NCBI RefSeq assembly: GCF_900105685.1
Contig: NZ_LT629781.1
Location: 2,914,001-2,978,000 of the forward strand
Source: Verrucomicrobium sp. GAS474
GTDB taxonomy: Bacteria > Verrucomicrobiota > Verrucomicrobiia > Methylacidiphilales > GAS474
DNA: 64,000 bases
Direction: 5' to 3'
A program made the position numbers and the translations under genes. Shown here one piece after another: positions 1 to 64,000 of this stretch. Numbering within the stretch: the first letter of the stretch is position 1; every line of letters starts with the position of its first letter. The notes beneath the pieces were generated by a model. It searched no databases. It saw nothing but the letters and a program-made list of their open reading frames with translations, and was not told the origin of the DNA.

Positions 1-1
1 C

Positions 2-1225
2 GGAGGTTTCAAATACAATCCCCCCCAAGGGGGCCCGGCGGACACACTCGCCACCGGATGGATCGAGAAGAAGGCCAATGCGCTTCTGTCATCCCGACTT
101 AAAGGAGTGAAGAGGATCCCGCTGGCGAAAGCACTCGCTGCCGTCACGACTCATCGGAGCGACTATCTCTGCGACTACATCGCCGATCTCGGGAGTGTGG
201 TCGACATGGACCTCATCCGAAGCGTGAAACTCAGCATGGGAGTCGACCCGATGGGGGGTGCCGGGGTTCACTACTGGGGACGCATCGCAGAGCACTATGG
301 CCTGAATCTCAGCGTCGTCAGTGAAGAGGTCGACCCCTCCTTTCGCTTTATGCCCCTCGACTGGGACGGTCAGATCCGGATGGATCCCTCCTCTCCCTAT
401 GCGATGCAGCGCCTGATCGGCATGAAGGGGCAGTTCGATCTCTCCTTTGCCTGCGACACCGATCACGACCGGCATGGAATCGTGACCAAAAGCGAAGGCT
501 TGCTGCCGCCTAACCACTATCTTTGCGTAGCGATCCACTATCTTTTTAAGAATCGTCCGAAGTGGTCTGCGGCGGCGGGGGTCGGCAAGACCGTCGTGAG
601 CAGTCGGATGATCGACCGGGTCGTCTCCAAATTAGGTCGAAAACTTTTCGAGGTCCCAGTCGGCTTCAAGTGGTTTGTCGACGGCCTCCTTGACGGCTCG
701 CTCGGCTTCGGGGGCGAAGAAAGCGCTGGAGCCACGTTTTCCCGCCTAGACGGCACCCCTTGGACGACCGACAAGGACGGGATCATCCCCTGCCTGCTTG
801 CGGCCGAGATGACAGCCCGGACGGGCCGAGACCCAGCCACACTTTATCGCGAACTCACCCACGAGTTCGGGGAACCCACCTATGATCGCGTCGACGCCCC
901 GGCGACTCCCGAACAAAAGGAACGTCTGGCGAAGCTCTCACCCCGGCAGGTCAAGATTTCTCATCTGGCCGGCGAAAGAATCGAGACCGTACTCACTCAC
1001 GCCCCCGGCAACGGGGCGCCCATCGGCGGATTAAAGGTCATCGCGGATAGCGGCTGGTTCGCTGCCCGGCCCTCTGGAACGGAGGATATCTACAAAATTT
1101 ATGCGGAGAGCTTTCAGGGTGCCAATCACTTGCACCTTATCCTGGAAGAGGCCAAAGCCATTGTGAACGCGGCTTTGGCATCCCGGCCCATCAAACTTCG
1201 GGGAAAAGGCCCCCCTAAAACTTAA
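2..1225 (+). CDS. pgm: Phosphoglucomutase (alpha-D-glucose phosphate-specific), 5' end missing
   Basis: Interconverts glucose-1-phosphate and glucose-6-phosphate, linking GlgP products to glycolysis. The reading frame is open from base 2 and begins inside the family sequence ([14 protein letters not shown]), so the true start lies left of the window; the GTG at 107 is internal. Visible family features are the metal loop DTDHDRHG, the sugar-binding stretch [10 protein letters not shown], and the C-terminal phosphate-binding motif ARPSGTED. About 408 residues are present against roughly 545 in the E. coli-type enzyme, so only the N-terminal quarter with the phosphoserine is missing. The stop is 8 bases before glgP, which suggests co-transcription. 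Confidence 0.93.
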
Positions 1226-1233
1226 GGAAAAAC

Positions 1234-3780
1234 ATGACCCAGCCAACGCCTATCAACCATTCGGCATACAGTTTTCTGCCCACCGATGTGGACGGATTCA
1301 ATTCCCTCGCCGAGTTGGCCCTGGATTTACGTTGGTCTTGGAATCATGGCGCGGACCAGGTTTGGCGGCGGCTTGATCCTGTGTTGTGGGAACTCACCCA
1401 GAATCCATGGGTTGTCCTTCAGACAGTTTCACGAGAGAAGCTCAAATGCCTCTTGGCCGACGTTGCCTTTCGCAAGAACGTCGATGACCTCCTGCTGGCA
1501 AAACATCATGCGGAAGAGACACCCGCTTGGTTTCAGGAGAATTATCCGGGGTCTCCCCTCACCTGCATCGCCTATTTCAGCATGGAATTCATGTTGAGCG
1601 AAGCTTTGCCCATCTACTCCGGCGGTCTCGGGAACGTGGCTGGCGACCAGCTCAAAGCCACCAGCGATTTGGGAGTTCCCGCCGTCGGCGTCGGGCTTCT
1701 CTACCAGCAGGGCTATTTCAGGCAGGTCATCGACAAGGAGGGCGGGCAACAGGCTCTCTATCCTTACAACGATCCCGGCCAACTTCCCATCATGCCGTTG
1801 CGTCACGCCAACGGCGAGTGGCTGCGGTTAGAAATCGCCTTGCCCGGTTACTCGGTCTGGTTGCGCGCCTGGCAGGTGCAAGTCGGCCGGGTCAAACTAT
1901 ACCTGCTGGACAGCAACGACGCGGCCAACTTCCCCGCTCATCGAGGCATCACCAGCGAGCTTTACGGTGGCGGGCAGGAACTGCGTATCAAACAGGAAAT
2001 GCTGCTCGGAATCGGAGGATGGCGGCTACTCAGCGCCCTCGGCATTCAGCCGGAGGTTTGTCACCTCAACGAGGGACATGCGGCCTTTGCCGTGTTGGAG
2101 CGTGCTCGCAGTTTTATGGAGGAGAGCGGACAGCCCTTCGAGGTCGCCTTAGCGGCTACTCGCGCGGGAAACCTTTTCACGACCCACACGGCCGTTACCG
2201 CCGGCTTTGACCGTTTTCCTCCCGCGCTCATCGAGCAATACCTCGGACGCTATGCCGAAGAGAAGCTCGGCATCCCGCTACACGATCTCCTGGCTTTGGG
2301 GCGTCAAAACCCGGGCGATGCGTCTGAAAGCTTCAATATGGCCTACCTGGCCATTCGGGGGAGTGGGGCGGTGAACGGGGTGAGTCGCCTGCATGGCAAG
2401 GTGAGCAGGAACCTCTTCGAGCCCCTTTTCCCCCGTTGGCCGGAAGACGAGGTACCTGTTGGCCATGTGACTAACGGGATCCACGTCCCGACCTGGGACT
2501 CTGCCCCGGCAGATGCCCTTTGGACTGAGGCTTGCGGAAAGAACCGCTGGCTCGGGACGTGTGAGGACCTGGAAGAGGACATCCGCCACGTCCCCGACGC
2601 CAAACTCTGGGAGTTCCGCACCGCCGCCCGGAAATCCCTTGTCGAGTATGCGCGCGAAAGAATAGCCCGGCAATTGGCCTCGTCCGGAGAAGTCTCCGCA
2701 GAGGTCGAGAGCATGAAGCACCTCTTCGATCCCAACGCGCTGACACTCGGTTTCGCCCGCCGTTTCGCCACCTACAAAAGGCCGAACCTGCTCCTGCACA
2801 ATCCGGAGCGGTTACTCCGTCTTCTATCGAATCCGCAGCGCCCGGTGCAGTTGATCATTGCCGGGAAGGCCCATCCCGAGGATCGCGCCGGACAGGCCCT
2901 GATCCGTCAATGGATCCGTTTCATCCGTCAGGCAGAAGTCCGCCCCCATATCGTCTTTCTGAGCGACTATGACATGCTGTTGACCGAACACCTGGTGCAG
3001 GGGGTCGACGTCTGGATCAACACTCCCCGGCGCCCCTGGGAGGCATGCGGCACCAGCGGCATGAAAGTCCTCGTCAACGGCGGCATCAATTTTTCGGAAT
3101 TGGATGGCTGGTGGTCCGAAGCCTATGTCCCCGACCTCGGCTGGGCACTCGGGGACGGCCTGGAACACGGCACCGATCCTGGATGGGACGATGCCGAAGC
3201 CGAAATGCTCTACGACATGCTGGAACACGAGGTGGTCCCCGAATTTTACGCCCGCGATACTCAGGGCATTCCCACCGCGTGGGTCGCCCGCATGCGGGAG
3301 AGCATGGCACGGTTGACCCCCCAATTCTCAGCCAGCCGCACCGTGCGAGAATACACCGAAAGGCACTATCTTCCCGCCGCCCAGGCGTACCGCGCACGGA
3401 CCTCAAACAAGGGCGCCATTGGCAGTCAAATAATCGATTGGCGCCGTAGTTTGGAGCAAAAATGGGCCTCGCTCCGCTTTGGAGACCTTAAAATGGAAAC
3501 CTTGGGCGAACAGCATCTCTTCGAGGTGCAGGTTTTTCTTAACGATCTCGACCCCAAGGCGGTTCGGGTTGAGCTTTGTGCCAACGAAATCTCCGGTGCC
3601 GCTCCCATTCGGCAGGAGATGAAGCGCATGCATCAGTTAGCCGACGTCGCCGGCACCTACGTCTATAGCGGGGCCGTCCCTGCCGAGCGTCCGCTTTCCG
3701 ACTTTACGGCAAGGGTGATACCGCACTTCGATGGTGTGGCAATCCCACTCGAAGAGGGCCGAGTTCTTTGGCAGCGGTGA
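1234..3780 (+). CDS. glgP: Alpha-glucan (glycogen) phosphorylase
   Basis: Cytoplasmic PLP enzyme that phosphorolyses alpha-1,4-glucan to glucose-1-phosphate. The 848-residue length and the N-terminal stretch (LALDLRWSWNHGADQVW) match the bacterial alpha-glucan phosphorylase subfamily rather than the classic muscle-like type. EACGTSGMKVLVNGG carries the PLP-binding lysine at about residue 611; YSGGLGNVAGD and HLNEGHAAF are also family motifs. It sits between pgm and the debranching gene glgX, so the three form a glycogen breakdown unit. AAGGAAAAAC before the ATG provides a modest ribosome-binding site. Confidence 0.95.
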   Translation: MTQPTPINHSAYSFLPTDVDGFNSLAELALDLRWSWNHGADQVWRRLDPVLWELTQNPWVVLQTVSREKLKCLLADVAFRKNVDDLLLAKHHAEETPAWFQENYPGSPLTCIAYFSMEFMLSEALPIYSGGLGNVAGDQLKATSDLGVPAVGVGLLYQQGYFRQVIDKEGGQQALYPYNDPGQLPIMPLRHANGEWLRLEIALPGYSVWLRAWQVQVGRVKLYLLDSNDAANFPAHRGITSELYGGGQELRIKQEMLLGIGGWRLLSALGIQPEVCHLNEGHAAFAVLERARSFMEESGQPFEVALAATRAGNLFTTHTAVTAGFDRFPPALIEQYLGRYAEEKLGIPLHDLLALGRQNPGDASESFNMAYLAIRGSGAVNGVSRLHGKVSRNLFEPLFPRWPEDEVPVGHVTNGIHVPTWDSAPADALWTEACGKNRWLGTCEDLEEDIRHVPDAKLWEFRTAARKSLVEYARERIARQLASSGEVSAEVESMKHLFDPNALTLGFARRFATYKRPNLLLHNPERLLRLLSNPQRPVQLIIAGKAHPEDRAGQALIRQWIRFIRQAEVRPHIVFLSDYDMLLTEHLVQGVDVWINTPRRPWEACGTSGMKVLVNGGINFSELDGWWSEAYVPDLGWALGDGLEHGTDPGWDDAEAEMLYDMLEHEVVPEFYARDTQGIPTAWVARMRESMARLTPQFSASRTVREYTERHYLPAAQAYRARTSNKGAIGSQIIDWRRSLEQKWASLRFGDLKMETLGEQHLFEVQVFLNDLDPKAVRVELCANEISGAAPIRQEMKRMHQLADVAGTYVYSGAVPAERPLSDFTARVIPHFDGVAIPLEEGRVLWQR

Positions 3781-3792
3781 TTGCATGCGAAG

Positions 3793-5979
3793 ATGAATAT
3801 GCCTGAAAGCCCTCCCCATAATTTTGAAGCGGATATCCCGGGATTCGCCCAGGTCCGGGTTGGCGTTCCCCTGCCCATGGGAACCCATGCCCACGAGGGC
3901 GGGGTCAACTTTGCCCTATTCAGCCGCCACGCCAGCCGCGTGCGACTGGAACTCTTCGACCTGCCGGAAGATGCCAAGCCCTCCAAGGTCATTGACCTCG
4001 ACCCCGCGCATAACCGAACCGGGGACATCTGGCACGTCTGGATCTTCGGCATCCGCCATGGCCAACTCTATGCCTACCGCGTCGACGGCCCCCAGCAGCC
4101 CTGGGCAGGGCATCGGTTCAACTTCAACAAGCTTCTCCTGGATCCCTTCACGAAAGCCATTTCCCCGGCACCCGCTTGGAGCTTCGAGCCTGCCTACGGC
4201 TACGATCCATCGGCAGCAGAGCGCGATCTCTCCTTTTCCGAAGTCGATAACGCAGGAGCCATGCCGAAATGCATCTTCACCCAAGAATCCTTTGATTGGA
4301 GAGGTGATCGCCCCCTCAAGCACCCCTGGTCAAAGACGATCATTTATGAAACCCACGTCAGAGGGTTCACCATCCACCCGAGTTCCGGCGCGACCCATCC
4401 TGGAACGTACCGTGGCCTGATCGAGAAGATCCCGTATCTCAAGGAACTAGGCGTGACTGCCGTGGAACTCATGCCTGTGCAGGAGTTCAATGAATACCAA
4501 GTCAAAGGAAGCCAGCCCCACACAGGCCAACCTCTTCGAAACTACTGGGGCTATGATCCGGTGGTTTTCTTTGCCGCCAAGGCTTCCTACAGCAGTTCAG
4601 GAGGCATGGGCCAGCAGATATCGGAATTCAAGGAGATGGTCCGGGCCTTGCATCAGGCTGACATCGAAGTGATCCTCGATGTGGTTTTCAACCACACGGC
4701 CGAAGGGGACGAACTGGGACCGACGCTCTGTTTTCGGGGCATCGACAACCGGATCTTCTACACACTGGCTGGAGACAGGCGTTACTACAAGGACTACACG
4801 GGCACGGGCAACACCATCAACGCCAACCATCCCGTTGTTCGGGCCCAAATCTTGGCCGCCCTTTTTTATTGGGCGGGCGAGATGCACGTGGATGGCTTCC
4901 GGTTTGATCTGGCATCGGTTCTTGGACGGGACGGCACCGGCAATCTGCTCGAAAAGGCACCGCTTCTGGAACGGATCGCCGAGGATCCGGTCTTGCGAGA
5001 CGTGAAAATCATCGCCGAAGCCTGGGATACCGGGGGAGCCTACGAGGTGGGTCGCTTTTCCGAACCACGTTGGGCGGAATGGAACGGTGAATACCGGGAC
5101 GACGTGCGACGCTTCTGGCGTGGCGATACCGGGTTGCTCGGTCTGTTTGCCAGCCGCCTCTGCGGCAGCTCCGATATCTATGCGAAGTCGGGAAAGGGAC
5201 CGGAAAGCAGCATCAACTTCATAACCTGCCATGACGGATTCACGCTGAACGATCTGGTCAGCTATCTCGCCAAGGACAATACGTCGAACGGAGAGAACAA
5301 TCTCGACGGAACAAACCACAACTTCAGCGAAAACTACGGTATTGAAGGAAACACAACGGATGTTGGAATCGGGATCGTACGGCAGCGTCAAATTAAGAAC
5401 TTCCTCCTCACCCTGCTGATCTCGCGAGGGGTACCCATGCTGCTCGGCGGTGACGAGTTTCGTCGAACGCAATGCGGCAACAACAACGCCTATTCCCAAG
5501 ACAACGAGACAAGCTGGTATGACTGGAGCTTTCTCAAAGAGCATCAGGGTGTCTTCCGATTCACCCGCGGCCTTATTGCCTTTCGCCAAGCTCACCCCGT
5601 TCTGAGCAGAGAACAGTTCTACTCGGATTCCGAAATCCGTTGGTTTGGCCCGCAAGGCGGATCACCCAACTGGGACGATCCCAAAGCAAAACAACTCGCC
5701 TGCCTGATCCTGGAGGAGAAACAGAGTGCTATTTTCCTGCTGTTCAACGCAGACATCGACGCGGTCGGCTTCGCATTGCCCCCGGCACCGTTTGGGACTC
5801 AGTGGCATCTGACCGCCAATACTGAACGAGAAACACCGTACGATCTATTTGCCGTAGGCGAAGAGCCGCTTTTGGAAGACAGCCAGACCTACCTCCTCGG
5901 CCCACAATCGTCCGTCATCCTTCTGGCACGCTCAACGAACGATCAAACCCTGCCGACGGCATCGAAAGAACCCCTATGA
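3793..5979 (+). CDS. glgX: Glycogen debranching enzyme GlgX (isoamylase type)
   Basis: GH13 enzyme that hydrolyses alpha-1,6 branches left by GlgP. An N-terminal CBM48-like domain (about residues 20-120) precedes the catalytic barrel. VDGFRFDLASVLGRD holds the nucleophile Asp, KIIAEAWD the acid/base Glu, and CHDGFTLNDLVSY is a conserved GlgX segment. The frame is open from TTG 3781, directly after the glgP stop; ATG 3793 is chosen, with ATG 3799 also possible, since no strong Shine-Dalgarno sequence decides. The stop overlaps the next gene's start as ATGA, implying translational coupling. Confidence 0.93.
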   Translation: MNMPESPPHNFEADIPGFAQVRVGVPLPMGTHAHEGGVNFALFSRHASRVRLELFDLPEDAKPSKVIDLDPAHNRTGDIWHVWIFGIRHGQLYAYRVDGPQQPWAGHRFNFNKLLLDPFTKAISPAPAWSFEPAYGYDPSAAERDLSFSEVDNAGAMPKCIFTQESFDWRGDRPLKHPWSKTIIYETHVRGFTIHPSSGATHPGTYRGLIEKIPYLKELGVTAVELMPVQEFNEYQVKGSQPHTGQPLRNYWGYDPVVFFAAKASYSSSGGMGQQISEFKEMVRALHQADIEVILDVVFNHTAEGDELGPTLCFRGIDNRIFYTLAGDRRYYKDYTGTGNTINANHPVVRAQILAALFYWAGEMHVDGFRFDLASVLGRDGTGNLLEKAPLLERIAEDPVLRDVKIIAEAWDTGGAYEVGRFSEPRWAEWNGEYRDDVRRFWRGDTGLLGLFASRLCGSSDIYAKSGKGPESSINFITCHDGFTLNDLVSYLAKDNTSNGENNLDGTNHNFSENYGIEGNTTDVGIGIVRQRQIKNFLLTLLISRGVPMLLGGDEFRRTQCGNNNAYSQDNETSWYDWSFLKEHQGVFRFTRGLIAFRQAHPVLSREQFYSDSEIRWFGPQGGSPNWDDPKAKQLACLILEEKQSAIFLLFNADIDAVGFALPPAPFGTQWHLTANTERETPYDLFAVGEEPLLEDSQTYLLGPQSSVILLARSTNDQTLPTASKEPL

Positions 5980-7484
5980 AAAGAAAACTTCTAACTCCCG
6001 ACTCGAAGGAACGGAAAACAACCGATCGATCCCTTCTTTTCACTATCGCTCGCCAGGCAATGATCGAACGCGGCCTAGAGCCGGACTTCCCGATGGAAAC
6101 TCGAAAGGAACTGGCAGCCATGAGCGGGCCCGCCCAACATGCCAACGATATTCAGGATTTGCGTCATCTGCCTTGGTCGTCGATCGACAACGACGATTCC
6201 CGCGATCTGGACCAGCTCACCGTTGCCGAATCCCTCCCGAACGGACAAGTCAGAATCCTCGTGGCGATTTCGGATGTCGACGCCCTCGTGCGCAAGGGCT
6301 CGGCGATTGACGATCACGCACGCCACAACACGACCTCCGTCTACACCCCTGCCGCACTATTCCCGATGCTGCCCGAAGCATTGTCCACCGATCTCACATC
6401 GTTGAAGGAGAATGAGGATAGACTGGCCGTCGTGGTGGACATGTCCTTCACGGAAGACGCCTCACTCGCCACATGGACTATCTACAGGGCTAACGTAAAG
6501 AATTATGGCAAACTGGCCTATCGAAGTGTCGCGGCATGGCTGGCCGGAGAAGAGGCCGCGCCCTCGAAAGTTCTTGAGACTCCGGGCCTCGATGAAAATC
6601 TTCGCCTCCAAGACAGTGTCGCGCAACGGCTCATGGAACGACGTCACCGCTCCGGTGCCCTCAGTCTCGATACCATACAGGCGAAGGCGATCTTCGACCG
6701 CGACTCCCTTTCCGATCTTCAGTTGGATCGAAAGAACCGAGCAAAACAGTTGATTGAAGACTTCATGATTGCGGCAAACGGAGTGACCGCCATCTACCTT
6801 GCATCCAAGAACTTCCCCTCCCTCCGACGAGTCCTTCGGTCTCCTGAACGATGGAACCGAATTGTAGAACTCGCATCCGGATTTGGAGATACCCTCCCCG
6901 ACGAGCCCGATGCCGCAGCGCTCGAATCCTTTCTCCTCCGGCGTCGTGAAGCCGATTCCGAAAAATTCCCCGATCTTTCCCTGGCTATCGTCAAACTGAT
7001 AGGACGAGGAGAATACGCGCTAGACCTGCCCGGCGGACAACCACCCGGACACTTCGGGCTGGCCGTGAAGGACTATACCCACTCCACAGCGCCAAACCGG
7101 CGCTTTCCCGATCTGATCATGCAGCGGCTCCTTAAGGCGGCGATGGCGGGACTACCCTCTCCCTACTCAATTCCGGAACTTGAGGAACTGGCGAGGCACT
7201 GCTCGGAACGGGAGGACGATGCCACCAAGGTGGAGCGGCGGGTCCAGAAGTCGGCGGCGGCCCTCCTGCTGTCCGATAGAATCGGATGGAAATTTGATGC
7301 CATCGTTACCGGGGCCGCAGCCAAAGGAACATGGGTTCGGCTTTTCTGGCCTCCCATAGAAGGACGGCTTGAAAAGGGTTTCCAGGGCCTCAAAGTCGGC
7401 GACCACGTTCACGTCCAACTGGTCCACACCGATGTCCAGCGCGGCTTCATCGATTTCGTGCGCGATCTACCTGCCAAAAAGTGA
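5976..7484 (+). CDS. RNase II/R-family exoribonuclease (RNB domain)
   Basis: Predicted 3'-5' exoribonuclease. SSIDNDDSRDLDQ near residue 70 is the RNB motif whose aspartates coordinate catalytic magnesium; HSTAPNRRFPDLIMQRLL is the conserved RNB C-terminal segment. At 502 residues it is much shorter than RNase R and has little room for the paired cold-shock domains before RNB; the last 60 residues look like a degenerate S1/OB fold. The ATG overlaps the glgX stop by 4 bases, so it is probably translated together with the glycogen genes. Family is clear; its RNA substrate and reason for being here are unknown. Confidence 0.85.
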   Translation: MKRKLLTPDSKERKTTDRSLLFTIARQAMIERGLEPDFPMETRKELAAMSGPAQHANDIQDLRHLPWSSIDNDDSRDLDQLTVAESLPNGQVRILVAISDVDALVRKGSAIDDHARHNTTSVYTPAALFPMLPEALSTDLTSLKENEDRLAVVVDMSFTEDASLATWTIYRANVKNYGKLAYRSVAAWLAGEEAAPSKVLETPGLDENLRLQDSVAQRLMERRHRSGALSLDTIQAKAIFDRDSLSDLQLDRKNRAKQLIEDFMIAANGVTAIYLASKNFPSLRRVLRSPERWNRIVELASGFGDTLPDEPDAAALESFLLRRREADSEKFPDLSLAIVKLIGRGEYALDLPGGQPPGHFGLAVKDYTHSTAPNRRFPDLIMQRLLKAAMAGLPSPYSIPELEELARHCSEREDDATKVERRVQKSAAALLLSDRIGWKFDAIVTGAAAKGTWVRLFWPPIEGRLEKGFQGLKVGDHVHVQLVHTDVQRGFIDFVRDLPAKK

Positions 7485-7594
7485 CGTCGCCCCATTTTGG
7501 GACGGACGCAGTCATCTTGTCTCCATACCTAAAGGCAAGGTCGGGTAAGACCCCATTGTCATCGGATGGACTTCCGAAACACACTCCCTAGTCC

Positions 7595-9229
7595 ATGACC
7601 AAGCCTCTCACGCAGCTTCCCGCCTGGAAGGCTCTCGCAGCGAACCACAAGCAGATGCAGAAGCTGCCGCTTCGGAAACTGTTTGCCGATGATCCCAAAC
7701 GCGGCGAGCGCTTGACGGTCGAGGCATCGGGCATCTACCTCGATTACTCCAAGAACCGAATCACCGACCATACTCTCGAACTGTTGGCTCAACTGGCAAG
7801 GGAATCCAATTTGGGAGTGCGGATCGCAGCCATGTTCCGGGGTGAGAAGATCAACCTCACGGAAAACCGTGCCGTCCTTCATGTTGCCCTGCGCGCTCCA
7901 AAAACTGAAACCATCATTGTCGACGGGGAAAATGTCGTTCCCCGCGTCCATGCCGTGCTGGAAAAGATGGCTGTCTTTTCCAATCAGGTCCGAGACGGTA
8001 AATGGAAGGGCTATACGGGCAAGCGGATCAGGACCGTCATCAATATCGGAATTGGCGGCTCCGACCTCGGTCCCGTGATGGCTTACGAGGCACTCAAGCA
8101 TTACAGCGATCGGGAAATCACCTTCCTCTTTGTCTCAAACGTCGATGGCATTGATTTCGCCGAGGCGACTCACGATCTCGACCCTGCGGAAACCCTGTTC
8201 ATCGTTTCCTCGAAGACTTTCACGACGTTGGAGACCATGACCAACGCCCAGAGCGCTCGCGACTGGCTGGTCAAGCGGCTCGGAGGCGACCGGAAGGCGA
8301 TTGCCAGCCATTTTGTGGCGGTTTCGACAAATACAGAGAGGGTTACCGCATTCGGCATCGATCCGGCGAATATGTTCGGCTTCTGGGACTGGGTCGGGGG
8401 GCGCTACTCGATGGACTCGGCCATCGGCCTTTCGACGATGCTGGCGATCGGTCCCGATCACTTTCATGCGATGCTCAAAGGTTTCCGAGAGATGGACGAG
8501 CACTTCCTGCACGCCCCCTTCGAGATCAACATGCCGGTGCTGATGGGATTGCTTGCAGTTTGGAACAATGACTTTCTGGGTGCCCAAACCGTGGCGGTTT
8601 TGCCCTATGAACAATACCTGAAGCGCTTCCCGGCCTACCTTCAACAGTTGACGATGGAGAGCAACGGCAAGCACGTGACGTTTGATGGGAGGGAAGTCGA
8701 CTATCAGACAGGGCCGGTTTATTGGGGCGAACCGGGAACCAACGGCCAACACTCCTTCTATCAATTGATCCATCAGGGAACCCGGTTGATCCCGTGCGAC
8801 TTCATCGCCTTCGCCCATTCCCTGACTCCCCTTGGCCGTCACCATGACATTCTCTTAGCCAACGTCTTCGCCCAGGCCGAGGCGTTGGCCTTTGGGAAAA
8901 CCCCGAAGGAAGTCGAGGCCGAAGGAACGCCGAAGACACTCGTTCCGCATTGCGTCTTTGAAGGCAACCGTCCTTCGAACGTAATCATGGCCGATCGTCT
9001 CACCCCCGAGGTCCTGGGAAAACTCGTCGCACTTTACGAACACAGCGTCTTCACACAGGGCGTGATTTGGAACATCGATTCGTTCGATCAATGGGGCGTC
9101 GAATTAGGCAAGGTTCTTGCCCAGAAAATCGTCCCGGAACTCGAGAGCGCAGCTCCACCCAAACTCACCCATGACAGCTCAACGAATACCCTGATTCGTC
9201 GCTATCGAAGAATGAAGAAAGATAAATAA
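7595..9229 (+). CDS. pgi: Glucose-6-phosphate isomerase
   Basis: Interconverts glucose-6-phosphate and fructose-6-phosphate, feeding aldolase or the phosphoketolase encoded later in the window. The 544 residues match the E. coli-type length. Diagnostic motifs are [16 protein letters not shown] (phosphate binding), [33 protein letters not shown] and [12 protein letters not shown] with the catalytic His, and [10 protein letters not shown] near the C-terminus. A 110-base gap separates it from the RNB gene, so it may have its own promoter. The aldolase gene starts one base after its stop codon. Confidence 0.96.
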
Positions 9230-9230
9230 A

Positions 9231-10280
9231 ATGAATGTTCCCACTCTTGCCGCAATCGCAGGGAAGCTGGTCGCCGACGATAAAGGCTTGCTGGCGATGG
9301 ATGAAAGCAACCCGACTTGTAACAAGCGCTTCGCCAAACTGGGAATTCCCCAGACCGAAGAAGCCCGACGTTCCTATCGGGAATGGATCGTAACGACACC
9401 CGGCCTGGCTGATTCCATCAGTGGCGTCATCCTTTATGACGAAACAACCCGTCAAAAAAGGGGGGATGCCACCCCCTTGATCGACGCCATTGCCGATGCG
9501 GGAATCATTCCTGGCATCAAGGTCGACACGGGAGCAAAAGATCTCGCGGGCCATTCTGGAGAGAAAGTAACCGAGGGCCTCGACGGCTTACGCGATCGTC
9601 TCCAGGAATATTTTCAAATGGGGGCCCGGTTTGCCAAATGGCGGGCCGTAATCACCCTTGGCAATGGCATCCCCAGTCGGGGATGCATTGAGGCGAATGC
9701 CCATGCCTTGGCGCGCTATGCCTCACTATGCCAAGAGGCCGGACTCGTCCCCATCGTCGAGCCCGAGGTTCTCATGGAAGGCACTCATACTCTGAAGCTG
9801 TGCTGCGAGGTCACGGAGGAAGTCTTGACGACGGTTTTTGATCATCTTTACACCCAACGCGTGATGCCGGAAGGGCTGATCCTCAAGCCCAACATGATCC
9901 TCCCCGGATTGGCTTGCCCCGTACAAGCAGGAATCGACGAAGTAGCAGACGCCACGGTGAGATGCCTCTTGCGGGCGGTCCCCGCTGCCGTTCCAGGAAT
10001 CGTCTTCTTGTCGGGCGGCCAATCGGCCGAATTGGCCTCGAGCCGCTTGAACGCCATGAACGTCAGGTTCAAATCGAGCCTACCGTGGGCGCTATCCTTC
10101 TCGTTCGCCCGGGCGATTCAGCAACCGGCTCTCGAACTTTGGCAGGGCAAGGAATCCCATGTGACGGCAGCACAGCACGCCCTAGCTCATCGTGCCCTCT
10201 GCAATCGGGCCGCCCGCCGCGGCGAATACGATGCCACGATGGAGAAAGCGGATACGGCCAGCAAGTCGGTTGCAGGCTGA
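9231..10280 (+). CDS. fba: Fructose-bisphosphate aldolase, class I
   Basis: Schiff-base aldolase that interconverts fructose-1,6-bisphosphate and two triose phosphates. The eukaryote-like class I fold is shown by KGLLAMDESNPTCNKRF at the N-terminus, VPIVEPEVLMEG, and GLILKPNMILPG with the Schiff-base lysine. At 349 residues it is of usual length. It follows pgi with one intervening base, so the two are almost certainly co-transcribed. No phosphofructokinase gene is visible nearby, so in this cluster it may work with the phosphoketolase route or in the gluconeogenic direction (inference). Confidence 0.94.
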   Translation: MNVPTLAAIAGKLVADDKGLLAMDESNPTCNKRFAKLGIPQTEEARRSYREWIVTTPGLADSISGVILYDETTRQKRGDATPLIDAIADAGIIPGIKVDTGAKDLAGHSGEKVTEGLDGLRDRLQEYFQMGARFAKWRAVITLGNGIPSRGCIEANAHALARYASLCQEAGLVPIVEPEVLMEGTHTLKLCCEVTEEVLTTVFDHLYTQRVMPEGLILKPNMILPGLACPVQAGIDEVADATVRCLLRAVPAAVPGIVFLSGGQSAELASSRLNAMNVRFKSSLPWALSFSFARAIQQPALELWQGKESHVTAAQHALAHRALCNRAARRGEYDATMEKADTASKSVAG

Positions 10281-10352
10281 AAGCCGCCCCACCAACGCCG
10301 GGTAGGGTTATGCCCCATGGCAGAATCGTATCCATTGGGACAACTTGAAGTG

Positions 10353-10380
10353 TTCGCACTCAGGCCCATCTCCGTGCGAA
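10353..10380. repeat. Short inverted repeat in the fba / PRC-barrel gap
   Basis: TTCGCAC (10353-10359) and GTGCGAA (10374-10380) form a perfect 7-bp inverted repeat with a 14-base spacer in the 161-base gap after fba. No T-run follows, so it may be an operator or mRNA hairpin rather than an intrinsic terminator. Nothing else is recognised in this gap. Confidence 0.35.
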
Positions 10381-10441
10381 TGCTTTCTCAATCACGCTCT
10401 CGCTTAAGACAACGGCGCCAAACGACGGAACAAAACCGATT

Positions 10442-11221
10442 ATGCTCATCAAAGTCAAAACCCTGAAGGATTTCAAGTTGGATAGCCTCGACGGAGAAAT
10501 AGGGAAAGTCGAAGAGTTCTACTTCGACGACCTTCACTGGACGATTCGCTATCTCGTCGCCAACACCAATAACTGGCTTACGGGCAGACAGGTCTTGATT
10601 GCTCCCTATGCGCTCACATCCGTGATGAGAGAGGAGAAAGATATCGCCATCAGCCTGACCAAAAAGCAAATCGAGGAGAGCCCCTCCTTAAGCTACGACA
10701 AGCCCGTCTCCCGCCAATTCGAGGGAGACTATTACGGTTACTATGGGTGGCCCGTTTACTGGGGAGGACCGTACATGTGGGGGGCTTACCCGTACTTTCC
10801 CTATATCATACGGGATTCCGGCAAGTGGGGCCAATACGTCCAGGACCAGAACGCCTGGGATCCCCATTTGCGGAGCACGGAAGCCGTAACCGGTTATCGC
10901 ATTCAGGCCTCGGACGGCGAGATCGGTCACGTCGAGGATTTTGTCATTGATGACGAAACGTGGGCGATTCGATATCTCATCGTCGACACGCAGAACTGGT
11001 GGCCCGGCAAAAAGGTTCTCATCTCGCCCAAATGGATCGAGCGCGTGAGTTGGAATGATTCCAAGGTCTTCATCAACGTGCCCCGGGAAACCATCAAGCA
11101 AGCCCCCGAATACACCGAGGAAGCGCTACTTACCCGGGATTACGAGAACGGGTTGCATCGCCATTACGGCCGCCAGGGATACTGGATCGATGAGGAGGCG
11201 AGTGTCGGCCAGTCGCATTGA
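10442..11221 (+). CDS. Tandem PRC-barrel domain protein
   Basis: Cytoplasmic protein of 259 residues with two clear PRC-barrel copies, about residues 1-75 and 145-220. Both share the pattern DGEIGxVEdFxxDDxxWxIRYLxxxTxNW followed by GxxVLIxP, so the gene arose by internal duplication. A Tyr/Gly/Trp-rich linker (residues about 95-125) joins them. PRC barrels occur in RNA-processing, photosynthetic and stress-related proteins and usually mediate binding, so no reaction is assigned. The stop overlaps a possible TTG start of the Nudix gene. Confidence 0.85.
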   Translation: MLIKVKTLKDFKLDSLDGEIGKVEEFYFDDLHWTIRYLVANTNNWLTGRQVLIAPYALTSVMREEKDIAISLTKKQIEESPSLSYDKPVSRQFEGDYYGYYGWPVYWGGPYMWGAYPYFPYIIRDSGKWGQYVQDQNAWDPHLRSTEAVTGYRIQASDGEIGHVEDFVIDDETWAIRYLIVDTQNWWPGKKVLISPKWIERVSWNDSKVFINVPRETIKQAPEYTEEALLTRDYENGLHRHYGRQGYWIDEEASVGQSH

Positions 11222-11229
11222 AAAAAAAG

Positions 11230-11763
11230 ATGAAAGCAGATCCATCAAAGAGCACTGATTCCGTCTTGTACCAAGGCCGGTACCTGCGCTTTCTTCAGGA
11301 CAACGATTGGGAATACGTCGAGCGGATCAAGGCCATGGGCATCGTCGCGATTCTCGCCACCACCGACACGGGCAAAATCCTCCTGGTGGAGCAATACCGA
11401 ACTCCACTCCGGGCTCACACCATCGAAATTCCGTCAGGCGTGGCGGGAGATCTCCATGGGAACGAAAGAGAGACGCTGTCCGAAGCGGCAAACCGAGAAT
11501 TGCTCGAAGAAACCGGCTATCTGGCCGAAACGATAGAATATCTGACCGAGGGGCCTGTTTCCGCAGGCTTATCGACTGAAATCGTCACCTTTTTTCGGGC
11601 TCACGGATTGACGAAATCCGCGGACGGCGCGGCTCCTATTTCGGAGAAAATCGTGGTCCATGAAGTCGACCGAAAAAACCTCACCGCGTGGCTCAATGAA
11701 AAGCACGCTGAAGGTAAACTCATCGATTACAGGATCTACGCCGCGCTCTACCTCGGCACGTAA
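11230..11763 (+). CDS. Nudix hydrolase (ADP-ribose pyrophosphatase-like)
   Basis: The Nudix box is visible from GVAGDLHGNE through EAANRELLEETGYLAE: the core REllEETG is intact, although the spacing before it is slightly expanded. VEQYRTPLRAHTIEIPSG, upstream of the box, resembles the substrate-binding strand of ADP-ribose and ADP-sugar pyrophosphatases, and GPVSAGLSTE is the usual following loop. ADP-glucose or ADP-ribose would be sensible substrates next to glycogen genes, but specificity cannot be read from sequence. ATG 11230 is chosen; TTG 11218 overlapping the previous stop is an alternative. Confidence 0.85.
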   Translation: MKADPSKSTDSVLYQGRYLRFLQDNDWEYVERIKAMGIVAILATTDTGKILLVEQYRTPLRAHTIEIPSGVAGDLHGNERETLSEAANRELLEETGYLAETIEYLTEGPVSAGLSTEIVTFFRAHGLTKSADGAAPISEKIVVHEVDRKNLTAWLNEKHAEGKLIDYRIYAALYLGT

Positions 11764-11809
11764 AACCTTCATAAATTGGATGAATTCGCGCCAAGACAAT
11801 GCAACGACG

Positions 11810-12796
11810 ATGCGCGCAATGGTTCTTGAATCACCGCGAACCCCCCTTCGTGAAATGCGCCTGCCAAGGCCGACACCCGGCACCGGACAGGTTCTTGTTC
11901 GTGTCTCCGCCTGCGCCGTCTGTCGCACCGATCTTCAGATCGCGGACGGAGAGTTGACTCATTCCAAGCTGCCCTTGGTGTTGGGACACGAGGTTGTCGG
12001 GCAGGTAGTGGAAACAGGCAGCGGAGCGGAACGCTTCAAGATTGGCACCCGAGTGGGAATTCCCTGGCTAGGCTGGTCATGCGGCGAATGCCGCTACTGT
12101 CGATCCGAGCAGGAGAACCTCTGTGAAATGGCCCAGTTTACCGGCTATACCTTGGACGGTGGCTATGCCGAATACATGACGGCAGATGAACGGTTTTGCT
12201 TCGCCATTCCCGAAAGTTATTCCGATATCCATGCAGCCCCCCTGCTCTGCGCCGGCCTCATTGGATATCGATGCCTGTGCAAATCAGGCAAGGCGGAACG
12301 GCTCGGGATTTACGGCTTCGGAGCGGCAGGCCACATTGTTTCTCAAATTGCGCAACAGCAGGGGCGTCAAGTTTACGCATTCACCCGGCCAGGAGACGAT
12401 GAAGCACAACAGTTCGCCCTCTCTTTAGGAGCTATCTGGTCGGGTGATTCCAAGACACGACCGCCTAAACTTCTCGATGCCGCGATCATTTTTGCTTCAA
12501 GCGGGGAATTGGTTCCTCAAGCACTCAAAGCGGTTGCTCCGGGCGGCATCGTCGTCTGTGGGGGCATCCACATGAGCGATATCCCATCGTTTTCTTACGA
12601 CATCCTGTGGCGGGAGCGTTCGATCTGTTCCGTCGCCAATCTGACGCGGCGTGATGGAGAAGAGTTCATGGCATTGGCATCACGGCTCCCTCTGAAGACT
12701 TCGGTCCAAGCCTTTTCCCTTTCGGAAGCCAACGAGGCACTGACTCATTTGCGGACCGGAAAGCTGCAAGGTGCGGCTGTTCTAATGGTATCCTGA
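11810..12796 (+). CDS. Zinc-dependent alcohol dehydrogenase family protein
   Basis: Medium-chain dehydrogenase/reductase. [10 protein letters not shown] and GHEVVGQV supply catalytic-zinc ligands, [15 protein letters not shown] is the four-Cys structural-zinc lobe, and [14 protein letters not shown] is the Rossmann dinucleotide loop. The frame is open upstream from 11660, but homology begins at MRAMVLESP, so ATG 11810 is preferred; ATG 11780 is possible. It could dispose of reducing power as ethanol from acetaldehyde in a fermentative setting; that role is inferred from context. The copper ATPase starts 13 bases after the stop. Confidence 0.9.
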
Positions 12797-12809
12797 AGCC
12801 GTCTCACCC

Positions 12810-14930
12810 ATGTCGGAAGCCACTTACACCTGCCCCATGCATCCCCAGGTGCGGCAAGATCATTCCGGGGAATGCCCGATTTGCGGCATGACATTGGAGC
12901 CGATCAACGTCCATTCCAACGACAAAGAGGAAGGGAAATCTGAACTGGATGACATGACCCGCCGGTTTTGGATCGGCGTCGCCTTCAGCGTCCCGGTTCT
13001 CATCCTATCGATGGGACGGGAATTGCCGCTCATCCGTAACGTTCCAGCTCAACTTTCCATCGTCATTCAAGGGGGACTAAGCACTCCCGTCGTTCTCTGG
13101 GCGGGGGCTCCCTTCTTTTCTCGGGCATGGCGCTCCTTGATCCATCGCAACATGAATATGTTCACGCTGGTAGCGCTCGGAACCGGGACGGCCTACGGAT
13201 TCAGCCTTTTTACGACGCTCTTCCCTCATCTCCTACCTGATTCCCTGAGACATGCCGGCATTCCTCCCGTCTACTTCGAGGCAGCGGCGGTTATTACCAC
13301 GCTCGTTCTCCTTGGACAGGTTCTCGAATTGAGAGCCCGCTCAGGCACCGGAAAGGCGATCCAGGCGCTCTTGAGGTTAACCCCCAATATCGCCCATCGC
13401 ATCCAGACCGGGGTAGAGCAAGACGCCCCCATTGATCAGATCCTGGTCGGCGATCTGCTCCGCGTCAGACCGGGCGAAAAGATTCCAGTCGACGGGCGGG
13501 TCACCGAAGGAAAGACCTTCGTGGATGAATCGATGATCACAGGAGAACCGATACCTGTCGCCAAAGAGACCGGAGAGTCGGTTGTCGCAGGCACGATCAA
13601 CGGCAACGGCAGCATCGTCATGCGTGCGGAGAAAGTGGGAGGAGAAACGCTCCTTGCCAGAATCGTGCAGATGGTCTCCGAGGCGCAACGGAGCCGGGCG
13701 CCGATTCAGCGACTCGCCGACAAGGTATCCGGATGGTTCGTGCCCGCCGTGATCTTGCTGGCGGTGTCGACCTTTGCAGTTTGGATGATCTGGGGGCCCA
13801 TTCCGTCGCTCGGCTATGCTTTGGTCAATGCCGTCGCCGTCCTGATCATTGCCTGCCCCTGCGCGCTCGGTCTGGCCACCCCCATGTCGATCATGGTGGC
13901 CGTAGGGCGGGGAGCCCATGCCGGCATCCTCGTCAAGAACGCCGAAAGCCTCGAGGCACTGGAGAAGGTCGACACCCTGGTGATCGACAAGACGGGAACC
14001 CTTACGGAAGGAAAGCCGACCGTGACAGCGTTGCATCCTGCCTCCGGTTTCGACGAGGAAACCTTGCTCCGCAGCGCAGCCGCCTTGGAAAGCCGCAGCG
14101 AACACCCCCTGGCTTCCGCCATCGTGAAGGCAGCGAAGGAACGCTCCCTGTCCTGGAGCGAGCCGGAGAACTTCGACTCGATTACCGGAGGCGGTGTGCG
14201 AGGGCGCTGGGAGGGGAAGGAAATCGTGGTGGGAAAGCCGTCTCTCCTCGCAGAGAAGGGCATGAACCTATCGGAAACAGCCGACGAGGCAAAACGACTC
14301 GCCGAATCGGGTAATACCGTTATCGCCGTCGGCATCGACGGAAAGGTGGCCGGACTCATCGCCTTAAACGACCCGATCAAACAGACTACGCCCGAGGCGG
14401 TCCAGACACTCAACCGACTCGGCCTGCGGCTCGTCATGATGACGGGAGACAACTCACAAACCGCCGATCGGATCGGCAAAACGCTCGGAATCGACGAGGT
14501 GATCGGCGGAGTCCTCCCCCAAGGCAAATACGACCGAATCGTGGAATTGAAGAAAACAGGCAAAACCGTGGTCATGGCTGGCGATGGCATCAACGACGCC
14601 CCCGCCCTGGCGGCGGCCGATGTCGGGATTGCCATGGGGACCGGCACCGACGTTGCCATGCACAGCGCCGGAATCACGCTGATTAAGGGAGACCTTCGGG
14701 GCATCGCACAGGCCATTGCACTGAGCCGTGCGACGATGCGGAACATTCGGCAAAACCTTCTCTTTGCCTTCCTCTACAACGGCCTTGGCATCCCCATCGC
14801 GGCCGGGGCGCTTTACCCTACATTCGGATTGCTACTCAGTCCCATGATCGCCAGCGCTGCCATGAGCCTTAGTTCCGTCTCGGTGATTGGCAACGCCCTT
14901 CGACTGCGAAACCTCGATCTGGATCGATAG
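12810..14930 (+). CDS. copA: Cu+-translocating P1B-type ATPase
   Basis: Inner-membrane heavy-metal exporter of 706 residues. The N-terminus has a heavy-metal-binding domain (YTCPMHPQV...[10 protein letters not shown]) instead of a classic HMA repeat. Core motifs are MITGEPIPV (actuator), [13 protein letters not shown] (metal-binding CPC in the membrane), [10 protein letters not shown] (phosphorylated Asp), [10 protein letters not shown] and [12 protein letters not shown] in the seventh helix and MSLSSVS in the eighth fit the P1B-1 Cu+ signature. It ends 18 bases from the convergent end of atpG. CopB or silver-type naming is an alternative. Confidence 0.92.
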
Positions 14931-14948
14931 TTGAGGCGTAGGCGTCTT

Positions 14949-15866
14949 CTATGGATTGGGAGACGCTCTTTCAGAGGTCTGCTGTTGAACCAGCGCCTCG
15001 AAGCCCGAGACCACGTCGAACAGCTCTTCATCGATTGTGCTCTGCCGCAGGCGATGGAAGGTGCCGTGCAGACTTTCGAGCAATTCCTCGATGTTTCTGT
15101 TGGCCCTTTCCATGGCCGCCAGGCGGCTGGCGTTCTCGCTTGCCAATGACTCGGCGCACGCCCGAAAGAGCGAGATGAAAAGATATTCTCGAATGAGCGC
15201 GGGAAGGATTGCCATCCTGCCCCCCACGGCCTGGGGCAGGCTTCCCGTCGGCCACGGCACTCCCGCCAGCTCCTTTTGCCATTGATCGTCCAATGGCAGC
15301 AACCGCTGACAGACCGGCTCATAGAGTGCTCCGAACCGGGGCCGATTATGAAAGACATAGACGGAAGCGTACTCGCCCTGGGTCCGATGCTCCTCGCTTT
15401 CGATTTGAATCCGCCCGACCAGAGGGGTGATGGCTTTGACCGAATTCGGCACCGTGAAGAGTCCTCTCACCGGCAGCCCCGCATCGATCAGGCGGGCTTG
15501 AACTCGCTCGCCCACTGCCCAGATTTTTGGCTTTCCGGACAACGTGGCAAGGATCTTGATGACATAATCGACCACGACCTCATTGAACTGGCCCACCAGT
15601 CCCTGATCGGAGCCGAATACGATGACACCGAGGGTTTCCTTTTCGCTCCTCCCTCTTGGCGCTACCTTCGGGACAGCCGCCTCTCCCTCCCTAAGGCATA
15701 AGCCCAATCCCAGCTCGACCGTCCGGTAATAATCTTCCAAAGCCCGCACCGACCTCTCGTATTCCCCCACCTTTGAAGCTGCCAAGGCTTTCATCGCACG
15801 CACCACGGACTGAAGGTCTCCGGCGCTCCCGAGTTGGCGGGTCAGGCTGGCAGTGGTATCGCTCAC
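14949..15866 (-). CDS. atpG: N-type ATPase gamma subunit
   Basis: Central rotor shaft of the N1No ATPase. The N-terminus ([33 protein letters not shown]) and C-terminus ([30 protein letters not shown]) form the expected antiparallel coiled coil, with a Rossmann-like middle ([23 protein letters not shown]). It is 305 residues and is the last gene of the minus-strand operon. Its start overlaps the atpA stop as ATGA. Sequence is divergent from housekeeping F-type gamma, as usual for N-type operons, so position and termini support the call together. Confidence 0.88.
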
Positions 15867-17416
15867 GGCTTGGCGTCCGGTTCGGGTTTCGGCTGAAACG
15901 GAGAAAGCGCGGCCCGGACAAGCTCGACAATCGCTTTGCGATCTTCACCTCCCAAGGTCTTTTCGGTTTCAAAGCGGAGACACATCTCCTTGGGAATTTC
16001 CTTCGCCGCCTCCCTCACAGTGCGTTCGGCCTCCGCCATACGGTCCAGCGGCACGGAATCGAAAAGCTTTTCACCCAAAGCCAACAAAACGGCGATTTGC
16101 GACGGGGTCGATACGGGCTCTGACTCCTGCTGCTTGAGACAGGCCCTGATTCGTCTTCCATGCTCGACCACCTTGCGCGTCCCGTCATCCAGACGGGCAC
16201 CAAACCTGGCAAAAGACTCCAGTTCCTCGAACTGGGCATAGGCGAGCTTCAAATCGCCCGCCACGGCGCGGTAGGCCCCCCGTTGCGCCTTGCCCCCGAC
16301 ACGGGATACCGATTTGGCGACATCGACCGCCGGAAGGACCCCCAGCTCGAACAACGCGGGGGATAGATAGATCTGCCCGTCGGTGATCGAAATCAGGTTC
16401 GTCGGAATATAGGCCGAAATATTTTGCGCCTCGGTCTCGATGACCGGTATCGCGGTAAGCGAACCGCCTCCCCGCTCGGCACACAGATGAGTCGCCCGTT
16501 CCAGCAACCGCGAATGAATATAGAAAATATCCCCCGGAAACGCCTCGCGCCCCGGCGGACGGCGGAGCAGAAGGGAAATCTCCCGGTAAGCACGGGCATG
16601 CTGGGTGAGATCGTCATAGACGATGAGCACGTCCCGTCCGGACTCCATGAAGTGCTCGGCGATGCTCGTCGCCGCATAGGGGGCGATGTAAGAAAGGCCG
16701 GGGGGAGCGTTCCCCTCCGTCACCACGACAACGGTGTAGTCCATCGCCCCCTTTTCCCGCAAAACAGCCACCGTTTTTGCCAGGGCGGAAGCCCGCTGCC
16801 CGATGGCGCAATACACGCACAGGACGTTCCGCCCCCGTTGATTGAGGATCGTGTCGATGGCGATGGCCGTTTTACCGGTCTGCCGGTCACCCAGGATCAA
16901 TTCACGCTGACCCCGCCCGATGGGGATAAGCGCATCGACGACCTTGAGGCCGGTCTGGAGCGGGACCGTGACGGGAGCCCGATCCATGATGGGGACAGCG
17001 GCACGCTCGATCGGGAGCCGCTCCGTGGCGGACAGCGCCCTACCGCCGTCGAGCGGTTGTCCGAGGGGATCGATGACCCGGCCCAGCACCTCATCGCCCA
17101 CGGGCACATCCATGACCCGGCCTGTGCGCTGGACCTCATCGCCCGCGTTCAGATGAGTGTATTCGCCAAGCAAAACGACGCCAACATCGTCTTCATCGAT
17201 ATTGAAGGCGATGCCAAACACATCGCCAGGGAACCTCACCAACTCCTCAAACCCGACCCCCGGAAGCCCGGATACCCGGGCAATACCTGTCGATACGCTC
17301 AGGATCTTTCCCGTCTCCCGGGATTTCAACTGGGGCGTGAAGGCTTCCCTTACCTGGCTTATTCCAGCGAACACAAGGTCGACGACGCTCTGCAAGCTTT
17401 CAGGGGCCGCATTCAT
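15863..17416 (-). CDS. atpA: N-type ATPase alpha subunit
   Basis: Non-catalytic nucleotide-binding subunit of the N1 head. [18 protein letters not shown] is the P-loop, [28 protein letters not shown] leads into it, and [34 protein letters not shown] is the conserved alpha segment (read in parts). 517 residues, standard length. Start and stop both overlap neighbours by 4 bases (ATGA), indicating tight translational coupling with atpF and atpG. Confidence 0.95.
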
Positions 17417-18201
17417 CGGCTCTTGGAGGGCGGCTGACTTTCAGCCTTATCTTCGAGAAGCTCTCCGACCCCCTCCTCCATCGACGCCAGATAATCGGGA
17501 ATGCTCCAAGCCATCTTTTTTCCGCTTACGGAGAATTCGATTCCCCCGATCAGCTCGGGAAAGGTCTCGAAACGGATCGAAGTCGCGGTTGAAAACGCTT
17601 CGTTGAGCGCATTTTGTAACGTCGCGTGCTGTTCCGTGGAAAGATCGAACGCACTCCGAAGAAGAGCGTTCGCCGACGTCGCTCCCAGCGATTTGGCTAT
17701 ATCTTCCTTCTCTTTACCGTCCATCGTCCGCAGCCGAGAGATAAACACTTCGACCAGTCGCTCTTCCAGGGTGGTGTCGGCCAGATCGGCCAACGTCTTT
17801 CGCGAGATGGAGAAGACCTCCTGCTGGGTTCGAAGCCGGAGCGCCCGATTCAGGTCCTTAGCCTCATGCGTCAGCGCCTCCCGCCGCTTAGCGGTCAAGT
17901 CCTCCGCCTCCTTCCGCGCAGCATCGAGAAGGCCCTGCCTCTCTCTTTTGGCTTCCTCCGCTGCCTTGCCAAGGAGTTCAGCCCGTTGACGATCGAATTC
18001 CTCATTCTTGCGCTGGAACTCCTCTTTCTCTTTTTGGGCCTCATCCCTTTTTGCATTGGCGTCCGCGATCTCCGAGGCGATGCGCTTTTCCCGGATATCA
18101 ATGGCGTCGAGAATCGGTCGATAAAGAAAGCGCTTCAGCAGCCACACCAAGACGAGGAAGTTGAGCGCCTGCGCTCCGAGGGTGAACCAATCGATCAGCA
18201 T
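17413..18201 (-). CDS. atpF: N-type ATPase b subunit with delta-like C-terminal extension
   Basis: Peripheral-stalk subunit. One N-terminal membrane helix (about residues 5-25) is followed by a long charged coiled coil (residues about 35-130), the usual b architecture. The protein is 262 residues instead of about 160, and its C-terminus ([17 protein letters not shown], then [19 protein letters not shown]) resembles the end of an F-type delta subunit (typical LIGGI...V.D.S). No separate atpH lies in the operon. I infer a b-delta fusion that restores the missing delta function. The gene lies 4 bases after atpE and overlaps atpA by 4. Confidence 0.87.
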
Positions 18202-18205
18202 GGGC

Positions 18206-18487
18206 TCACTTTCCCGTCACCGTGGCGATGACATGGTTCCAGAACGGATTGGCGAAAATGAGGATCATCGAAACGACAAAGCAATAGATCGCCGTCGACT
18301 CGATCATCGCCAGGCCGACGAACAGCGTGCGGGTGATCGTGGCGGAAGCGTCCGGCTGCTGCGCCAGCGCCGTGAGAGCAGTGGCGACCGCCCGTCCCTC
18401 GCCTAAGGCGGGTGCCATGCAGCCGATGCTGGTCGTGAGGCCGGAGGTGACGATGGAAGCGGCGGCTATGATGGTAATGTTGTCCAT
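18206..18487 (-). CDS. atpE: N-type ATPase c subunit (rotor ring proteolipid)
   Basis: Two-helix proteolipid of 93 residues that forms the ion-carrying ring. Helix 1 carries PALGEGRA with Glu30, the position of the Gln in Na+ F-type rings; helix 2 carries IESTAIY with the ion-binding Glu63 and the Ser-Thr...Tyr pattern. Two membrane carboxylates are known from N-type rings. The helix 2 pattern is Na+-compatible, but at least one N-type ring (Burkholderia) was reported as H+-specific, so coupling ion is undecided. Start ATG at 18487; 23 bases after atpB. Confidence 0.93.
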   Translation of the reverse strand: MDNITIIAAASIVTSGLTTSIGCMAPALGEGRAVATALTALAQQPDASATITRTLFVGLAMIESTAIYCFVVSMILIFANPFWNHVIATVTGK

Positions 18488-18510
18488 GGAATGTCCTAGG
18501 TGGGGGAGGG

Positions 18511-19218
18511 TTAGGTTTTGGGTGCCGTCAGGGGATCCGGCTGAATCTTTTGAGGCCCGATGCGGACTGCCGCCGCAATGTAAACGGCGGCCAAAATAGT
18601 AAAGATGTAGGCCTGCACCATGCCGGTAAGCAGTCCCAGCGCCGTCATGACAATCGGAAAAAGGAACGGAGTGATGGTCAGTAGAATACCGAGGATCATC
18701 GCCCCGCTCATCATGTTGCCGAACAGGCGGACGGCTAGCGCCAGCGTCCGAGACAATTCGCTGATGAGGTTGAACGGCAGCATGATCACGGTCGGATCCA
18801 CATAAGATCGTAGGTATCCTCTCAGCCCCTGCTCCTCGATGCCGAAAAGCGGCACGGCCGCAAAGACACACAACGCAAGAGCCGCCGTCGTCGAAAGGGA
18901 AGCCGTCGGAGGCTCGAAACCAGGAAGGACCGTACAGAGGCTGGCCGAAGCGACGAACAGGAAAAGAGTGCCGAGGAAACCGATATAGGCTCTCGGATGG
19001 CGCAGGCCGACGTCTTCGATCTGCTTTTCGATGCCTGTGACAATGATTTCGAGGAAGTTCTGCCAACGAGAGCGATCCATGCCCGTTGAGAGTCTTCGAG
19101 TGACCACCCAGGAACCGACGGTGAGCGCCAGCATCAATGCCCAAGTGAAGACGATGGTGGCGTTGAGCTTCAGAAACCCGCCTTGCCAGAAGATCATCTC
19201 GTCGGGGCTAAGGCGCAT
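18511..19218 (-). CDS. atpB: N-type ATPase a subunit
   Basis: Membrane stator subunit forming the ion half-channels. About five to six hydrophobic helices are visible in 235 residues. ELSRTLALAVRLFGNMMSG contains the essential stator Arg in the VRLFGN context, and MVQAYIFTILAAVYIAAAV is the last helix. ATG 19218 (MRLSPDEMIFW) is preferred because the upstream in-frame residues to 19278 overlap atpR and lack homology; this gives an 11-base overlap with atpR. Confidence 0.93.
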   Translation of the reverse strand: MRLSPDEMIFWQGGFLKLNATIVFTWALMLALTVGSWVVTRRLSTGMDRSRWQNFLEIIVTGIEKQIEDVGLRHPRAYIGFLGTLFLFVASASLCTVLPGFEPPTASLSTTAALALCVFAAVPLFGIEEQGLRGYLRSYVDPTVIMLPFNLISELSRTLALAVRLFGNMMSGAMILGILLTITPFLFPIVMTALGLLTGMVQAYIFTILAAVYIAAAVRIGPQKIQPDPLTAPKT

Positions 19219-19531
19219 GAGGTGGCTCCAGAATGGAGGGTTGGCTCTGGCGCTGGCTTTTCTTGGTCGGAAGCGCAAACCACATCACCAAGAGCCGGGC
19301 CAGGATGAATCCGAGAAGACAGAGCAGCAGCCGATCCCAATGGTCTCGCGCGACAAAGTAAAATCCGGCCAAGGTAATCCCGAAGCGAACGAACAGGCTG
19401 CCAAAGAACCAGAAGGCGGGCTGCGAGGATGAAAGTCCCTTCCTGACAGTCCACCAAAGACCGCCGAAGAAAAGCACCCCCAATCCCACGCCAACCACCC
19501 ACGCCAGCACCCGTATCAGAGCCTCATTCAT
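19208..19531 (-). CDS. atpR: N-type ATPase-associated membrane protein AtpR
   Basis: Small protein of 107 residues with about three hydrophobic segments (residues 8-28, 40-60, 66-88). Identified mainly by position: the N-ATPase order is atpD-C-Q-R-B-E-F-A-G and this gene is exactly between Q and B. Conserved-looking polar membrane residues include FVRFGITLAGFYFVAR and FILARLLVMW; AtpR is thought to interact with the c ring through a membrane Arg, which would fit these arginines. Overlaps both neighbours by a few bases. Confidence 0.82.
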   Translation of the reverse strand: MNEALIRVLAWVVGVGLGVLFFGGLWWTVRKGLSSSQPAFWFFGSLFVRFGITLAGFYFVARDHWDRLLLCLLGFILARLLVMWFALPTKKSQRQSQPSILEPPHAP

Positions 19532-19851
19532 CCTTCCCCTCCTCTTCCTCCCGCATCGCCTTCTCCTCCTTGGACACCCAATGCCAGGCGTTGGCGCACC
19601 CGATCACCAGGCCCGCCACCAGTAGCGCCAATGTCCACGACCGGCTCGCCGGATGATGCCCGTCCAGCCAGAGACCAAGCAGCGCGCCGAGCAGCGTGGG
19701 AACGACGACCGACCAGCCGATCAGCCCCATCATTCCCAGGCCGAACCAAACACCCGGTGCAGGGTTACGGCGCCCCTTGGCCTTGCGCCGCGCCTTCGCC
19801 TCGACCTGCCGCACCAGGAGAGGATCGCCATGCGGAGGAATACCGTCGGGC

Positions 19852-19859
<8 letters not shown>
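19524..19859 (-). CDS. atpQ: N-type ATPase-associated membrane protein AtpQ (AtpI/AtpZ-like)
   Basis: 111-residue protein with a basic N-terminus rich in Lys/Arg (KARRKAKGRR), two membrane helices (GLGMMGLIGWSVVVPTLLGA and LALLVAGLVIGCANAWHWV), and an acidic tail. Two-helix AtpI/AtpZ-like proteins help assemble c rings or carry divalent cations; in N-type operons this slot is called atpQ. ATG 19859 (MNKPDG) is chosen over 19874 because it needs the shorter overlap (8 bases) with atpC. Confidence 0.82.
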
Positions 19860-24036
<4,177 letters not shown>

Positions 24037-24039
24037 AAT

Positions 24040-25239
24040 TCAATCTTTTCGCGATGAGCCAAGCCCCAGAAGACAGGCGACCGACCGCGCGATCATGATC
24101 TGTTCATCGGTCGGGATGACGCGCACCTGGACGCAACTCTTGTTCTTGGAAATCAGCGGTGCGTTCGTCGCATTGCGCCGAGGTTTGAGTTCAATACCAA
24201 GAAAGTCTAGGCCATCGCAGATCCGCTCCCGGATCACCGGCGCGTTCTCTCCGATCCCCCCTGTGAAGACGAGGGCATCGACGCCACCCAGCGCGGCAGC
24301 AAAGGAGCCGATCCACTTTTTGGCCTGGTAGCAAAACAGGGCGATCGCCTCCGCTGCACGCACGTCGGAAGCCTCTTTGGCCAATAAGTCGCGCAGGTCG
24401 GAACTAATCTCCGAGACGCCGAGCAGCCCCGATTCGTGGTTCACCATCCGTTGAAAGCGAGACGAAGTCATCCGATCGGCACGCGCTAAATATCCGACGA
24501 TCCCGGGATCAAGATCCCCGGAGCGGGTACCCATGACCAATCCCGCCGTCGGGGTGAAGCCCATGCTGGTATCGATGCTCTTGCCGCCACGCACGGCAGC
24601 CAAACTCGCCCCGCTGCCGAGGTGGGCGAGAATCACCCTTCCTTTCGCAACCTTGGGATCGAGGCGGTGAAGTTCCTCCATCAGGTAGGAATAAGAAAGG
24701 CCGTGGAACCCATAACGCTCAACGCCCTGGGCGGCAAAACGCCGGGGAATCGACAGCATCTTTGCAACGCGAGGCAAAGTGCGATGAAACGCGGTGTCGA
24801 AGCACGCCACCTGCGGCAGTTTGGGATACCTTCGTCGAAACGCCTCGATCAGTCCGATCTCGCACGGAAGATGGTCGGGATCATAAGGTATGATGGCCCG
24901 CAATTCCTTCAGCAACCCGGCCGTGATCCGTTCCGGTTCGGCGTGCTGCATGCCATGAACCACCCGATGCCCCACAGCGTGAAGCAAGGGGAAGCCGGGC
25001 TGCGCCTCAAGCCAATCGATGAGGAAATCGGTCGCGGCCTCATAATCGCCTTTGGCCAGCCGAAGCGAAGTCGGTTTTTTCCCATCCGTGGCAACCGTCA
25101 GGATCGTGCCGCTCACCCCGATGCGGTCGATTTTTCCCTCGATGCGTCGCCTCAGGGTTCCATCGGCCTCATACACCGAAAAGCGGATGCTCGAGGAACC
25201 TCCGTTGAGGGTAAGGATGCATGGCTCTTTTAGCTTCAT
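24040..25239 (-). CDS. ackA: Acetate kinase
   Basis: Converts acetyl phosphate and ADP to acetate and ATP. ASKHA-fold motifs: ILTLNGGSSSIRFSVYE at the start, VGHRVVHG with the catalytic Arg region, LAHLGSGASLAAVRGGKSIDTSMG, GLVMGTRSGDLDPG and FTGGIGENAP. In most acetate kinases the first motif reads VLNxGSSSxK; here the Lys is Arg. 399 residues, usual length. First gene of the minus-strand operon; ATG 25239 has no clear Shine-Dalgarno sequence. The upstream region has notable inverted repeats (see 25303-25468). Confidence 0.95.
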   Translation of the reverse strand: MKLKEPCILTLNGGSSSIRFSVYEADGTLRRRIEGKIDRIGVSGTILTVATDGKKPTSLRLAKGDYEAATDFLIDWLEAQPGFPLLHAVGHRVVHGMQHAEPERITAGLLKELRAIIPYDPDHLPCEIGLIEAFRRRYPKLPQVACFDTAFHRTLPRVAKMLSIPRRFAAQGVERYGFHGLSYSYLMEELHRLDPKVAKGRVILAHLGSGASLAAVRGGKSIDTSMGFTPTAGLVMGTRSGDLDPGIVGYLARADRMTSSRFQRMVNHESGLLGVSEISSDLRDLLAKEASDVRAAEAIALFCYQAKKWIGSFAAALGGVDALVFTGGIGENAPVIRERICDGLDFLGIELKPRRNATNAPLISKNKSCVQVRVIPTDEQIMIARSVACLLGLGSSRKD

Positions 25240-25302
25240 GGGAGAGGGGGGAATAGAACCAATCCCCTGATTGTTCCGTTGAGCAGCATAGAATCCCCTC
25301 CC

Positions 25303-25468
25303 AACGAGACTATGGGGTCTTCACCCCATGGCGGTCCGCAAGTAGGGATCGCCGCCCTCGTTTCTACCAACTCAAGCCGCAGTCGGATTCGCCATCGTTC
25401 TCGGGTTCCGATGGGTGCTCGCCCTCCCGTGTTAGGGAAGGGCAACCCTTACGAATGAAGACCCATCG
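25303..25468. promoter_or_regulatory. Structured divergent intergenic region between ackA and cls
   Basis: The 296-base gap (25240-25535) holds two compact folds. In the first, AACGAG (25303-25308) pairs with CTCGTT (25357-25362) and encloses ATGGGGT/ACCCCAT (25312-25318/25323-25329, 4-base loop) and GGCGG/CCGCC (25330-25334/25352-25356), with 0-3 bases at the junction: a three-way junction. In the second, CGATGGGT/ACCCATCG (25409-25416/25461-25468) encloses GCCCTCCC/GGG-A-AGGGC. No known riboswitch class was recognised. It would lie in the 5' leader of the ackA-xfp-atp operon or of cls. Stems are short and could partly be chance. Confidence 0.4.
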
Positions 25469-25535
25469 ATCGAAAAATCAGTCTCCTCGAGCCCCACTTG
25501 CCCGGAAACCTTTTCCCCTTTAGGCTTACAACCCA

Positions 25536-26966
25536 ATGCATTGGCTTGAGCATGCTAGCCGTCTCTGGCCGGTTTTGGCGATGGGGGCCGATCTCTTCGC
25601 CTCCATTCACGTCCTGCTGCACAAGCGAGATCCCCGTGGGACCGCTCTATGGCTTGGATTCATTTGGTTTTTGCCCCTGATCGGTCCACTTCTTTACCTG
25701 ACGTTCGGAATCAATCGCATCCGCCGTCGTGCCCTTTCGCTAGGGGTACAGGAAACCTTTCAACGCCCAGTCTTCAACGGCTTCGGCGAGCCTGACATTA
25801 CCGAAGAAAAACACCTCCGGCACCTAGCCTATGTGGTGAATCGCGTCGTCGCCAAACCTCTCACCTCGGGCAATAAGGTCGAACCGTTGACCAACGGAGA
25901 TGAGGCCTTTCCCGCCATGCTTGCCGCCATCGAGATGGCAGAGCGGTCCATTTCCCTCTCCACCTACATTTTCGACAATGACGAAAGCGGAAGGAAATTC
26001 GTCACCGCCCTCGAGCGCGCCGTGCAGCGCGGCGTGCAGGTCCGCGTCCTCATCGACTCTGCGGGCCTCCGCTATTCATGGCCACCGATTACCCGTCGCT
26101 TGCGGCAGGCGAACATACCCCATGCCCGCTTCCTCCCCGCCTCCCTCCTCACCCCTTGGCGCGTTACCACCCTCAATCTGCGCAACCATAGAAAACTGCT
26201 CACCATCGACGGACGAATCGCCTTCACCGGCGGCATGAACATCCGCCACGGCAACATGCTTTTGGAAAAGCCCCAAAGTCCTGTTCAAGACCTCCACTTC
26301 CAAATCACCGGCCCAGTTGTCGCCCAGTTGCAGGCGTCATTCGTAAATGACTGGGCCTTCGCCGCCCATGAATTCCTCGACGGGGAGCCCTGGTTTCCCT
26401 CGCTCCAAGAAAGCGGCACGACCGTGGCCCGCGTTATTACGGACGGGCCGGACGGCGATTTCGACAACTTGCGTTTGACCCTGCTTGCGGCGCTCGCCGA
26501 AGCGCATTCCTCGGTTCAAATCGTAACCCCCTACTTTCTGCCCGACGCCACGTTGATTTCCGCCCTCAATCTGGCCGCGCTGCGCGGAGTCGACGTCGAT
26601 ATCGTCCTTCCGCAGAAAAGCAACCTCCCCTACGTCCAGTGGGCCTCGCGAGCCATGTGGGGCCAGGTTCTCGCACGAGGCTGCCGGATCTGGCTTACCC
26701 CTCCCCCGTTCGACCACTCCAAATTGATGATCGTCGATCGCCACTGGGTGCTACTTGGCTCGGCAAACTGGGATCCGCGCAGCCTACGCCTGAATTTCGA
26801 ATTGAACGTCGAAGCCTACGGCCACGCATTCGCTCAGAAGATGGCGCAAGTCGTTGCGAAGAAAATGTCTGGCGCCGATCAAGTCACCCAGTCCGAACTT
26901 GAAGCGTGTCCGCTGCCCGTCCGCCTGCGCAACGCGGTGGCTCAATTATTTTCCCCCTATCTCTGA
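25536..26966 (+). CDS. cls: Cardiolipin synthase (phospholipase D family)
   Basis: Inner-membrane enzyme that condenses phosphatidylglycerol to cardiolipin. Two N-terminal membrane segments (about residues 10-28 and 38-58) precede two PLD domains with intact HKD motifs: NHRKLLTIDGRIAFTGG near residue 217 and DHSKLMIVDRHWVLLGSANWD near residue 396. 476 residues, the ClsA-type length. Divergently placed from ackA. Substrate could also be another phospholipid, as PLD synthases vary. Confidence 0.9.
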   Translation: MHWLEHASRLWPVLAMGADLFASIHVLLHKRDPRGTALWLGFIWFLPLIGPLLYLTFGINRIRRRALSLGVQETFQRPVFNGFGEPDITEEKHLRHLAYVVNRVVAKPLTSGNKVEPLTNGDEAFPAMLAAIEMAERSISLSTYIFDNDESGRKFVTALERAVQRGVQVRVLIDSAGLRYSWPPITRRLRQANIPHARFLPASLLTPWRVTTLNLRNHRKLLTIDGRIAFTGGMNIRHGNMLLEKPQSPVQDLHFQITGPVVAQLQASFVNDWAFAAHEFLDGEPWFPSLQESGTTVARVITDGPDGDFDNLRLTLLAALAEAHSSVQIVTPYFLPDATLISALNLAALRGVDVDIVLPQKSNLPYVQWASRAMWGQVLARGCRIWLTPPPFDHSKLMIVDRHWVLLGSANWDPRSLRLNFELNVEAYGHAFAQKMAQVVAKKMSGADQVTQSELEACPLPVRLRNAVAQLFSPYL

Positions 26967-27072
26967 AACCACACCGGATCTTCCTTAATCAACGAAAATG
27001 CAGTGACTAGCGCGGAGGCGATGCGGGTTTCACCCCCCTTGCGCTTTGCGTGATGTGGACGAGGCTACAGCC

Positions 27073-27303
27073 ATGAAACGACTGACTTTGGTCGGCGGAG
27101 CGGCACTCCTCCTCTCCCTGTTTTCCGGTTGCGCAGGAACCTATGTGGGCGTTGGCGACTACGGATATTATGACGAGCCCGCTTATTATCCCTACTATGG
27201 GACCTTTTACTTCGACGGTGGGCATTATCACGGCCATGGCCATGGAGGCGGGCACCGAGGCGGTCATGTAGGACATGGCAGTGGAGGCCACGGGCACCAT
27301 TGA
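27073..27303 (+). CDS. Small His/Gly-rich lipoprotein
   Basis: 76-residue predicted lipoprotein. ATG 27073 gives MKRLTLVGGAALLLSLFSGC, a signal peptide ending in a lipobox (FSGC, Cys20). The mature part is Tyr-rich (GYYDEPAYYPYYG) and then almost purely His and Gly (HGHGHGGGHRGGHVGHG). Such tails bind divalent metals in other proteins; a copper or nickel role beside the region's Cu+ ATPase is only a suggestion. No named family recognised. Confidence 0.75.
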   Translation: MKRLTLVGGAALLLSLFSGCAGTYVGVGDYGYYDEPAYYPYYGTFYFDGGHYHGHGHGGGHRGGHVGHGSGGHGHH

Positions 27304-27387
27304 ACGTGAGCCCCGGTTGCTCAATCGCCTGCCACCATTAAGTTTAAGTCAACGAATCTAAACCTCATCCATTCCAAATCATCCTTT

Positions 27388-27705
27388 ATGAAAAATCTCC
27401 CCATCCTTGCATTGGTCGCCCTCTTTTCCGCCCTAGCCGTCGGAAGCGGTCTAGCTGACTCCCCCGCCGCCACGCCGGAAGAAGCAACCTGGCAGCAAAA
27501 AGCCCTCGATTACCGCCTGACCTACCTCACCGACAAGCTCTCCCTGACCACCGACCAGCAGGCCAAGATCAAGGTGATCATCCAGAAGGAGATCGACCGC
27601 GAGATCGTCCTCCATCACAAGACCAGGGAACAGCTCGCCAGAGTGCTGACGCCCGCGCAGCAGGCCACCTTGGAGAACCTCCATCACAGGAAGCTGAATC
27701 CCTGA
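27388..27705 (+). CDS. Small exported Spy/CpxP-like protein
   Basis: 105 residues: a signal peptide (to about ALAVGSGLA, residue 23) and an all-helical mature part. It holds two LTxxQ-type motifs (LTTDQQAKI and LTPAQQATL), the signature of Spy/CpxP periplasmic chaperone-like proteins, and many charged residues. It follows the His-rich lipoprotein by 84 bases, on the same strand. Envelope-stress or metal-response role is plausible from the family but not shown. Confidence 0.7.
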   Translation: MKNLPILALVALFSALAVGSGLADSPAATPEEATWQQKALDYRLTYLTDKLSLTTDQQAKIKVIIQKEIDREIVLHHKTREQLARVLTPAQQATLENLHHRKLNP

Positions 27706-28291
27706 TACTGGCCTTTCTCCCGCACCTTCTCTGAAGCGTCTGGCACTGCGGATATCAGAGCTTCAGCATAGATTTACCTCTAGAATGAGCCTCCTACGTT
27801 ACCATACTCGACCCCATTCATCTTCATCACGCAGCCCTTGAAGCGAGAGGACCTTTCTAAGGATTGGATCGCTGATGCAATCCGGCAAATGCGGCCTGAG
27901 AGGCAAACAATGGCTTAAAACGACCGATTCCTATCTTATGCGTAGGAAAGGAATGAATTTCACCCGTACTTGCTCGGGATGGAAGCATTTTCACCCACAG
28001 CCCGATTGCGAGTGAAAATGCTTCCTTTTGAAGAATTTTCTTCCGCTCGAAATGCAGAATTAGTTTATGATAAGATGTTTATCAAGATCCGATGAAATTA
28101 TGAAAGGGTACTAAACTTCGCTCCGCGGACAGTAACCGACCAACGACTTTTTCTAAACCGAGCAACTTCGTTTTTCCTCTGCGCTTCTCGATTCGTTTTC
28201 GGACTCGAAAAGGAGGTAGTCGTCCCCTCCCCTCGACGATCATTTCGCGTCTGTCATGCGCCCACGGGTGTCTTCCGGCGATTTGCCATGC
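27706..28291. other. Gene-free AT-richer gap
   Basis: 586 bases without a convincing coding frame on either strand. It looks markedly less GC-rich than its surroundings and marks the change from the glycogen/N-ATPase block to the more GC-rich part. Apart from the 14-bp inverted repeat at 27981-28025 and a short imperfect stem around TCCTA...TAGGA near 27930, I see nothing recognisable: no tRNA, integrase remnant or attachment-site duplication. Confidence 0.5.
27981..28025. repeat. Perfect 14-bp inverted repeat
   Basis: GGAAGCATTTTCAC (27981-27994) and GTGAAAATGCTTCC (28012-28025) are exact reverse complements separated by 17 bases. A short T-run (CCTTTTG) follows on the plus strand, so it may end transcription from the 27388 gene; alternatively it is an operator or a remnant of a mobile-element end. 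The stem is unusually AT-rich for a terminator in this genome. Confidence 0.6.
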
Positions 28292-30769
28292 TCATGGCGC
28301 TTCCGAGACCGCTTCCCAGCGAAATCCGTCGATCACGACGTAGCCATTCGTCCCGGCGTTGTCGACTTCGACCGATCCGCCGGTTCCGGCGTCGAAGGCC
28401 CATGTGCCTAAGAGGGCCCATTTTCCGGAGGACTGCTCGTTGACGATTACCGTCTGGACGCCGCCCGCGTAGGTCACCTTCACGGGGACGTTGGTGGCGC
28501 GGTTCGCGTTCGCGGTCCAATTCATGTAGAGCCGGTAGCGGCCCGATGCGGGGATCGGCGGCGTAAAGACGGCCGACATCGCCCCCTTGTTCGCGTTGTT
28601 GTCGGTGAGGTACCCGGAATCGACGTAGCCGGAGATCGTGGAGCTGGGGAGCCAAAGGCCGGTCAGGGAGACCTGTGTCGCATTGGAGTCGTCGACCACG
28701 ATCTGGGCCGGATCGAGGGCGATGAATTGAACCGCGTCGACGATGACGTAGCCGTTCGTCCCGGTGGTGCCGATGGTGACTGAGCCGGTCGTACCCGCGC
28801 TGAAGGTGTAGGTCCCCAGGGAAGTCCAGTCGCCCGGTTGCTGTTGGTTGAGGGTGAGCGTCACCGGACCGCTCGCGGTCGTGATGGTCACGGGGACGTT
28901 GGTGGCGCGGTTCGTGTCGGGGGGCCAGTTGAGGAGGACCTGGTAAGTTCCGGCGGTGGGCAAGGTCGGAGCGAAGGTGACGCTCTTCGTTCCCTTCCCC
29001 GTGTTTCCGTCGGAGAGATACCCGGTGCCGTAGTAACCGAAGGAGGTGCTGCTGGAAGTCCAGGTTCCGGTCTTCGTCACCCCGGAGGACGCCGCGTCGT
29101 CGAGGGTGACCGAAGCGGGGACGTCGAGGTTGTCGAAGGAGGCCGCGTTCACCGTTCCGGATGTGCCGCTGCCCACCGCGAGGCCGAGAAACCCGTCCGC
29201 ATCGAATGCAAGGTCGTAGGAGCCGGCGAAGGTCCACGAGGTTCCGTCCGACGAGTAGGCCGCGGTGACGAGGGCTCCCGTTCGCCGCAGCATCAGCCAG
29301 CGCGGTGCCGAAACCAAGGCGACGACGTTCACCGGTACCGCCTGGTCGCCGGTCTCGGGACGCACCTGGAACGTCAGGCCGCCGTTGGAGAGATAGATCG
29401 CCGCGTAGCGGGCGTTCGCCGCCGCGCTCTCCCGGAGCATCACGCCCGCCTGGGCGGCACCGCCGGCGGTCATCGACGCCAGGCGAACCTGGAGCACCCC
29501 GTCGCCGGAAAGCGGATGGGAATCGTAGTTGAAGTTGTCCGAGGTCCCCCATGCGGCGTAGCCGGTACCCGAGCCGGAAACGATCACCTGGTTCGGCGAC
29601 GTCGCCGCGACGCCTCCGGCCGCGCCGGTGGTGCCGATGTTGACATCAGTGTATCCGGGGGAGCTAAAGAGGTTTCGCAGGAGCGCGGCTGCGATCGGGA
29701 ACTCGGTCGTGAAGCCGGGCTGCGGGCTGACCTGATGGTGGCCGTCGCCCGCCTGAACGTCGAAGTAGCAGTGGAAGTAGACATTATTCGCGGGGTCCTG
29801 GATCAGGTTATACATCTGCTGGATGAAGAAGGGATTATCGAGACCGCCGTGGGTGTCGGTCCGGACGCAGAGCCCCCATTCCGGAATGACGAACGGCTTG
29901 CCGTGGGCCACGGCAACGTTCTTCCACCAGGCAATGCCGTTGTTGGTCGTGCCGGAGAGATCGTTCCAGGCGTTTTGCCGACAGACCTGGATCTGGGCCG
30001 CGGTCGCCCCCGAAGGATAGGGGTAGGAGTTCGCCACCCACGACTGGTCGTAGGCGTCGACGCCGACGAAGTCGACGTAGGCATCGCCGGGATAGGCGGC
30101 GGTCAGCGCGTAGGAACTCCAACCGGTAGCGCCGTTCCAGGCGAACTTGAGGTTTGCAGCACCGGGCACCGCCTTCATCGTCGTCACGATTTGCTGCCAA
30201 TACGCGGCGTAGGAGGTGGCGAGGACCGCGGTGTCGGCGTGCCAGGCGTACCAGCCGCCGTTGAATTCCCAGCCAAGGCGGATGATCGTGTTGTTCGCCA
30301 GGCCGTTGCGGACGAGGTTTTGCGCGAGGGCCTGGAAGTAGGCGTTGTAGGCTCCCGTCGCGCCTTGGGCCAGGGAGACCGGGCTCCCGGCGCCGGGGCC
30401 GGTCGTCGGCCCGCTGCCGCTCACAGGGCCGGGCAGCATGCCGACGGAGAGGATGTAATGACGGTCGGCGTTCTGCGCCACCCACTTTCCGGCGGGCTGA
30501 AGCATCCAGTCTGGCCCTTCGATATCGATCCAATTGTCGGTTGTCGTGAACTCTTCTCCCCATAGCTCGGAGCGGCCCAGCCAAGTCGAGGCGACATCGA
30601 TTCGTTGGACGTTCGCCATCGAAGCGAAGCCCCACTCGTAGACACCCATAAACGGGGCGGCCTCGTTGTCGGAGGGCGGGACTGGCGTGGCGCGGACATC
30701 GGACGCCAGGGCGGCGCAGGCGAGGACGAAGGCCGAGACGGAGAGTCGGGCTTGGACGGAATAGTTCAT
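28292..30769 (-). CDS. Secreted GH26-like glycoside hydrolase with lectin-like and golvesin-type modules
   Basis: 825-residue exported protein. ATG 30769 starts a signal peptide (MNYSVQARLSVSAFVLACAA, cleavage near VRA). Residues about 35-380 look like a GH26 beta-mannanase-type barrel: IIRLGWEFNGGWYAW supplies the acid/base Glu and KPFVIPEWGLC the likely nucleophile Glu. A concanavalin-like domain follows (about 400-560; QAGVMLRESAAANARYAAIYL), then two golvesin/xanthan-lyase-type beta modules (about 565-695 and 700-825) that share GYxxxGYLxDxNxxKG, NRATNVPV and GTNGYVxxD. Substrate is probably a plant or algal beta-mannan or related glycan; family number is a judgement from motifs. Confidence 0.8.
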   Translation of the reverse strand: MNYSVQARLSVSAFVLACAALASDVRATPVPPSDNEAAPFMGVYEWGFASMANVQRIDVASTWLGRSELWGEEFTTTDNWIDIEGPDWMLQPAGKWVAQNADRHYILSVGMLPGPVSGSGPTTGPGAGSPVSLAQGATGAYNAYFQALAQNLVRNGLANNTIIRLGWEFNGGWYAWHADTAVLATSYAAYWQQIVTTMKAVPGAANLKFAWNGATGWSSYALTAAYPGDAYVDFVGVDAYDQSWVANSYPYPSGATAAQIQVCRQNAWNDLSGTTNNGIAWWKNVAVAHGKPFVIPEWGLCVRTDTHGGLDNPFFIQQMYNLIQDPANNVYFHCYFDVQAGDGHHQVSPQPGFTTEFPIAAALLRNLFSSPGYTDVNIGTTGAAGGVAATSPNQVIVSGSGTGYAAWGTSDNFNYDSHPLSGDGVLQVRLASMTAGGAAQAGVMLRESAAANARYAAIYLSNGGLTFQVRPETGDQAVPVNVVALVSAPRWLMLRRTGALVTAAYSSDGTSWTFAGSYDLAFDADGFLGLAVGSGTSGTVNAASFDNLDVPASVTLDDAASSGVTKTGTWTSSSTSFGYYGTGYLSDGNTGKGTKSVTFAPTLPTAGTYQVLLNWPPDTNRATNVPVTITTASGPVTLTLNQQQPGDWTSLGTYTFSAGTTGSVTIGTTGTNGYVIVDAVQFIALDPAQIVVDDSNATQVSLTGLWLPSSTISGYVDSGYLTDNNANKGAMSAVFTPPIPASGRYRLYMNWTANANRATNVPVKVTYAGGVQTVIVNEQSSGKWALLGTWAFDAGTGGSVEVDNAGTNGYVVIDGFRWEAVSEAP

Positions 30770-30978
30770 GGGTCGATTTTTTGGGGGTTCGAGGCGAAGG
30801 CAGGGCCTCCTGAAGATCGAGGAGACGGCGGAGCGGCATCCCGGCAGGGCGTCGCAGGGGGCTGGAGTCACCCGGGATAGATGAAGGAGGTTTCCATTGC
30901 GTTAATTTACTCATTAAGCAAATCCACGCCATTCCGTACGCTTTCTGATTTCAGGCAAATGATGCCGAATTTCGGTCA

Positions 30979-31006
30979 TGCCTCCGGTCCCCAGCAATGC
31001 CGGAGG
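30979..31006. repeat. Hairpin in the divergent GH26 / monooxygenase gap
   Basis: GCCTCCGG (30979-30986) and CCGGAGGC (30999-31006) pair perfectly with a 12-base loop. The 291-base divergent gap also has TTAAT...ATTAA near 30902-30918, a possible AT-rich operator. No promoter is assigned with confidence. Confidence 0.35.
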
Positions 31007-31060
31007 CGAGCCCGGTCCAGGTTAATTTTGAAGGGTCGGGAGGATGACGTATTTTAGGGT

Positions 31061-32749
31061 ATGTCCCCTTCCTCCCCTGCCCTGACAGAGCCGACTGACG
31101 TGGTGATCGTCGGGGCGGGGCCGACGGGGTTGATGGCGGCGGGGTTGCTTTTGCGGTGCGGGGTTCGGGTGCGGATTTTGGAGAAGAATGACGGGGCGGC
31201 CAGGGAGTCGAGGGCGTTTGCGATTCAGGCGCGCTCGATGGAGCTGTTTCTGAAGATGGGGCTGGCGGAACGGTTTCTCGATCGGGGGCTGATTGCGACG
31301 GGAGCCCAGATTTTCGTCGATGGGGAGGAAGCGGCGGAGCTCAATTTTGACGATATCGGGCGGGCCGATACCCCTTTTTCTTTTGTGTTGATAGTTCCGC
31401 AGTGGGAGATCGAGGAAATTCTGGGAGAGGATCTCCGCGCCCGGTGGGTGGAGGTCGAGTTTGGCCGGGAGGTGATCGGTTTCGAGGAGGCGGAGGGCCG
31501 GGTGACGACGCGGGTGAGGCAGCCGTCGGGGGAGGTGACGACGATCGAAAGCGCCTATCTGATCGGTGCCGACGGCGCGCATAGCCTGGTGAGGAAGCAA
31601 CTGGGCCTGACGTTCGAGGGAGCCCCCTACCCTCAGGGCTTTTTCCTGGCCGATTGCAAGGTCGACTGGCCGCTCGATTACGACCATTTCAAGCTCTTCC
31701 TCCACGAACGGGAGTTCGCGGTCTATCTGCCGCTGAAGGGGCGGGATCGGTGCCGGATCATTTGCGTCCGTCCGCTTGCCGATCCGGGGACGGAGGCCTC
31801 GGCGGAGGGGAATACCTCGGAACCGCTGACGTTGGCCGAGGTGGAGGCGGCTTTTCGGAAGGCGACCGGCCTCGATGAGCGTCTCCGGTTGAGCGATCCG
31901 GGGTGGCTTTCCCGCTATCGCATCCATCATCGGGGGGTCGACCGGTACCGGAAGGGGCGGGCCTTCGTGGCGGGCGATGCGGCCCATATCCACAGCCCGG
32001 CGGGGGGCCAGGGAATGAATACGGGGCTGCAGGACGCGGCGAATCTGGCGTGGAAGATCGCCTTGGCGTTGAAGGGGCGCGGAGGCGCGGCGCTGCTCGA
32101 TTCCTACCATGAGGAGCGGTGGCCGGTGGGGCAGCGGGTGCTGGAGCATACGGACCGGCTGTTCTCGACGATGACGACGCAGAGCGGCTGGAAGGCGACG
32201 CTCCGCAATCACCTGGTGCCGCTCCTGGCGGGGACGCTCTCGAAGAGCGGGACGATGCGGGGCAAGGCGTTCCACTTCCTCTCCCAGCTGGGGATCCGCT
32301 ACGAGGGAGGTCCCCTCCTCCGCGACGCGGCCTCCCCGGCGGCCTCGAAGGCGTGGCGCAAGGGGCTGACGCCGGGCCATCGGGCCCCGAATGCCCTGGT
32401 GACGCGGGACAAGGATATCTTCGGCCTCACGCAGGGGTATGCCTTCGATCTGCTGGTGTTGTCGGAAAAATCGCTCGACCGGGTCGAGATCGAGTCGGTC
32501 GCCCGGGAGCTGGCCGCCCTCCCCCTGGAGATCGGCCTGCCGCTGCGGACCCATCTGATCGCCCACTCCCTGCTGGGCCGCGATCCCCGTCTGATCCGGG
32601 TGGAATCGAGCCAGGTCTTCCAGGCCTACGGGATCACCCCGGACCAGCCCCACGCGCTCTACCTGATCCGGCCCGACGGCCACATCGCCTTTCGGGCCGA
32701 TCACTTCGATTTTGCCTCGCTCCGGTCATACCTCAAAGGGACCCTCTAA
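31061..32749 (+). CDS. FAD-dependent aromatic-ring monooxygenase family protein
   Basis: Group A flavoprotein hydroxylase of 562 residues. VVIVGAGPTGLMAAGLLL (residues 14-31) is the FAD GxGxxG motif, LIGADGAHSLVRKQLG is the DG motif that contacts FAD and NAD(P)H, and FVAGDAAHIHSPAGGQGMN is the GD motif near residue 305. The C-terminal thioredoxin-like extension places it in the phenol hydroxylase/PheA-TfdB group. Substrate unknown; no aromatic-degradation operon is next to it. It ends 55 bases before fabD, so it may be a separate unit. Confidence 0.87.
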   Translation: MSPSSPALTEPTDVVIVGAGPTGLMAAGLLLRCGVRVRILEKNDGAARESRAFAIQARSMELFLKMGLAERFLDRGLIATGAQIFVDGEEAAELNFDDIGRADTPFSFVLIVPQWEIEEILGEDLRARWVEVEFGREVIGFEEAEGRVTTRVRQPSGEVTTIESAYLIGADGAHSLVRKQLGLTFEGAPYPQGFFLADCKVDWPLDYDHFKLFLHEREFAVYLPLKGRDRCRIICVRPLADPGTEASAEGNTSEPLTLAEVEAAFRKATGLDERLRLSDPGWLSRYRIHHRGVDRYRKGRAFVAGDAAHIHSPAGGQGMNTGLQDAANLAWKIALALKGRGGAALLDSYHEERWPVGQRVLEHTDRLFSTMTTQSGWKATLRNHLVPLLAGTLSKSGTMRGKAFHFLSQLGIRYEGGPLLRDAASPAASKAWRKGLTPGHRAPNALVTRDKDIFGLTQGYAFDLLVLSEKSLDRVEIESVARELAALPLEIGLPLRTHLIAHSLLGRDPRLIRVESSQVFQAYGITPDQPHALYLIRPDGHIAFRADHFDFASLRSYLKGTL

Positions 32750-32804
32750 AATCGGGGCTTGCCTTTTGGACGGTTGGCGACGATGAACGGGGGCTACTTT
32801 TCAA

Positions 32805-33734
32805 ATGAAACGAGCCCTCCTTTTCAGTGGTCAGGGCGCCCAGCACGTCGGCATGGGGCGCGATTTGACCGAAGTCCCCGAGATTGCCGAACTCTACAAG
32901 AAAGCCGACGCGATCCTCGGCTTTCCCTTTTCGCAGATCTCCTTCGAGGGGCCCGAAACGCGGCTGACCGATACCGACGTCTGCCAGCCCGCGCTCTACG
33001 TCCACGGCTATGCCCTCCTCACCCTCGCCCTCAAGGAGATCCCCGGCTTCCGCTTCGACGCGGCGGCGGGCCTCTCCCTCGGTGAATACACCGCCCACGC
33101 GGCGGCGGGGACGTTCGACTTCGAGACCGGCCTCCGCCTCGTCCACCGGCGCGGCGCGCTGATGCAGGAGGCCTGCAAGGCGACCGAGGGCGGCATGCTG
33201 GCCCTCCTCGGCGCCGACGCCCCCACGGCCCAGGCGATCGCGGCCGAATCGGGGATCGACGTCGCGAATTACAACTGCCCCGGCCAGATCGTCCTTTCGG
33301 GCGCGAAGTCCCAGATCCCGCAGGCGCAGGAGGTGGCGAAGGCCAAGGGCGTCCGCCGCGCCCTCCCGCTGAACGTGGCGGGGGCCTACCACTCCCGCCT
33401 CATGGCCTCGGCCGAGGCGGCGCTGGTCCCCGACCTGGAGAAGGCCGCGATCTCGATGCCCCGGGTCCCCGTCCCCGCGAACTTCAGCGGCACTCCGGCC
33501 TCCGACGTCGCCGAGATCCGCACCCTGCTGGCGAAGCAGGTGACGGGGAGCGTCCGCTGGGAGGAGAGCATCCGCCATCTCCTCGCCTCGGGCATCACCC
33601 AGTTCGTCGAGTTCGGCCCCGGCGGCGTCCTCGCCGGGTTCCTCAAGCGGATCGACCCCGAAGCCGCGAACCATTGCATCTCGATTTCCAACCTGAACGA
33701 CTTCAAGACCCACTCCCATGCCCTTAACCAATAA
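32805..33734 (+). CDS. fabD: Malonyl-CoA:ACP transacylase
   Basis: Loads malonyl groups onto ACP for fatty-acid synthesis. LLFSGQGAQHVGMG at the start, nucleophile Ser91 in GLSLGEY (Leu in place of the common His before Ser), and His196 in GAYHSRLM. 309 residues, normal length. It overlaps fabG by 17 bases and opens the fabD-fabG-acpP-fabF block. Confidence 0.95.
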   Translation: MKRALLFSGQGAQHVGMGRDLTEVPEIAELYKKADAILGFPFSQISFEGPETRLTDTDVCQPALYVHGYALLTLALKEIPGFRFDAAAGLSLGEYTAHAAAGTFDFETGLRLVHRRGALMQEACKATEGGMLALLGADAPTAQAIAAESGIDVANYNCPGQIVLSGAKSQIPQAQEVAKAKGVRRALPLNVAGAYHSRLMASAEAALVPDLEKAAISMPRVPVPANFSGTPASDVAEIRTLLAKQVTGSVRWEESIRHLLASGITQFVEFGPGGVLAGFLKRIDPEAANHCISISNLNDFKTHSHALNQ

Positions 33735-34458
33735 GAACGCCATCGTCACCGGGGCCAGCCGAGGGATCGGCAAGGCCATTGCGCTGAAACTCGCCGAGCA
33801 GGGCGCGAACGTCGCCTGTGTCGCCCGTTCCCTCGAATCGGTCCAGGAGACCGTCGCCGCCGTCGAGGCGCTGGGCCGGAAGGCGAAGGGCTTCGCCGTC
33901 GACGTCGCCGACTACAAGTCGGTCGAGGCCGCGGGCAAGGAGATCGAGGACTTCTTCGACACCTTCGACATCCTCGTGAACAACGCCGGGCTGACGCGGG
34001 ACACCCTCCTCATGCGGATGTCGCCCGACGACTGGGACATCGTCCTCCAGACGAACCTCAAGGGGGCCTTCAACTGGACCAAGGCCGTGACCCGGCAGAT
34101 GCTCCGCCAGCGTTCCGGCCGGATCATCAACATCTCCTCCGTCATCGGCCTCGTCGGCAACGCGGGGCAGGCGAACTACGCCGCCTCGAAAGCCGGCCTC
34201 ATCGGCTTCACGAAGTCGATCGCCCGGGAGTTCGCCTCCCGCGGCGTCACGGCGAACGCCGTCTGCCCCGGATTCATCGAGACCGACATGACCCAGGGCC
34301 TCCCGCAGGAGATCAAGGAGAAGGCCCTCCAGCAGGTCCCGCTGGGCCGCATGGGGCGCCCGGAAGAGATCGCGGCGGCCGTCGCCTTCCTCGCCGGTCC
34401 CCAGGCCGATTACATTACGGGACAGGCGCTTGTGGTCGATGGCGGCATGGTGATGTAA
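33718..34458 (+). CDS. fabG: 3-oxoacyl-ACP reductase
   Basis: NADPH-dependent ketoreductase of type II fatty-acid synthesis, 246 residues. VTGASRGIGKAIA binds the cofactor, NNAG is at 88-91, and the catalytic Ser141-Tyr154-Lys158 set lies in NISSVIGLVGNAGQANYAASK. The end (ITGQALVVDGGMVM) is typical FabG. It begins inside the 3' end of fabD; the gap to acpP is 75 bases with a possible promoter. Confidence 0.95.
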   Translation: MPLTNKNAIVTGASRGIGKAIALKLAEQGANVACVARSLESVQETVAAVEALGRKAKGFAVDVADYKSVEAAGKEIEDFFDTFDILVNNAGLTRDTLLMRMSPDDWDIVLQTNLKGAFNWTKAVTRQMLRQRSGRIINISSVIGLVGNAGQANYAASKAGLIGFTKSIAREFASRGVTANAVCPGFIETDMTQGLPQEIKEKALQQVPLGRMGRPEEIAAAVAFLAGPQADYITGQALVVDGGMVM

Positions 34459-34477
34459 AAAAACCGAAAAATAAGAG

Positions 34478-34504
34478 TTGCCAACCCCCCCACAGCTTTC
34501 TAAC
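34478..34504 (+). promoter_or_regulatory. Possible sigma70-type promoter for acpP
   Basis: TTGCCA (34478-34483, 5/6 to TTGACA) and TCTAAC (34499-34504, 4/6 to TATAAT) with a short 15-base spacer, in the AT-richer gap after fabG. acpP is followed by its own terminator, so a dedicated promoter for this highly expressed gene would make sense. Sequence match alone is weak. Confidence 0.3.
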
Positions 34505-34533
34505 TACCCATTCAACCTTTTAAGGAGTACTTT

Positions 34534-34779
34534 ATGGCAGAAAAATCGATCGAAGAGCGCGTTAAAGAAATCATCGTCGAGCAGCTCGGCGTTAACCCTG
34601 AACAGGTCACCCCGGCGGCCAAGTTCATTGAAGACCTCGGCGCCGACTCCCTCGACACGGTCGAGCTCGTCATGGCGTTCGAAGAAGAGTTCAACGTCGA
34701 AGTCCCCGACGAGGAGGCCGAGAAGCTCCAGACCGTCGGCGACGTCATCCGTTACATCGAGGACAAGGGCGACGAATAA
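34534..34779 (+). CDS. acpP: Acyl carrier protein
   Basis: 81-residue acidic four-helix carrier. Ser39 in [12 protein letters not shown] is the 4'-phosphopantetheine attachment site. AAGGAG at 34522-34527, 6 bases before ATG, is one of the few textbook Shine-Dalgarno sites in this part of the window, fitting high expression. It is bounded by a possible promoter upstream and an intrinsic terminator downstream, so it can be expressed apart from fabG and fabF. Confidence 0.97.
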
Positions 34780-34830
34780 GCGCCGTTTTCCCCGAAACGG
34801 AAGGAAGCCACTTTCCATACCGTTTTAATC

Positions 34831-34863
34831 AAAAGGGCACCCTTGACGGGTGCCCTTTTTGTT
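34831..34863 (+). terminator. Rho-independent terminator after acpP
   Basis: AAAAGGGCACCC (34831-34842) and GGGTGCCCTTTT (34848-34859) form a 12-bp stem with a 5-base loop, ending in a T-run. It lies about 50 bases after the acpP stop and separates it from fabF. Confidence 0.9.
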
Positions 34864-34923
34864 CTTTAGTTTGAATCCTCCCTATTTCACTTAACCGAGT
34901 CATTTCCCCCCCTCCCCCCTGCC

Positions 34924-36171
34924 ATGAACCCGAATCGCCGCGTCGTCATCACCGGAATGGGCGCCCTCACCCCCAACGGAAGCTCCGTCGCCTCCTTCTG
35001 GGAGAGCATCTCCAAGGGTCAGAGCGGCATCGGGACCGTCACGGCGTTCGACGCCTCGGCCTATGACTGCCGCATCGCGGGCGAGGTGAAGAACTTCGAG
35101 CCCGCCTCCCATTTCAAGAACCCGAAGGACGCCCGCCGGGCCGACCGCTACGCCCAGCTCGCCATGGCGGCGGCGAAGGAGGCGATCGCCCACTCCGGCC
35201 TCAACAACGAGGGCCTCCCCCTCGACCGCGAGCGGATCGGCGTCATCGTCGGCTCCGGCATCGGCGGCCTGAAGAGCATCGAGGACCAGCACTCGAACCT
35301 CATCGCCAAGGGCCCGGGCCGCATCTCCCCCTTCATGATCCCGATGATGATCAGCAATATGGCCTCCGGCCTCATTGCGATCGAATTCGGCTACCAGGGG
35401 CCGAATTTCGCCGTCGTCACCGCCTGCGCCACCTCGGCCCAGTCGGTCGGCGAGGGCTGGCGGCTGATCAAGGACGATGACGCCGACGTCATCATCGCCG
35501 GCGGCAGCGAGGCGGCGGTCCTCCCCCTCGGCCTCGGCGGCTTCGCCTCGATGAAGGCGATGAGCACCCGCAACGACGACCCCACCCGCGCCTCCCGTCC
35601 CTGGGACAAGGACCGGGACGGCTTCGTCCTCGGCGAGGGCGCGGGCATCGTCGTCCTCGAGGAACTCGAGCACGCGAAGAAGCGCGGCGCGGTGATCTAC
35701 GGCGAGGTGACCGGCTACGGCACCACCTGCGACGCCTACCACATGACCTCCCCCGACTCGGCCGGGGCCGCCCGGGCGATGAAGCTGGCGCTGAAGAAGG
35801 CCGGCCTCAATCTCGACCAGATCGACTACATCAACGCCCACGGCACCTCGACCGGCCTCGGCGATGTCTCCGAGACCAAGGCCGTGAAGGCCGTCTTCGG
35901 CGACCAGGCGAAGAACGTCCCCGTCAGCTCGACGAAGTCGATGACGGGCCACCTCCTCGGCGCGGCCGGGGCCGTCGAGCTCATCGCCTGCGTGAAGGCG
36001 ATCGAGCACGGCCTCATTCCCCCGACGATCAACCTCGACAACCCCGGCGAGGAATGCGACCTCGACTACGTCCCCCACACGGCCCGCGAGGCGAAGCTGA
36101 CCCGGGCGATGAGCAACTCCTTCGGCTTCGGCGGCCACAACGCCACTCTGATCGTCGAAAAATTCGTCTAA
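34924..36171 (+). CDS. fabF: 3-oxoacyl-ACP synthase II
   Basis: Condensing enzyme that elongates acyl-ACP with malonyl-ACP. Cys168 in VVTACATSAQS is the acyl nucleophile; the two catalytic histidines are in INAHGTSTGLGD and MTGHLLGAAGAVE; NSFGFGGHNATLI closes the active site. 415 residues, standard. It follows the acpP terminator and is 51 bases before rpmE. Confidence 0.96.
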   Translation: MNPNRRVVITGMGALTPNGSSVASFWESISKGQSGIGTVTAFDASAYDCRIAGEVKNFEPASHFKNPKDARRADRYAQLAMAAAKEAIAHSGLNNEGLPLDRERIGVIVGSGIGGLKSIEDQHSNLIAKGPGRISPFMIPMMISNMASGLIAIEFGYQGPNFAVVTACATSAQSVGEGWRLIKDDDADVIIAGGSEAAVLPLGLGGFASMKAMSTRNDDPTRASRPWDKDRDGFVLGEGAGIVVLEELEHAKKRGAVIYGEVTGYGTTCDAYHMTSPDSAGAARAMKLALKKAGLNLDQIDYINAHGTSTGLGDVSETKAVKAVFGDQAKNVPVSSTKSMTGHLLGAAGAVELIACVKAIEHGLIPPTINLDNPGEECDLDYVPHTAREAKLTRAMSNSFGFGGHNATLIVEKFV

Positions 36172-36222
36172 AAATCACTTGCGTCCCTCCCCCAAAGCCC
36201 TTAACTTCAACCCCCTTTCACT

Positions 36223-36435
36223 ATGAAAACTGCCATCCATCCCGAATACACGGCCACGACCATCGTCTGCGCCTGCGGGACCGTCTACAACACCCGTTCC
36301 ACCGGCGACAACCTTCGTATCGGCATCTGCGCCGCCTGCCACCCGTTCTACACGGGCCAGCAGAAGTTCGTCGACACCGCGGGCCGCATCGAGAAGTTCG
36401 CGCGCCGCTACGGCAAGACGAAGGCCGGCAAGTAG
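36223..36435 (+). CDS. rpmE: 50S ribosomal protein L31 (zinc-binding form)
   Basis: 70-residue ribosomal protein with the four zinc-ligand cysteines of the C+ form: Cys16 and Cys18 (IVCACG), Cys36 and Cys39 ([10 protein letters not shown]). MKTAIHPEY is the usual start. No clear Shine-Dalgarno sequence precedes ATG. It is followed by a strong terminator. Confidence 0.96.
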
Positions 36436-36456
36436 TCCGGTTCTCTCCGTTTTTGG

Positions 36457-36495
36457 AATGGGCGAGGAAGTGTTTCCTCGCCCATTTTCTTTTTG
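36457..36495 (+). terminator. Rho-independent terminator after rpmE
   Basis: AATGGGCGAGGAA (36457-36469) and TTCCTCGCCCATT (36474-36486) make a perfect 13-bp stem with a 4-base loop, followed by TTCTTTTTG. It begins 21 bases after the rpmE stop. Confidence 0.92.
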
Positions 36496-36556
36496 TCGAT
36501 AGGCTCTCTGGAGCCTCGCCTTCCTGCCGCCAGTTCGCCCGCCTCTCCCCTTCCTC

Positions 36557-37663
36557 ATGGACTTCCGCCCCCACATCGCCTCGATCCGGACCCGTTACGC
36601 GACGCTGGAGAACGACCTCTCCAGCCCCGATCTCTATTCCGATCCCGCCAAGGCCAAGGGCATCACCCGCGAGCACTCCCGCCTGAAGAACGTCCTCGCC
36701 ATCTGCGAGGGCTGGGAGCGGACCGTGAAGGAACTGGCCGAGGCCGAGGAGCTCCTCGCCGAAAGCTCCAAGGGGGCCAATCCCGACGCCGACATGATCG
36801 CCATGGCGACCGAGGAGGTGAACCGCCTCCGCGCCGAGCTCCCGGGCCAGGAAGAGGCCGTCCGCGTCGCCCTCCTCCCGCCGGACGACAACGACGACCG
36901 CAACACCATCGTCGAAATCCGCGCCGGCACCGGCGGGGACGAGGCGGCCCTCTTCGCCGCCGACCTCTACCGGATGTACACCCGCTACGCCGAGAAAAAG
37001 GGGTGGAAGCAGGAAGTCCACGAAATCAGCCCCGGCGAAATGGGCGGGGTCAAGGAAGTCATCTTCCTCCTCACCGGCGAGGGGGCCTACCGTGAGATGC
37101 GCTTCGAGAGCGGCGTCCATCGCGTCCAGCGCGTCCCCGCTACCGAGACCCAGGGCCGCATCCACACCTCGGCGGCGACCGTCGCCGTCCTCCCCGAGGC
37201 CGAGGAAGTCGACATCCAGATCAAGGCCGACGACCTCCGCATCGAGGTCTGCCGCTCCGGCGGCCCCGGCGGCCAGGGCGTCAACACGACCGATTCCGCC
37301 GTCCAAATCCTCCACATCCCCACCGGGCTCATCGTCCGCTGCCAGGACGGGCGCTCCCAGATCAAGAACCGGGAGAAGGCCCTCTCCGTCCTCCGTTCCC
37401 GCCTCCTCAAGAAGAAGCAGGACGAGGAAGCCGAGAAATACGCCGAGAACCGCCGCAGCCAGATCGGCGGGGGCGAGCGGAGCGACAAGATCCGCACCTA
37501 CAACTTCCCCCAGAACCGGATCACCGACCACCGGATCAACGAGAGCATGTTCGACATTCCCGGCTTCCTCGAGGGCGGCCTCGAGCCGTTCATCAAGGAA
37601 CTGATCCGCGTCGACATCCAGGAACGCCTCCAGGCCCTGAACGACAACGTCGCCAAGGCTTGA
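36557..37663 (+). CDS. prfA: Peptide chain release factor 1
   Basis: Recognises UAA/UAG in the A site and triggers peptide release. GGQ at residues 238-240 (GGPGGQGVNTTDSAV) is the catalytic motif and the target of PrmC methylation. The decoding loop, normally PxT, is present as VPATETQGRIHTSA upstream. 368 residues. The methyltransferase that modifies its Gln240 follows 25 bases later, a common pairing. Confidence 0.95.
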   Translation: MDFRPHIASIRTRYATLENDLSSPDLYSDPAKAKGITREHSRLKNVLAICEGWERTVKELAEAEELLAESSKGANPDADMIAMATEEVNRLRAELPGQEEAVRVALLPPDDNDDRNTIVEIRAGTGGDEAALFAADLYRMYTRYAEKKGWKQEVHEISPGEMGGVKEVIFLLTGEGAYREMRFESGVHRVQRVPATETQGRIHTSAATVAVLPEAEEVDIQIKADDLRIEVCRSGGPGGQGVNTTDSAVQILHIPTGLIVRCQDGRSQIKNREKALSVLRSRLLKKKQDEEAEKYAENRRSQIGGGERSDKIRTYNFPQNRITDHRINESMFDIPGFLEGGLEPFIKELIRVDIQERLQALNDNVAKA

Positions 37664-37688
37664 GCCCCCGCTCCGGCCCCCGGCTTTC

Positions 37689-38540
37689 ATGACGACCCTC
37701 GAGTTCATCGACGCCACGACGGGGTACTTCGCCAAGAACGGCGTCGAGTCCCCCCGCCTGACCGCCGAGCTGATGCTCGCCGAGGTGTTGAAGAAAAAGC
37801 GGCTCCAGCTCTACATGGAGTTCGAGAAGGTCGTCCCCGAGGAGGCCCTCGCCACCCTCCGCCCCCTCGCCCGCCGCCGCGCCCAGGGGGAACCGCTCCA
37901 ATACGTCCAGGGCTTCGCCGAGTTCGCCGGAGCCCGCTTCGCCGTCACCCCCGACGTCCTCATCCCCCGGCCCGAGACCGAGATCCTCCTGGAGGCCGTC
38001 ACGAAGGCCCTGCAGGCCGACGCCGAATCCGACGCAGCCGCCCCCCTCGCCGATATCGGCACCGGCAGCGGCATCCTCTCGGTCTCCCTCGCCCGCCGCT
38101 TCCCCGCCCGTCCCGTCCACGCCGTCGACATCAGTCCGGCCGCCCTCGCCGTCGCACGGAAGAACGGCGAAGGCCTCCCGAACCTCGCCTTCCACGAGGG
38201 AAGCCTCCTCGCCCCCCTCCCTTCCCTTCCCTACCGCGCCCTCGTCGCGAATCTCCCCTACATCCCCAGCGCCGTCATCCCGACGCTGACCCGGGAAGTG
38301 CGCCAGGAGCCTCACCTCGCCCTCGACGGGGGTGCCGACGGCCTCGACCTCGTCCGGGCCCTCCTCGCCGCCGTGAAGGAGCGGAACGCCGCCCCCGAGA
38401 CCCGGATCGCGATGGTCGGCCTCGAAATCTGCGAGGGCCAAGCCGAGGAAACCGCCCGTCTCCTCGGCGAGGCCGGTTATCCCGGGGTCGAACAGATAAA
38501 AGACTTGCGCGGGGTCCCTCGCATCCTCATAGGTAAATAG
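37689..38540 (+). CDS. prmC: Release factor glutamine methyltransferase
   Basis: SAM-dependent N5-glutamine methyltransferase that modifies the GGQ of release factors. 283 residues: an N-terminal helical domain (QYVQGFAEFAG), the linker VLIPRPETEILLE, and a Rossmann domain with DIGTGSGILSVSLA for SAM. The usual NPPY catalytic motif appears as NLPYIPS, so the first Pro is Leu; Asn and Tyr, which contact the Gln, are retained. It ends 3 bases before the nested palindrome at 38544. Confidence 0.93.
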   Translation: MTTLEFIDATTGYFAKNGVESPRLTAELMLAEVLKKKRLQLYMEFEKVVPEEALATLRPLARRRAQGEPLQYVQGFAEFAGARFAVTPDVLIPRPETEILLEAVTKALQADAESDAAAPLADIGTGSGILSVSLARRFPARPVHAVDISPAALAVARKNGEGLPNLAFHEGSLLAPLPSLPYRALVANLPYIPSAVIPTLTREVRQEPHLALDGGADGLDLVRALLAAVKERNAAPETRIAMVGLEICEGQAEETARLLGEAGYPGVEQIKDLRGVPRILIGK

Positions 38541-38543
38541 CTT

Positions 38544-38816
38544 AGAGACTGTGAAACAAATAGGAGCGGGCCGCGCCGCGAGGGATTGGGTTCTCCGCCT
38601 AGGCGCGAGCGGCGCCGTGTGTGCTGACACATCAGTCCGCGAGCAACAACGGGGGAGAACCCAATCCCTCCGGCCCTCCGGGTTAAGCCGATTTTGGCCG
38701 ATTAGCTTTGTTGACGATCCTCGGCAGACCATTAAGGTATTGCCTCCGGATCGTCGTCGCGCTACTCAGCCAAAATCGACTTAACGCGGCCCACTCCTAT
38801 TTATTTCACAGTCTCT
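38544..38816. mobile_element. 273-bp nested palindromic element (MITE-like or structured RNA)
   Basis: The outer arms 38544-38575 and 38785-38816 are 32-bp inverted repeats with 30 matches. Inside are two further hairpins: stem A, 38580-38596 with 38654-38670 (17/17, 57-base loop), and stem B, 38682-38698 with 38769-38785 (16/17). Stem B contains an inner GACGATCC/GGATCGTC stem (38713-38720/38748-38755). Nearly all bases are in or between stems, so the unit folds as a closed three-way junction. It has no coding capacity. The bases flanking GAGACTG...CAGTCTC are CTTA and TTTA, a possible imperfect 4-bp target duplication. It fills the prmC-murA gap exactly. A non-autonomous transposable element is my first reading; a large RNA or replication structure is possible. 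Confidence 0.7.
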
Positions 38817-38820
38817 TTAT

Positions 38821-40083
<1,263 letters not shown>

Positions 40084-40098
40084 TCTCCCCTTCCCTTT

Positions 40099-40617
40099 AT
40101 GAGCGACGGCCACCCCCGCCGGGCGATCTATCCGGGCAGCTTCGATCCCATCACCCATGGGCATATCGACGTCATCCGGCGGGCCCAGGGCCTCTTCGAC
40201 GAATTGATCGTCGCCGTCGCCGCCAATCCGTCGAAGAACGCCCTCTTCTCCATCGAGGAGCGGTGCCAGCAGATCCGCGACGTCGCCGCCACGCTGGAGA
40301 AGCCGATCCGCGTCGTCACCTTCACCGGGCTCCTCGTCGAGTTCGCGAAGCAGGAAGGCGCCTGCGCCCTCATCCGGGGCCTCCGCGCCATCTCCGACTT
40401 CGAGTACGAATTCCAGCTCGCCCTCATGAACCGGAGCCTCGCCCCCGAGATCGAGACCCTCTTCCTCATGCCGAAGGAAACCTACTCCTACCTCAGTTCC
40501 TCCCTCGTCCGCGAAGTCTGCTCCCTCGGCGGCCCCGTCAGCGCCTACGTCCCCCCCGGCGTCGAGAAGGCGCTGCGGGAGAAGTTCCAGGACCGCGACC
40601 GGTCTGCCCGGAAATAG
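40099..40617 (+). CDS. coaD: Phosphopantetheine adenylyltransferase
   Basis: Penultimate step of coenzyme A synthesis: adenylates 4'-phosphopantetheine. GSFDPITHGHIDVIRRA contains the T/HxGH nucleotidyltransferase motif, LIRGLRAISDFEYEFQLALMNR is the conserved middle (read in parts) and YLSSSLVREV the ATP-binding ISSTxxR equivalent. 172 residues. Starts 15 bases after murA, so likely in the same transcript. Supplies the cofactor precursor used by AcpP nearby. Confidence 0.95.
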   Translation: MSDGHPRRAIYPGSFDPITHGHIDVIRRAQGLFDELIVAVAANPSKNALFSIEERCQQIRDVAATLEKPIRVVTFTGLLVEFAKQEGACALIRGLRAISDFEYEFQLALMNRSLAPEIETLFLMPKETYSYLSSSLVREVCSLGGPVSAYVPPGVEKALREKFQDRDRSARK

Positions 40618-40643
40618 GCGGTCCCCACGCGCCGGGCCTTCCC

Positions 40644-41552
40644 ATGCGTCATCTTTCCTTCCTTTCCCTCCTCCTCAGCCTGGCTCTGACCCTCCCCCTG
40701 GAAGCGGCCGAATCGGCCTCCCTCAAGCGGATCGCCGTCATCGGCGCGTTCCAGGAAGAGATCGACGCCATCAAGAAAGAGCTTCTCCCCGCCGGAACGC
40801 CCCTCGTCACCACCTCGATCAACGGCACCCGCTTCGACGAGGCCGACCTCGGCGGGAAACACTACGTCTTCCTCCTTTCCGGCGTCAGCATGGTCAACGC
40901 GGCGATGAACACCCAGCTCGTCCTCGACCGCTTCCACGTCGACGCCGTCTTCTTCACAGGCATTGCCGGGGGCGTCAACCCCGACCTCCTCCCCGGCGAC
41001 GTGATCATCCCCGCCGAATGGCTCCACCAGACCGAATCGATCTGGCTCAACCCCGATCCCCAGCGTCCCGGAAAATATGTTTCCGAGGAGACGCGCGGCA
41101 CCGTCGCGGGCCATTGGGAGATGATCTTCTTCCGCGACGTGAAAGTCGTCCGCGAAGGGGAGAGCCAGCCGGCCCCCATGCACGCCTTCCCCGCCGACCC
41201 CGCCCTCCTGAAGATCGCCGCCGGGACGATCCAGGGCCTCCCCCTCGCGGGCGGCAAGCCGCAGCGCCTCGGGAAAATCGTCCTCGGGGACCGGGCGATG
41301 AGCGGCCCCGTCTTTCTCGACAACGCCCGGTTCCGCGCCTTCGCCTACGAGAAATGGAAAGTCGACGCCCACGACATGGAATCGACCGCCGTCGCCCAAG
41401 TCTGCTGGGTCAACAAGACCCCCGTCCTCATCGTCCGGGGCCTCAGCGACCTCGCCGGAGGCCAGGCCGGCCCGAACGAGATCAAGACCTACGTCACCCT
41501 CGCCGCCAAGAACGCCGCCATCGTCACGGCCCGCATCCTCAAGGCCTTCTAG
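40644..41552 (+). CDS. Exported nucleosidase-like protein (MTA/SAH nucleosidase family)
   Basis: 302 residues. ATG 40644 begins a signal peptide (MRHLSFLSLLLSLALTLPLE, cleavage near AAE). The mature protein is a purine nucleoside phosphorylase/MTA-SAH nucleosidase fold: IGAFQEEIDAIKKEL with the N-terminal Glu, FTGIAGGVNP, DMESTAVAQVC with the substrate-contacting Met-Glu, and RGLSDLAGG with the catalytic Asp. The normal enzymes are cytoplasmic, so export is unusual and suggests nucleoside salvage in the periplasm. It overlaps the converging YkgJ-like gene by 4 bases. Confidence 0.82.
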   Translation: MRHLSFLSLLLSLALTLPLEAAESASLKRIAVIGAFQEEIDAIKKELLPAGTPLVTTSINGTRFDEADLGGKHYVFLLSGVSMVNAAMNTQLVLDRFHVDAVFFTGIAGGVNPDLLPGDVIIPAEWLHQTESIWLNPDPQRPGKYVSEETRGTVAGHWEMIFFRDVKVVREGESQPAPMHAFPADPALLKIAAGTIQGLPLAGGKPQRLGKIVLGDRAMSGPVFLDNARFRAFAYEKWKVDAHDMESTAVAQVCWVNKTPVLIVRGLSDLAGGQAGPNEIKTYVTLAAKNAAIVTARILKAF

Positions 41553-42232
41553 CGGTCTTCGACTTTTCCCTCATCGTCCCGCATCGCCGCCTGCACCATC
41601 TTCGGCAGCGAGGCGCAGCCGGTGCCTTCGATGTTCAGGGCGGCGGTCATGAGGATTTCGGCCGAGAGCAACGGGACCGGGATGACCGATTCGCCGACGA
41701 GGGTGCAGAGGGCGGCGGGACTGGTGACGAGATGCTTGCGGCAACTCGCGGGACGGTTTTCGTAGATGCCGCAGGCCCGGTCCTCGCCGAGGAAGACGCA
41801 CCGGTTTTCGGAGATCGCCAGCTTCAGCCATTCGGGGTCTCTCCGTTCCCGGGCGGCCAATCGGGCCAGCCGCTCCCTGTCGATTGGATATCCCCTCTGG
41901 ACGATCTCTCCCAGCAACGCGCCCTCATCGCTGGTGACTTCGACCTCGTAATGGCAGCACCCCGCGCATCCCTTGCGACAGCTGACAGGCACATGGGCGG
42001 CTTCGGCGACTTCCTGGTCCATCAGCCGGTGCAGGAGGCGGCCCCTCGGGGCTCCCGGGGCGACGCTCTGCAGCAGATCGAGATATTGCCGGTATAAGCG
42101 GGCCGCCTCCCCGATCAATTCGTCGAATGCGGCGGGAGACATGCTCGCCCGGAGGCGGCCGACCGCCGCCACCAACAGGGGGGTCGGAGCCGGGATGAAA
42201 TCGAGCGCCGGATCGCTGGCAGAAGAACTCAC
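41549..42232 (-). CDS. YkgJ-like Cys-cluster protein
   Basis: 227 residues. CRKGCAGCCHYEV and, about 60 residues on, CGIYENRPASCRKH make the Cys-rich cluster of the YkgJ family, thought to bind zinc or an Fe-S cluster. Function unknown. The start ATG at 42232 is adjacent to the MFS stop, so the two are probably co-transcribed. Confidence 0.82.
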   Translation of the reverse strand: MSSSASDPALDFIPAPTPLLVAAVGRLRASMSPAAFDELIGEAARLYRQYLDLLQSVAPGAPRGRLLHRLMDQEVAEAAHVPVSCRKGCAGCCHYEVEVTSDEGALLGEIVQRGYPIDRERLARLAARERRDPEWLKLAISENRCVFLGEDRACGIYENRPASCRKHLVTSPAALCTLVGESVIPVPLLSAEILMTAALNIEGTGCASLPKMVQAAMRDDEGKVEDR

Positions 42233-43555
42233 CTAGGCCTTCTTCTCCCGATCCCAGCGGTGGAAGGCGTCCTTCCGGTTCCAGAAGGCGAGCGGGAGCA
42301 CGGTCGCGATCATGAAGCCTCCCATGAGCTTGATCAGGAGAATCGGACCGAGGTTCTTCAGGAGTCCCCCGCTCAGGTGGCAGCCGAGGGCGACGAGGAA
42401 GGCCACCGTCGTCCCGAAGTTCCGCAGGGCGAAGACACGGCCCCGAAGGGAATCGGCGACCTCGGTCTGGAGGCGGGCCTCGATCGGGATGGTGAAGAGG
42501 GCGCTGCTGATGCCGAGGGCGAAGCAGAATCCGAGGGCGATTTCATACCGATGCACCTCGGAGAAGAGGGCGATGAGGAGGCCGGTGAGGAAGAAGGCGG
42601 CGTAGGGGACGATCCCGTGACGGGTCCAGCGCCGGGATTTACCGCTGATGAGGACGCCCAGGCCCATCCCGACCCCGAGGGAGCCGAGGAGGAGGCCGAT
42701 GGCGACGAGGCTGATCTGGAAGACGGGAGGCTTCGGGGCGAAGTGGGCGAGCAAGGCGCTGACCGAGGCGAGCCAGCCCTGAAGGATGCCGAGGGAGAGG
42801 TTGTCCAGCGTGAACTCGAGGACCGAGATCATGAAGAAGCCGCTGATGAAGGCAAAGAGGATGGTGAGGATCACGATCCGGGCGATCGCCGGGGCTTCCC
42901 GGATCGCGCGCCATCCGGCGGAGACTTCCTTCCACTTCGATTCGTGGACCTCCCCGGGGGCGGGGCGGAGGCAGACGCCGATGCGGGAGATGAAGAGGGC
43001 GGAGACGGTGAAGCCCGCCGCCGTGATCCAGAAGCTGAAGCGGGCCCCGAAGATCGAGGCGACCAACCCAGCGCAGAGGGTGCCGATGAGGCTGGCGATG
43101 ACGCCGACGAGGGCGATCAGGGCATTGGCCGTGATGAGGTCGTTCCGGCTCACCAACTGGGGAAGGGCCGCCTGGCGCGCGGGAATGAAGAGGGAGTTCA
43201 TTCCCCCCATGAGGAAGACGACGGCGTAGACGAGGGCGAGGTTCCCCAGGACGAACCAGAGATAGAGGAGGGAGAGGACGAGGAGGACGCGGGCCAGGTC
43301 GGCGGCGATGAGGATCTTCCGCCGGTCAAAGCGGTCGACGGCGAGGCCGATCCACGGGGCGAAGAGGAGGCCGGGCAACATCCCGATGAAGATGACCCGG
43401 GCCCCTTCCTTGCCGATCTGGGTTCCCTGGTTGAGGCCGAGGACGAGGCTCAGGAGGGCGAACTGATAGAACCGGTCCCCGATGGAACTGATGATCTGGC
43501 CGATCCAGAGCCGGAAGAAATCGGGCTGCCGGAGGACATGGCGGAGGCCGGCCAC
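42233..43555 (-). CDS. MFS transporter
   Basis: 440-residue membrane protein with about 12 hydrophobic helices. AVDRFDRRKILIAADLAR is the loop 2-3 motif A of the major facilitator superfamily. The overall look (QFALLSLVLGLNQGTQIG; RQAALPQLVSRNDLITANAL) resembles the MFS_3/enterobactin-exporter-like branch. Substrate unknown. It is 1 base after the 43557 gene and overlaps none. Confidence 0.87.
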   Translation of the reverse strand: MAGLRHVLRQPDFFRLWIGQIISSIGDRFYQFALLSLVLGLNQGTQIGKEGARVIFIGMLPGLLFAPWIGLAVDRFDRRKILIAADLARVLLVLSLLYLWFVLGNLALVYAVVFLMGGMNSLFIPARQAALPQLVSRNDLITANALIALVGVIASLIGTLCAGLVASIFGARFSFWITAAGFTVSALFISRIGVCLRPAPGEVHESKWKEVSAGWRAIREAPAIARIVILTILFAFISGFFMISVLEFTLDNLSLGILQGWLASVSALLAHFAPKPPVFQISLVAIGLLLGSLGVGMGLGVLISGKSRRWTRHGIVPYAAFFLTGLLIALFSEVHRYEIALGFCFALGISSALFTIPIEARLQTEVADSLRGRVFALRNFGTTVAFLVALGCHLSGGLLKNLGPILLIKLMGGFMIATVLPLAFWNRKDAFHRWDREKKA

Positions 43556-43556
43556 G

Positions 43557-44165
43557 TTACTTCTTCCCCGTGGCTAAGGATGAGAGGAGGACGATCGCCG
43601 CCGAAAGGAAGAGCGCCCACAAGGCGATCCAGAGGCCGATCCCGGTGGCGACCCCCGAGGTGGCGCGGTCGAGGAAGGTCTCGTTCACCCGGAGCCGGAT
43701 GAGGACGTAGGCTCCGCCGGAGAGAAGGCCGAGGAGCAGGAGCGGAATCCGGCCGAGGCCGAAGGAGAGGAGGACGATACCGAGGATCGCCGCCGCGGGG
43801 ATCGCGTAGACGATGAGCCCGGCGACCCGGGGATCGGGGAGGGAGAAGATCTTGGAGAGAGCCGCCGTCCGGTGGCGATCGGCGGGGGCGGCGCTCTGCG
43901 CCTCCTTCGCGATGACGAAGGCGCTCTCCCCTTCCAGGGGGCGGGCGAGGGCGGCATGGAACTCCTGGGGCTCGGGCAGGAGGAAGGCCTGGTACCAGGG
44001 CCGGTCGGCCTCGGCGGCGAGTTCCGAGCTGAGGGCGAGGGTCGAGCCGGGGTGATGGCGGTCGAGGCCGAGCGGATGGCGGAAGACGACCCAGGGAAGG
44101 AAGAAGGAGAAAAGGGCCAGAAGGGCCACGAGCCAGCCGAAACGAAGGAGTGCGGTGCGAATCAT
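43557..44165 (-). CDS. Hypothetical four-helix membrane protein
   Basis: 202 residues. One N-terminal helix (LVALLALFSFFLPWVVF), an extracytoplasmic loop of about 80 residues, then three C-terminal helices (AGLIVYAIPAAAILGIVLLSF, IPLLLLGLLSGGAYVLI and GIGLWIALWALFLSAAIVLL). No family recognised. It is one base upstream of the MFS gene and could be an accessory of that transporter. Confidence 0.65.
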   Translation of the reverse strand: MIRTALLRFGWLVALLALFSFFLPWVVFRHPLGLDRHHPGSTLALSSELAAEADRPWYQAFLLPEPQEFHAALARPLEGESAFVIAKEAQSAAPADRHRTAALSKIFSLPDPRVAGLIVYAIPAAAILGIVLLSFGLGRIPLLLLGLLSGGAYVLIRLRVNETFLDRATSGVATGIGLWIALWALFLSAAIVLLSSLATGKK

Positions 44166-44195
44166 GGGTTCCCCTCTTTGCCGATCTGGGACGCT

Positions 44196-44816
44196 TTAGA
44201 ATTCCCGGCTGCGGAAGGAACTGCGGACGGAATGGGGCTTCCGTTCGTCGGGACCGGGGGTCCGGTCGAGCGGCTTCGCGGGGGAAGCCCCCTCGATGGG
44301 CGTGACCGAATCGATGATGAGGACCTCGAGCATCTCGTCCGTATGGGGATCATAGACCCGGTAGGGGGCGAAGTAGCCGTGGAGGCGATACTCGTAATCC
44401 TGGTCGCTATCGCGCTTGCCGCCGGTCCGCCACGGGGCGACGGCAATGCCGGGGGTCTCCCGGAGGGTGACCCAATGGGCCTTCTTCCACGATTCCTCGG
44501 GGAGCTTCACCCAGCCCCAGCCGCCGGTGTCCTCGGGCTCGTTATAACGGTGGCCGATGAAATCCTGCTCGACCACCGACGCGGGCTTGGCCGGAAGGCC
44601 GAACTTCGGCAACGGCGGGGCCGGAGGCGGGACGGGCACGGCGGCGGGGGCCGGATCGCCGGGAACCTGCGGCACGGAGGAATCGGTGACAGGGGTCGGG
44701 CCCGGGGCGGACGCGGAGTCGGCCGGAGTCTGCGCGAGGGCGGAAGCCGAAAAGGCCAGGACAAGGGCAAAGGCGGCGAGCGAAGGCGGAGGGAGCAACA
44801 GGCGGGGCGACTTCAT
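44196..44816 (-). CDS. Hypothetical secreted protein, coupled to the following upstream gene
   Basis: 206 residues. ATG 44816 begins a signal peptide (SLAAFALVLAFSASALA), followed by a Pro/Ala/Ser-rich linker to about residue 75, and a compact C-terminal domain with many aromatic residues (GGWGWVKLPEESWKKAHWV; YEYRLHGYFAPYRVYDP). Its start overlaps the stop of the 44813-45715 gene as ATGA. No family is recognised; the tight coupling suggests a partner protein. Confidence 0.65.
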   Translation of the reverse strand: MKSPRLLLPPPSLAAFALVLAFSASALAQTPADSASAPGPTPVTDSSVPQVPGDPAPAAVPVPPPAPPLPKFGLPAKPASVVEQDFIGHRYNEPEDTGGWGWVKLPEESWKKAHWVTLRETPGIAVAPWRTGGKRDSDQDYEYRLHGYFAPYRVYDPHTDEMLEVLIIDSVTPIEGASPAKPLDRTPGPDERKPHSVRSSFRSREF

Positions 44817-45715
44817 TCGGACCACTTTCCATCCGCGTTCGAGAGGACGGGAATCTTCCCGTTGGAGTAATCGGTCTTGCCGATCGCCCCGATCATGGCG
44901 AAGCCGAGCTTCTTCTTCCATTCGTCGCTGAATTCCTCTCCCGTATGGCAGCCCCAGCTCTTCGCCGTGGCCTTCGGGGAGAAGACGGTGGGATCGATCT
45001 GGGAGAGCATCCGCTCGTGGAGGAAGGAGCGGGACATGGCGTCGTATTCGTTGCTGTAGTCGAACATGAAGCAGGCCCGGTTCGAGTGGCCGAAGTACTC
45101 GAAGTCGCCGACGGGGACGGTCTTCCGGTCGCGCCCCTTGTTGACGTAGTTGATCAGCTCACCCGGATCGCTGAACCAGTAAAGGGAGGCCCCGACCGAG
45201 TCGGCCTTCTTCTGGACGGCGGCGACGAAGTCCTGCCCCGATTCCATGCCGCGCCGCTCGTAGGTGGGCCGGTAGACGAGCCAGGAGACGAGGTCGTTGG
45301 CGCCGCGCTCCTGCTGGATCTCGAGGATGCGGAGGCTCGCGCTGACGATGAAATTGCCCCAGAACTTGTCATGGGAGCCCTCCTTCCCCTTCTCGAAGAA
45401 ACGGAGGGCCGGGCCGCCGCTGACAATGATGTATTCCTTGGGCGGCGTATTGGGCCGGGGCGGAGCTGGGACAGGGGGAACCTCGGCGACCGGGGCCGCG
45501 GCGGGAGCGGGAGTCGCGGGAACGTCGGCAGGCGCGGCGGCGGGAGGCGTCATCTCCTGGGCGGCGACGCTCCCCTGCCCTACGGCGAGGAGGAGCAGGG
45601 CGACGGATAAAACCGCAAAAAACGGGCGTGGGAGGAGGTGCGGCACGTTCACGGGGAGAGAGGAAAGAAAGCGGGTATCGGGAGGGGTGGCAAGCTGTAA
45701 AAATCGGTGATCCAT
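44813..45715 (-). CDS. Hypothetical exported protein with possible His/Cys protease-like dyad
   Basis: 300 residues. A hydrophobic segment (PFFAVLSVALLLLAVGQGSVAA) near residues 31-52 looks like a signal or anchor, followed by a Pro/Ala-rich linker to residue about 90. The conserved-looking domain has FEYFGHSNRACFMFDYS and, about 45 residues on, KSWGCHTGEEFSDEW. A His in a GHS context followed by a Cys after a strand recalls clan CD cysteine proteases (caspase, gingipain, CPD), but this is only pattern similarity. ATG 45715 overlaps the ftsB-like stop; GTG 45652 is an alternative start. Confidence 0.6.
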   Translation of the reverse strand: MDHRFLQLATPPDTRFLSSLPVNVPHLLPRPFFAVLSVALLLLAVGQGSVAAQEMTPPAAAPADVPATPAPAAAPVAEVPPVPAPPRPNTPPKEYIIVSGGPALRFFEKGKEGSHDKFWGNFIVSASLRILEIQQERGANDLVSWLVYRPTYERRGMESGQDFVAAVQKKADSVGASLYWFSDPGELINYVNKGRDRKTVPVGDFEYFGHSNRACFMFDYSNEYDAMSRSFLHERMLSQIDPTVFSPKATAKSWGCHTGEEFSDEWKKKLGFAMIGAIGKTDYSNGKIPVLSNADGKWSE

Positions 45716-46179
45716 TAGCGACCGGAAGAGGCCGACGCCGAGGAGGCCGGAGGGGCGGTTTTGCCCGGGGCGACGTTCGGGGCCGCCGGGGTTCCATTAG
45801 CGCCGGCGCCATTGGTCCCGTTGGCCGCGTTGGGGTCCGCATAGGGATCGAAGCGGAAGATCATCTCGCCCGGCTTGCCGACGTTGAGTCGGTCCCGGGA
45901 GACCCGTTCGACATATTCGGGGTTCGACTTCAGGAGCTCGAATTCGCGGCTCATCTGCCGGTTGGTCGCCTGCTCCGCGGCGATGGCGGCGTTGTTGGCG
46001 TTCTTCTTTTCCTTCAGGCGCTGGACCTGCCGGATGATCGGGAGGAAACAGGCGAAGATCCCGCCGAGGACGGCGGCGATCAGGAGGATCTGGGTGATCT
46101 GGATGAGCTTCGCCCAGATGTTGCCGCCCGCCTTGCGCTTCAGCGGAACACTGTCGAGATCGAGGAGTCGGGAACCCAT
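45715..46179 (-). CDS. FtsB/DivIC-like septum formation initiator
   Basis: 154 residues with one N-terminal membrane helix (LIQITQILLIAAVLGGIFACFL), a coiled coil (QVQRLKEKKNANNAAIAAEQ) and the FtsB-type end (NPEYVERVSRDRLNVGKPGEMIF). FtsB proteins link FtsL and FtsQ in the divisome. The C-terminal 40 residues are a Pro/Ala/Asn/Gly-rich tail not typical of FtsB. ATG 46179 is chosen over an upstream start at 46218. It follows eno, as ftsB does in many bacteria. Confidence 0.82.
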   Translation of the reverse strand: MGSRLLDLDSVPLKRKAGGNIWAKLIQITQILLIAAVLGGIFACFLPIIRQVQRLKEKKNANNAAIAAEQATNRQMSREFELLKSNPEYVERVSRDRLNVGKPGEMIFRFDPYADPNAANGTNGAGANGTPAAPNVAPGKTAPPASSASASSGR

Positions 46180-46204
46180 GCGTATCCTGCTTATACCCGC
46201 AAGA

Positions 46205-46237
46205 AGGCCCCGCCGCAATGGGATTGCGACGGGGCCT
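46205..46237 (-). terminator. Long hairpin between eno and ftsB-like gene
   Basis: AGGCCCCGCCGCAAT (46205-46219) and ATTGCGACGGGGCCT (46223-46237) pair over 15 bp with one mismatch or wobble and a 3-base loop. It lies 20 bases after the eno stop on the minus strand. No real T-run follows, so it may attenuate rather than end transcription, letting some read-through to ftsB. Confidence 0.65.
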
Positions 46238-46257
46238 GGTCGGGGGTCCGGAGGGGA

Positions 46258-47574
<1,317 letters not shown>

Positions 47575-47613
47575 TCAACTCCATTCCGCCATTCACGCGT
47601 CATTTCCCCGCGC

Positions 47614-47656
47614 AACAAAAAAAGCGCGGCACCCGATCGCCCGGGGCCGCGCTTTT
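47614..47656 (-). terminator. Rho-independent terminator of the long greA gene
   Basis: On the minus strand AAAAGCGCGGC (47656-47646) pairs with GCCGCGCTTTT (47630-47620) around a 15-base loop and continues into a seven-T run. It starts about 30 bases after the gene's stop at 47685 and precedes eno. Confidence 0.88.
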
Positions 47657-47684
47657 CTCGTTTCCGAAAACGAAACTCGGAGGA

Positions 47685-49514
47685 CTACTTCGTCTTGTAG
47701 TTCCGGATCGCCTCGATACGGACCTTGCGCTTGCCGCCGTCCTCGGTCTGAAGCTCGACGATCTCGCCCACGGGGAGCTTGATCAGGGCCTGCGCCAGCG
47801 CGGTGAGGTAGGAGATGACGCCCTGGGCGGGATCGCTGTCCCACGCGCCGAGGATGGTGTAGGTCAGCTTGTCGCCCTTGTCGATGTCGACGAGGTCGAC
47901 GATGGTGCCGATGTTGACGAGGTTCGTCTCGACGCCGGAGAAGTCGGTGCCCTGGGCCCGGACGATCATCGACTCGAGCTCGGCCTTCCGCTTCATCAGG
48001 ACGGTCTGCATTTCCTTCGCCGCCTTGAACTCGTGATTTTCACGGAGATCGCCGTAGGAGCGGGCGATGCCGATTTCCTTGCTGTTCTCGGGGATCTTCT
48101 TCGTGATGACCTCCTCGAGCTCGGCCTTGCGGCGCTGGAGGCTGTCCCAGCTGACGATCAGCGTGGCGTCGTCGGAGCTCATCCGGTCGCCGACGACCAG
48201 CTCCTGCATGTCGGGGTAGAGCTTGATGATGATCGCGAGGAGGGAACGCTTGTCGAGTTCCTTGAAGACGGGGGAGAGGATGATGGCGCGGGTGATGTCG
48301 CGGACGTCTTCCGAGGAGGCGCCCTTGAGGAGGGTGGCCATCAGCTCGCGGTCGCTGTGGACGAGGTCGTACAGCTTCGTCCCCTTCTTGAGGTCGCCGA
48401 ACTGGTCCTTCTCCAGCACGGAGAGGATCGCCATGACGAGCTGGGGGGTGAAGAGCGAGGCGAAGACGATGTCCCGGTTCTTGCAGAGCCAGAAGAGGAG
48501 GTCGCTGGTGACCGCCCGCTCCCGGAGGATGCGGCGGAGGGCGTCGACGACTTCCTGGTGGCGCTCGACGGAGGCGAAGATCGTGGTGACCGAATCGCCC
48601 ATGCGGCCGTTGGCGAAGGGAAGGATCTGGAGGAGGAGCGCCGCCCAATCGTCGGGACGGCCCGCCTGGATGAGGGTGAGGAAGCGGATCTGGCGGGTGC
48701 CGGTGATCTTCTCGAGGATCTCGGCGAAGCCCTTCGGCGTCGTCGGAACGAGGTTCAGGAGGGCGGTCGGCCCGGTGACGGGGGGCTGGCCGGCGGTGAC
48801 GAGGAGCTCGTCGCGGAGGAGGGCCAGCTCGATGCCCTTCGCGAGGAGCGATTTCGGGAGCTTGGAAATGGTCGACTCGACGACCGTCGCGATCTCCGCG
48901 GCGGCGGCGGGATCGGCGATCTCGGTCCAGTTCTTCGCGACGGCGCCGAGGGCGAGGAGCTGGGCTTCGACGCCGGTGGCGGCGCGGAACTGGGCGAGGG
49001 CGTCGCTGCCGGCCTGGATCGGGGCGGAAAGGACCTTGAAGGCCTCGGTCTTCTTCGTCGGGATGTAGTAGGTGCCGTCCTTCTTCATCGCCCGCTTGGC
49101 GCCTTCCCACCACTTCTTCCATTCGGTCGCAGGGATCACCTCGGGGGAGAGGGCCGTCTGGATGTTCTCCGCCGTGGCCTGGGCCTTGAGGCTGTGGATG
49201 ACGATGGTGACGAGGGCGGCGGGGTCCTTGGCGGCCATTTCCTTCAGCGCGGCGGCCTTCTCGCTCTTCTGGGCGTAGATGTGGCTGTCGGGGAGGAGGA
49301 CGAGGGACTGGACGGCGTAATCGGGGGCCATCGAGTGGCCGGGCTTCCCCTTGAAATCGATGCTGAGGTGGCCGGTCGCCTCGCTCACCTCGCGGATGCG
49401 TCCGTAACCCCAGCTACGATGGTAGCAGTAAGTGCCTGCCGTGTAGGTGTTCGGAGCGGCGAAGGCGTTCGTGTTGTCGGTGGAGGAAGCGGAGGAATCG
49501 GTGGAGGCGGCCAT
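47685..49514 (-). CDS. greA: Long GreA-type transcription elongation factor (PVC type)
   Basis: 609 residues against about 158 for ordinary GreA. The last 150 residues hold a GreA core: an N-terminal coiled coil ending IARSYGDLRENHEFKAAKE, with the acidic tip expected to reach the RNA polymerase active site to promote cleavage of backtracked RNA, then an FKBP-like domain (GTIVDLVDIDKGDKLTYTILG...GEIVELQTEDGGKR). The first 450 residues are an Ala/Leu-rich helical region preceded by a small beta domain (CYHRSWGYGRIREV). Chlamydial GreA is similarly long. ATG 49514 is chosen because the frame further upstream overlaps the divergent gene's leader. Confidence 0.88.
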   Translation of the reverse strand: MAASTDSSASSTDNTNAFAAPNTYTAGTYCYHRSWGYGRIREVSEATGHLSIDFKGKPGHSMAPDYAVQSLVLLPDSHIYAQKSEKAAALKEMAAKDPAALVTIVIHSLKAQATAENIQTALSPEVIPATEWKKWWEGAKRAMKKDGTYYIPTKKTEAFKVLSAPIQAGSDALAQFRAATGVEAQLLALGAVAKNWTEIADPAAAAEIATVVESTISKLPKSLLAKGIELALLRDELLVTAGQPPVTGPTALLNLVPTTPKGFAEILEKITGTRQIRFLTLIQAGRPDDWAALLLQILPFANGRMGDSVTTIFASVERHQEVVDALRRILRERAVTSDLLFWLCKNRDIVFASLFTPQLVMAILSVLEKDQFGDLKKGTKLYDLVHSDRELMATLLKGASSEDVRDITRAIILSPVFKELDKRSLLAIIIKLYPDMQELVVGDRMSSDDATLIVSWDSLQRRKAELEEVITKKIPENSKEIGIARSYGDLRENHEFKAAKEMQTVLMKRKAELESMIVRAQGTDFSGVETNLVNIGTIVDLVDIDKGDKLTYTILGAWDSDPAQGVISYLTALAQALIKLPVGEIVELQTEDGGKRKVRIEAIRNYKTK

Positions 49515-49731
49515 AGAAGAGGGTTGAATGGTAGAACCCGTTTCGGAATTAGACAAGGCCCTGCTGCAGCGAATTTTAGGACCCCTCCCCCGACGCCGTT
49601 TTCCCGAAAAGATCGGGAACGGGAGGGGCTCTCCGCAAAAGCCCCCGTGTAGGATTTTTCTGACAAGACAATGCGCCATCGCCCTACACCGATCGGCCCG
49701 TTTCACCCCTACGATTGGGGGACAAGTCGCT

Positions 49732-52725
49732 ATGGAAACATCCTCCGAGCCGGTCGCCCCCCTCCTTCCTCTCTCCCAAATCCGGAAGCGGCTGTTCCTT
49801 TATTTGCGCCTCTTCGCCGGATGCCGCAGGACGGTCGCGACCCTCGCCATCATTTGCGGCATCCTCGTCCTGGTCGGCTGGTCCTACGACATCACCCTCT
49901 TCAAGACCCTCTACGTCGGCACGGCGGCGATGCGCCCGCTGAGCGCCATCATGCTGATCCTGATCGGGTGTTCCCTCCTCCTTTTCGGGAAACGCTCCGG
50001 ATGGACCCCGGCGACCCGGTTCGGCTTCGGGCTGGCACTGGTTTTCTCCGCCGCCGCCCTCTACACCACCGCCCACAGCTTCTTCGGATGGAACACCCCC
50101 CTCGATCCCTACCTCTATTCGTCCTCTCCGGACCGGATCCTGCGGAACAGCTCCACGGGCTGCACGATCCTGCTGAGCCAGGCGTTCGCCCTGATCCTGC
50201 TGTGGCGGGGCCGCCAGCTGGCCGCCCAAACCCTCGCGCTCTTCTGCCTCGCCCTGACCTACTTTTCCCTCACCGGCTACATGTACAACATGGCCGAATT
50301 CCAGAGCATCCCCTTCTTCAACTCCCTCTCCCTTCCCTTCCTCGTCCTCTACAGCCTCACCGCCGTCGGCATCCTGGCGGCCCGCCCCCAGCAGGGCCTC
50401 CTGCGGGAGGTGATCAGCGAGGACCCGGGCGGAATGATGGCCCGCTGGCTCCTCCCGATCGGCTTCCTCCTGCCGTTGGGCACCGGCCTCGTCCACCTCC
50501 ACAACCTCGACTCCCATTATTACGGCCCCTCCGTCGCCCTCGGCTTGACCGCTCTTTCTTCCACCGCGCTCTTCTGCCTCGCCGTCTGGTTCTGCGCCCG
50601 GGGATTGAACCAGACCTACGGCAAGCTCCGCCGCCGGGAGCGGCTCTACGCCGTTCTCAGCGAATGCAACCAAAGCATCATCCGCCTCTCCGACCGGGCC
50701 CCCCTCTTCGAGACCATCTGCCGCAGCCTCGTCGAGACCGGGGAATTCCAGGCCGCCTGGGTGGCCGAGCGGACGGCCCCCGCCCAGGGGGCACGGGACC
50801 ACTTCCTCGTCTTCACCGCCCGGGGCCTCGGGGCCGAGACCCTGCGGGAGGAAACCGCCATCGCCCCCCATCCCGGCGGCCCACGGGAGCACCCCCTCCT
50901 GCGGGCGATCTCGGAGAACGGCCGGATCGACCTCGAGGCCTCGCCCCACGCCGCCCCGTGGGACCGCCTCGTCCCGTCGGAGCGGCCCGGCTCCCTCGCC
51001 ATCTGCCCGCTCTACCTCCACGACCAGGTCGACGCCCTCCTCGTCGTCCACTGCGCCCGGAAGGACGTCCTCGACGCCGACAACCGCCGCCTCCTCGACG
51101 AGGTCGCCGGGGACATCTCCCATGCCCTGACGCTGATGAACGAACGCCGGATCCATCGCCAGGCCGAGGAGCGCCTCCACGAGACGACCAGCCGCCTCGG
51201 CGAGGCCCTTGCGAAGAACCCGACCCTCTTCTACTCCCTCCAGGTCGGCACCGGGAAAAACGGCGGGATCGTCCCCGACTACATCAGCGAGAACGTCAAC
51301 GGCATCCTCGGCTACAGCGTCGACGAGGCGATGCGGCCTTCCTGGTGGACCGCCCATCTCCATCCCGACGACCACGACCGCCCCGGAAGCCTCTCCCTGC
51401 CGCCGCCCGACCGGAACACCGTGACGCGGGACTTCCGGTTCCAGGCCAACGACGGCTCCTACGTCTGGATCCGGGACGAGCAGCGGGCCATCCGCGATGC
51501 CGAGGGGCGTCCGGTGAAGCTCGTCGGCTCGTGGAGCGACATCACGGAGCGGATCCACCTGGAGGAACAGTTCCGCCACACGCAGAAGTTCGAGTCGCTC
51601 GGGCGGCTCACCGGCGGCGTCGCCCACGACCTGAACAACATCCTCACCGTCATCGACGGCCATGCCTCCCTGCTGGAGACCGACTGTTCCGAGGAATCGC
51701 GGGAATCGATCGAGGAGATCCTCCAGGCGACGAACCGGGCCACCCGGTTGACGCGGCAGCTCCTCACCTTCAGCCGGAAGCAATTCATCGAGCCGAAGAA
51801 CCTCAACCTGAACACCGTCATCGGCGACATGGGGAAGATGCTCCGCCGGAGCGTCGGCGAGGACATCGACATCCTCTTCGAGACCGACGCCACCCTCCCC
51901 ACCATCTTCGCCGACGAGGGGATGATCGAGCAGATACTCCTGAACCTCGTCGTGAACGCCCGCGACGCGATGCCGAAGGGAGGGGTCATCCGCATCGGCA
52001 CCGCCCGGACCCGGCTGGAACGGAGCCACGCCTCGATCGACGGCGAGGTCGCCCCGGGCGATTACGTCCGCTTCTCCGTCTCCGATACCGGCTGCGGCAT
52101 CCCCTCCTCCCATCTCCTGAAGATCTTCGACCCCTTCTTCACGACGAAGGACCCCGACAAGGGAACCGGCCTCGGCCTCGCCACGGTGCGGAACATCGTC
52201 CGCCAGCACGGCGGCACCCTCACCGTCGCGAGCGAGCCCGACCGGGGGACGACGTTCCACATCTACCTCCCCGTCGCCGCCGCCGTCCCCCTCCCCGCCC
52301 GGGAGAAGCAGGAGAAGCTGAAATCGGTGAAGAAAGAGAGCGGCGCGGTGATCCTCCTCGTCGAGGACGACGCCGCCGTGCGGAGCATGATGAAGTCGAT
52401 CCTCACCCACGTCGGCCACCAGGTGATCGAGGCCCCCACCGCGCTCGAGGCGATCAAGGCCTACGAGACCACCTCCCAGGGGATCGACCTCCTCCTCGCC
52501 GACGTCGTCCTCCCCGGCGGAATCAGCGGGCGCGACCTGGCCCAGCAACTCCGCGCCATCCAGGACGACCTCCCCGTCCTCTACGTCACCGGCTACGCGA
52601 CCCTTCCGAAGGAATACGGCTTCCGCGACGAAGAGAACCGCGACTTCCTGCGCAAGCCGTTCACTAGCGTCGATCTCATTGAAAACGTGCGAGCCCGATT
52701 GGCTGGAGCGCTAAAACCGGTCTAG
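49732..52725 (+). CDS. Hybrid sensor histidine kinase with membrane sensor, GAF, PAS and receiver domains
   Basis: 997 residues. About eight hydrophobic helices (residues about 30-290) form a membrane sensor. Then come a GAF-like domain (about 310-470), a PAS/PAC domain (about 490-615; SENVNGILGYSVDEAM), HisKA with His632 in GGVAHDLNNILTVI, an HATPase_c domain (NLVVNARDAMPKGG; KGTGLGLATVRNIV), and a C-terminal receiver whose phospho-acceptor is Asp924 (LLLADVVLPGG). No separate response regulator is adjacent. ATG 49732 is 217 bases from the divergent greA start. Confidence 0.9.
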   Translation: METSSEPVAPLLPLSQIRKRLFLYLRLFAGCRRTVATLAIICGILVLVGWSYDITLFKTLYVGTAAMRPLSAIMLILIGCSLLLFGKRSGWTPATRFGFGLALVFSAAALYTTAHSFFGWNTPLDPYLYSSSPDRILRNSSTGCTILLSQAFALILLWRGRQLAAQTLALFCLALTYFSLTGYMYNMAEFQSIPFFNSLSLPFLVLYSLTAVGILAARPQQGLLREVISEDPGGMMARWLLPIGFLLPLGTGLVHLHNLDSHYYGPSVALGLTALSSTALFCLAVWFCARGLNQTYGKLRRRERLYAVLSECNQSIIRLSDRAPLFETICRSLVETGEFQAAWVAERTAPAQGARDHFLVFTARGLGAETLREETAIAPHPGGPREHPLLRAISENGRIDLEASPHAAPWDRLVPSERPGSLAICPLYLHDQVDALLVVHCARKDVLDADNRRLLDEVAGDISHALTLMNERRIHRQAEERLHETTSRLGEALAKNPTLFYSLQVGTGKNGGIVPDYISENVNGILGYSVDEAMRPSWWTAHLHPDDHDRPGSLSLPPPDRNTVTRDFRFQANDGSYVWIRDEQRAIRDAEGRPVKLVGSWSDITERIHLEEQFRHTQKFESLGRLTGGVAHDLNNILTVIDGHASLLETDCSEESRESIEEILQATNRATRLTRQLLTFSRKQFIEPKNLNLNTVIGDMGKMLRRSVGEDIDILFETDATLPTIFADEGMIEQILLNLVVNARDAMPKGGVIRIGTARTRLERSHASIDGEVAPGDYVRFSVSDTGCGIPSSHLLKIFDPFFTTKDPDKGTGLGLATVRNIVRQHGGTLTVASEPDRGTTFHIYLPVAAAVPLPAREKQEKLKSVKKESGAVILLVEDDAAVRSMMKSILTHVGHQVIEAPTALEAIKAYETTSQGIDLLLADVVLPGGISGRDLAQQLRAIQDDLPVLYVTGYATLPKEYGFRDEENRDFLRKPFTSVDLIENVRARLAGALKPV

Positions 52726-53012
52726 CAGCCACTCTCCAACCCCGCTGCTCGGGGAAAGGGATCGCGGGCCGGGGTCGCCCTTCGGGCAGGGTACAATCGC
52801 TTCGCCTCCCTGTACAGGGGATGTAACCCGCGCGTTTGAACGAACGGAGGGGCACGCCCCTCCGGACCCTCCTGTCTGATGGGCCGTGGTGTAGATAAGG
52901 CGTTATCCTAAAGGCCTGTCTTCCATATGCTCGCTCTACTCCGCTGAATCCAACCTCGATGGGGAGCCATGGCCCGTGGGAAGACGACGGAACCGAAGCG
53001 GTTGGAACGAAT
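52726..53012. other. Convergent intergenic gap with GC hairpins
   Basis: 287 bases between the kinase gene and the end of uvrB. It contains CGGAGGGGC/GCCCCTCCG near 52845-52864 (9-bp stem, 2-base spacer), CCCCG/CGGGG near 52741-52755 and AACCG/CGGTT near 52996-53008. None has a T-run, so intrinsic terminators are uncertain. No coding frame or tRNA is recognised. Confidence 0.4.
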
Positions 53013-55109
53013 CTAGGGCTTCGACTTTTTCCCAGGGCTCTTCTTCGGAATCTTATACACCACCGGGGAAACCTTCTCCCCACGGCTCCTCGGCTCGATC
53101 TTGTCGATCCCCAACTGCTTCTTCAGCTCGGAGATCTGATCCCGCAGCAACGCCGCCTTCTCATACTCCAGCTTCGACGACGCCTCGATCATCTCCCCCT
53201 GCAACTCCTTGAGCAGGTCGGCCGCGTCGAACTGCCCCGCCCCCTCCTTCAACGCCATCCGGGCCGAGACCCCGCCGCCCTGCCGCCCGCCTTCCTGGGA
53301 GACGAGGCGGAGGCTTTCCTGAACGGCGCGACGGACACTCTTCGGAGTGATGTGGTGCTCGGTGTTGTATTCGATCTGCCGCTTCCGGCGATAGGAGGTG
53401 ATGTTCAGGAGGGCCTGCATCGAGCGGGTCGTCGAGTCGGCATAGAGGATCACCCTCCCGTTCACGTGCCGGGCGGCGCGGCCCGCCATCTGGATCAGCG
53501 ATTTCTCGGAGCGGAGGTAACCCTCCTTGTCGGCGTCGAGGATGCCGACGAGGGAGACTTCGGGAAGGTCGAGGCCCTCCCGCAGCAGGTTGATCCCGAC
53601 GAGGACGTCGAATTCCCCCGCCCGGAGGCCGCGCAGGATCTCGACCCGCTCGATCGTGTCGACCTCGGAATGGAGGTAGCGGACCCGGATGCCGAGGTCG
53701 CTGAGGTATTGGGTGAGGTCCTCCGCGGTCCGCTTCGTCAGCGTCAGGACGAGGGAACGCTCGTCCTTCTCGACCCGCTTGCGGACCTCCTCCATCATGT
53801 CGTCGATCTGGCTCTTCAGCGGGCGGACCTCGATCTCGGGATCGAGGAGGCCGGTGGGCCGGATGATCTGCTCGACGACGTCGCCGCGGGTCCGGTTCAG
53901 CTCGTAATCGCCCGGCGTCGCCGAGACGAAGAGCCGCTGGCCGGTGATCGCCTCGAACTCGGGGAAGTTCAGCGGCCGGTTGTCGAGCGCCGAGGGAAGG
54001 CGGAATCCGTGGTCGACGAGGACGCTCTTGCGGGCCTTGTCCCCGGCGAACATCCCGCCGATCTGCGGCACGGTGGCGTGCGATTCGTCGATGACGGTGA
54101 GGAAATCCTTCGGGAAGAAGTCGATCAGCGTGTGGGGCCGGGAGCCGGCAGGACGCCCGGCGAGGTGGCGGGAGTAGTTCTCGATCCCGTTGCAGAAACC
54201 CATCTCCTCCATCAGCTCGAGGTCGTAGGTCGTCCGCATCTTGATCCGCTGGGATTCGAGGAGCTTCCCCTGCTTCTCCAGCTCGTCGATGCGGGCGAGC
54301 ATCTCCTGCCGGATCGCCACGGTGGCGCGCTGGAGCTTCTCGAAGGGGGTGACGTAATGGCGGGCCGGAAAGAGGATGATCCGGTCGATCCGCTCCAGCG
54401 TCTCGCCGGTCAGGGGATCGATCCGGGTGAGGCGCTCGATCTCGTCGCCGAAGAACTCGATCCGCAGCGCCCACTCCTCGGTGGCGGGGCCGACCTCGAC
54501 GACGTCGCCCCGGACGCGGAACTTCCCCCGGGCGAGCTCGAAGTCGCCCCGCTCGTAATGGATCTCGACGAGCTTTGTGAGGAGCTGCTCCCGGGTCAGC
54601 TTCATGCCCACGTCGACGGGGCAGATCATCATCGCGTAGTCCTCGGGGGAACCGAGGCCGTAGATGCACGAGACGCTGGCGACGACGACGACGTCCCGCC
54701 GCGTCAGGAGGGCGCTCGTCGCGGAGAGGCGCATCCGCTCGATCTCCTCGTTGAGGGAGGAATCCTTCTCGATGTAGGTGTCGCTCGCCGGGATGTAGGC
54801 CTCGGGCTGGTAGTAATCGAAGTAGGAGACGAAGTACTCGACGGCGTTCTTCGGGAAGAACTGCCGGAACTCGCTGTAGAGCTGGGCCGCCAGCGTCTTG
54901 TTGTGGCAGATGACGAGGGTCGGGCGGTTCAGGTTCGCGATGACGCTCGCCGTCGTGAAAGTCTTCCCGGAACCGGTGACGCCCTGGAGGATCGTGTCCT
55001 GTGCCCCGCCCCCGATCCGCGCCGTCAGCTGGCGGATCGCCTCGGGCTGGTCGCCGCAGGCGGCGTAGGGGGATTGGAGGTCGAAGACGTCTTGCGGCAT
55101 GGGAGACAC
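53013..55109 (-). CDS. uvrB: Excinuclease ABC subunit B
   Basis: DNA damage verification helicase of nucleotide excision repair. Walker A GVTGSGKT near residue 45, the beta-hairpin YFDYYQPEAYIPASD that probes the strands, helicase motifs DESHATVPQIGGM and NLLREGLDLPEVSLVGILDADKEG (read in parts), QMAGRAARH, and a C-terminal UVR motif (KLEYEKAALLRDQISELKK). 698 residues. GTG 55109 is preferred over ATG 55100, because GGAGGA lies 11 bases before GTG but 20 before ATG. Confidence 0.96.
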   Translation of the reverse strand: MSPMPQDVFDLQSPYAACGDQPEAIRQLTARIGGGAQDTILQGVTGSGKTFTTASVIANLNRPTLVICHNKTLAAQLYSEFRQFFPKNAVEYFVSYFDYYQPEAYIPASDTYIEKDSSLNEEIERMRLSATSALLTRRDVVVVASVSCIYGLGSPEDYAMMICPVDVGMKLTREQLLTKLVEIHYERGDFELARGKFRVRGDVVEVGPATEEWALRIEFFGDEIERLTRIDPLTGETLERIDRIILFPARHYVTPFEKLQRATVAIRQEMLARIDELEKQGKLLESQRIKMRTTYDLELMEEMGFCNGIENYSRHLAGRPAGSRPHTLIDFFPKDFLTVIDESHATVPQIGGMFAGDKARKSVLVDHGFRLPSALDNRPLNFPEFEAITGQRLFVSATPGDYELNRTRGDVVEQIIRPTGLLDPEIEVRPLKSQIDDMMEEVRKRVEKDERSLVLTLTKRTAEDLTQYLSDLGIRVRYLHSEVDTIERVEILRGLRAGEFDVLVGINLLREGLDLPEVSLVGILDADKEGYLRSEKSLIQMAGRAARHVNGRVILYADSTTRSMQALLNITSYRRKRQIEYNTEHHITPKSVRRAVQESLRLVSQEGGRQGGGVSARMALKEGAGQFDAADLLKELQGEMIEASSKLEYEKAALLRDQISELKKQLGIDKIEPRSRGEKVSPVVYKIPKKSPGKKSKP

Positions 55110-55203
55110 TCTAAGATGGCTCCTCCCCGGGCAATGTAAAGCGGACGGGGCCGTTTTTCCCTTCCCCCTTTCCTTTCATCCCCGATTGCGGCATCGTCGA
55201 TCC

Positions 55204-55836
55204 ATGCGCCGCCGTTTTCCCCGGACTCCCCTATCGGCGGAACTTGCCGGGCTCGCGGAGCGGCTGAACCACGGGACGGAAAGCGTCACCCTCGGCCAGA
55301 TCATCGCCGTCCTCCGGCAGCGGGCCTACATCGGCATCGTCATCCTCCTCGCCGCCCCCTTCTGCCAACCGGTCCCCCTCCCCGGCCTCTCGACCCCCTT
55401 CGGCATCGTGATCGCCCTGATCGGCTTCCGCATCGCCCTGGGACGGAAGCCGTGGCTCCCGCCGAAACTCCTCGCCCTCCCCATCTCGAACAAGATCCTC
55501 CCGGCGATCCTCGCCGCCGCCAGCCGCCTCGTCGGGCTCGCCGAGAAGGTTCTGCGGCCCCGCTTCGACGCGCTGATCGTCCCCCGCTTCCTCCGATCGA
55601 TCTACGGGGCGCTCATCTGCATCTCGGGGCTCCTCCTGCTCCTCCCCCTGCCGATCCCCTTTACCAACTGGTTCCCCGCCGTCACCATCGTCCTCCTCGC
55701 CGCCTCCCTCCTGGAACGGGACGGCCTCATGGCGATGGGCGGGGTGACCTTCTTCCTCCTCACCCTCACGTTCTTCGGCATCCTCTACTTCAGCGGCTCC
55801 ACCGCGATCAAGGGCGTCAGCACGCTCTTCAACTAA
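55204..55836 (+). CDS. ExoD family membrane protein
   Basis: 210 residues with about five hydrophobic helices. LGQIIAVLRQRAYIGIVILLAAPFC and PLPGLSTPFGIVIALIGFRIALGRKPWLP match the ExoD (exopolysaccharide synthesis) family; exact function is unknown. ATG 55204 is preferred; the frame open from 55099 overlaps uvrB's start. Divergent from uvrB, with only 94 bases between starts. Confidence 0.85.
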   Translation: MRRRFPRTPLSAELAGLAERLNHGTESVTLGQIIAVLRQRAYIGIVILLAAPFCQPVPLPGLSTPFGIVIALIGFRIALGRKPWLPPKLLALPISNKILPAILAAASRLVGLAEKVLRPRFDALIVPRFLRSIYGALICISGLLLLLPLPIPFTNWFPAVTIVLLAASLLERDGLMAMGGVTFFLLTLTFFGILYFSGSTAIKGVSTLFN

Positions 55837-55852
55837 ACCGCCCCCTTTCCTC

Positions 55853-56431
55853 ATGAATCCCCCCCTCCCCTCCACCCGGCAGCGCCGCTGGGGCCGCTTC
55901 CTCTTCCTCAGCCGCTGGCTCCAGGCCCCGCTCTACCTCGGCCTCATCGTGGCGCAGGGCGTCTATGTCTACTGCTTCCTCGCGGAGCTCTACCACCTCG
56001 TCACCGGGGCGGGACACCTCGGCGAAAAGGAAGTCATGATGATCGTCCTCGGCCTGATCGACGTCGTGATGATCGCGAACCTCCTCATCATGGTGATCAT
56101 CGGCGGCTACGAGACCTTCGTCTCCCGCCTCTATCTGGAAGACCATCCCGACCAGCCCGAATGGCTCTCCCACGTCAACGCGGGGGTCCTGAAGGTGAAG
56201 CTCGCCACCGCCCTCATCGGCATCTCGTCGATCAACCTCCTCGAGACCTTCATCAAGCTCGGGAGCCACGAAGGCGGCATGGCCGCCGGGGGCGTCGCCG
56301 GGAACGAGGTCTTCTGGCAGATCATGGTCCACCTCACCTTCGTCGCCTCGGCGATCCTCCTCGCCTGGACCGACCGCATCACGACGCAGACCTCGCTGCT
56401 CGGCCACACGGACCCGACCGAGGCCAAGTAA
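55853..56431 (+). CDS. YqhA/UPF0114-family membrane protein
   Basis: 192 residues with four hydrophobic helices. LFLSRWLQAPLYLGL, VLGLIDVVMIANLLIMVIIGGYETFVSR and KLATALIGISSINLLETFI are recognisable UPF0114 segments. Function unknown; the fold is membrane-embedded. It begins 16 bases after the ExoD-like gene, so co-transcription is likely. Confidence 0.87.
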   Translation: MNPPLPSTRQRRWGRFLFLSRWLQAPLYLGLIVAQGVYVYCFLAELYHLVTGAGHLGEKEVMMIVLGLIDVVMIANLLIMVIIGGYETFVSRLYLEDHPDQPEWLSHVNAGVLKVKLATALIGISSINLLETFIKLGSHEGGMAAGGVAGNEVFWQIMVHLTFVASAILLAWTDRITTQTSLLGHTDPTEAK

Positions 56432-56508
56432 AAACGCTAAGTAAAAATGCTTAGAGGAATACGATAGCCGTATGACGAGAACTCCCTTAATTATCCCTCT
56501 TCTACATT

Positions 56509-57498
56509 ATGGAAGTGGGCAAAGGGGATGGGGTGGTATTGAAGGCGGGCGAAATTCTGTTTCGCGAGGGAGATCCGTGGGATGGCCTTTATCTGATCAA
56601 AAGCGGTACGGCCGAAGTCTTTCGTGAACGGAGCGGGCAGACGATCCGCCTCTCGACCCTCGGAGCGAGGGAATTCATCGGGACGGTGACGATCTTCACG
56701 CGGGAACCCCGGACTGCGGGCGTCCGCGCCCTCACCGACCTCTCCCTCCAGTTCTTCAATGCGGAGTTCGTCCACCAGAACTTCGGCTTCAACAACCCGG
56801 CGATCAGCGGCCTCCTGAAAGACGTCGTCTCCCGGCTGAAGGACATCAACCTTCGCTTCACCGACACCGTCCTCGAGCTCGGCTCGACCCGGCCCGTCTG
56901 GCACACGGTCCTGAGGCACGCCCGGCAGCTCGCCTATTTCCTGATCCTCCGCATCCGCGCGGCAGGCATCCTCCACGAGGGGCGGACCTGCGTCCCCACC
57001 GAGGGCCTCGCCGCCACCCAGAACCATCTCTTTTACTTCAGCGAAACCTATGGGTCGGCCCTCCTCCGGCTCCTGGTGACCTCGGGGCTCCTCACCGTCG
57101 CCGAGGTGCCGGGCTACGGCCCCTGCCTGATCGATCCCTCGATCCCGAAGCTCCAGTCGTTCCTCGATTTCACCAAGCACGTCGAAACCCTGGAGGTGAT
57201 CACCCTGAGCTCGACCGAGACCGATCTCCTCCCCGTCATCGAGCTCCTGGAGGAACTGATGGTCTCCCCCGACTTCGGCCCCGTCTTCCCCCTCGACAAG
57301 CTCCTCCCCCTCGTCGTCCCCCTGCGCCGGACGGCGACGCCGATGGAAACCTTCTCGGCCCTCGCGACCCACCGGTTCCTCGCCCTCGTCGACGGCGGGC
57401 AGGTGAGGCTCGACTGCCCCCGGATTCTCCAATACGTCCATTTCAACACGCTCCTGGCGGAGGCTTGCGCGATGGAGCCGGAGCTCGAGGAGGTCTGA
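56509..57498 (+). CDS. Cyclic-nucleotide-binding-domain protein
   Basis: 329 residues. Residues about 10-110 form a CNB (cNMP-binding) beta barrel: LKAGEILFREGDPWDGLYLIKSGTAEVFRE (read in parts), with GAREFIGTVTIFTREPRTAGVRAL near the phosphate-binding cassette. The Arg-Ala pair of a true cAMP site (RTAGVRA) is only approximate. The remaining 200 residues are helical and not a Crp-type winged helix I can recognise. It may bind a nucleotide or act as a scaffold. Ends at a strong shared terminator. Confidence 0.75.
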   Translation: MEVGKGDGVVLKAGEILFREGDPWDGLYLIKSGTAEVFRERSGQTIRLSTLGAREFIGTVTIFTREPRTAGVRALTDLSLQFFNAEFVHQNFGFNNPAISGLLKDVVSRLKDINLRFTDTVLELGSTRPVWHTVLRHARQLAYFLILRIRAAGILHEGRTCVPTEGLAATQNHLFYFSETYGSALLRLLVTSGLLTVAEVPGYGPCLIDPSIPKLQSFLDFTKHVETLEVITLSSTETDLLPVIELLEELMVSPDFGPVFPLDKLLPLVVPLRRTATPMETFSALATHRFLALVDGGQVRLDCPRILQYVHFNTLLAEACAMEPELEEV

Positions 57499-57516
57499 CC
57501 CTTCCCGCGACCAAAG

Positions 57517-57550
57517 AAAAAGGCCGACCCTTTCGGGTCGGCCTTTTTTT
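57517..57550. terminator. Bidirectional rho-independent terminator
   Basis: AAAAAGGCCGACCC (57517-57530) and GGGTCGGCCTTTTT (57535-57548) make a 14-bp stem with a 4-base TTTC loop. A-run and T-run on the two sides let it work for both the 56509 gene and, from the other direction, groEL. Confidence 0.93.
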
Positions 57551-57568
57551 GCGGAACGGTGCCGGGGG

Positions 57569-59221
57569 TTAGAAACCGCCCATGCCTCCCATGCCGCCCA
57601 TTCCACCCATGCCGCCGCCGCCGTGGGCGGGAGCGGAGGCTTCCTTCTCGGGCAGCTCGACGATGACCGCCTCGGTGGTGAGGAGGAGACCGGCGATCGA
57701 GGCCGCGTTCTGGAGGGCCGAGCGGGTCACCTTCGTCGGATCGACGACGCCGGCCTTGATAAGGTCGACATACTGACCGGTCGCGACGTTGTAGCCTTCG
57801 TTGCCCTTGCGGTTCTTCACTTCGTTGACGATGACGCTGCCTTCGCCGCCCGCGTTCGCGACGAGCGTGCGGAGGGGCTCCTCGACGGCGCGCTTGATGA
57901 TCTGGGCGCCGACGAACTCGTCGTCCTGCAGCTCAAGCTTGTCGACGGCCTTCTGGGCGCGGATGAGGGCGAGGCCGCCGCCGGGGACGATCCCTTCCTC
58001 GACCGCCGCGCGGGTGGCGTGGAGGGCGTCCTCGACGCGGGCCTTCTTTTCCTTCAGCTCGGTCTCGGTCGCCGCGCCGATGTTGATGACGGCGACGCCG
58101 CCCGCGAGCTTCGCGAGGCGTTCCTGAAGCTTTTCCTTGTCGTAATCGCTGGTGGTTTCCTCGATCTGGCGGCGGATCTGGCCGACGCGGCTGGCGATGT
58201 CGGACGACTTGCCCGCGCCCTCGATGATCGTGGTGTTCTCCTTGTCGATGACGATCCGCTTCGCGCGGCCGAGGTCGGTGAGCTCGATGCTCTCGAGCTT
58301 GATGCCGAGGTCTTCGGTGATGAGCTTGCCGCCCGTGAGGATGGCGATGTCTTCCATGATCGCCTTGCGACGGTCGCCGAAGCCGGGCGCCTTCACCGCC
58401 GCGACCTGGAGCGTGCCGCGGAGCTTGTTGACGACGAGGGCCGAGAGGGCCTCGCCCTCCACGTCCTCGGCGATGATCACGAAGGGCTTGCTGCTCTTCG
58501 CGACCTTTTCGAGGATGGGGAGGAGGTCCTTGAGGCTCGAGATCTTCTTCTCGAAGAGGAGGACGTAGGCGTTCTCGAGGACCGCTTCCAGGGCCTCGAC
58601 GTCGGTGACGAAGTAGGGGGAGAGGTAGCCCTTGTCGAACTGCATCCCCTCGACAACCTCGAGGGTCGTCTCGATGCTCTTCGCTTCCTCGACGGTCACG
58701 GTGCCGTCCTTGCCGACCTTGTCGAGCGCGTCGGCGATGATCTGGCCGATCGTCGTGTCCCAGTTGGCGGAGACGGTGGCGACCTGCTGGATCTCCGACT
58801 TGTCCTTCACCTTCTTGGAGATCCGGCCGAGCTCGGCAACGATGGCCTCGACGGCCTTGTCGATGCCGCGCTTGAGGCTCGTCGGGTTCGCCCCGGCGGT
58901 GACGTTCTTCAGGCCTTCCTTGTAGATGGCCTCGGCGAGGACGGTCGCCGTGGTGGTGCCGTCACCGGCGATGTCGCTGGTCTTCGAGGCGACTTCGCGG
59001 ACGAGCTGCGCGCCGACGTTCTCGTAGGGGTCGGAGAGCTCGATCTCCTTGGCGACGCTGACGCCGTCTTTGGTGATCGTGGGGGAGCCGAATTTCTTGT
59101 CGAGGATGACGTTGCGGCCCGCGGGCCCGAGGGTCGCCTTGACGGCGCGGCTGAGCTGCTCGACGCCGCGCAGGATCGCGTGGCGGGCAGCCTCGTCGAA
59201 GAGGAGTTGTTTGGAAGCCAT
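57569..59221 (-). CDS. groEL: Chaperonin GroEL
   Basis: 550-residue 60-kDa chaperonin that folds proteins in an ATP-driven cage closed by Gro[21 protein letters not shown] and [15 protein letters not shown] bind nucleotide; [18 protein letters not shown] is a conserved equatorial segment. The C-terminal tail is [15 protein letters not shown], a short Gly-Met repeat as in the group I type. It follows groES by 40 bases. No CIRCE operator is seen upstream. Confidence 0.97.
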
Positions 59222-59261
59222 GAGGATGTGGAGTGGTGGGTTTTAAATGGATGAAGCGAAA

Positions 59262-59555
59262 TTAGGCGAGGATCGCGAGGATGTCGTCTTCGCGGAAGAT
59301 CTGGTAGGTCTCGCCGTCGATCTTGATCTCGGTGCCGCCGTACTTGCTGACGAGGACCTTGTCGCCCTTCTTGACCGAGACGGGGAAACGGTTCCCCTTC
59401 TCGTCGAGCTTGCCCGCGCCGACGGCGACGACCTTCGCTTCCTGGGGCTTTTCCTTGGCGCTGTCGGGGATGATGATACCGCTCTTGCTGACGTCCTTCG
59501 CTTCGAAGGGCTGGACGACGACGCGGTCGCCGAGGGGACGGATGTTGATGGCCAT
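59262..59555 (-). CDS. groES: Co-chaperonin GroES
   Basis: 97-residue lid of the GroEL cage. INIRPLGDRVVVQPFEA at the start and KVLVSKYGGTEIKIDGETYQIFREDDILAIL at the end are diagnostic (read in parts); the mobile loop (DVSKSGIIIPDSAKEKPQ) is present. First gene of the groES-groEL pair. The gap to dnaK contains a hairpin. Confidence 0.97.
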   Translation of the reverse strand: MAINIRPLGDRVVVQPFEAKDVSKSGIIIPDSAKEKPQEAKVVAVGAGKLDEKGNRFPVSVKKGDKVLVSKYGGTEIKIDGETYQIFREDDILAILA

Positions 59556-59589
59556 AGTGGTGATTTGTCTGGTGTGGAGTTTAAAGTGA

Positions 59590-59619
59590 GGGCGGAAGAG
59601 GGATGAGCCTCTTCCGCCC
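59590..59619 (-). terminator. Hairpin between dnaK and groES
   Basis: GGGCGGAAGAGG (59590-59601) and CCTCTTCCGCCC (59608-59619) pair perfectly over 12 bp with a 6-base loop, 33 bases after the dnaK stop on the minus strand. No strong T-run follows, so some dnaK transcripts may continue into groES. Confidence 0.65.
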
Positions 59620-59651
59620 GGATGGGGTCGGGAGCGGAGGGAAGGGAAGAA

Positions 59652-61598
59652 TTACTTCTTCTTTTCCTTGTCCTTGTCGATGACCTCGAAGTCGGCGTCG
59701 ATCACGTCGGCCGGCTTTTCCTTCGGGGTTTCGCCCGTGTCGTGGCCGTGGACTTCGCCTTCGGGCGAGCCCGAATCGGCCTTCGCCGCGGCAGCCTTGT
59801 ACATCTCGATCGAGATGGCCTGGACCTTCTCGTTGAGGTCGTCGACGGCGGCCTTCAGGGTCTCGTCGTTCGTCCCCTTCAGTTCCTCGCGGACCTTGGC
59901 GACGGCGGCCTCGACTTCGGTCTTCTTCGCCTCGTCGATCTTGTCGGCCTGATCCTTGAGGAGCTTCTCGGCCTGGTAGGCGGCGTTGTCGGCGGTGTTG
60001 CGGAGCTCGATCGCCTCCTTGGCCTTTTTATCGGCCTCGGCGAACTGCTCGGCTTCCTTCGTCATCTTCTCGACCTCTTCCTTGGAGAGGCCGCTCGAAC
60101 CGGTGATGGAGATCTTCTGCTCCTTGCTCGTGCCGAGGTCCTTGGCCGAGACGTGGAGGATGCCGTTCGCGTCGATGTCGAAGGTCACTTCGATCTGGGG
60201 GACGCCGCGGGGCGCCGGCGGGATGCCGTCGAGGTGGAAGACGCCGAGCTGCTTGTTGTCCTTGGCCATCTGGCGCTCGCCCTGGAGGACCTTCACCTCG
60301 ACGCCCGGCTGGTTGTCCGAGTAGGTGCTGAAGATCTGGGACTTCCGGGTCGGGACGGTGGTGTTCCGGGGAATCATCGCGGTGGCGATGCCGCCCGCCG
60401 TCTCGATGGCGAGGGAGAGCGGGGTGACGTCGAGGAGGAGGACGTCCTTCACGTCGCCCTTGAGGACGCCGCCCTGGATCGCCGCGCCGATGGCGACGAC
60501 TTCGTCGGGGTTCACGCCCTTGTGGGGTTCCTTCTTGATGAGCTTGCGGGCCGTCTCGACGACCTTCGGCATGCGGGTCATGCCGCCGACGAGGACGAGC
60601 TCGTCGATCTGGTCGGCGTTGAGCTTCGAGTCGTTGAGGCAGGCCGTGACCGGCTTCAGCGTCCGCTCCGCGAGGGCGTCGGTGAGCTGCTCGAGCTTCG
60701 CGCGGGTGATCTTCTTCTGGATGTGCTTCGGGCCGGAGGCGTCGGCCGTGATGAAGGGGAGATTGATCTCGTAGTCCTGGGCGGAGGAGAGGGCGATCTT
60801 CGCCTTTTCCGACTCTTCCTTCAGGCGCTGGACGGCGTCGGGCTGGCCCTTGAGGTCGATGCCGGACTCGGTCTTGAACTCGGCGAGGAGCCAGTCCATG
60901 ACCGCGTTGTCCCAGTCATCGCCGCCGAGGTGGGTGTCGCCGTTGGTCGCCTTCACCTCGAAGACGCCGTCGCCGATCTCGAGGACCGAGATGTCGAACG
61001 TGCCGCCGCCGAGGTCATAGACGGCGATCTTCTCGTCCTTCTTCTTGTCGAGGCCGTAGGCGAGGGAGGCGGCCGTCGGCTCGTTGATGATGCGCTGGAC
61101 TTCGAGGCCCGCGATCTTGCCCGCGTCCTTGGTCGCCTGGCGCTGGCTGTCGTTGAAGTAGGCGGGGACCGTGATGACGGCCTGGGTGATCGTCTCGCCG
61201 AGCTTGGCTTCGGCGTCGGCCTTCAGCTTCATGAGGATGAAGGCGGAAATTTCCTGGGGAGAGTAGGTCTTCTTTTCGCCGGCGACCTCGATCTCGATGG
61301 CGCAATCGCCGTTCTTCGCCTCGACGACCTTGTAGGGAACGCGCTTCAGCTCTTCCTTCACTTCGGCGAACTTGCGCCCCATGAACCGCTTCGCGGAGAA
61401 GATGGTGTTCTTCGCGTTCGTGACGCCCTGGCGCTTCGCGGCCTGGCCGACGAGACGTTCGCCCGACTTCGTGAATGCCACGATCGAGGGCGTGGTGCGT
61501 GCCCCTTCGGAGTTTTCGAGAACCACGGGCTGTCCCCCTTCCATGATTGCCATGCAGGAGTTGGTGGTACCAAGGTCGATGCCTAAAATGTGTGCCAT
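59652..61598 (-). CDS. dnaK: Molecular chaperone DnaK
   Basis: 648-residue Hsp70. [18 protein letters not shown] binds ATP phosphate, [17 protein letters not shown] and [14 protein letters not shown] are the other actin-fold motifs, and the substrate domain follows from about residue 390. The C-terminus ends with a highly charged tail ([18 protein letters not shown]) as in bacterial DnaK. No dnaJ or grpE is adjacent, but groES-groEL follow on the same strand, making a heat-shock cluster. Confidence 0.97.
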
Positions 61599-61605
61599 GC
61601 TTTAT

Positions 61606-61645
61606 ATCCTGCAACTATCGTTCCATGGCAGGATCAATTTGATCC
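61606..61645. promoter_or_regulatory. Inverted repeats just upstream of dnaK
   Basis: Two overlapping repeats lie 7-47 bases before the dnaK ATG: ATCCTGC (61606-61612) with GCAGGAT (61628-61634), and GGATCAA-T-TTGATCC (61631-61645). They may be an operator or a 5' leader hairpin. They do not match CIRCE (TTAGCACTC-N9-GAGTGCTAA). A loose sigma32-like pair (CTTGGG, then CCCTATA) lies further upstream and is too weak to annotate. Confidence 0.35.
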
Positions 61646-61745
61646 AACTCCGCATAAACGGGTTATGGAGTTTATAGGGAAAACCCGGCAGCCCAAGCGG
61701 GCCATTCCTACCCAGCGATTGAGTCAAAATGACTCCCCTTCCCGC

Positions 61746-62849
61746 CTACATTCCGGGAAGGAAATCGAGCTGATCGGCGACGAGGTAGAGCTTTTTCGGG
61801 TCGTTGGGGTAGGCGACGAGGGTCCCGCTGACGGTGAAGAGGACCTGGGAGAAATCGCCCAGCTCGCCGAGTTCCTCCTGGATCGACCGGGGAAGCTTCT
61901 CCGCCACCACCTCGAGGGAATCCCATCCGCTCCGCATCTCGAAGCGGAACGGGGCGGCGGTGAAGCGCTCGAAGGAGCCGCTGAGGAGGACGGTCTTGCC
62001 GACGTACTTGTCGGGCTCAGCCAGGACCTTGTCGTAGGGAAGCGGCTTGGGCTTTTTCGCCTCGCCGTCCTGCGGGGTCTCCTCGGCGGTCTTCGGGGGT
62101 TCGGGGAAGGAGACCGATTGGGCGTCGAGCATGAAGCGGTTCGGCTTCGCCGGGTCGGTGCGGACAATCCCGGTGACCTTCATCGACTGGCCGGAGAACT
62201 GGGGCTCGTTGAGGAAACGCTTGCGAAGGTCGTCGGAGAGGTGGCTGAAGTTGACCAGGATCGAGTCGAGGCCCCGCCAGAGGGTGAATTGCTCCCGGTT
62301 CGGCTCGCGGAAGTCGAAGCGGCCCTCCATCGTCACGATGCTGTTCAGGTAGCGTTGGGAAAAATGGCCGATCTGGGCGTAGGAGGCGATGCCGACCTCG
62401 ACGGGATCGATCCGGTAGCGGGTGGCGGCCCCCTCGATATCGATCTTCGAGGCGACGATGAGGATCGGGTTATCGTGCCGATCCCCTTCCTTCACCGTCC
62501 CGGTGACGGCGAGGGCGACCTCGGAGAAATTGCGGAGCCCCTGGACGATCCGCTTCCCCTCGGGGGAAACCAGGGTGATGAGGACGTTGACCGACTGGCT
62601 CGGCCCCATCCGCATCTCGAAGATCGGCCGCTTCGACTCCATGTAATAGAACTTCCCGTGGACGCGGACCTCCTTGCCGAGGTACTTCTCCTGATTGAGG
62701 CTGAGGGCCACGTAACCGACCTCGGGCAATCCGCCGCCCTTCGCGTCCGCCGCCGCCGGAGCCGCCGGTGCCGTCGCGGCCAGGGACGAGAGGGGAAGGA
62801 CGAAGCCCAGGAGCGGGAGAAGGGCCAGGCTGAAGGAACGCAAAGACAT
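61746..62849 (-). CDS. Hypothetical exported protein with three OB-fold-like repeats
   Basis: 367 residues. ATG 62849 starts a signal peptide (SFSLALLPLLGFVLPLSSLA). The mature protein appears to hold three related modules of about 95 residues. Modules 1 and 3 open with KYLGKEVRVHGKF and KYVGKTVLLSGSF and each closes with a strand giving a value set (NPILIVASKIDIEG; KKLYLVADQLDFLPG); module 2 (NSIVTMEGRFDF) is more diverged. The pattern looks like OB or bacterial tOB folds seen in exported nucleic-acid-binding-like proteins, but I cannot name a family. Function unknown. Confidence 0.65.
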   Translation of the reverse strand: MSLRSFSLALLPLLGFVLPLSSLAATAPAAPAAADAKGGGLPEVGYVALSLNQEKYLGKEVRVHGKFYYMESKRPIFEMRMGPSQSVNVLITLVSPEGKRIVQGLRNFSEVALAVTGTVKEGDRHDNPILIVASKIDIEGAATRYRIDPVEVGIASYAQIGHFSQRYLNSIVTMEGRFDFREPNREQFTLWRGLDSILVNFSHLSDDLRKRFLNEPQFSGQSMKVTGIVRTDPAKPNRFMLDAQSVSFPEPPKTAEETPQDGEAKKPKPLPYDKVLAEPDKYVGKTVLLSGSFERFTAAPFRFEMRSGWDSLEVVAEKLPRSIQEELGELGDFSQVLFTVSGTLVAYPNDPKKLYLVADQLDFLPGM

Positions 62850-62922
62850 CGTGAGCCCGGACCTTACCTTCCCGGGCCCCAAGGGGCAATCGCGGAAAAG
62901 AAGCGCCCGCGGCCTCCATCCC

Positions 62923-64000
62923 TTATTTCTGCGGCGGGAGCGAGCCGGGGCCGAGGATCTCCCGGATCTTCCGGGCAAGGCAGAGCGGGGTGAAGGGCTT
63001 CGAGAGGAAGGCCTCCTCCCGCTCTCCCTCCTCGACCTTCGGGATTTGGGAATAGCCCGAGATATAGAGGACGGCCCCGTGCTCGTGGGTTTTCCGATAT
63101 TGGGCGGCGACGTCCCTGCCGCTCCCCGAGGGGAGGACCATGTCGGCGACGAGGAGATCGATCGGGCTGCTGCCCCGGATCACCGAGACGGCGGCATCCC
63201 GATCGCCGACCTCGATGACCCGATAGCCGAGGGTGCGGAGCGAGGCGGCCAGGAGGCGGCGCATCGGCGCGTTGTCGTCGACGATCAGGATCGTCTCCGT
63301 TCCCTTCGGCCACGCTCCCCCTTCCTGGGATTGGGGCGTTCCGGCACTCCCCTTGCCGCCGCTGCCCGGGGCCGGGGCGCTCCACTCGGGGAAAAAGGGA
63401 ACCCGCCCGCCGGGAGTCCCGGCATCGCGGGAGGACGATTCGGAAGGGCCCTGGGATTCCGGATCGGCTTCGGGCGCGGTTTCCGAGTCGAGGCACGAAA
63501 CCGCGCCCTCCTTGCCGATCATCATCAGATGGCGGGCAAGGGCCGCCGCGCGATGGATCGACGATTCGATGTGCTTGAAGCGCGAGGGCTTCACCCCCGC
63601 CGACGCCATCGTCGCCTCGGCGCTCTCGCCCATCATGAAAAGGAGGTTGTTGAATTCGTTCGCGATGCTGTCGGCCACCTCGGCAACTTCGGATAACGGA
63701 GTCGATTTCCCCCCCTCCTCCGGCCGGGAGGGAAGGAGGGAAAGCTGCATCACCATCCGCGTCGTCGGCTTCGTTCCGGCATCGAGGGGGACGATGCGGC
63801 AGAAGACCGAGACCTGGCCGCCGTCCTTCCGCCGGATGCGGCCCTTCCCCTCCCCGCTGAGGCCTCCCAACACCGCCCCGACGAGGATCGCCCTCGTTTC
63901 CCCTTCCAGGCCGTTCCGCCCGAGGTCGGCGGCGGCGGGATCATTCGAGCCGTCGGCGTCAGTGAAGAGAAAATCCCATTCCTTGCCGATCAGCTCGGAG
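62923..64000 (-). CDS. PAS-receiver regulator with degenerate H-box, 5' end beyond window
   Basis: The frame is open to the right edge. The upstream part (ELIGKEWDFLFTDADG...ADLGRNGLEGE) is a PAS domain; VSVFCRIVPLDAGTKP belongs to its end. A HisKA-like helix follows, but the phospho-acceptor position, normally AHDFNN, is ANEFNN (Asn codon at 63658-63660). No ATPase domain is found. After a Ser/Gly/Pro linker comes a receiver domain (TILIVDDNAPMRRLL; LLVADMVLPSG with the Asp; YISGY; FLSKPF). It looks like a former kinase reduced to a sensor-receiver. The start lies outside the window. Confidence 0.82.
   Translation of the reverse strand, partial: SELIGKEWDFLFTDADGSNDPAAADLGRNGLEGETRAILVGAVLGGLSGEGKGRIRRKDGGQVSVFCRIVPLDAGTKPTTRMVMQLSLLPSRPEEGGKSTPLSEVAEVADSIANEFNNLLFMMGESAEATMASAGVKPSRFKHIESSIHRAAALARHLMMIGKEGAVSCLDSETAPEADPESQGPSESSSRDAGTPGGRVPFFPEWSAPAPGSGGKGSAGTPQSQEGGAWPKGTETILIVDDNAPMRRLLAASLRTLGYRVIEVGDRDAAVSVIRGSSPIDLLVADMVLPSGSGRDVAAQYRKTHEHGAVLYISGYSQIPKVEEGEREEAFLSKPFTPLCLARKIREILGPGSLPPQK

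Follow-up and report, generated by a model that had tools for sequence, protein, structure and literature searches.

The 273-bp palindromic unit between prmC and murA raises two questions: whether it is a selected RNA or a mobile element and, if it moves, by what machinery. It occupies positions 38544 to 38816 of the window, the whole 64-kb stretch of DNA that was analysed, and is non-coding. We describe its build and its absence from the same place in a sister species, then its relatives and their common core, and finally the ends, which point to the transposases that probably move it.

Geometry and insertion of the prmC-murA element

The element starts 3 nt past the prmC stop codon (38538-38540) and ends 4 nt ahead of the murA ATG (38821), in agreement with the spacing given in a preliminary description of this DNA. 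Its terminal arms, the left one on the + strand (AGAGACTGTGAAACAAATAGGAGCGGGCCGCG, 38544-38575) and the right one on the - strand (38785-38816), are 32 nt long, are complementary at 30 of 32 positions (94%) and form the longest close inverted repeat of the window; the two mismatches fit the proposed drift in a once-perfect repeat. Inside the arms lie stem A (38580-38599 with 38651-38670, both listed on the + strand; 19/20, 95%) and stem B (38678-38706 with 38761-38789, also + strand; 25/29, 86%). A small CCC-TCC-GGG hairpin (38674-38682, + strand) between these two large ones recurs in the same place and form in other copies. The multiple palindrome is thus real, with an RNA-folding minimum free energy of -171.2 kcal/mol as compared to -98.0 +/- 5.6 for shuffled sequences (z -13; 0/100 shuffles). 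The three-way junction attributed to it is borne out in its arms and two stems, to which the small hairpin adds an extra branch. The statement that almost no bases are free does not hold: each stem contains an internal-loop region, and that of stem A is conserved across species. Two further short intergenic hairpins lie in the window, at 27981-28025 and about 36458-36496; the latter (ATGGGCGAGGAA..TTCCTCGCCCAT, then T-rich), located before prfA, resembles an ordinary terminator.

The sister species G002, in which the first 160 aa of MurA are 96% identical to those of the own genome, has an empty site (L047). Its prmC-murA junction reads TAAATAGCTT|TTTTATGG, and the window reads TAAATAGCTT, the 273 bp and TTATATGG; the flanks are of equal length and align base for base. 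The junction is empty in G001, another species of the genus, too. Four more copies of the own genome (L002, L004, L005 and L134) have uninterrupted sites at the orthologous places in G002, as found by searching with concatenated flanks, which brings the copies absent from G002 to five, the window copy included; L005 and L134 have flanks that match G002 less closely, and their exact junctions are less certain. The CTTA and TTTA next to the ends, noted earlier, are not a target duplication, and no duplication was found at the sites examined. Other copies have CTAG at both ends, where either the reading CT|AG...CT|AG or a duplication of 4 bp is possible; for the window copy, the empty site in G002 rules such a duplication out. 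A TA duplication of the IS630/Tc1 type is ruled out by the variable base before the terminal A. At L008 (1458), L139 (1461) and L038, the AG with which the element begins supplies the end of the preceding gene's stop codon (T|AG or TA|A), and these insertions therefore lie exactly at gene ends.

That the window element was inserted is established, as is its membership of a dispersed, multicopy group that has palindromic ends, lacks genes and keeps a conserved core from phylum to phylum. Like MITEs, it is short and non-coding, has terminal inverted repeats and occurs in many scattered copies.

A dispersed family and its double-hairpin core

In the own genome, which is closed and 3.76 Mb long, searches with DNA, patterns and covariance models recover at least 9 structured copies. 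Hairpin matches number 24 in G002, 6 in G001 and at least 15 in a Planctomycetota MAG, and the betaproteobacterial genome bin90 (CP070643) has more than 20 copies, so that the copies anticipated in the preliminary description are plentiful both at home and in relatives. Among sampled genomes, matches occur in 6 of 388 Verrucomicrobiota and in 31 of 274 from the class of bin90, the weaker matches in both counts having been inspected in part. Copies also reside on plasmids of Azotobacter, Halomonas, Methylophaga and Pseudomonas aeruginosa, and the family spans Verrucomicrobiota, Planctomycetota and Pseudomonadota. One gammaproteobacterial copy has no match in phage and E. coli genomes, the motif has none in IMG/VR, and literature searches for the motif string and the architecture found no description of the element. 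The palindromes thus apparently make up a large family not described before. Fragmentation or runs of N affect some contigs of bin90 and G002, and copies there that look chimeric, such as L021 and L027, may be artefacts of assembly.

Full copies are mostly about 264-281 bp long and share one order, in which arms of about 20-33 bp enclose first hairpin A, then a CCC-NNN-GGG mini-hairpin and then hairpin B; the two large hairpins, of about 100 nt each, have opposite orientations. In bin90, there are also 52-bp solo-arm versions and longer composites, some of them nested in another palindrome family. Within CP070643, the copies L077, L079, L082, L086 and L094 sit at one fixed position, in both orientations, within a repeat family with outer palindromic arms, and L090, L091, L102 and L106 sit at one fixed position within a second such family; the outer arms of the two host families are CAGTTTGTTGAAAAAGCTACG and CAGGCTGTTGAAAAAC, a case of palindromes nested in palindromes. 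Another short repeat, about 75 bp long (GCCTCCCGGCC..TGC..AGTTAGT..GTCGC..GCGACGGCAT) is present in G002 and in the own genome (L029, about 1586-1655; L040; L035; L178), in several cases inserted within a hairpin of the palindromic element.

Hairpin A of the window (38585-38665, + strand) matches the family covariance model R1 with 84.2 bits, being itself one of the seed sequences of that model. Conserved internal-loop letters lie between covarying stems: CTAGGCGCGAGCG on the 5' strand (38599-38611, +) and GAGCAACAACG on the 3' strand (38641-38651, +), both invariant columns of alignment A1 (the loop is also given as GGCGCGAG/GAGCAACAACG). The two strands of the lower stem (38580-38599 and 38651-38670) change in sequence from copy to copy and keep their pairing. 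Over the hairpin A stems, pairing is retained in 95.7% of cells despite sequence change; both-sided changes occupy 64 cells versus 20 after shuffling (0/500 shuffles), and the covariation score is 0.577 versus 0.195 (0/500). The compensatory changes that had been proposed as a check are, accordingly, very strong. The upper part of hairpin B (38707-38762, - strand) carries the A-like motif GGCGCGACG / GCAACAAAGC. The resemblance to an inverted hairpin A is clear in L134, L136 and L214 and consists of a short motif match in the window copy; judged by these sequences, hairpin B appears to be an inverted relative of hairpin A.

Covariation of this strength, together with the location of several copies in short intergenic gaps, so that some are probably transcribed, could be taken to mean that the element is a selected RNA, cis-regulatory or sRNA, which is spread by transposition and keeps its fold for the sake of a working transcript. 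We consider this unlikely. The more stable strand is one in most own-genome copies and the other in most bin90 copies, G-T pairs number 164 versus 140, with no consistent bias, and the A-like motif of hairpin B is on the opposite strand; moreover, Rfam yields no match at gathering score, its matches below gathering scores being at chance level, and there is no match to a promoter or terminator. Covariation without a consistent RNA-strand bias argues for pairing at the DNA level, or for mutational correction from arm to arm, rather than for a selected RNA. Of the two possibilities left by the preliminary description, the non-autonomous mobile element is thus supported by the copies and the empty site, and a selected structure by the covariation, though not in the form of an RNA, against which the lack of strand bias argues. 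The core is probably a DNA-level module that is recognised as a folded or cruciform structure, with the conserved unpaired motif as a putative binding site. Integron attC sites likewise keep structure rather than sequence; they were rejected as a candidate, no GTTRRRY/RYYYAAC core boxes being seen on reading.

Two inverted hairpins with conserved unpaired bases and no target duplication are also what would be expected of a REP/BIME-like or TIRtron element that is mobilised as single-stranded DNA by a hairpin-recognising HUH (Y1) transposase, and REP dimers inside long palindromes have been described in Anabaena and H. neapolitanus (PMC3733652). The REP/BIME/REPIN and CGTC repeats are similarly intergenic, dispersed and, in some cases, enclosed in larger palindromes, but their hairpins are 20-40 nt long, as opposed to about 100 nt here (PMC3733652). 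However, the closed own genome (G000) and G001 lack a Y1 transposase, no GTAG or CGTC tag is seen at the hairpin foot on reading the copies, the Y1 gene of the copy-rich bin90 belongs to a TIRtron whose GGGGTCAG ends are unrelated to the element, and the ends of the element match IS5 terminal repeats in relatives. Movement by such an enzyme is therefore very improbable. Locus L108 (CP070643, 2262605-2262931) consists of a Y1 transposase gene with perfect 23-bp terminal repeats, GGGGTCAGGCCTTGCCTTTTGCC, a TIRtron in the sense of PMC3733652.

Variable arms and the probable link to IS5-type transposases

The arms differ greatly between copies and yet are paired within each copy; examples in this family are AGAGACTGTGAAATAAATAGGAG, AGAGCCTGTCATGCACTTTGG and AGAACCTATCTCATAATCG. 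All 20 listed arm types begin with AG and most fit the IS5-type terminal pattern AGRRNCTGT, as does the tip of the window arm (AGAGACTGT), for which this 9-nt pattern is all that is common with characterised terminal repeats. Across 19 bin90 copies, the 19-bp arms contain 17 internal mismatches versus 47 expected (0/100,000 shuffles), and changes within a copy comprise 22 identical double changes versus 17 single ones. Arms and cores also reassort, as follows from two comparisons in the own genome: L134 and L135 have 2 differences in 219 core positions and 15 in 26 in each arm; in L005 and L135, by contrast, the arms are almost identical and the cores are 17% apart. Either conversion of cores by recombination or capture of new ends could produce this pattern.

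The ends of several relatives can be traced to autonomous elements. A search with an Azotobacter arm retrieves complete 862-863 bp IS5-family elements that have the terminal repeat CTAGGGNCTGTTGACGTTT and encode a transposase of 249 aa (NCBIfam NF033580, E 6e-84; DUF4096 + DDE_Tnp_1). Palindrome ends and IS5 terminal repeats are near-identical over 15-21 nt in Azotobacter (L231, L232) and Halomonas (L233), and the Azotobacter plasmids NZ_CP010421 and NZ_CP066311 contain both the insertion sequence and the palindrome. L121, a copy from Verrucomicrobiota of the same class as the window, has 18 of 18 nt (AGGGTCTGTTCCCGTTTC) in common with a Pseudomonas IS5 terminal repeat. For the arm of the window itself, the plasmids searched contain no insertion sequence with a matching end; sites in the own genome with that genome's commonest arm are not flanked by a visible transposon in the stretches read. 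Searches with arms in G060, G000, G001 and G002 return palindromes, deleted versions and solitary arms, and no gene-bearing copy in the stretches read around the matches.

Because the variable ends match IS5-type ends in relatives, the palindromic element probably hitchhikes on IS5-type transposases. It is likely that the window element is non-autonomous and MITE-like, with IS5-type terminal repeats, and depends for its movement on IS5-family DDE transposases acting in trans; the arms are IS5-type repeats in the relatives, and we infer the same for the window copy by family rather than by a direct match. Against this reading speak the lack of a target duplication at the window copy, given that IS5-type MITEs such as MITEPsy1 duplicate CTAG/YTAA, and the agreement of its arm with characterised repeats over the 9-nt tip alone. 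Under this scheme, a transposase encoded elsewhere would act on both ends, and both arms would then have to change, or be exchanged, together. The core of two inverted hairpins of about 100 nt with the conserved internal-loop region would not be IS-derived: within the reach of the hairpin model, which has no match in the IS5 loci, the core is no remnant of an IS. A bolder version, which we hold only tentatively, treats the conserved core with its two hairpins as a DNA module in its own right, selfish or functional, that has repeatedly captured the terminal repeats of different IS5-type elements; many unrelated transposons would then have carried it from phylum to phylum, and some protein would have to recognise it as folded DNA.

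Template-switch repair between the long arms would keep them identical as well. Taken to the limit, this gives another account, possible though not one we favour, in which pairing is under no selection and complementarity is maintained solely by replication template switching that copies one arm onto the other, a process with a known role in preserving stems (PMC8794818). In an alignment of six bin90 copies, the outer 19 bp of the arms diverge like unpaired sites (15.4% and 15.2%, respectively), both sides jointly, and the inner paired sites by 7.3%, all of these being small numbers. Template switching can account for the concerted changes in the arms, but it leaves unexplained the conservation of the unpaired internal-loop motif across phyla, the near-constant size of 265-280 bp and the mobility. 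It is compatible with movement in trans by IS5-family transposases, and both can hold.

Known systems and the place of the family

A close parallel to a MITE-like element with IS5-type ends is MITEPsy1 of Pseudomonas syringae, which is 100 bp long, has 18-bp terminal repeats and duplicates CTAG/YTAA (PMC3189936). Both are short and gene-less, with IS5-type terminal repeats, CTAG-like targets and presumed movement in trans by an IS5-family transposase; unlike MITEPsy1, the palindromes are 265-280 bp long, have copy-specific arms and a double-hairpin core conserved across phyla, and show no duplication at the tested site. The ISPa67-related IS5-family insertion sequences have the terminal repeat CTAGGGNCTGTTGACGTTT in common with palindrome copies in the same bacteria but encode a transposase and lack the hairpin core. 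Coxiella QMITE1 and QMITE2 are likewise mobile palindromes that fold very stably and have copies at the 3' ends of genes; QMITE2 differs in its 7-9 bp direct repeats and its build, and covarying sets of arms are not reported for either in the parts of the source consulted (PMC5896051).

Our overall verdict is an IS5-type MITE-like element with an unusual palindromic core conserved across phyla. Bacterial MITEs are usually viewed as worn-down copies of one parent insertion sequence in one lineage. The present family keeps one architecture and one internal-loop motif over three phyla while its ends change, and these ends have matches in autonomous IS5-type elements of culturable bacteria. Two questions thereby become open to testing: the role of a conserved folded core in an element without genes, and the way in which the two ends of a palindrome come to change jointly. 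The copies that combine near-identical cores with different arms, and the paired double changes, constitute a clean natural data set for template-switch mutation.
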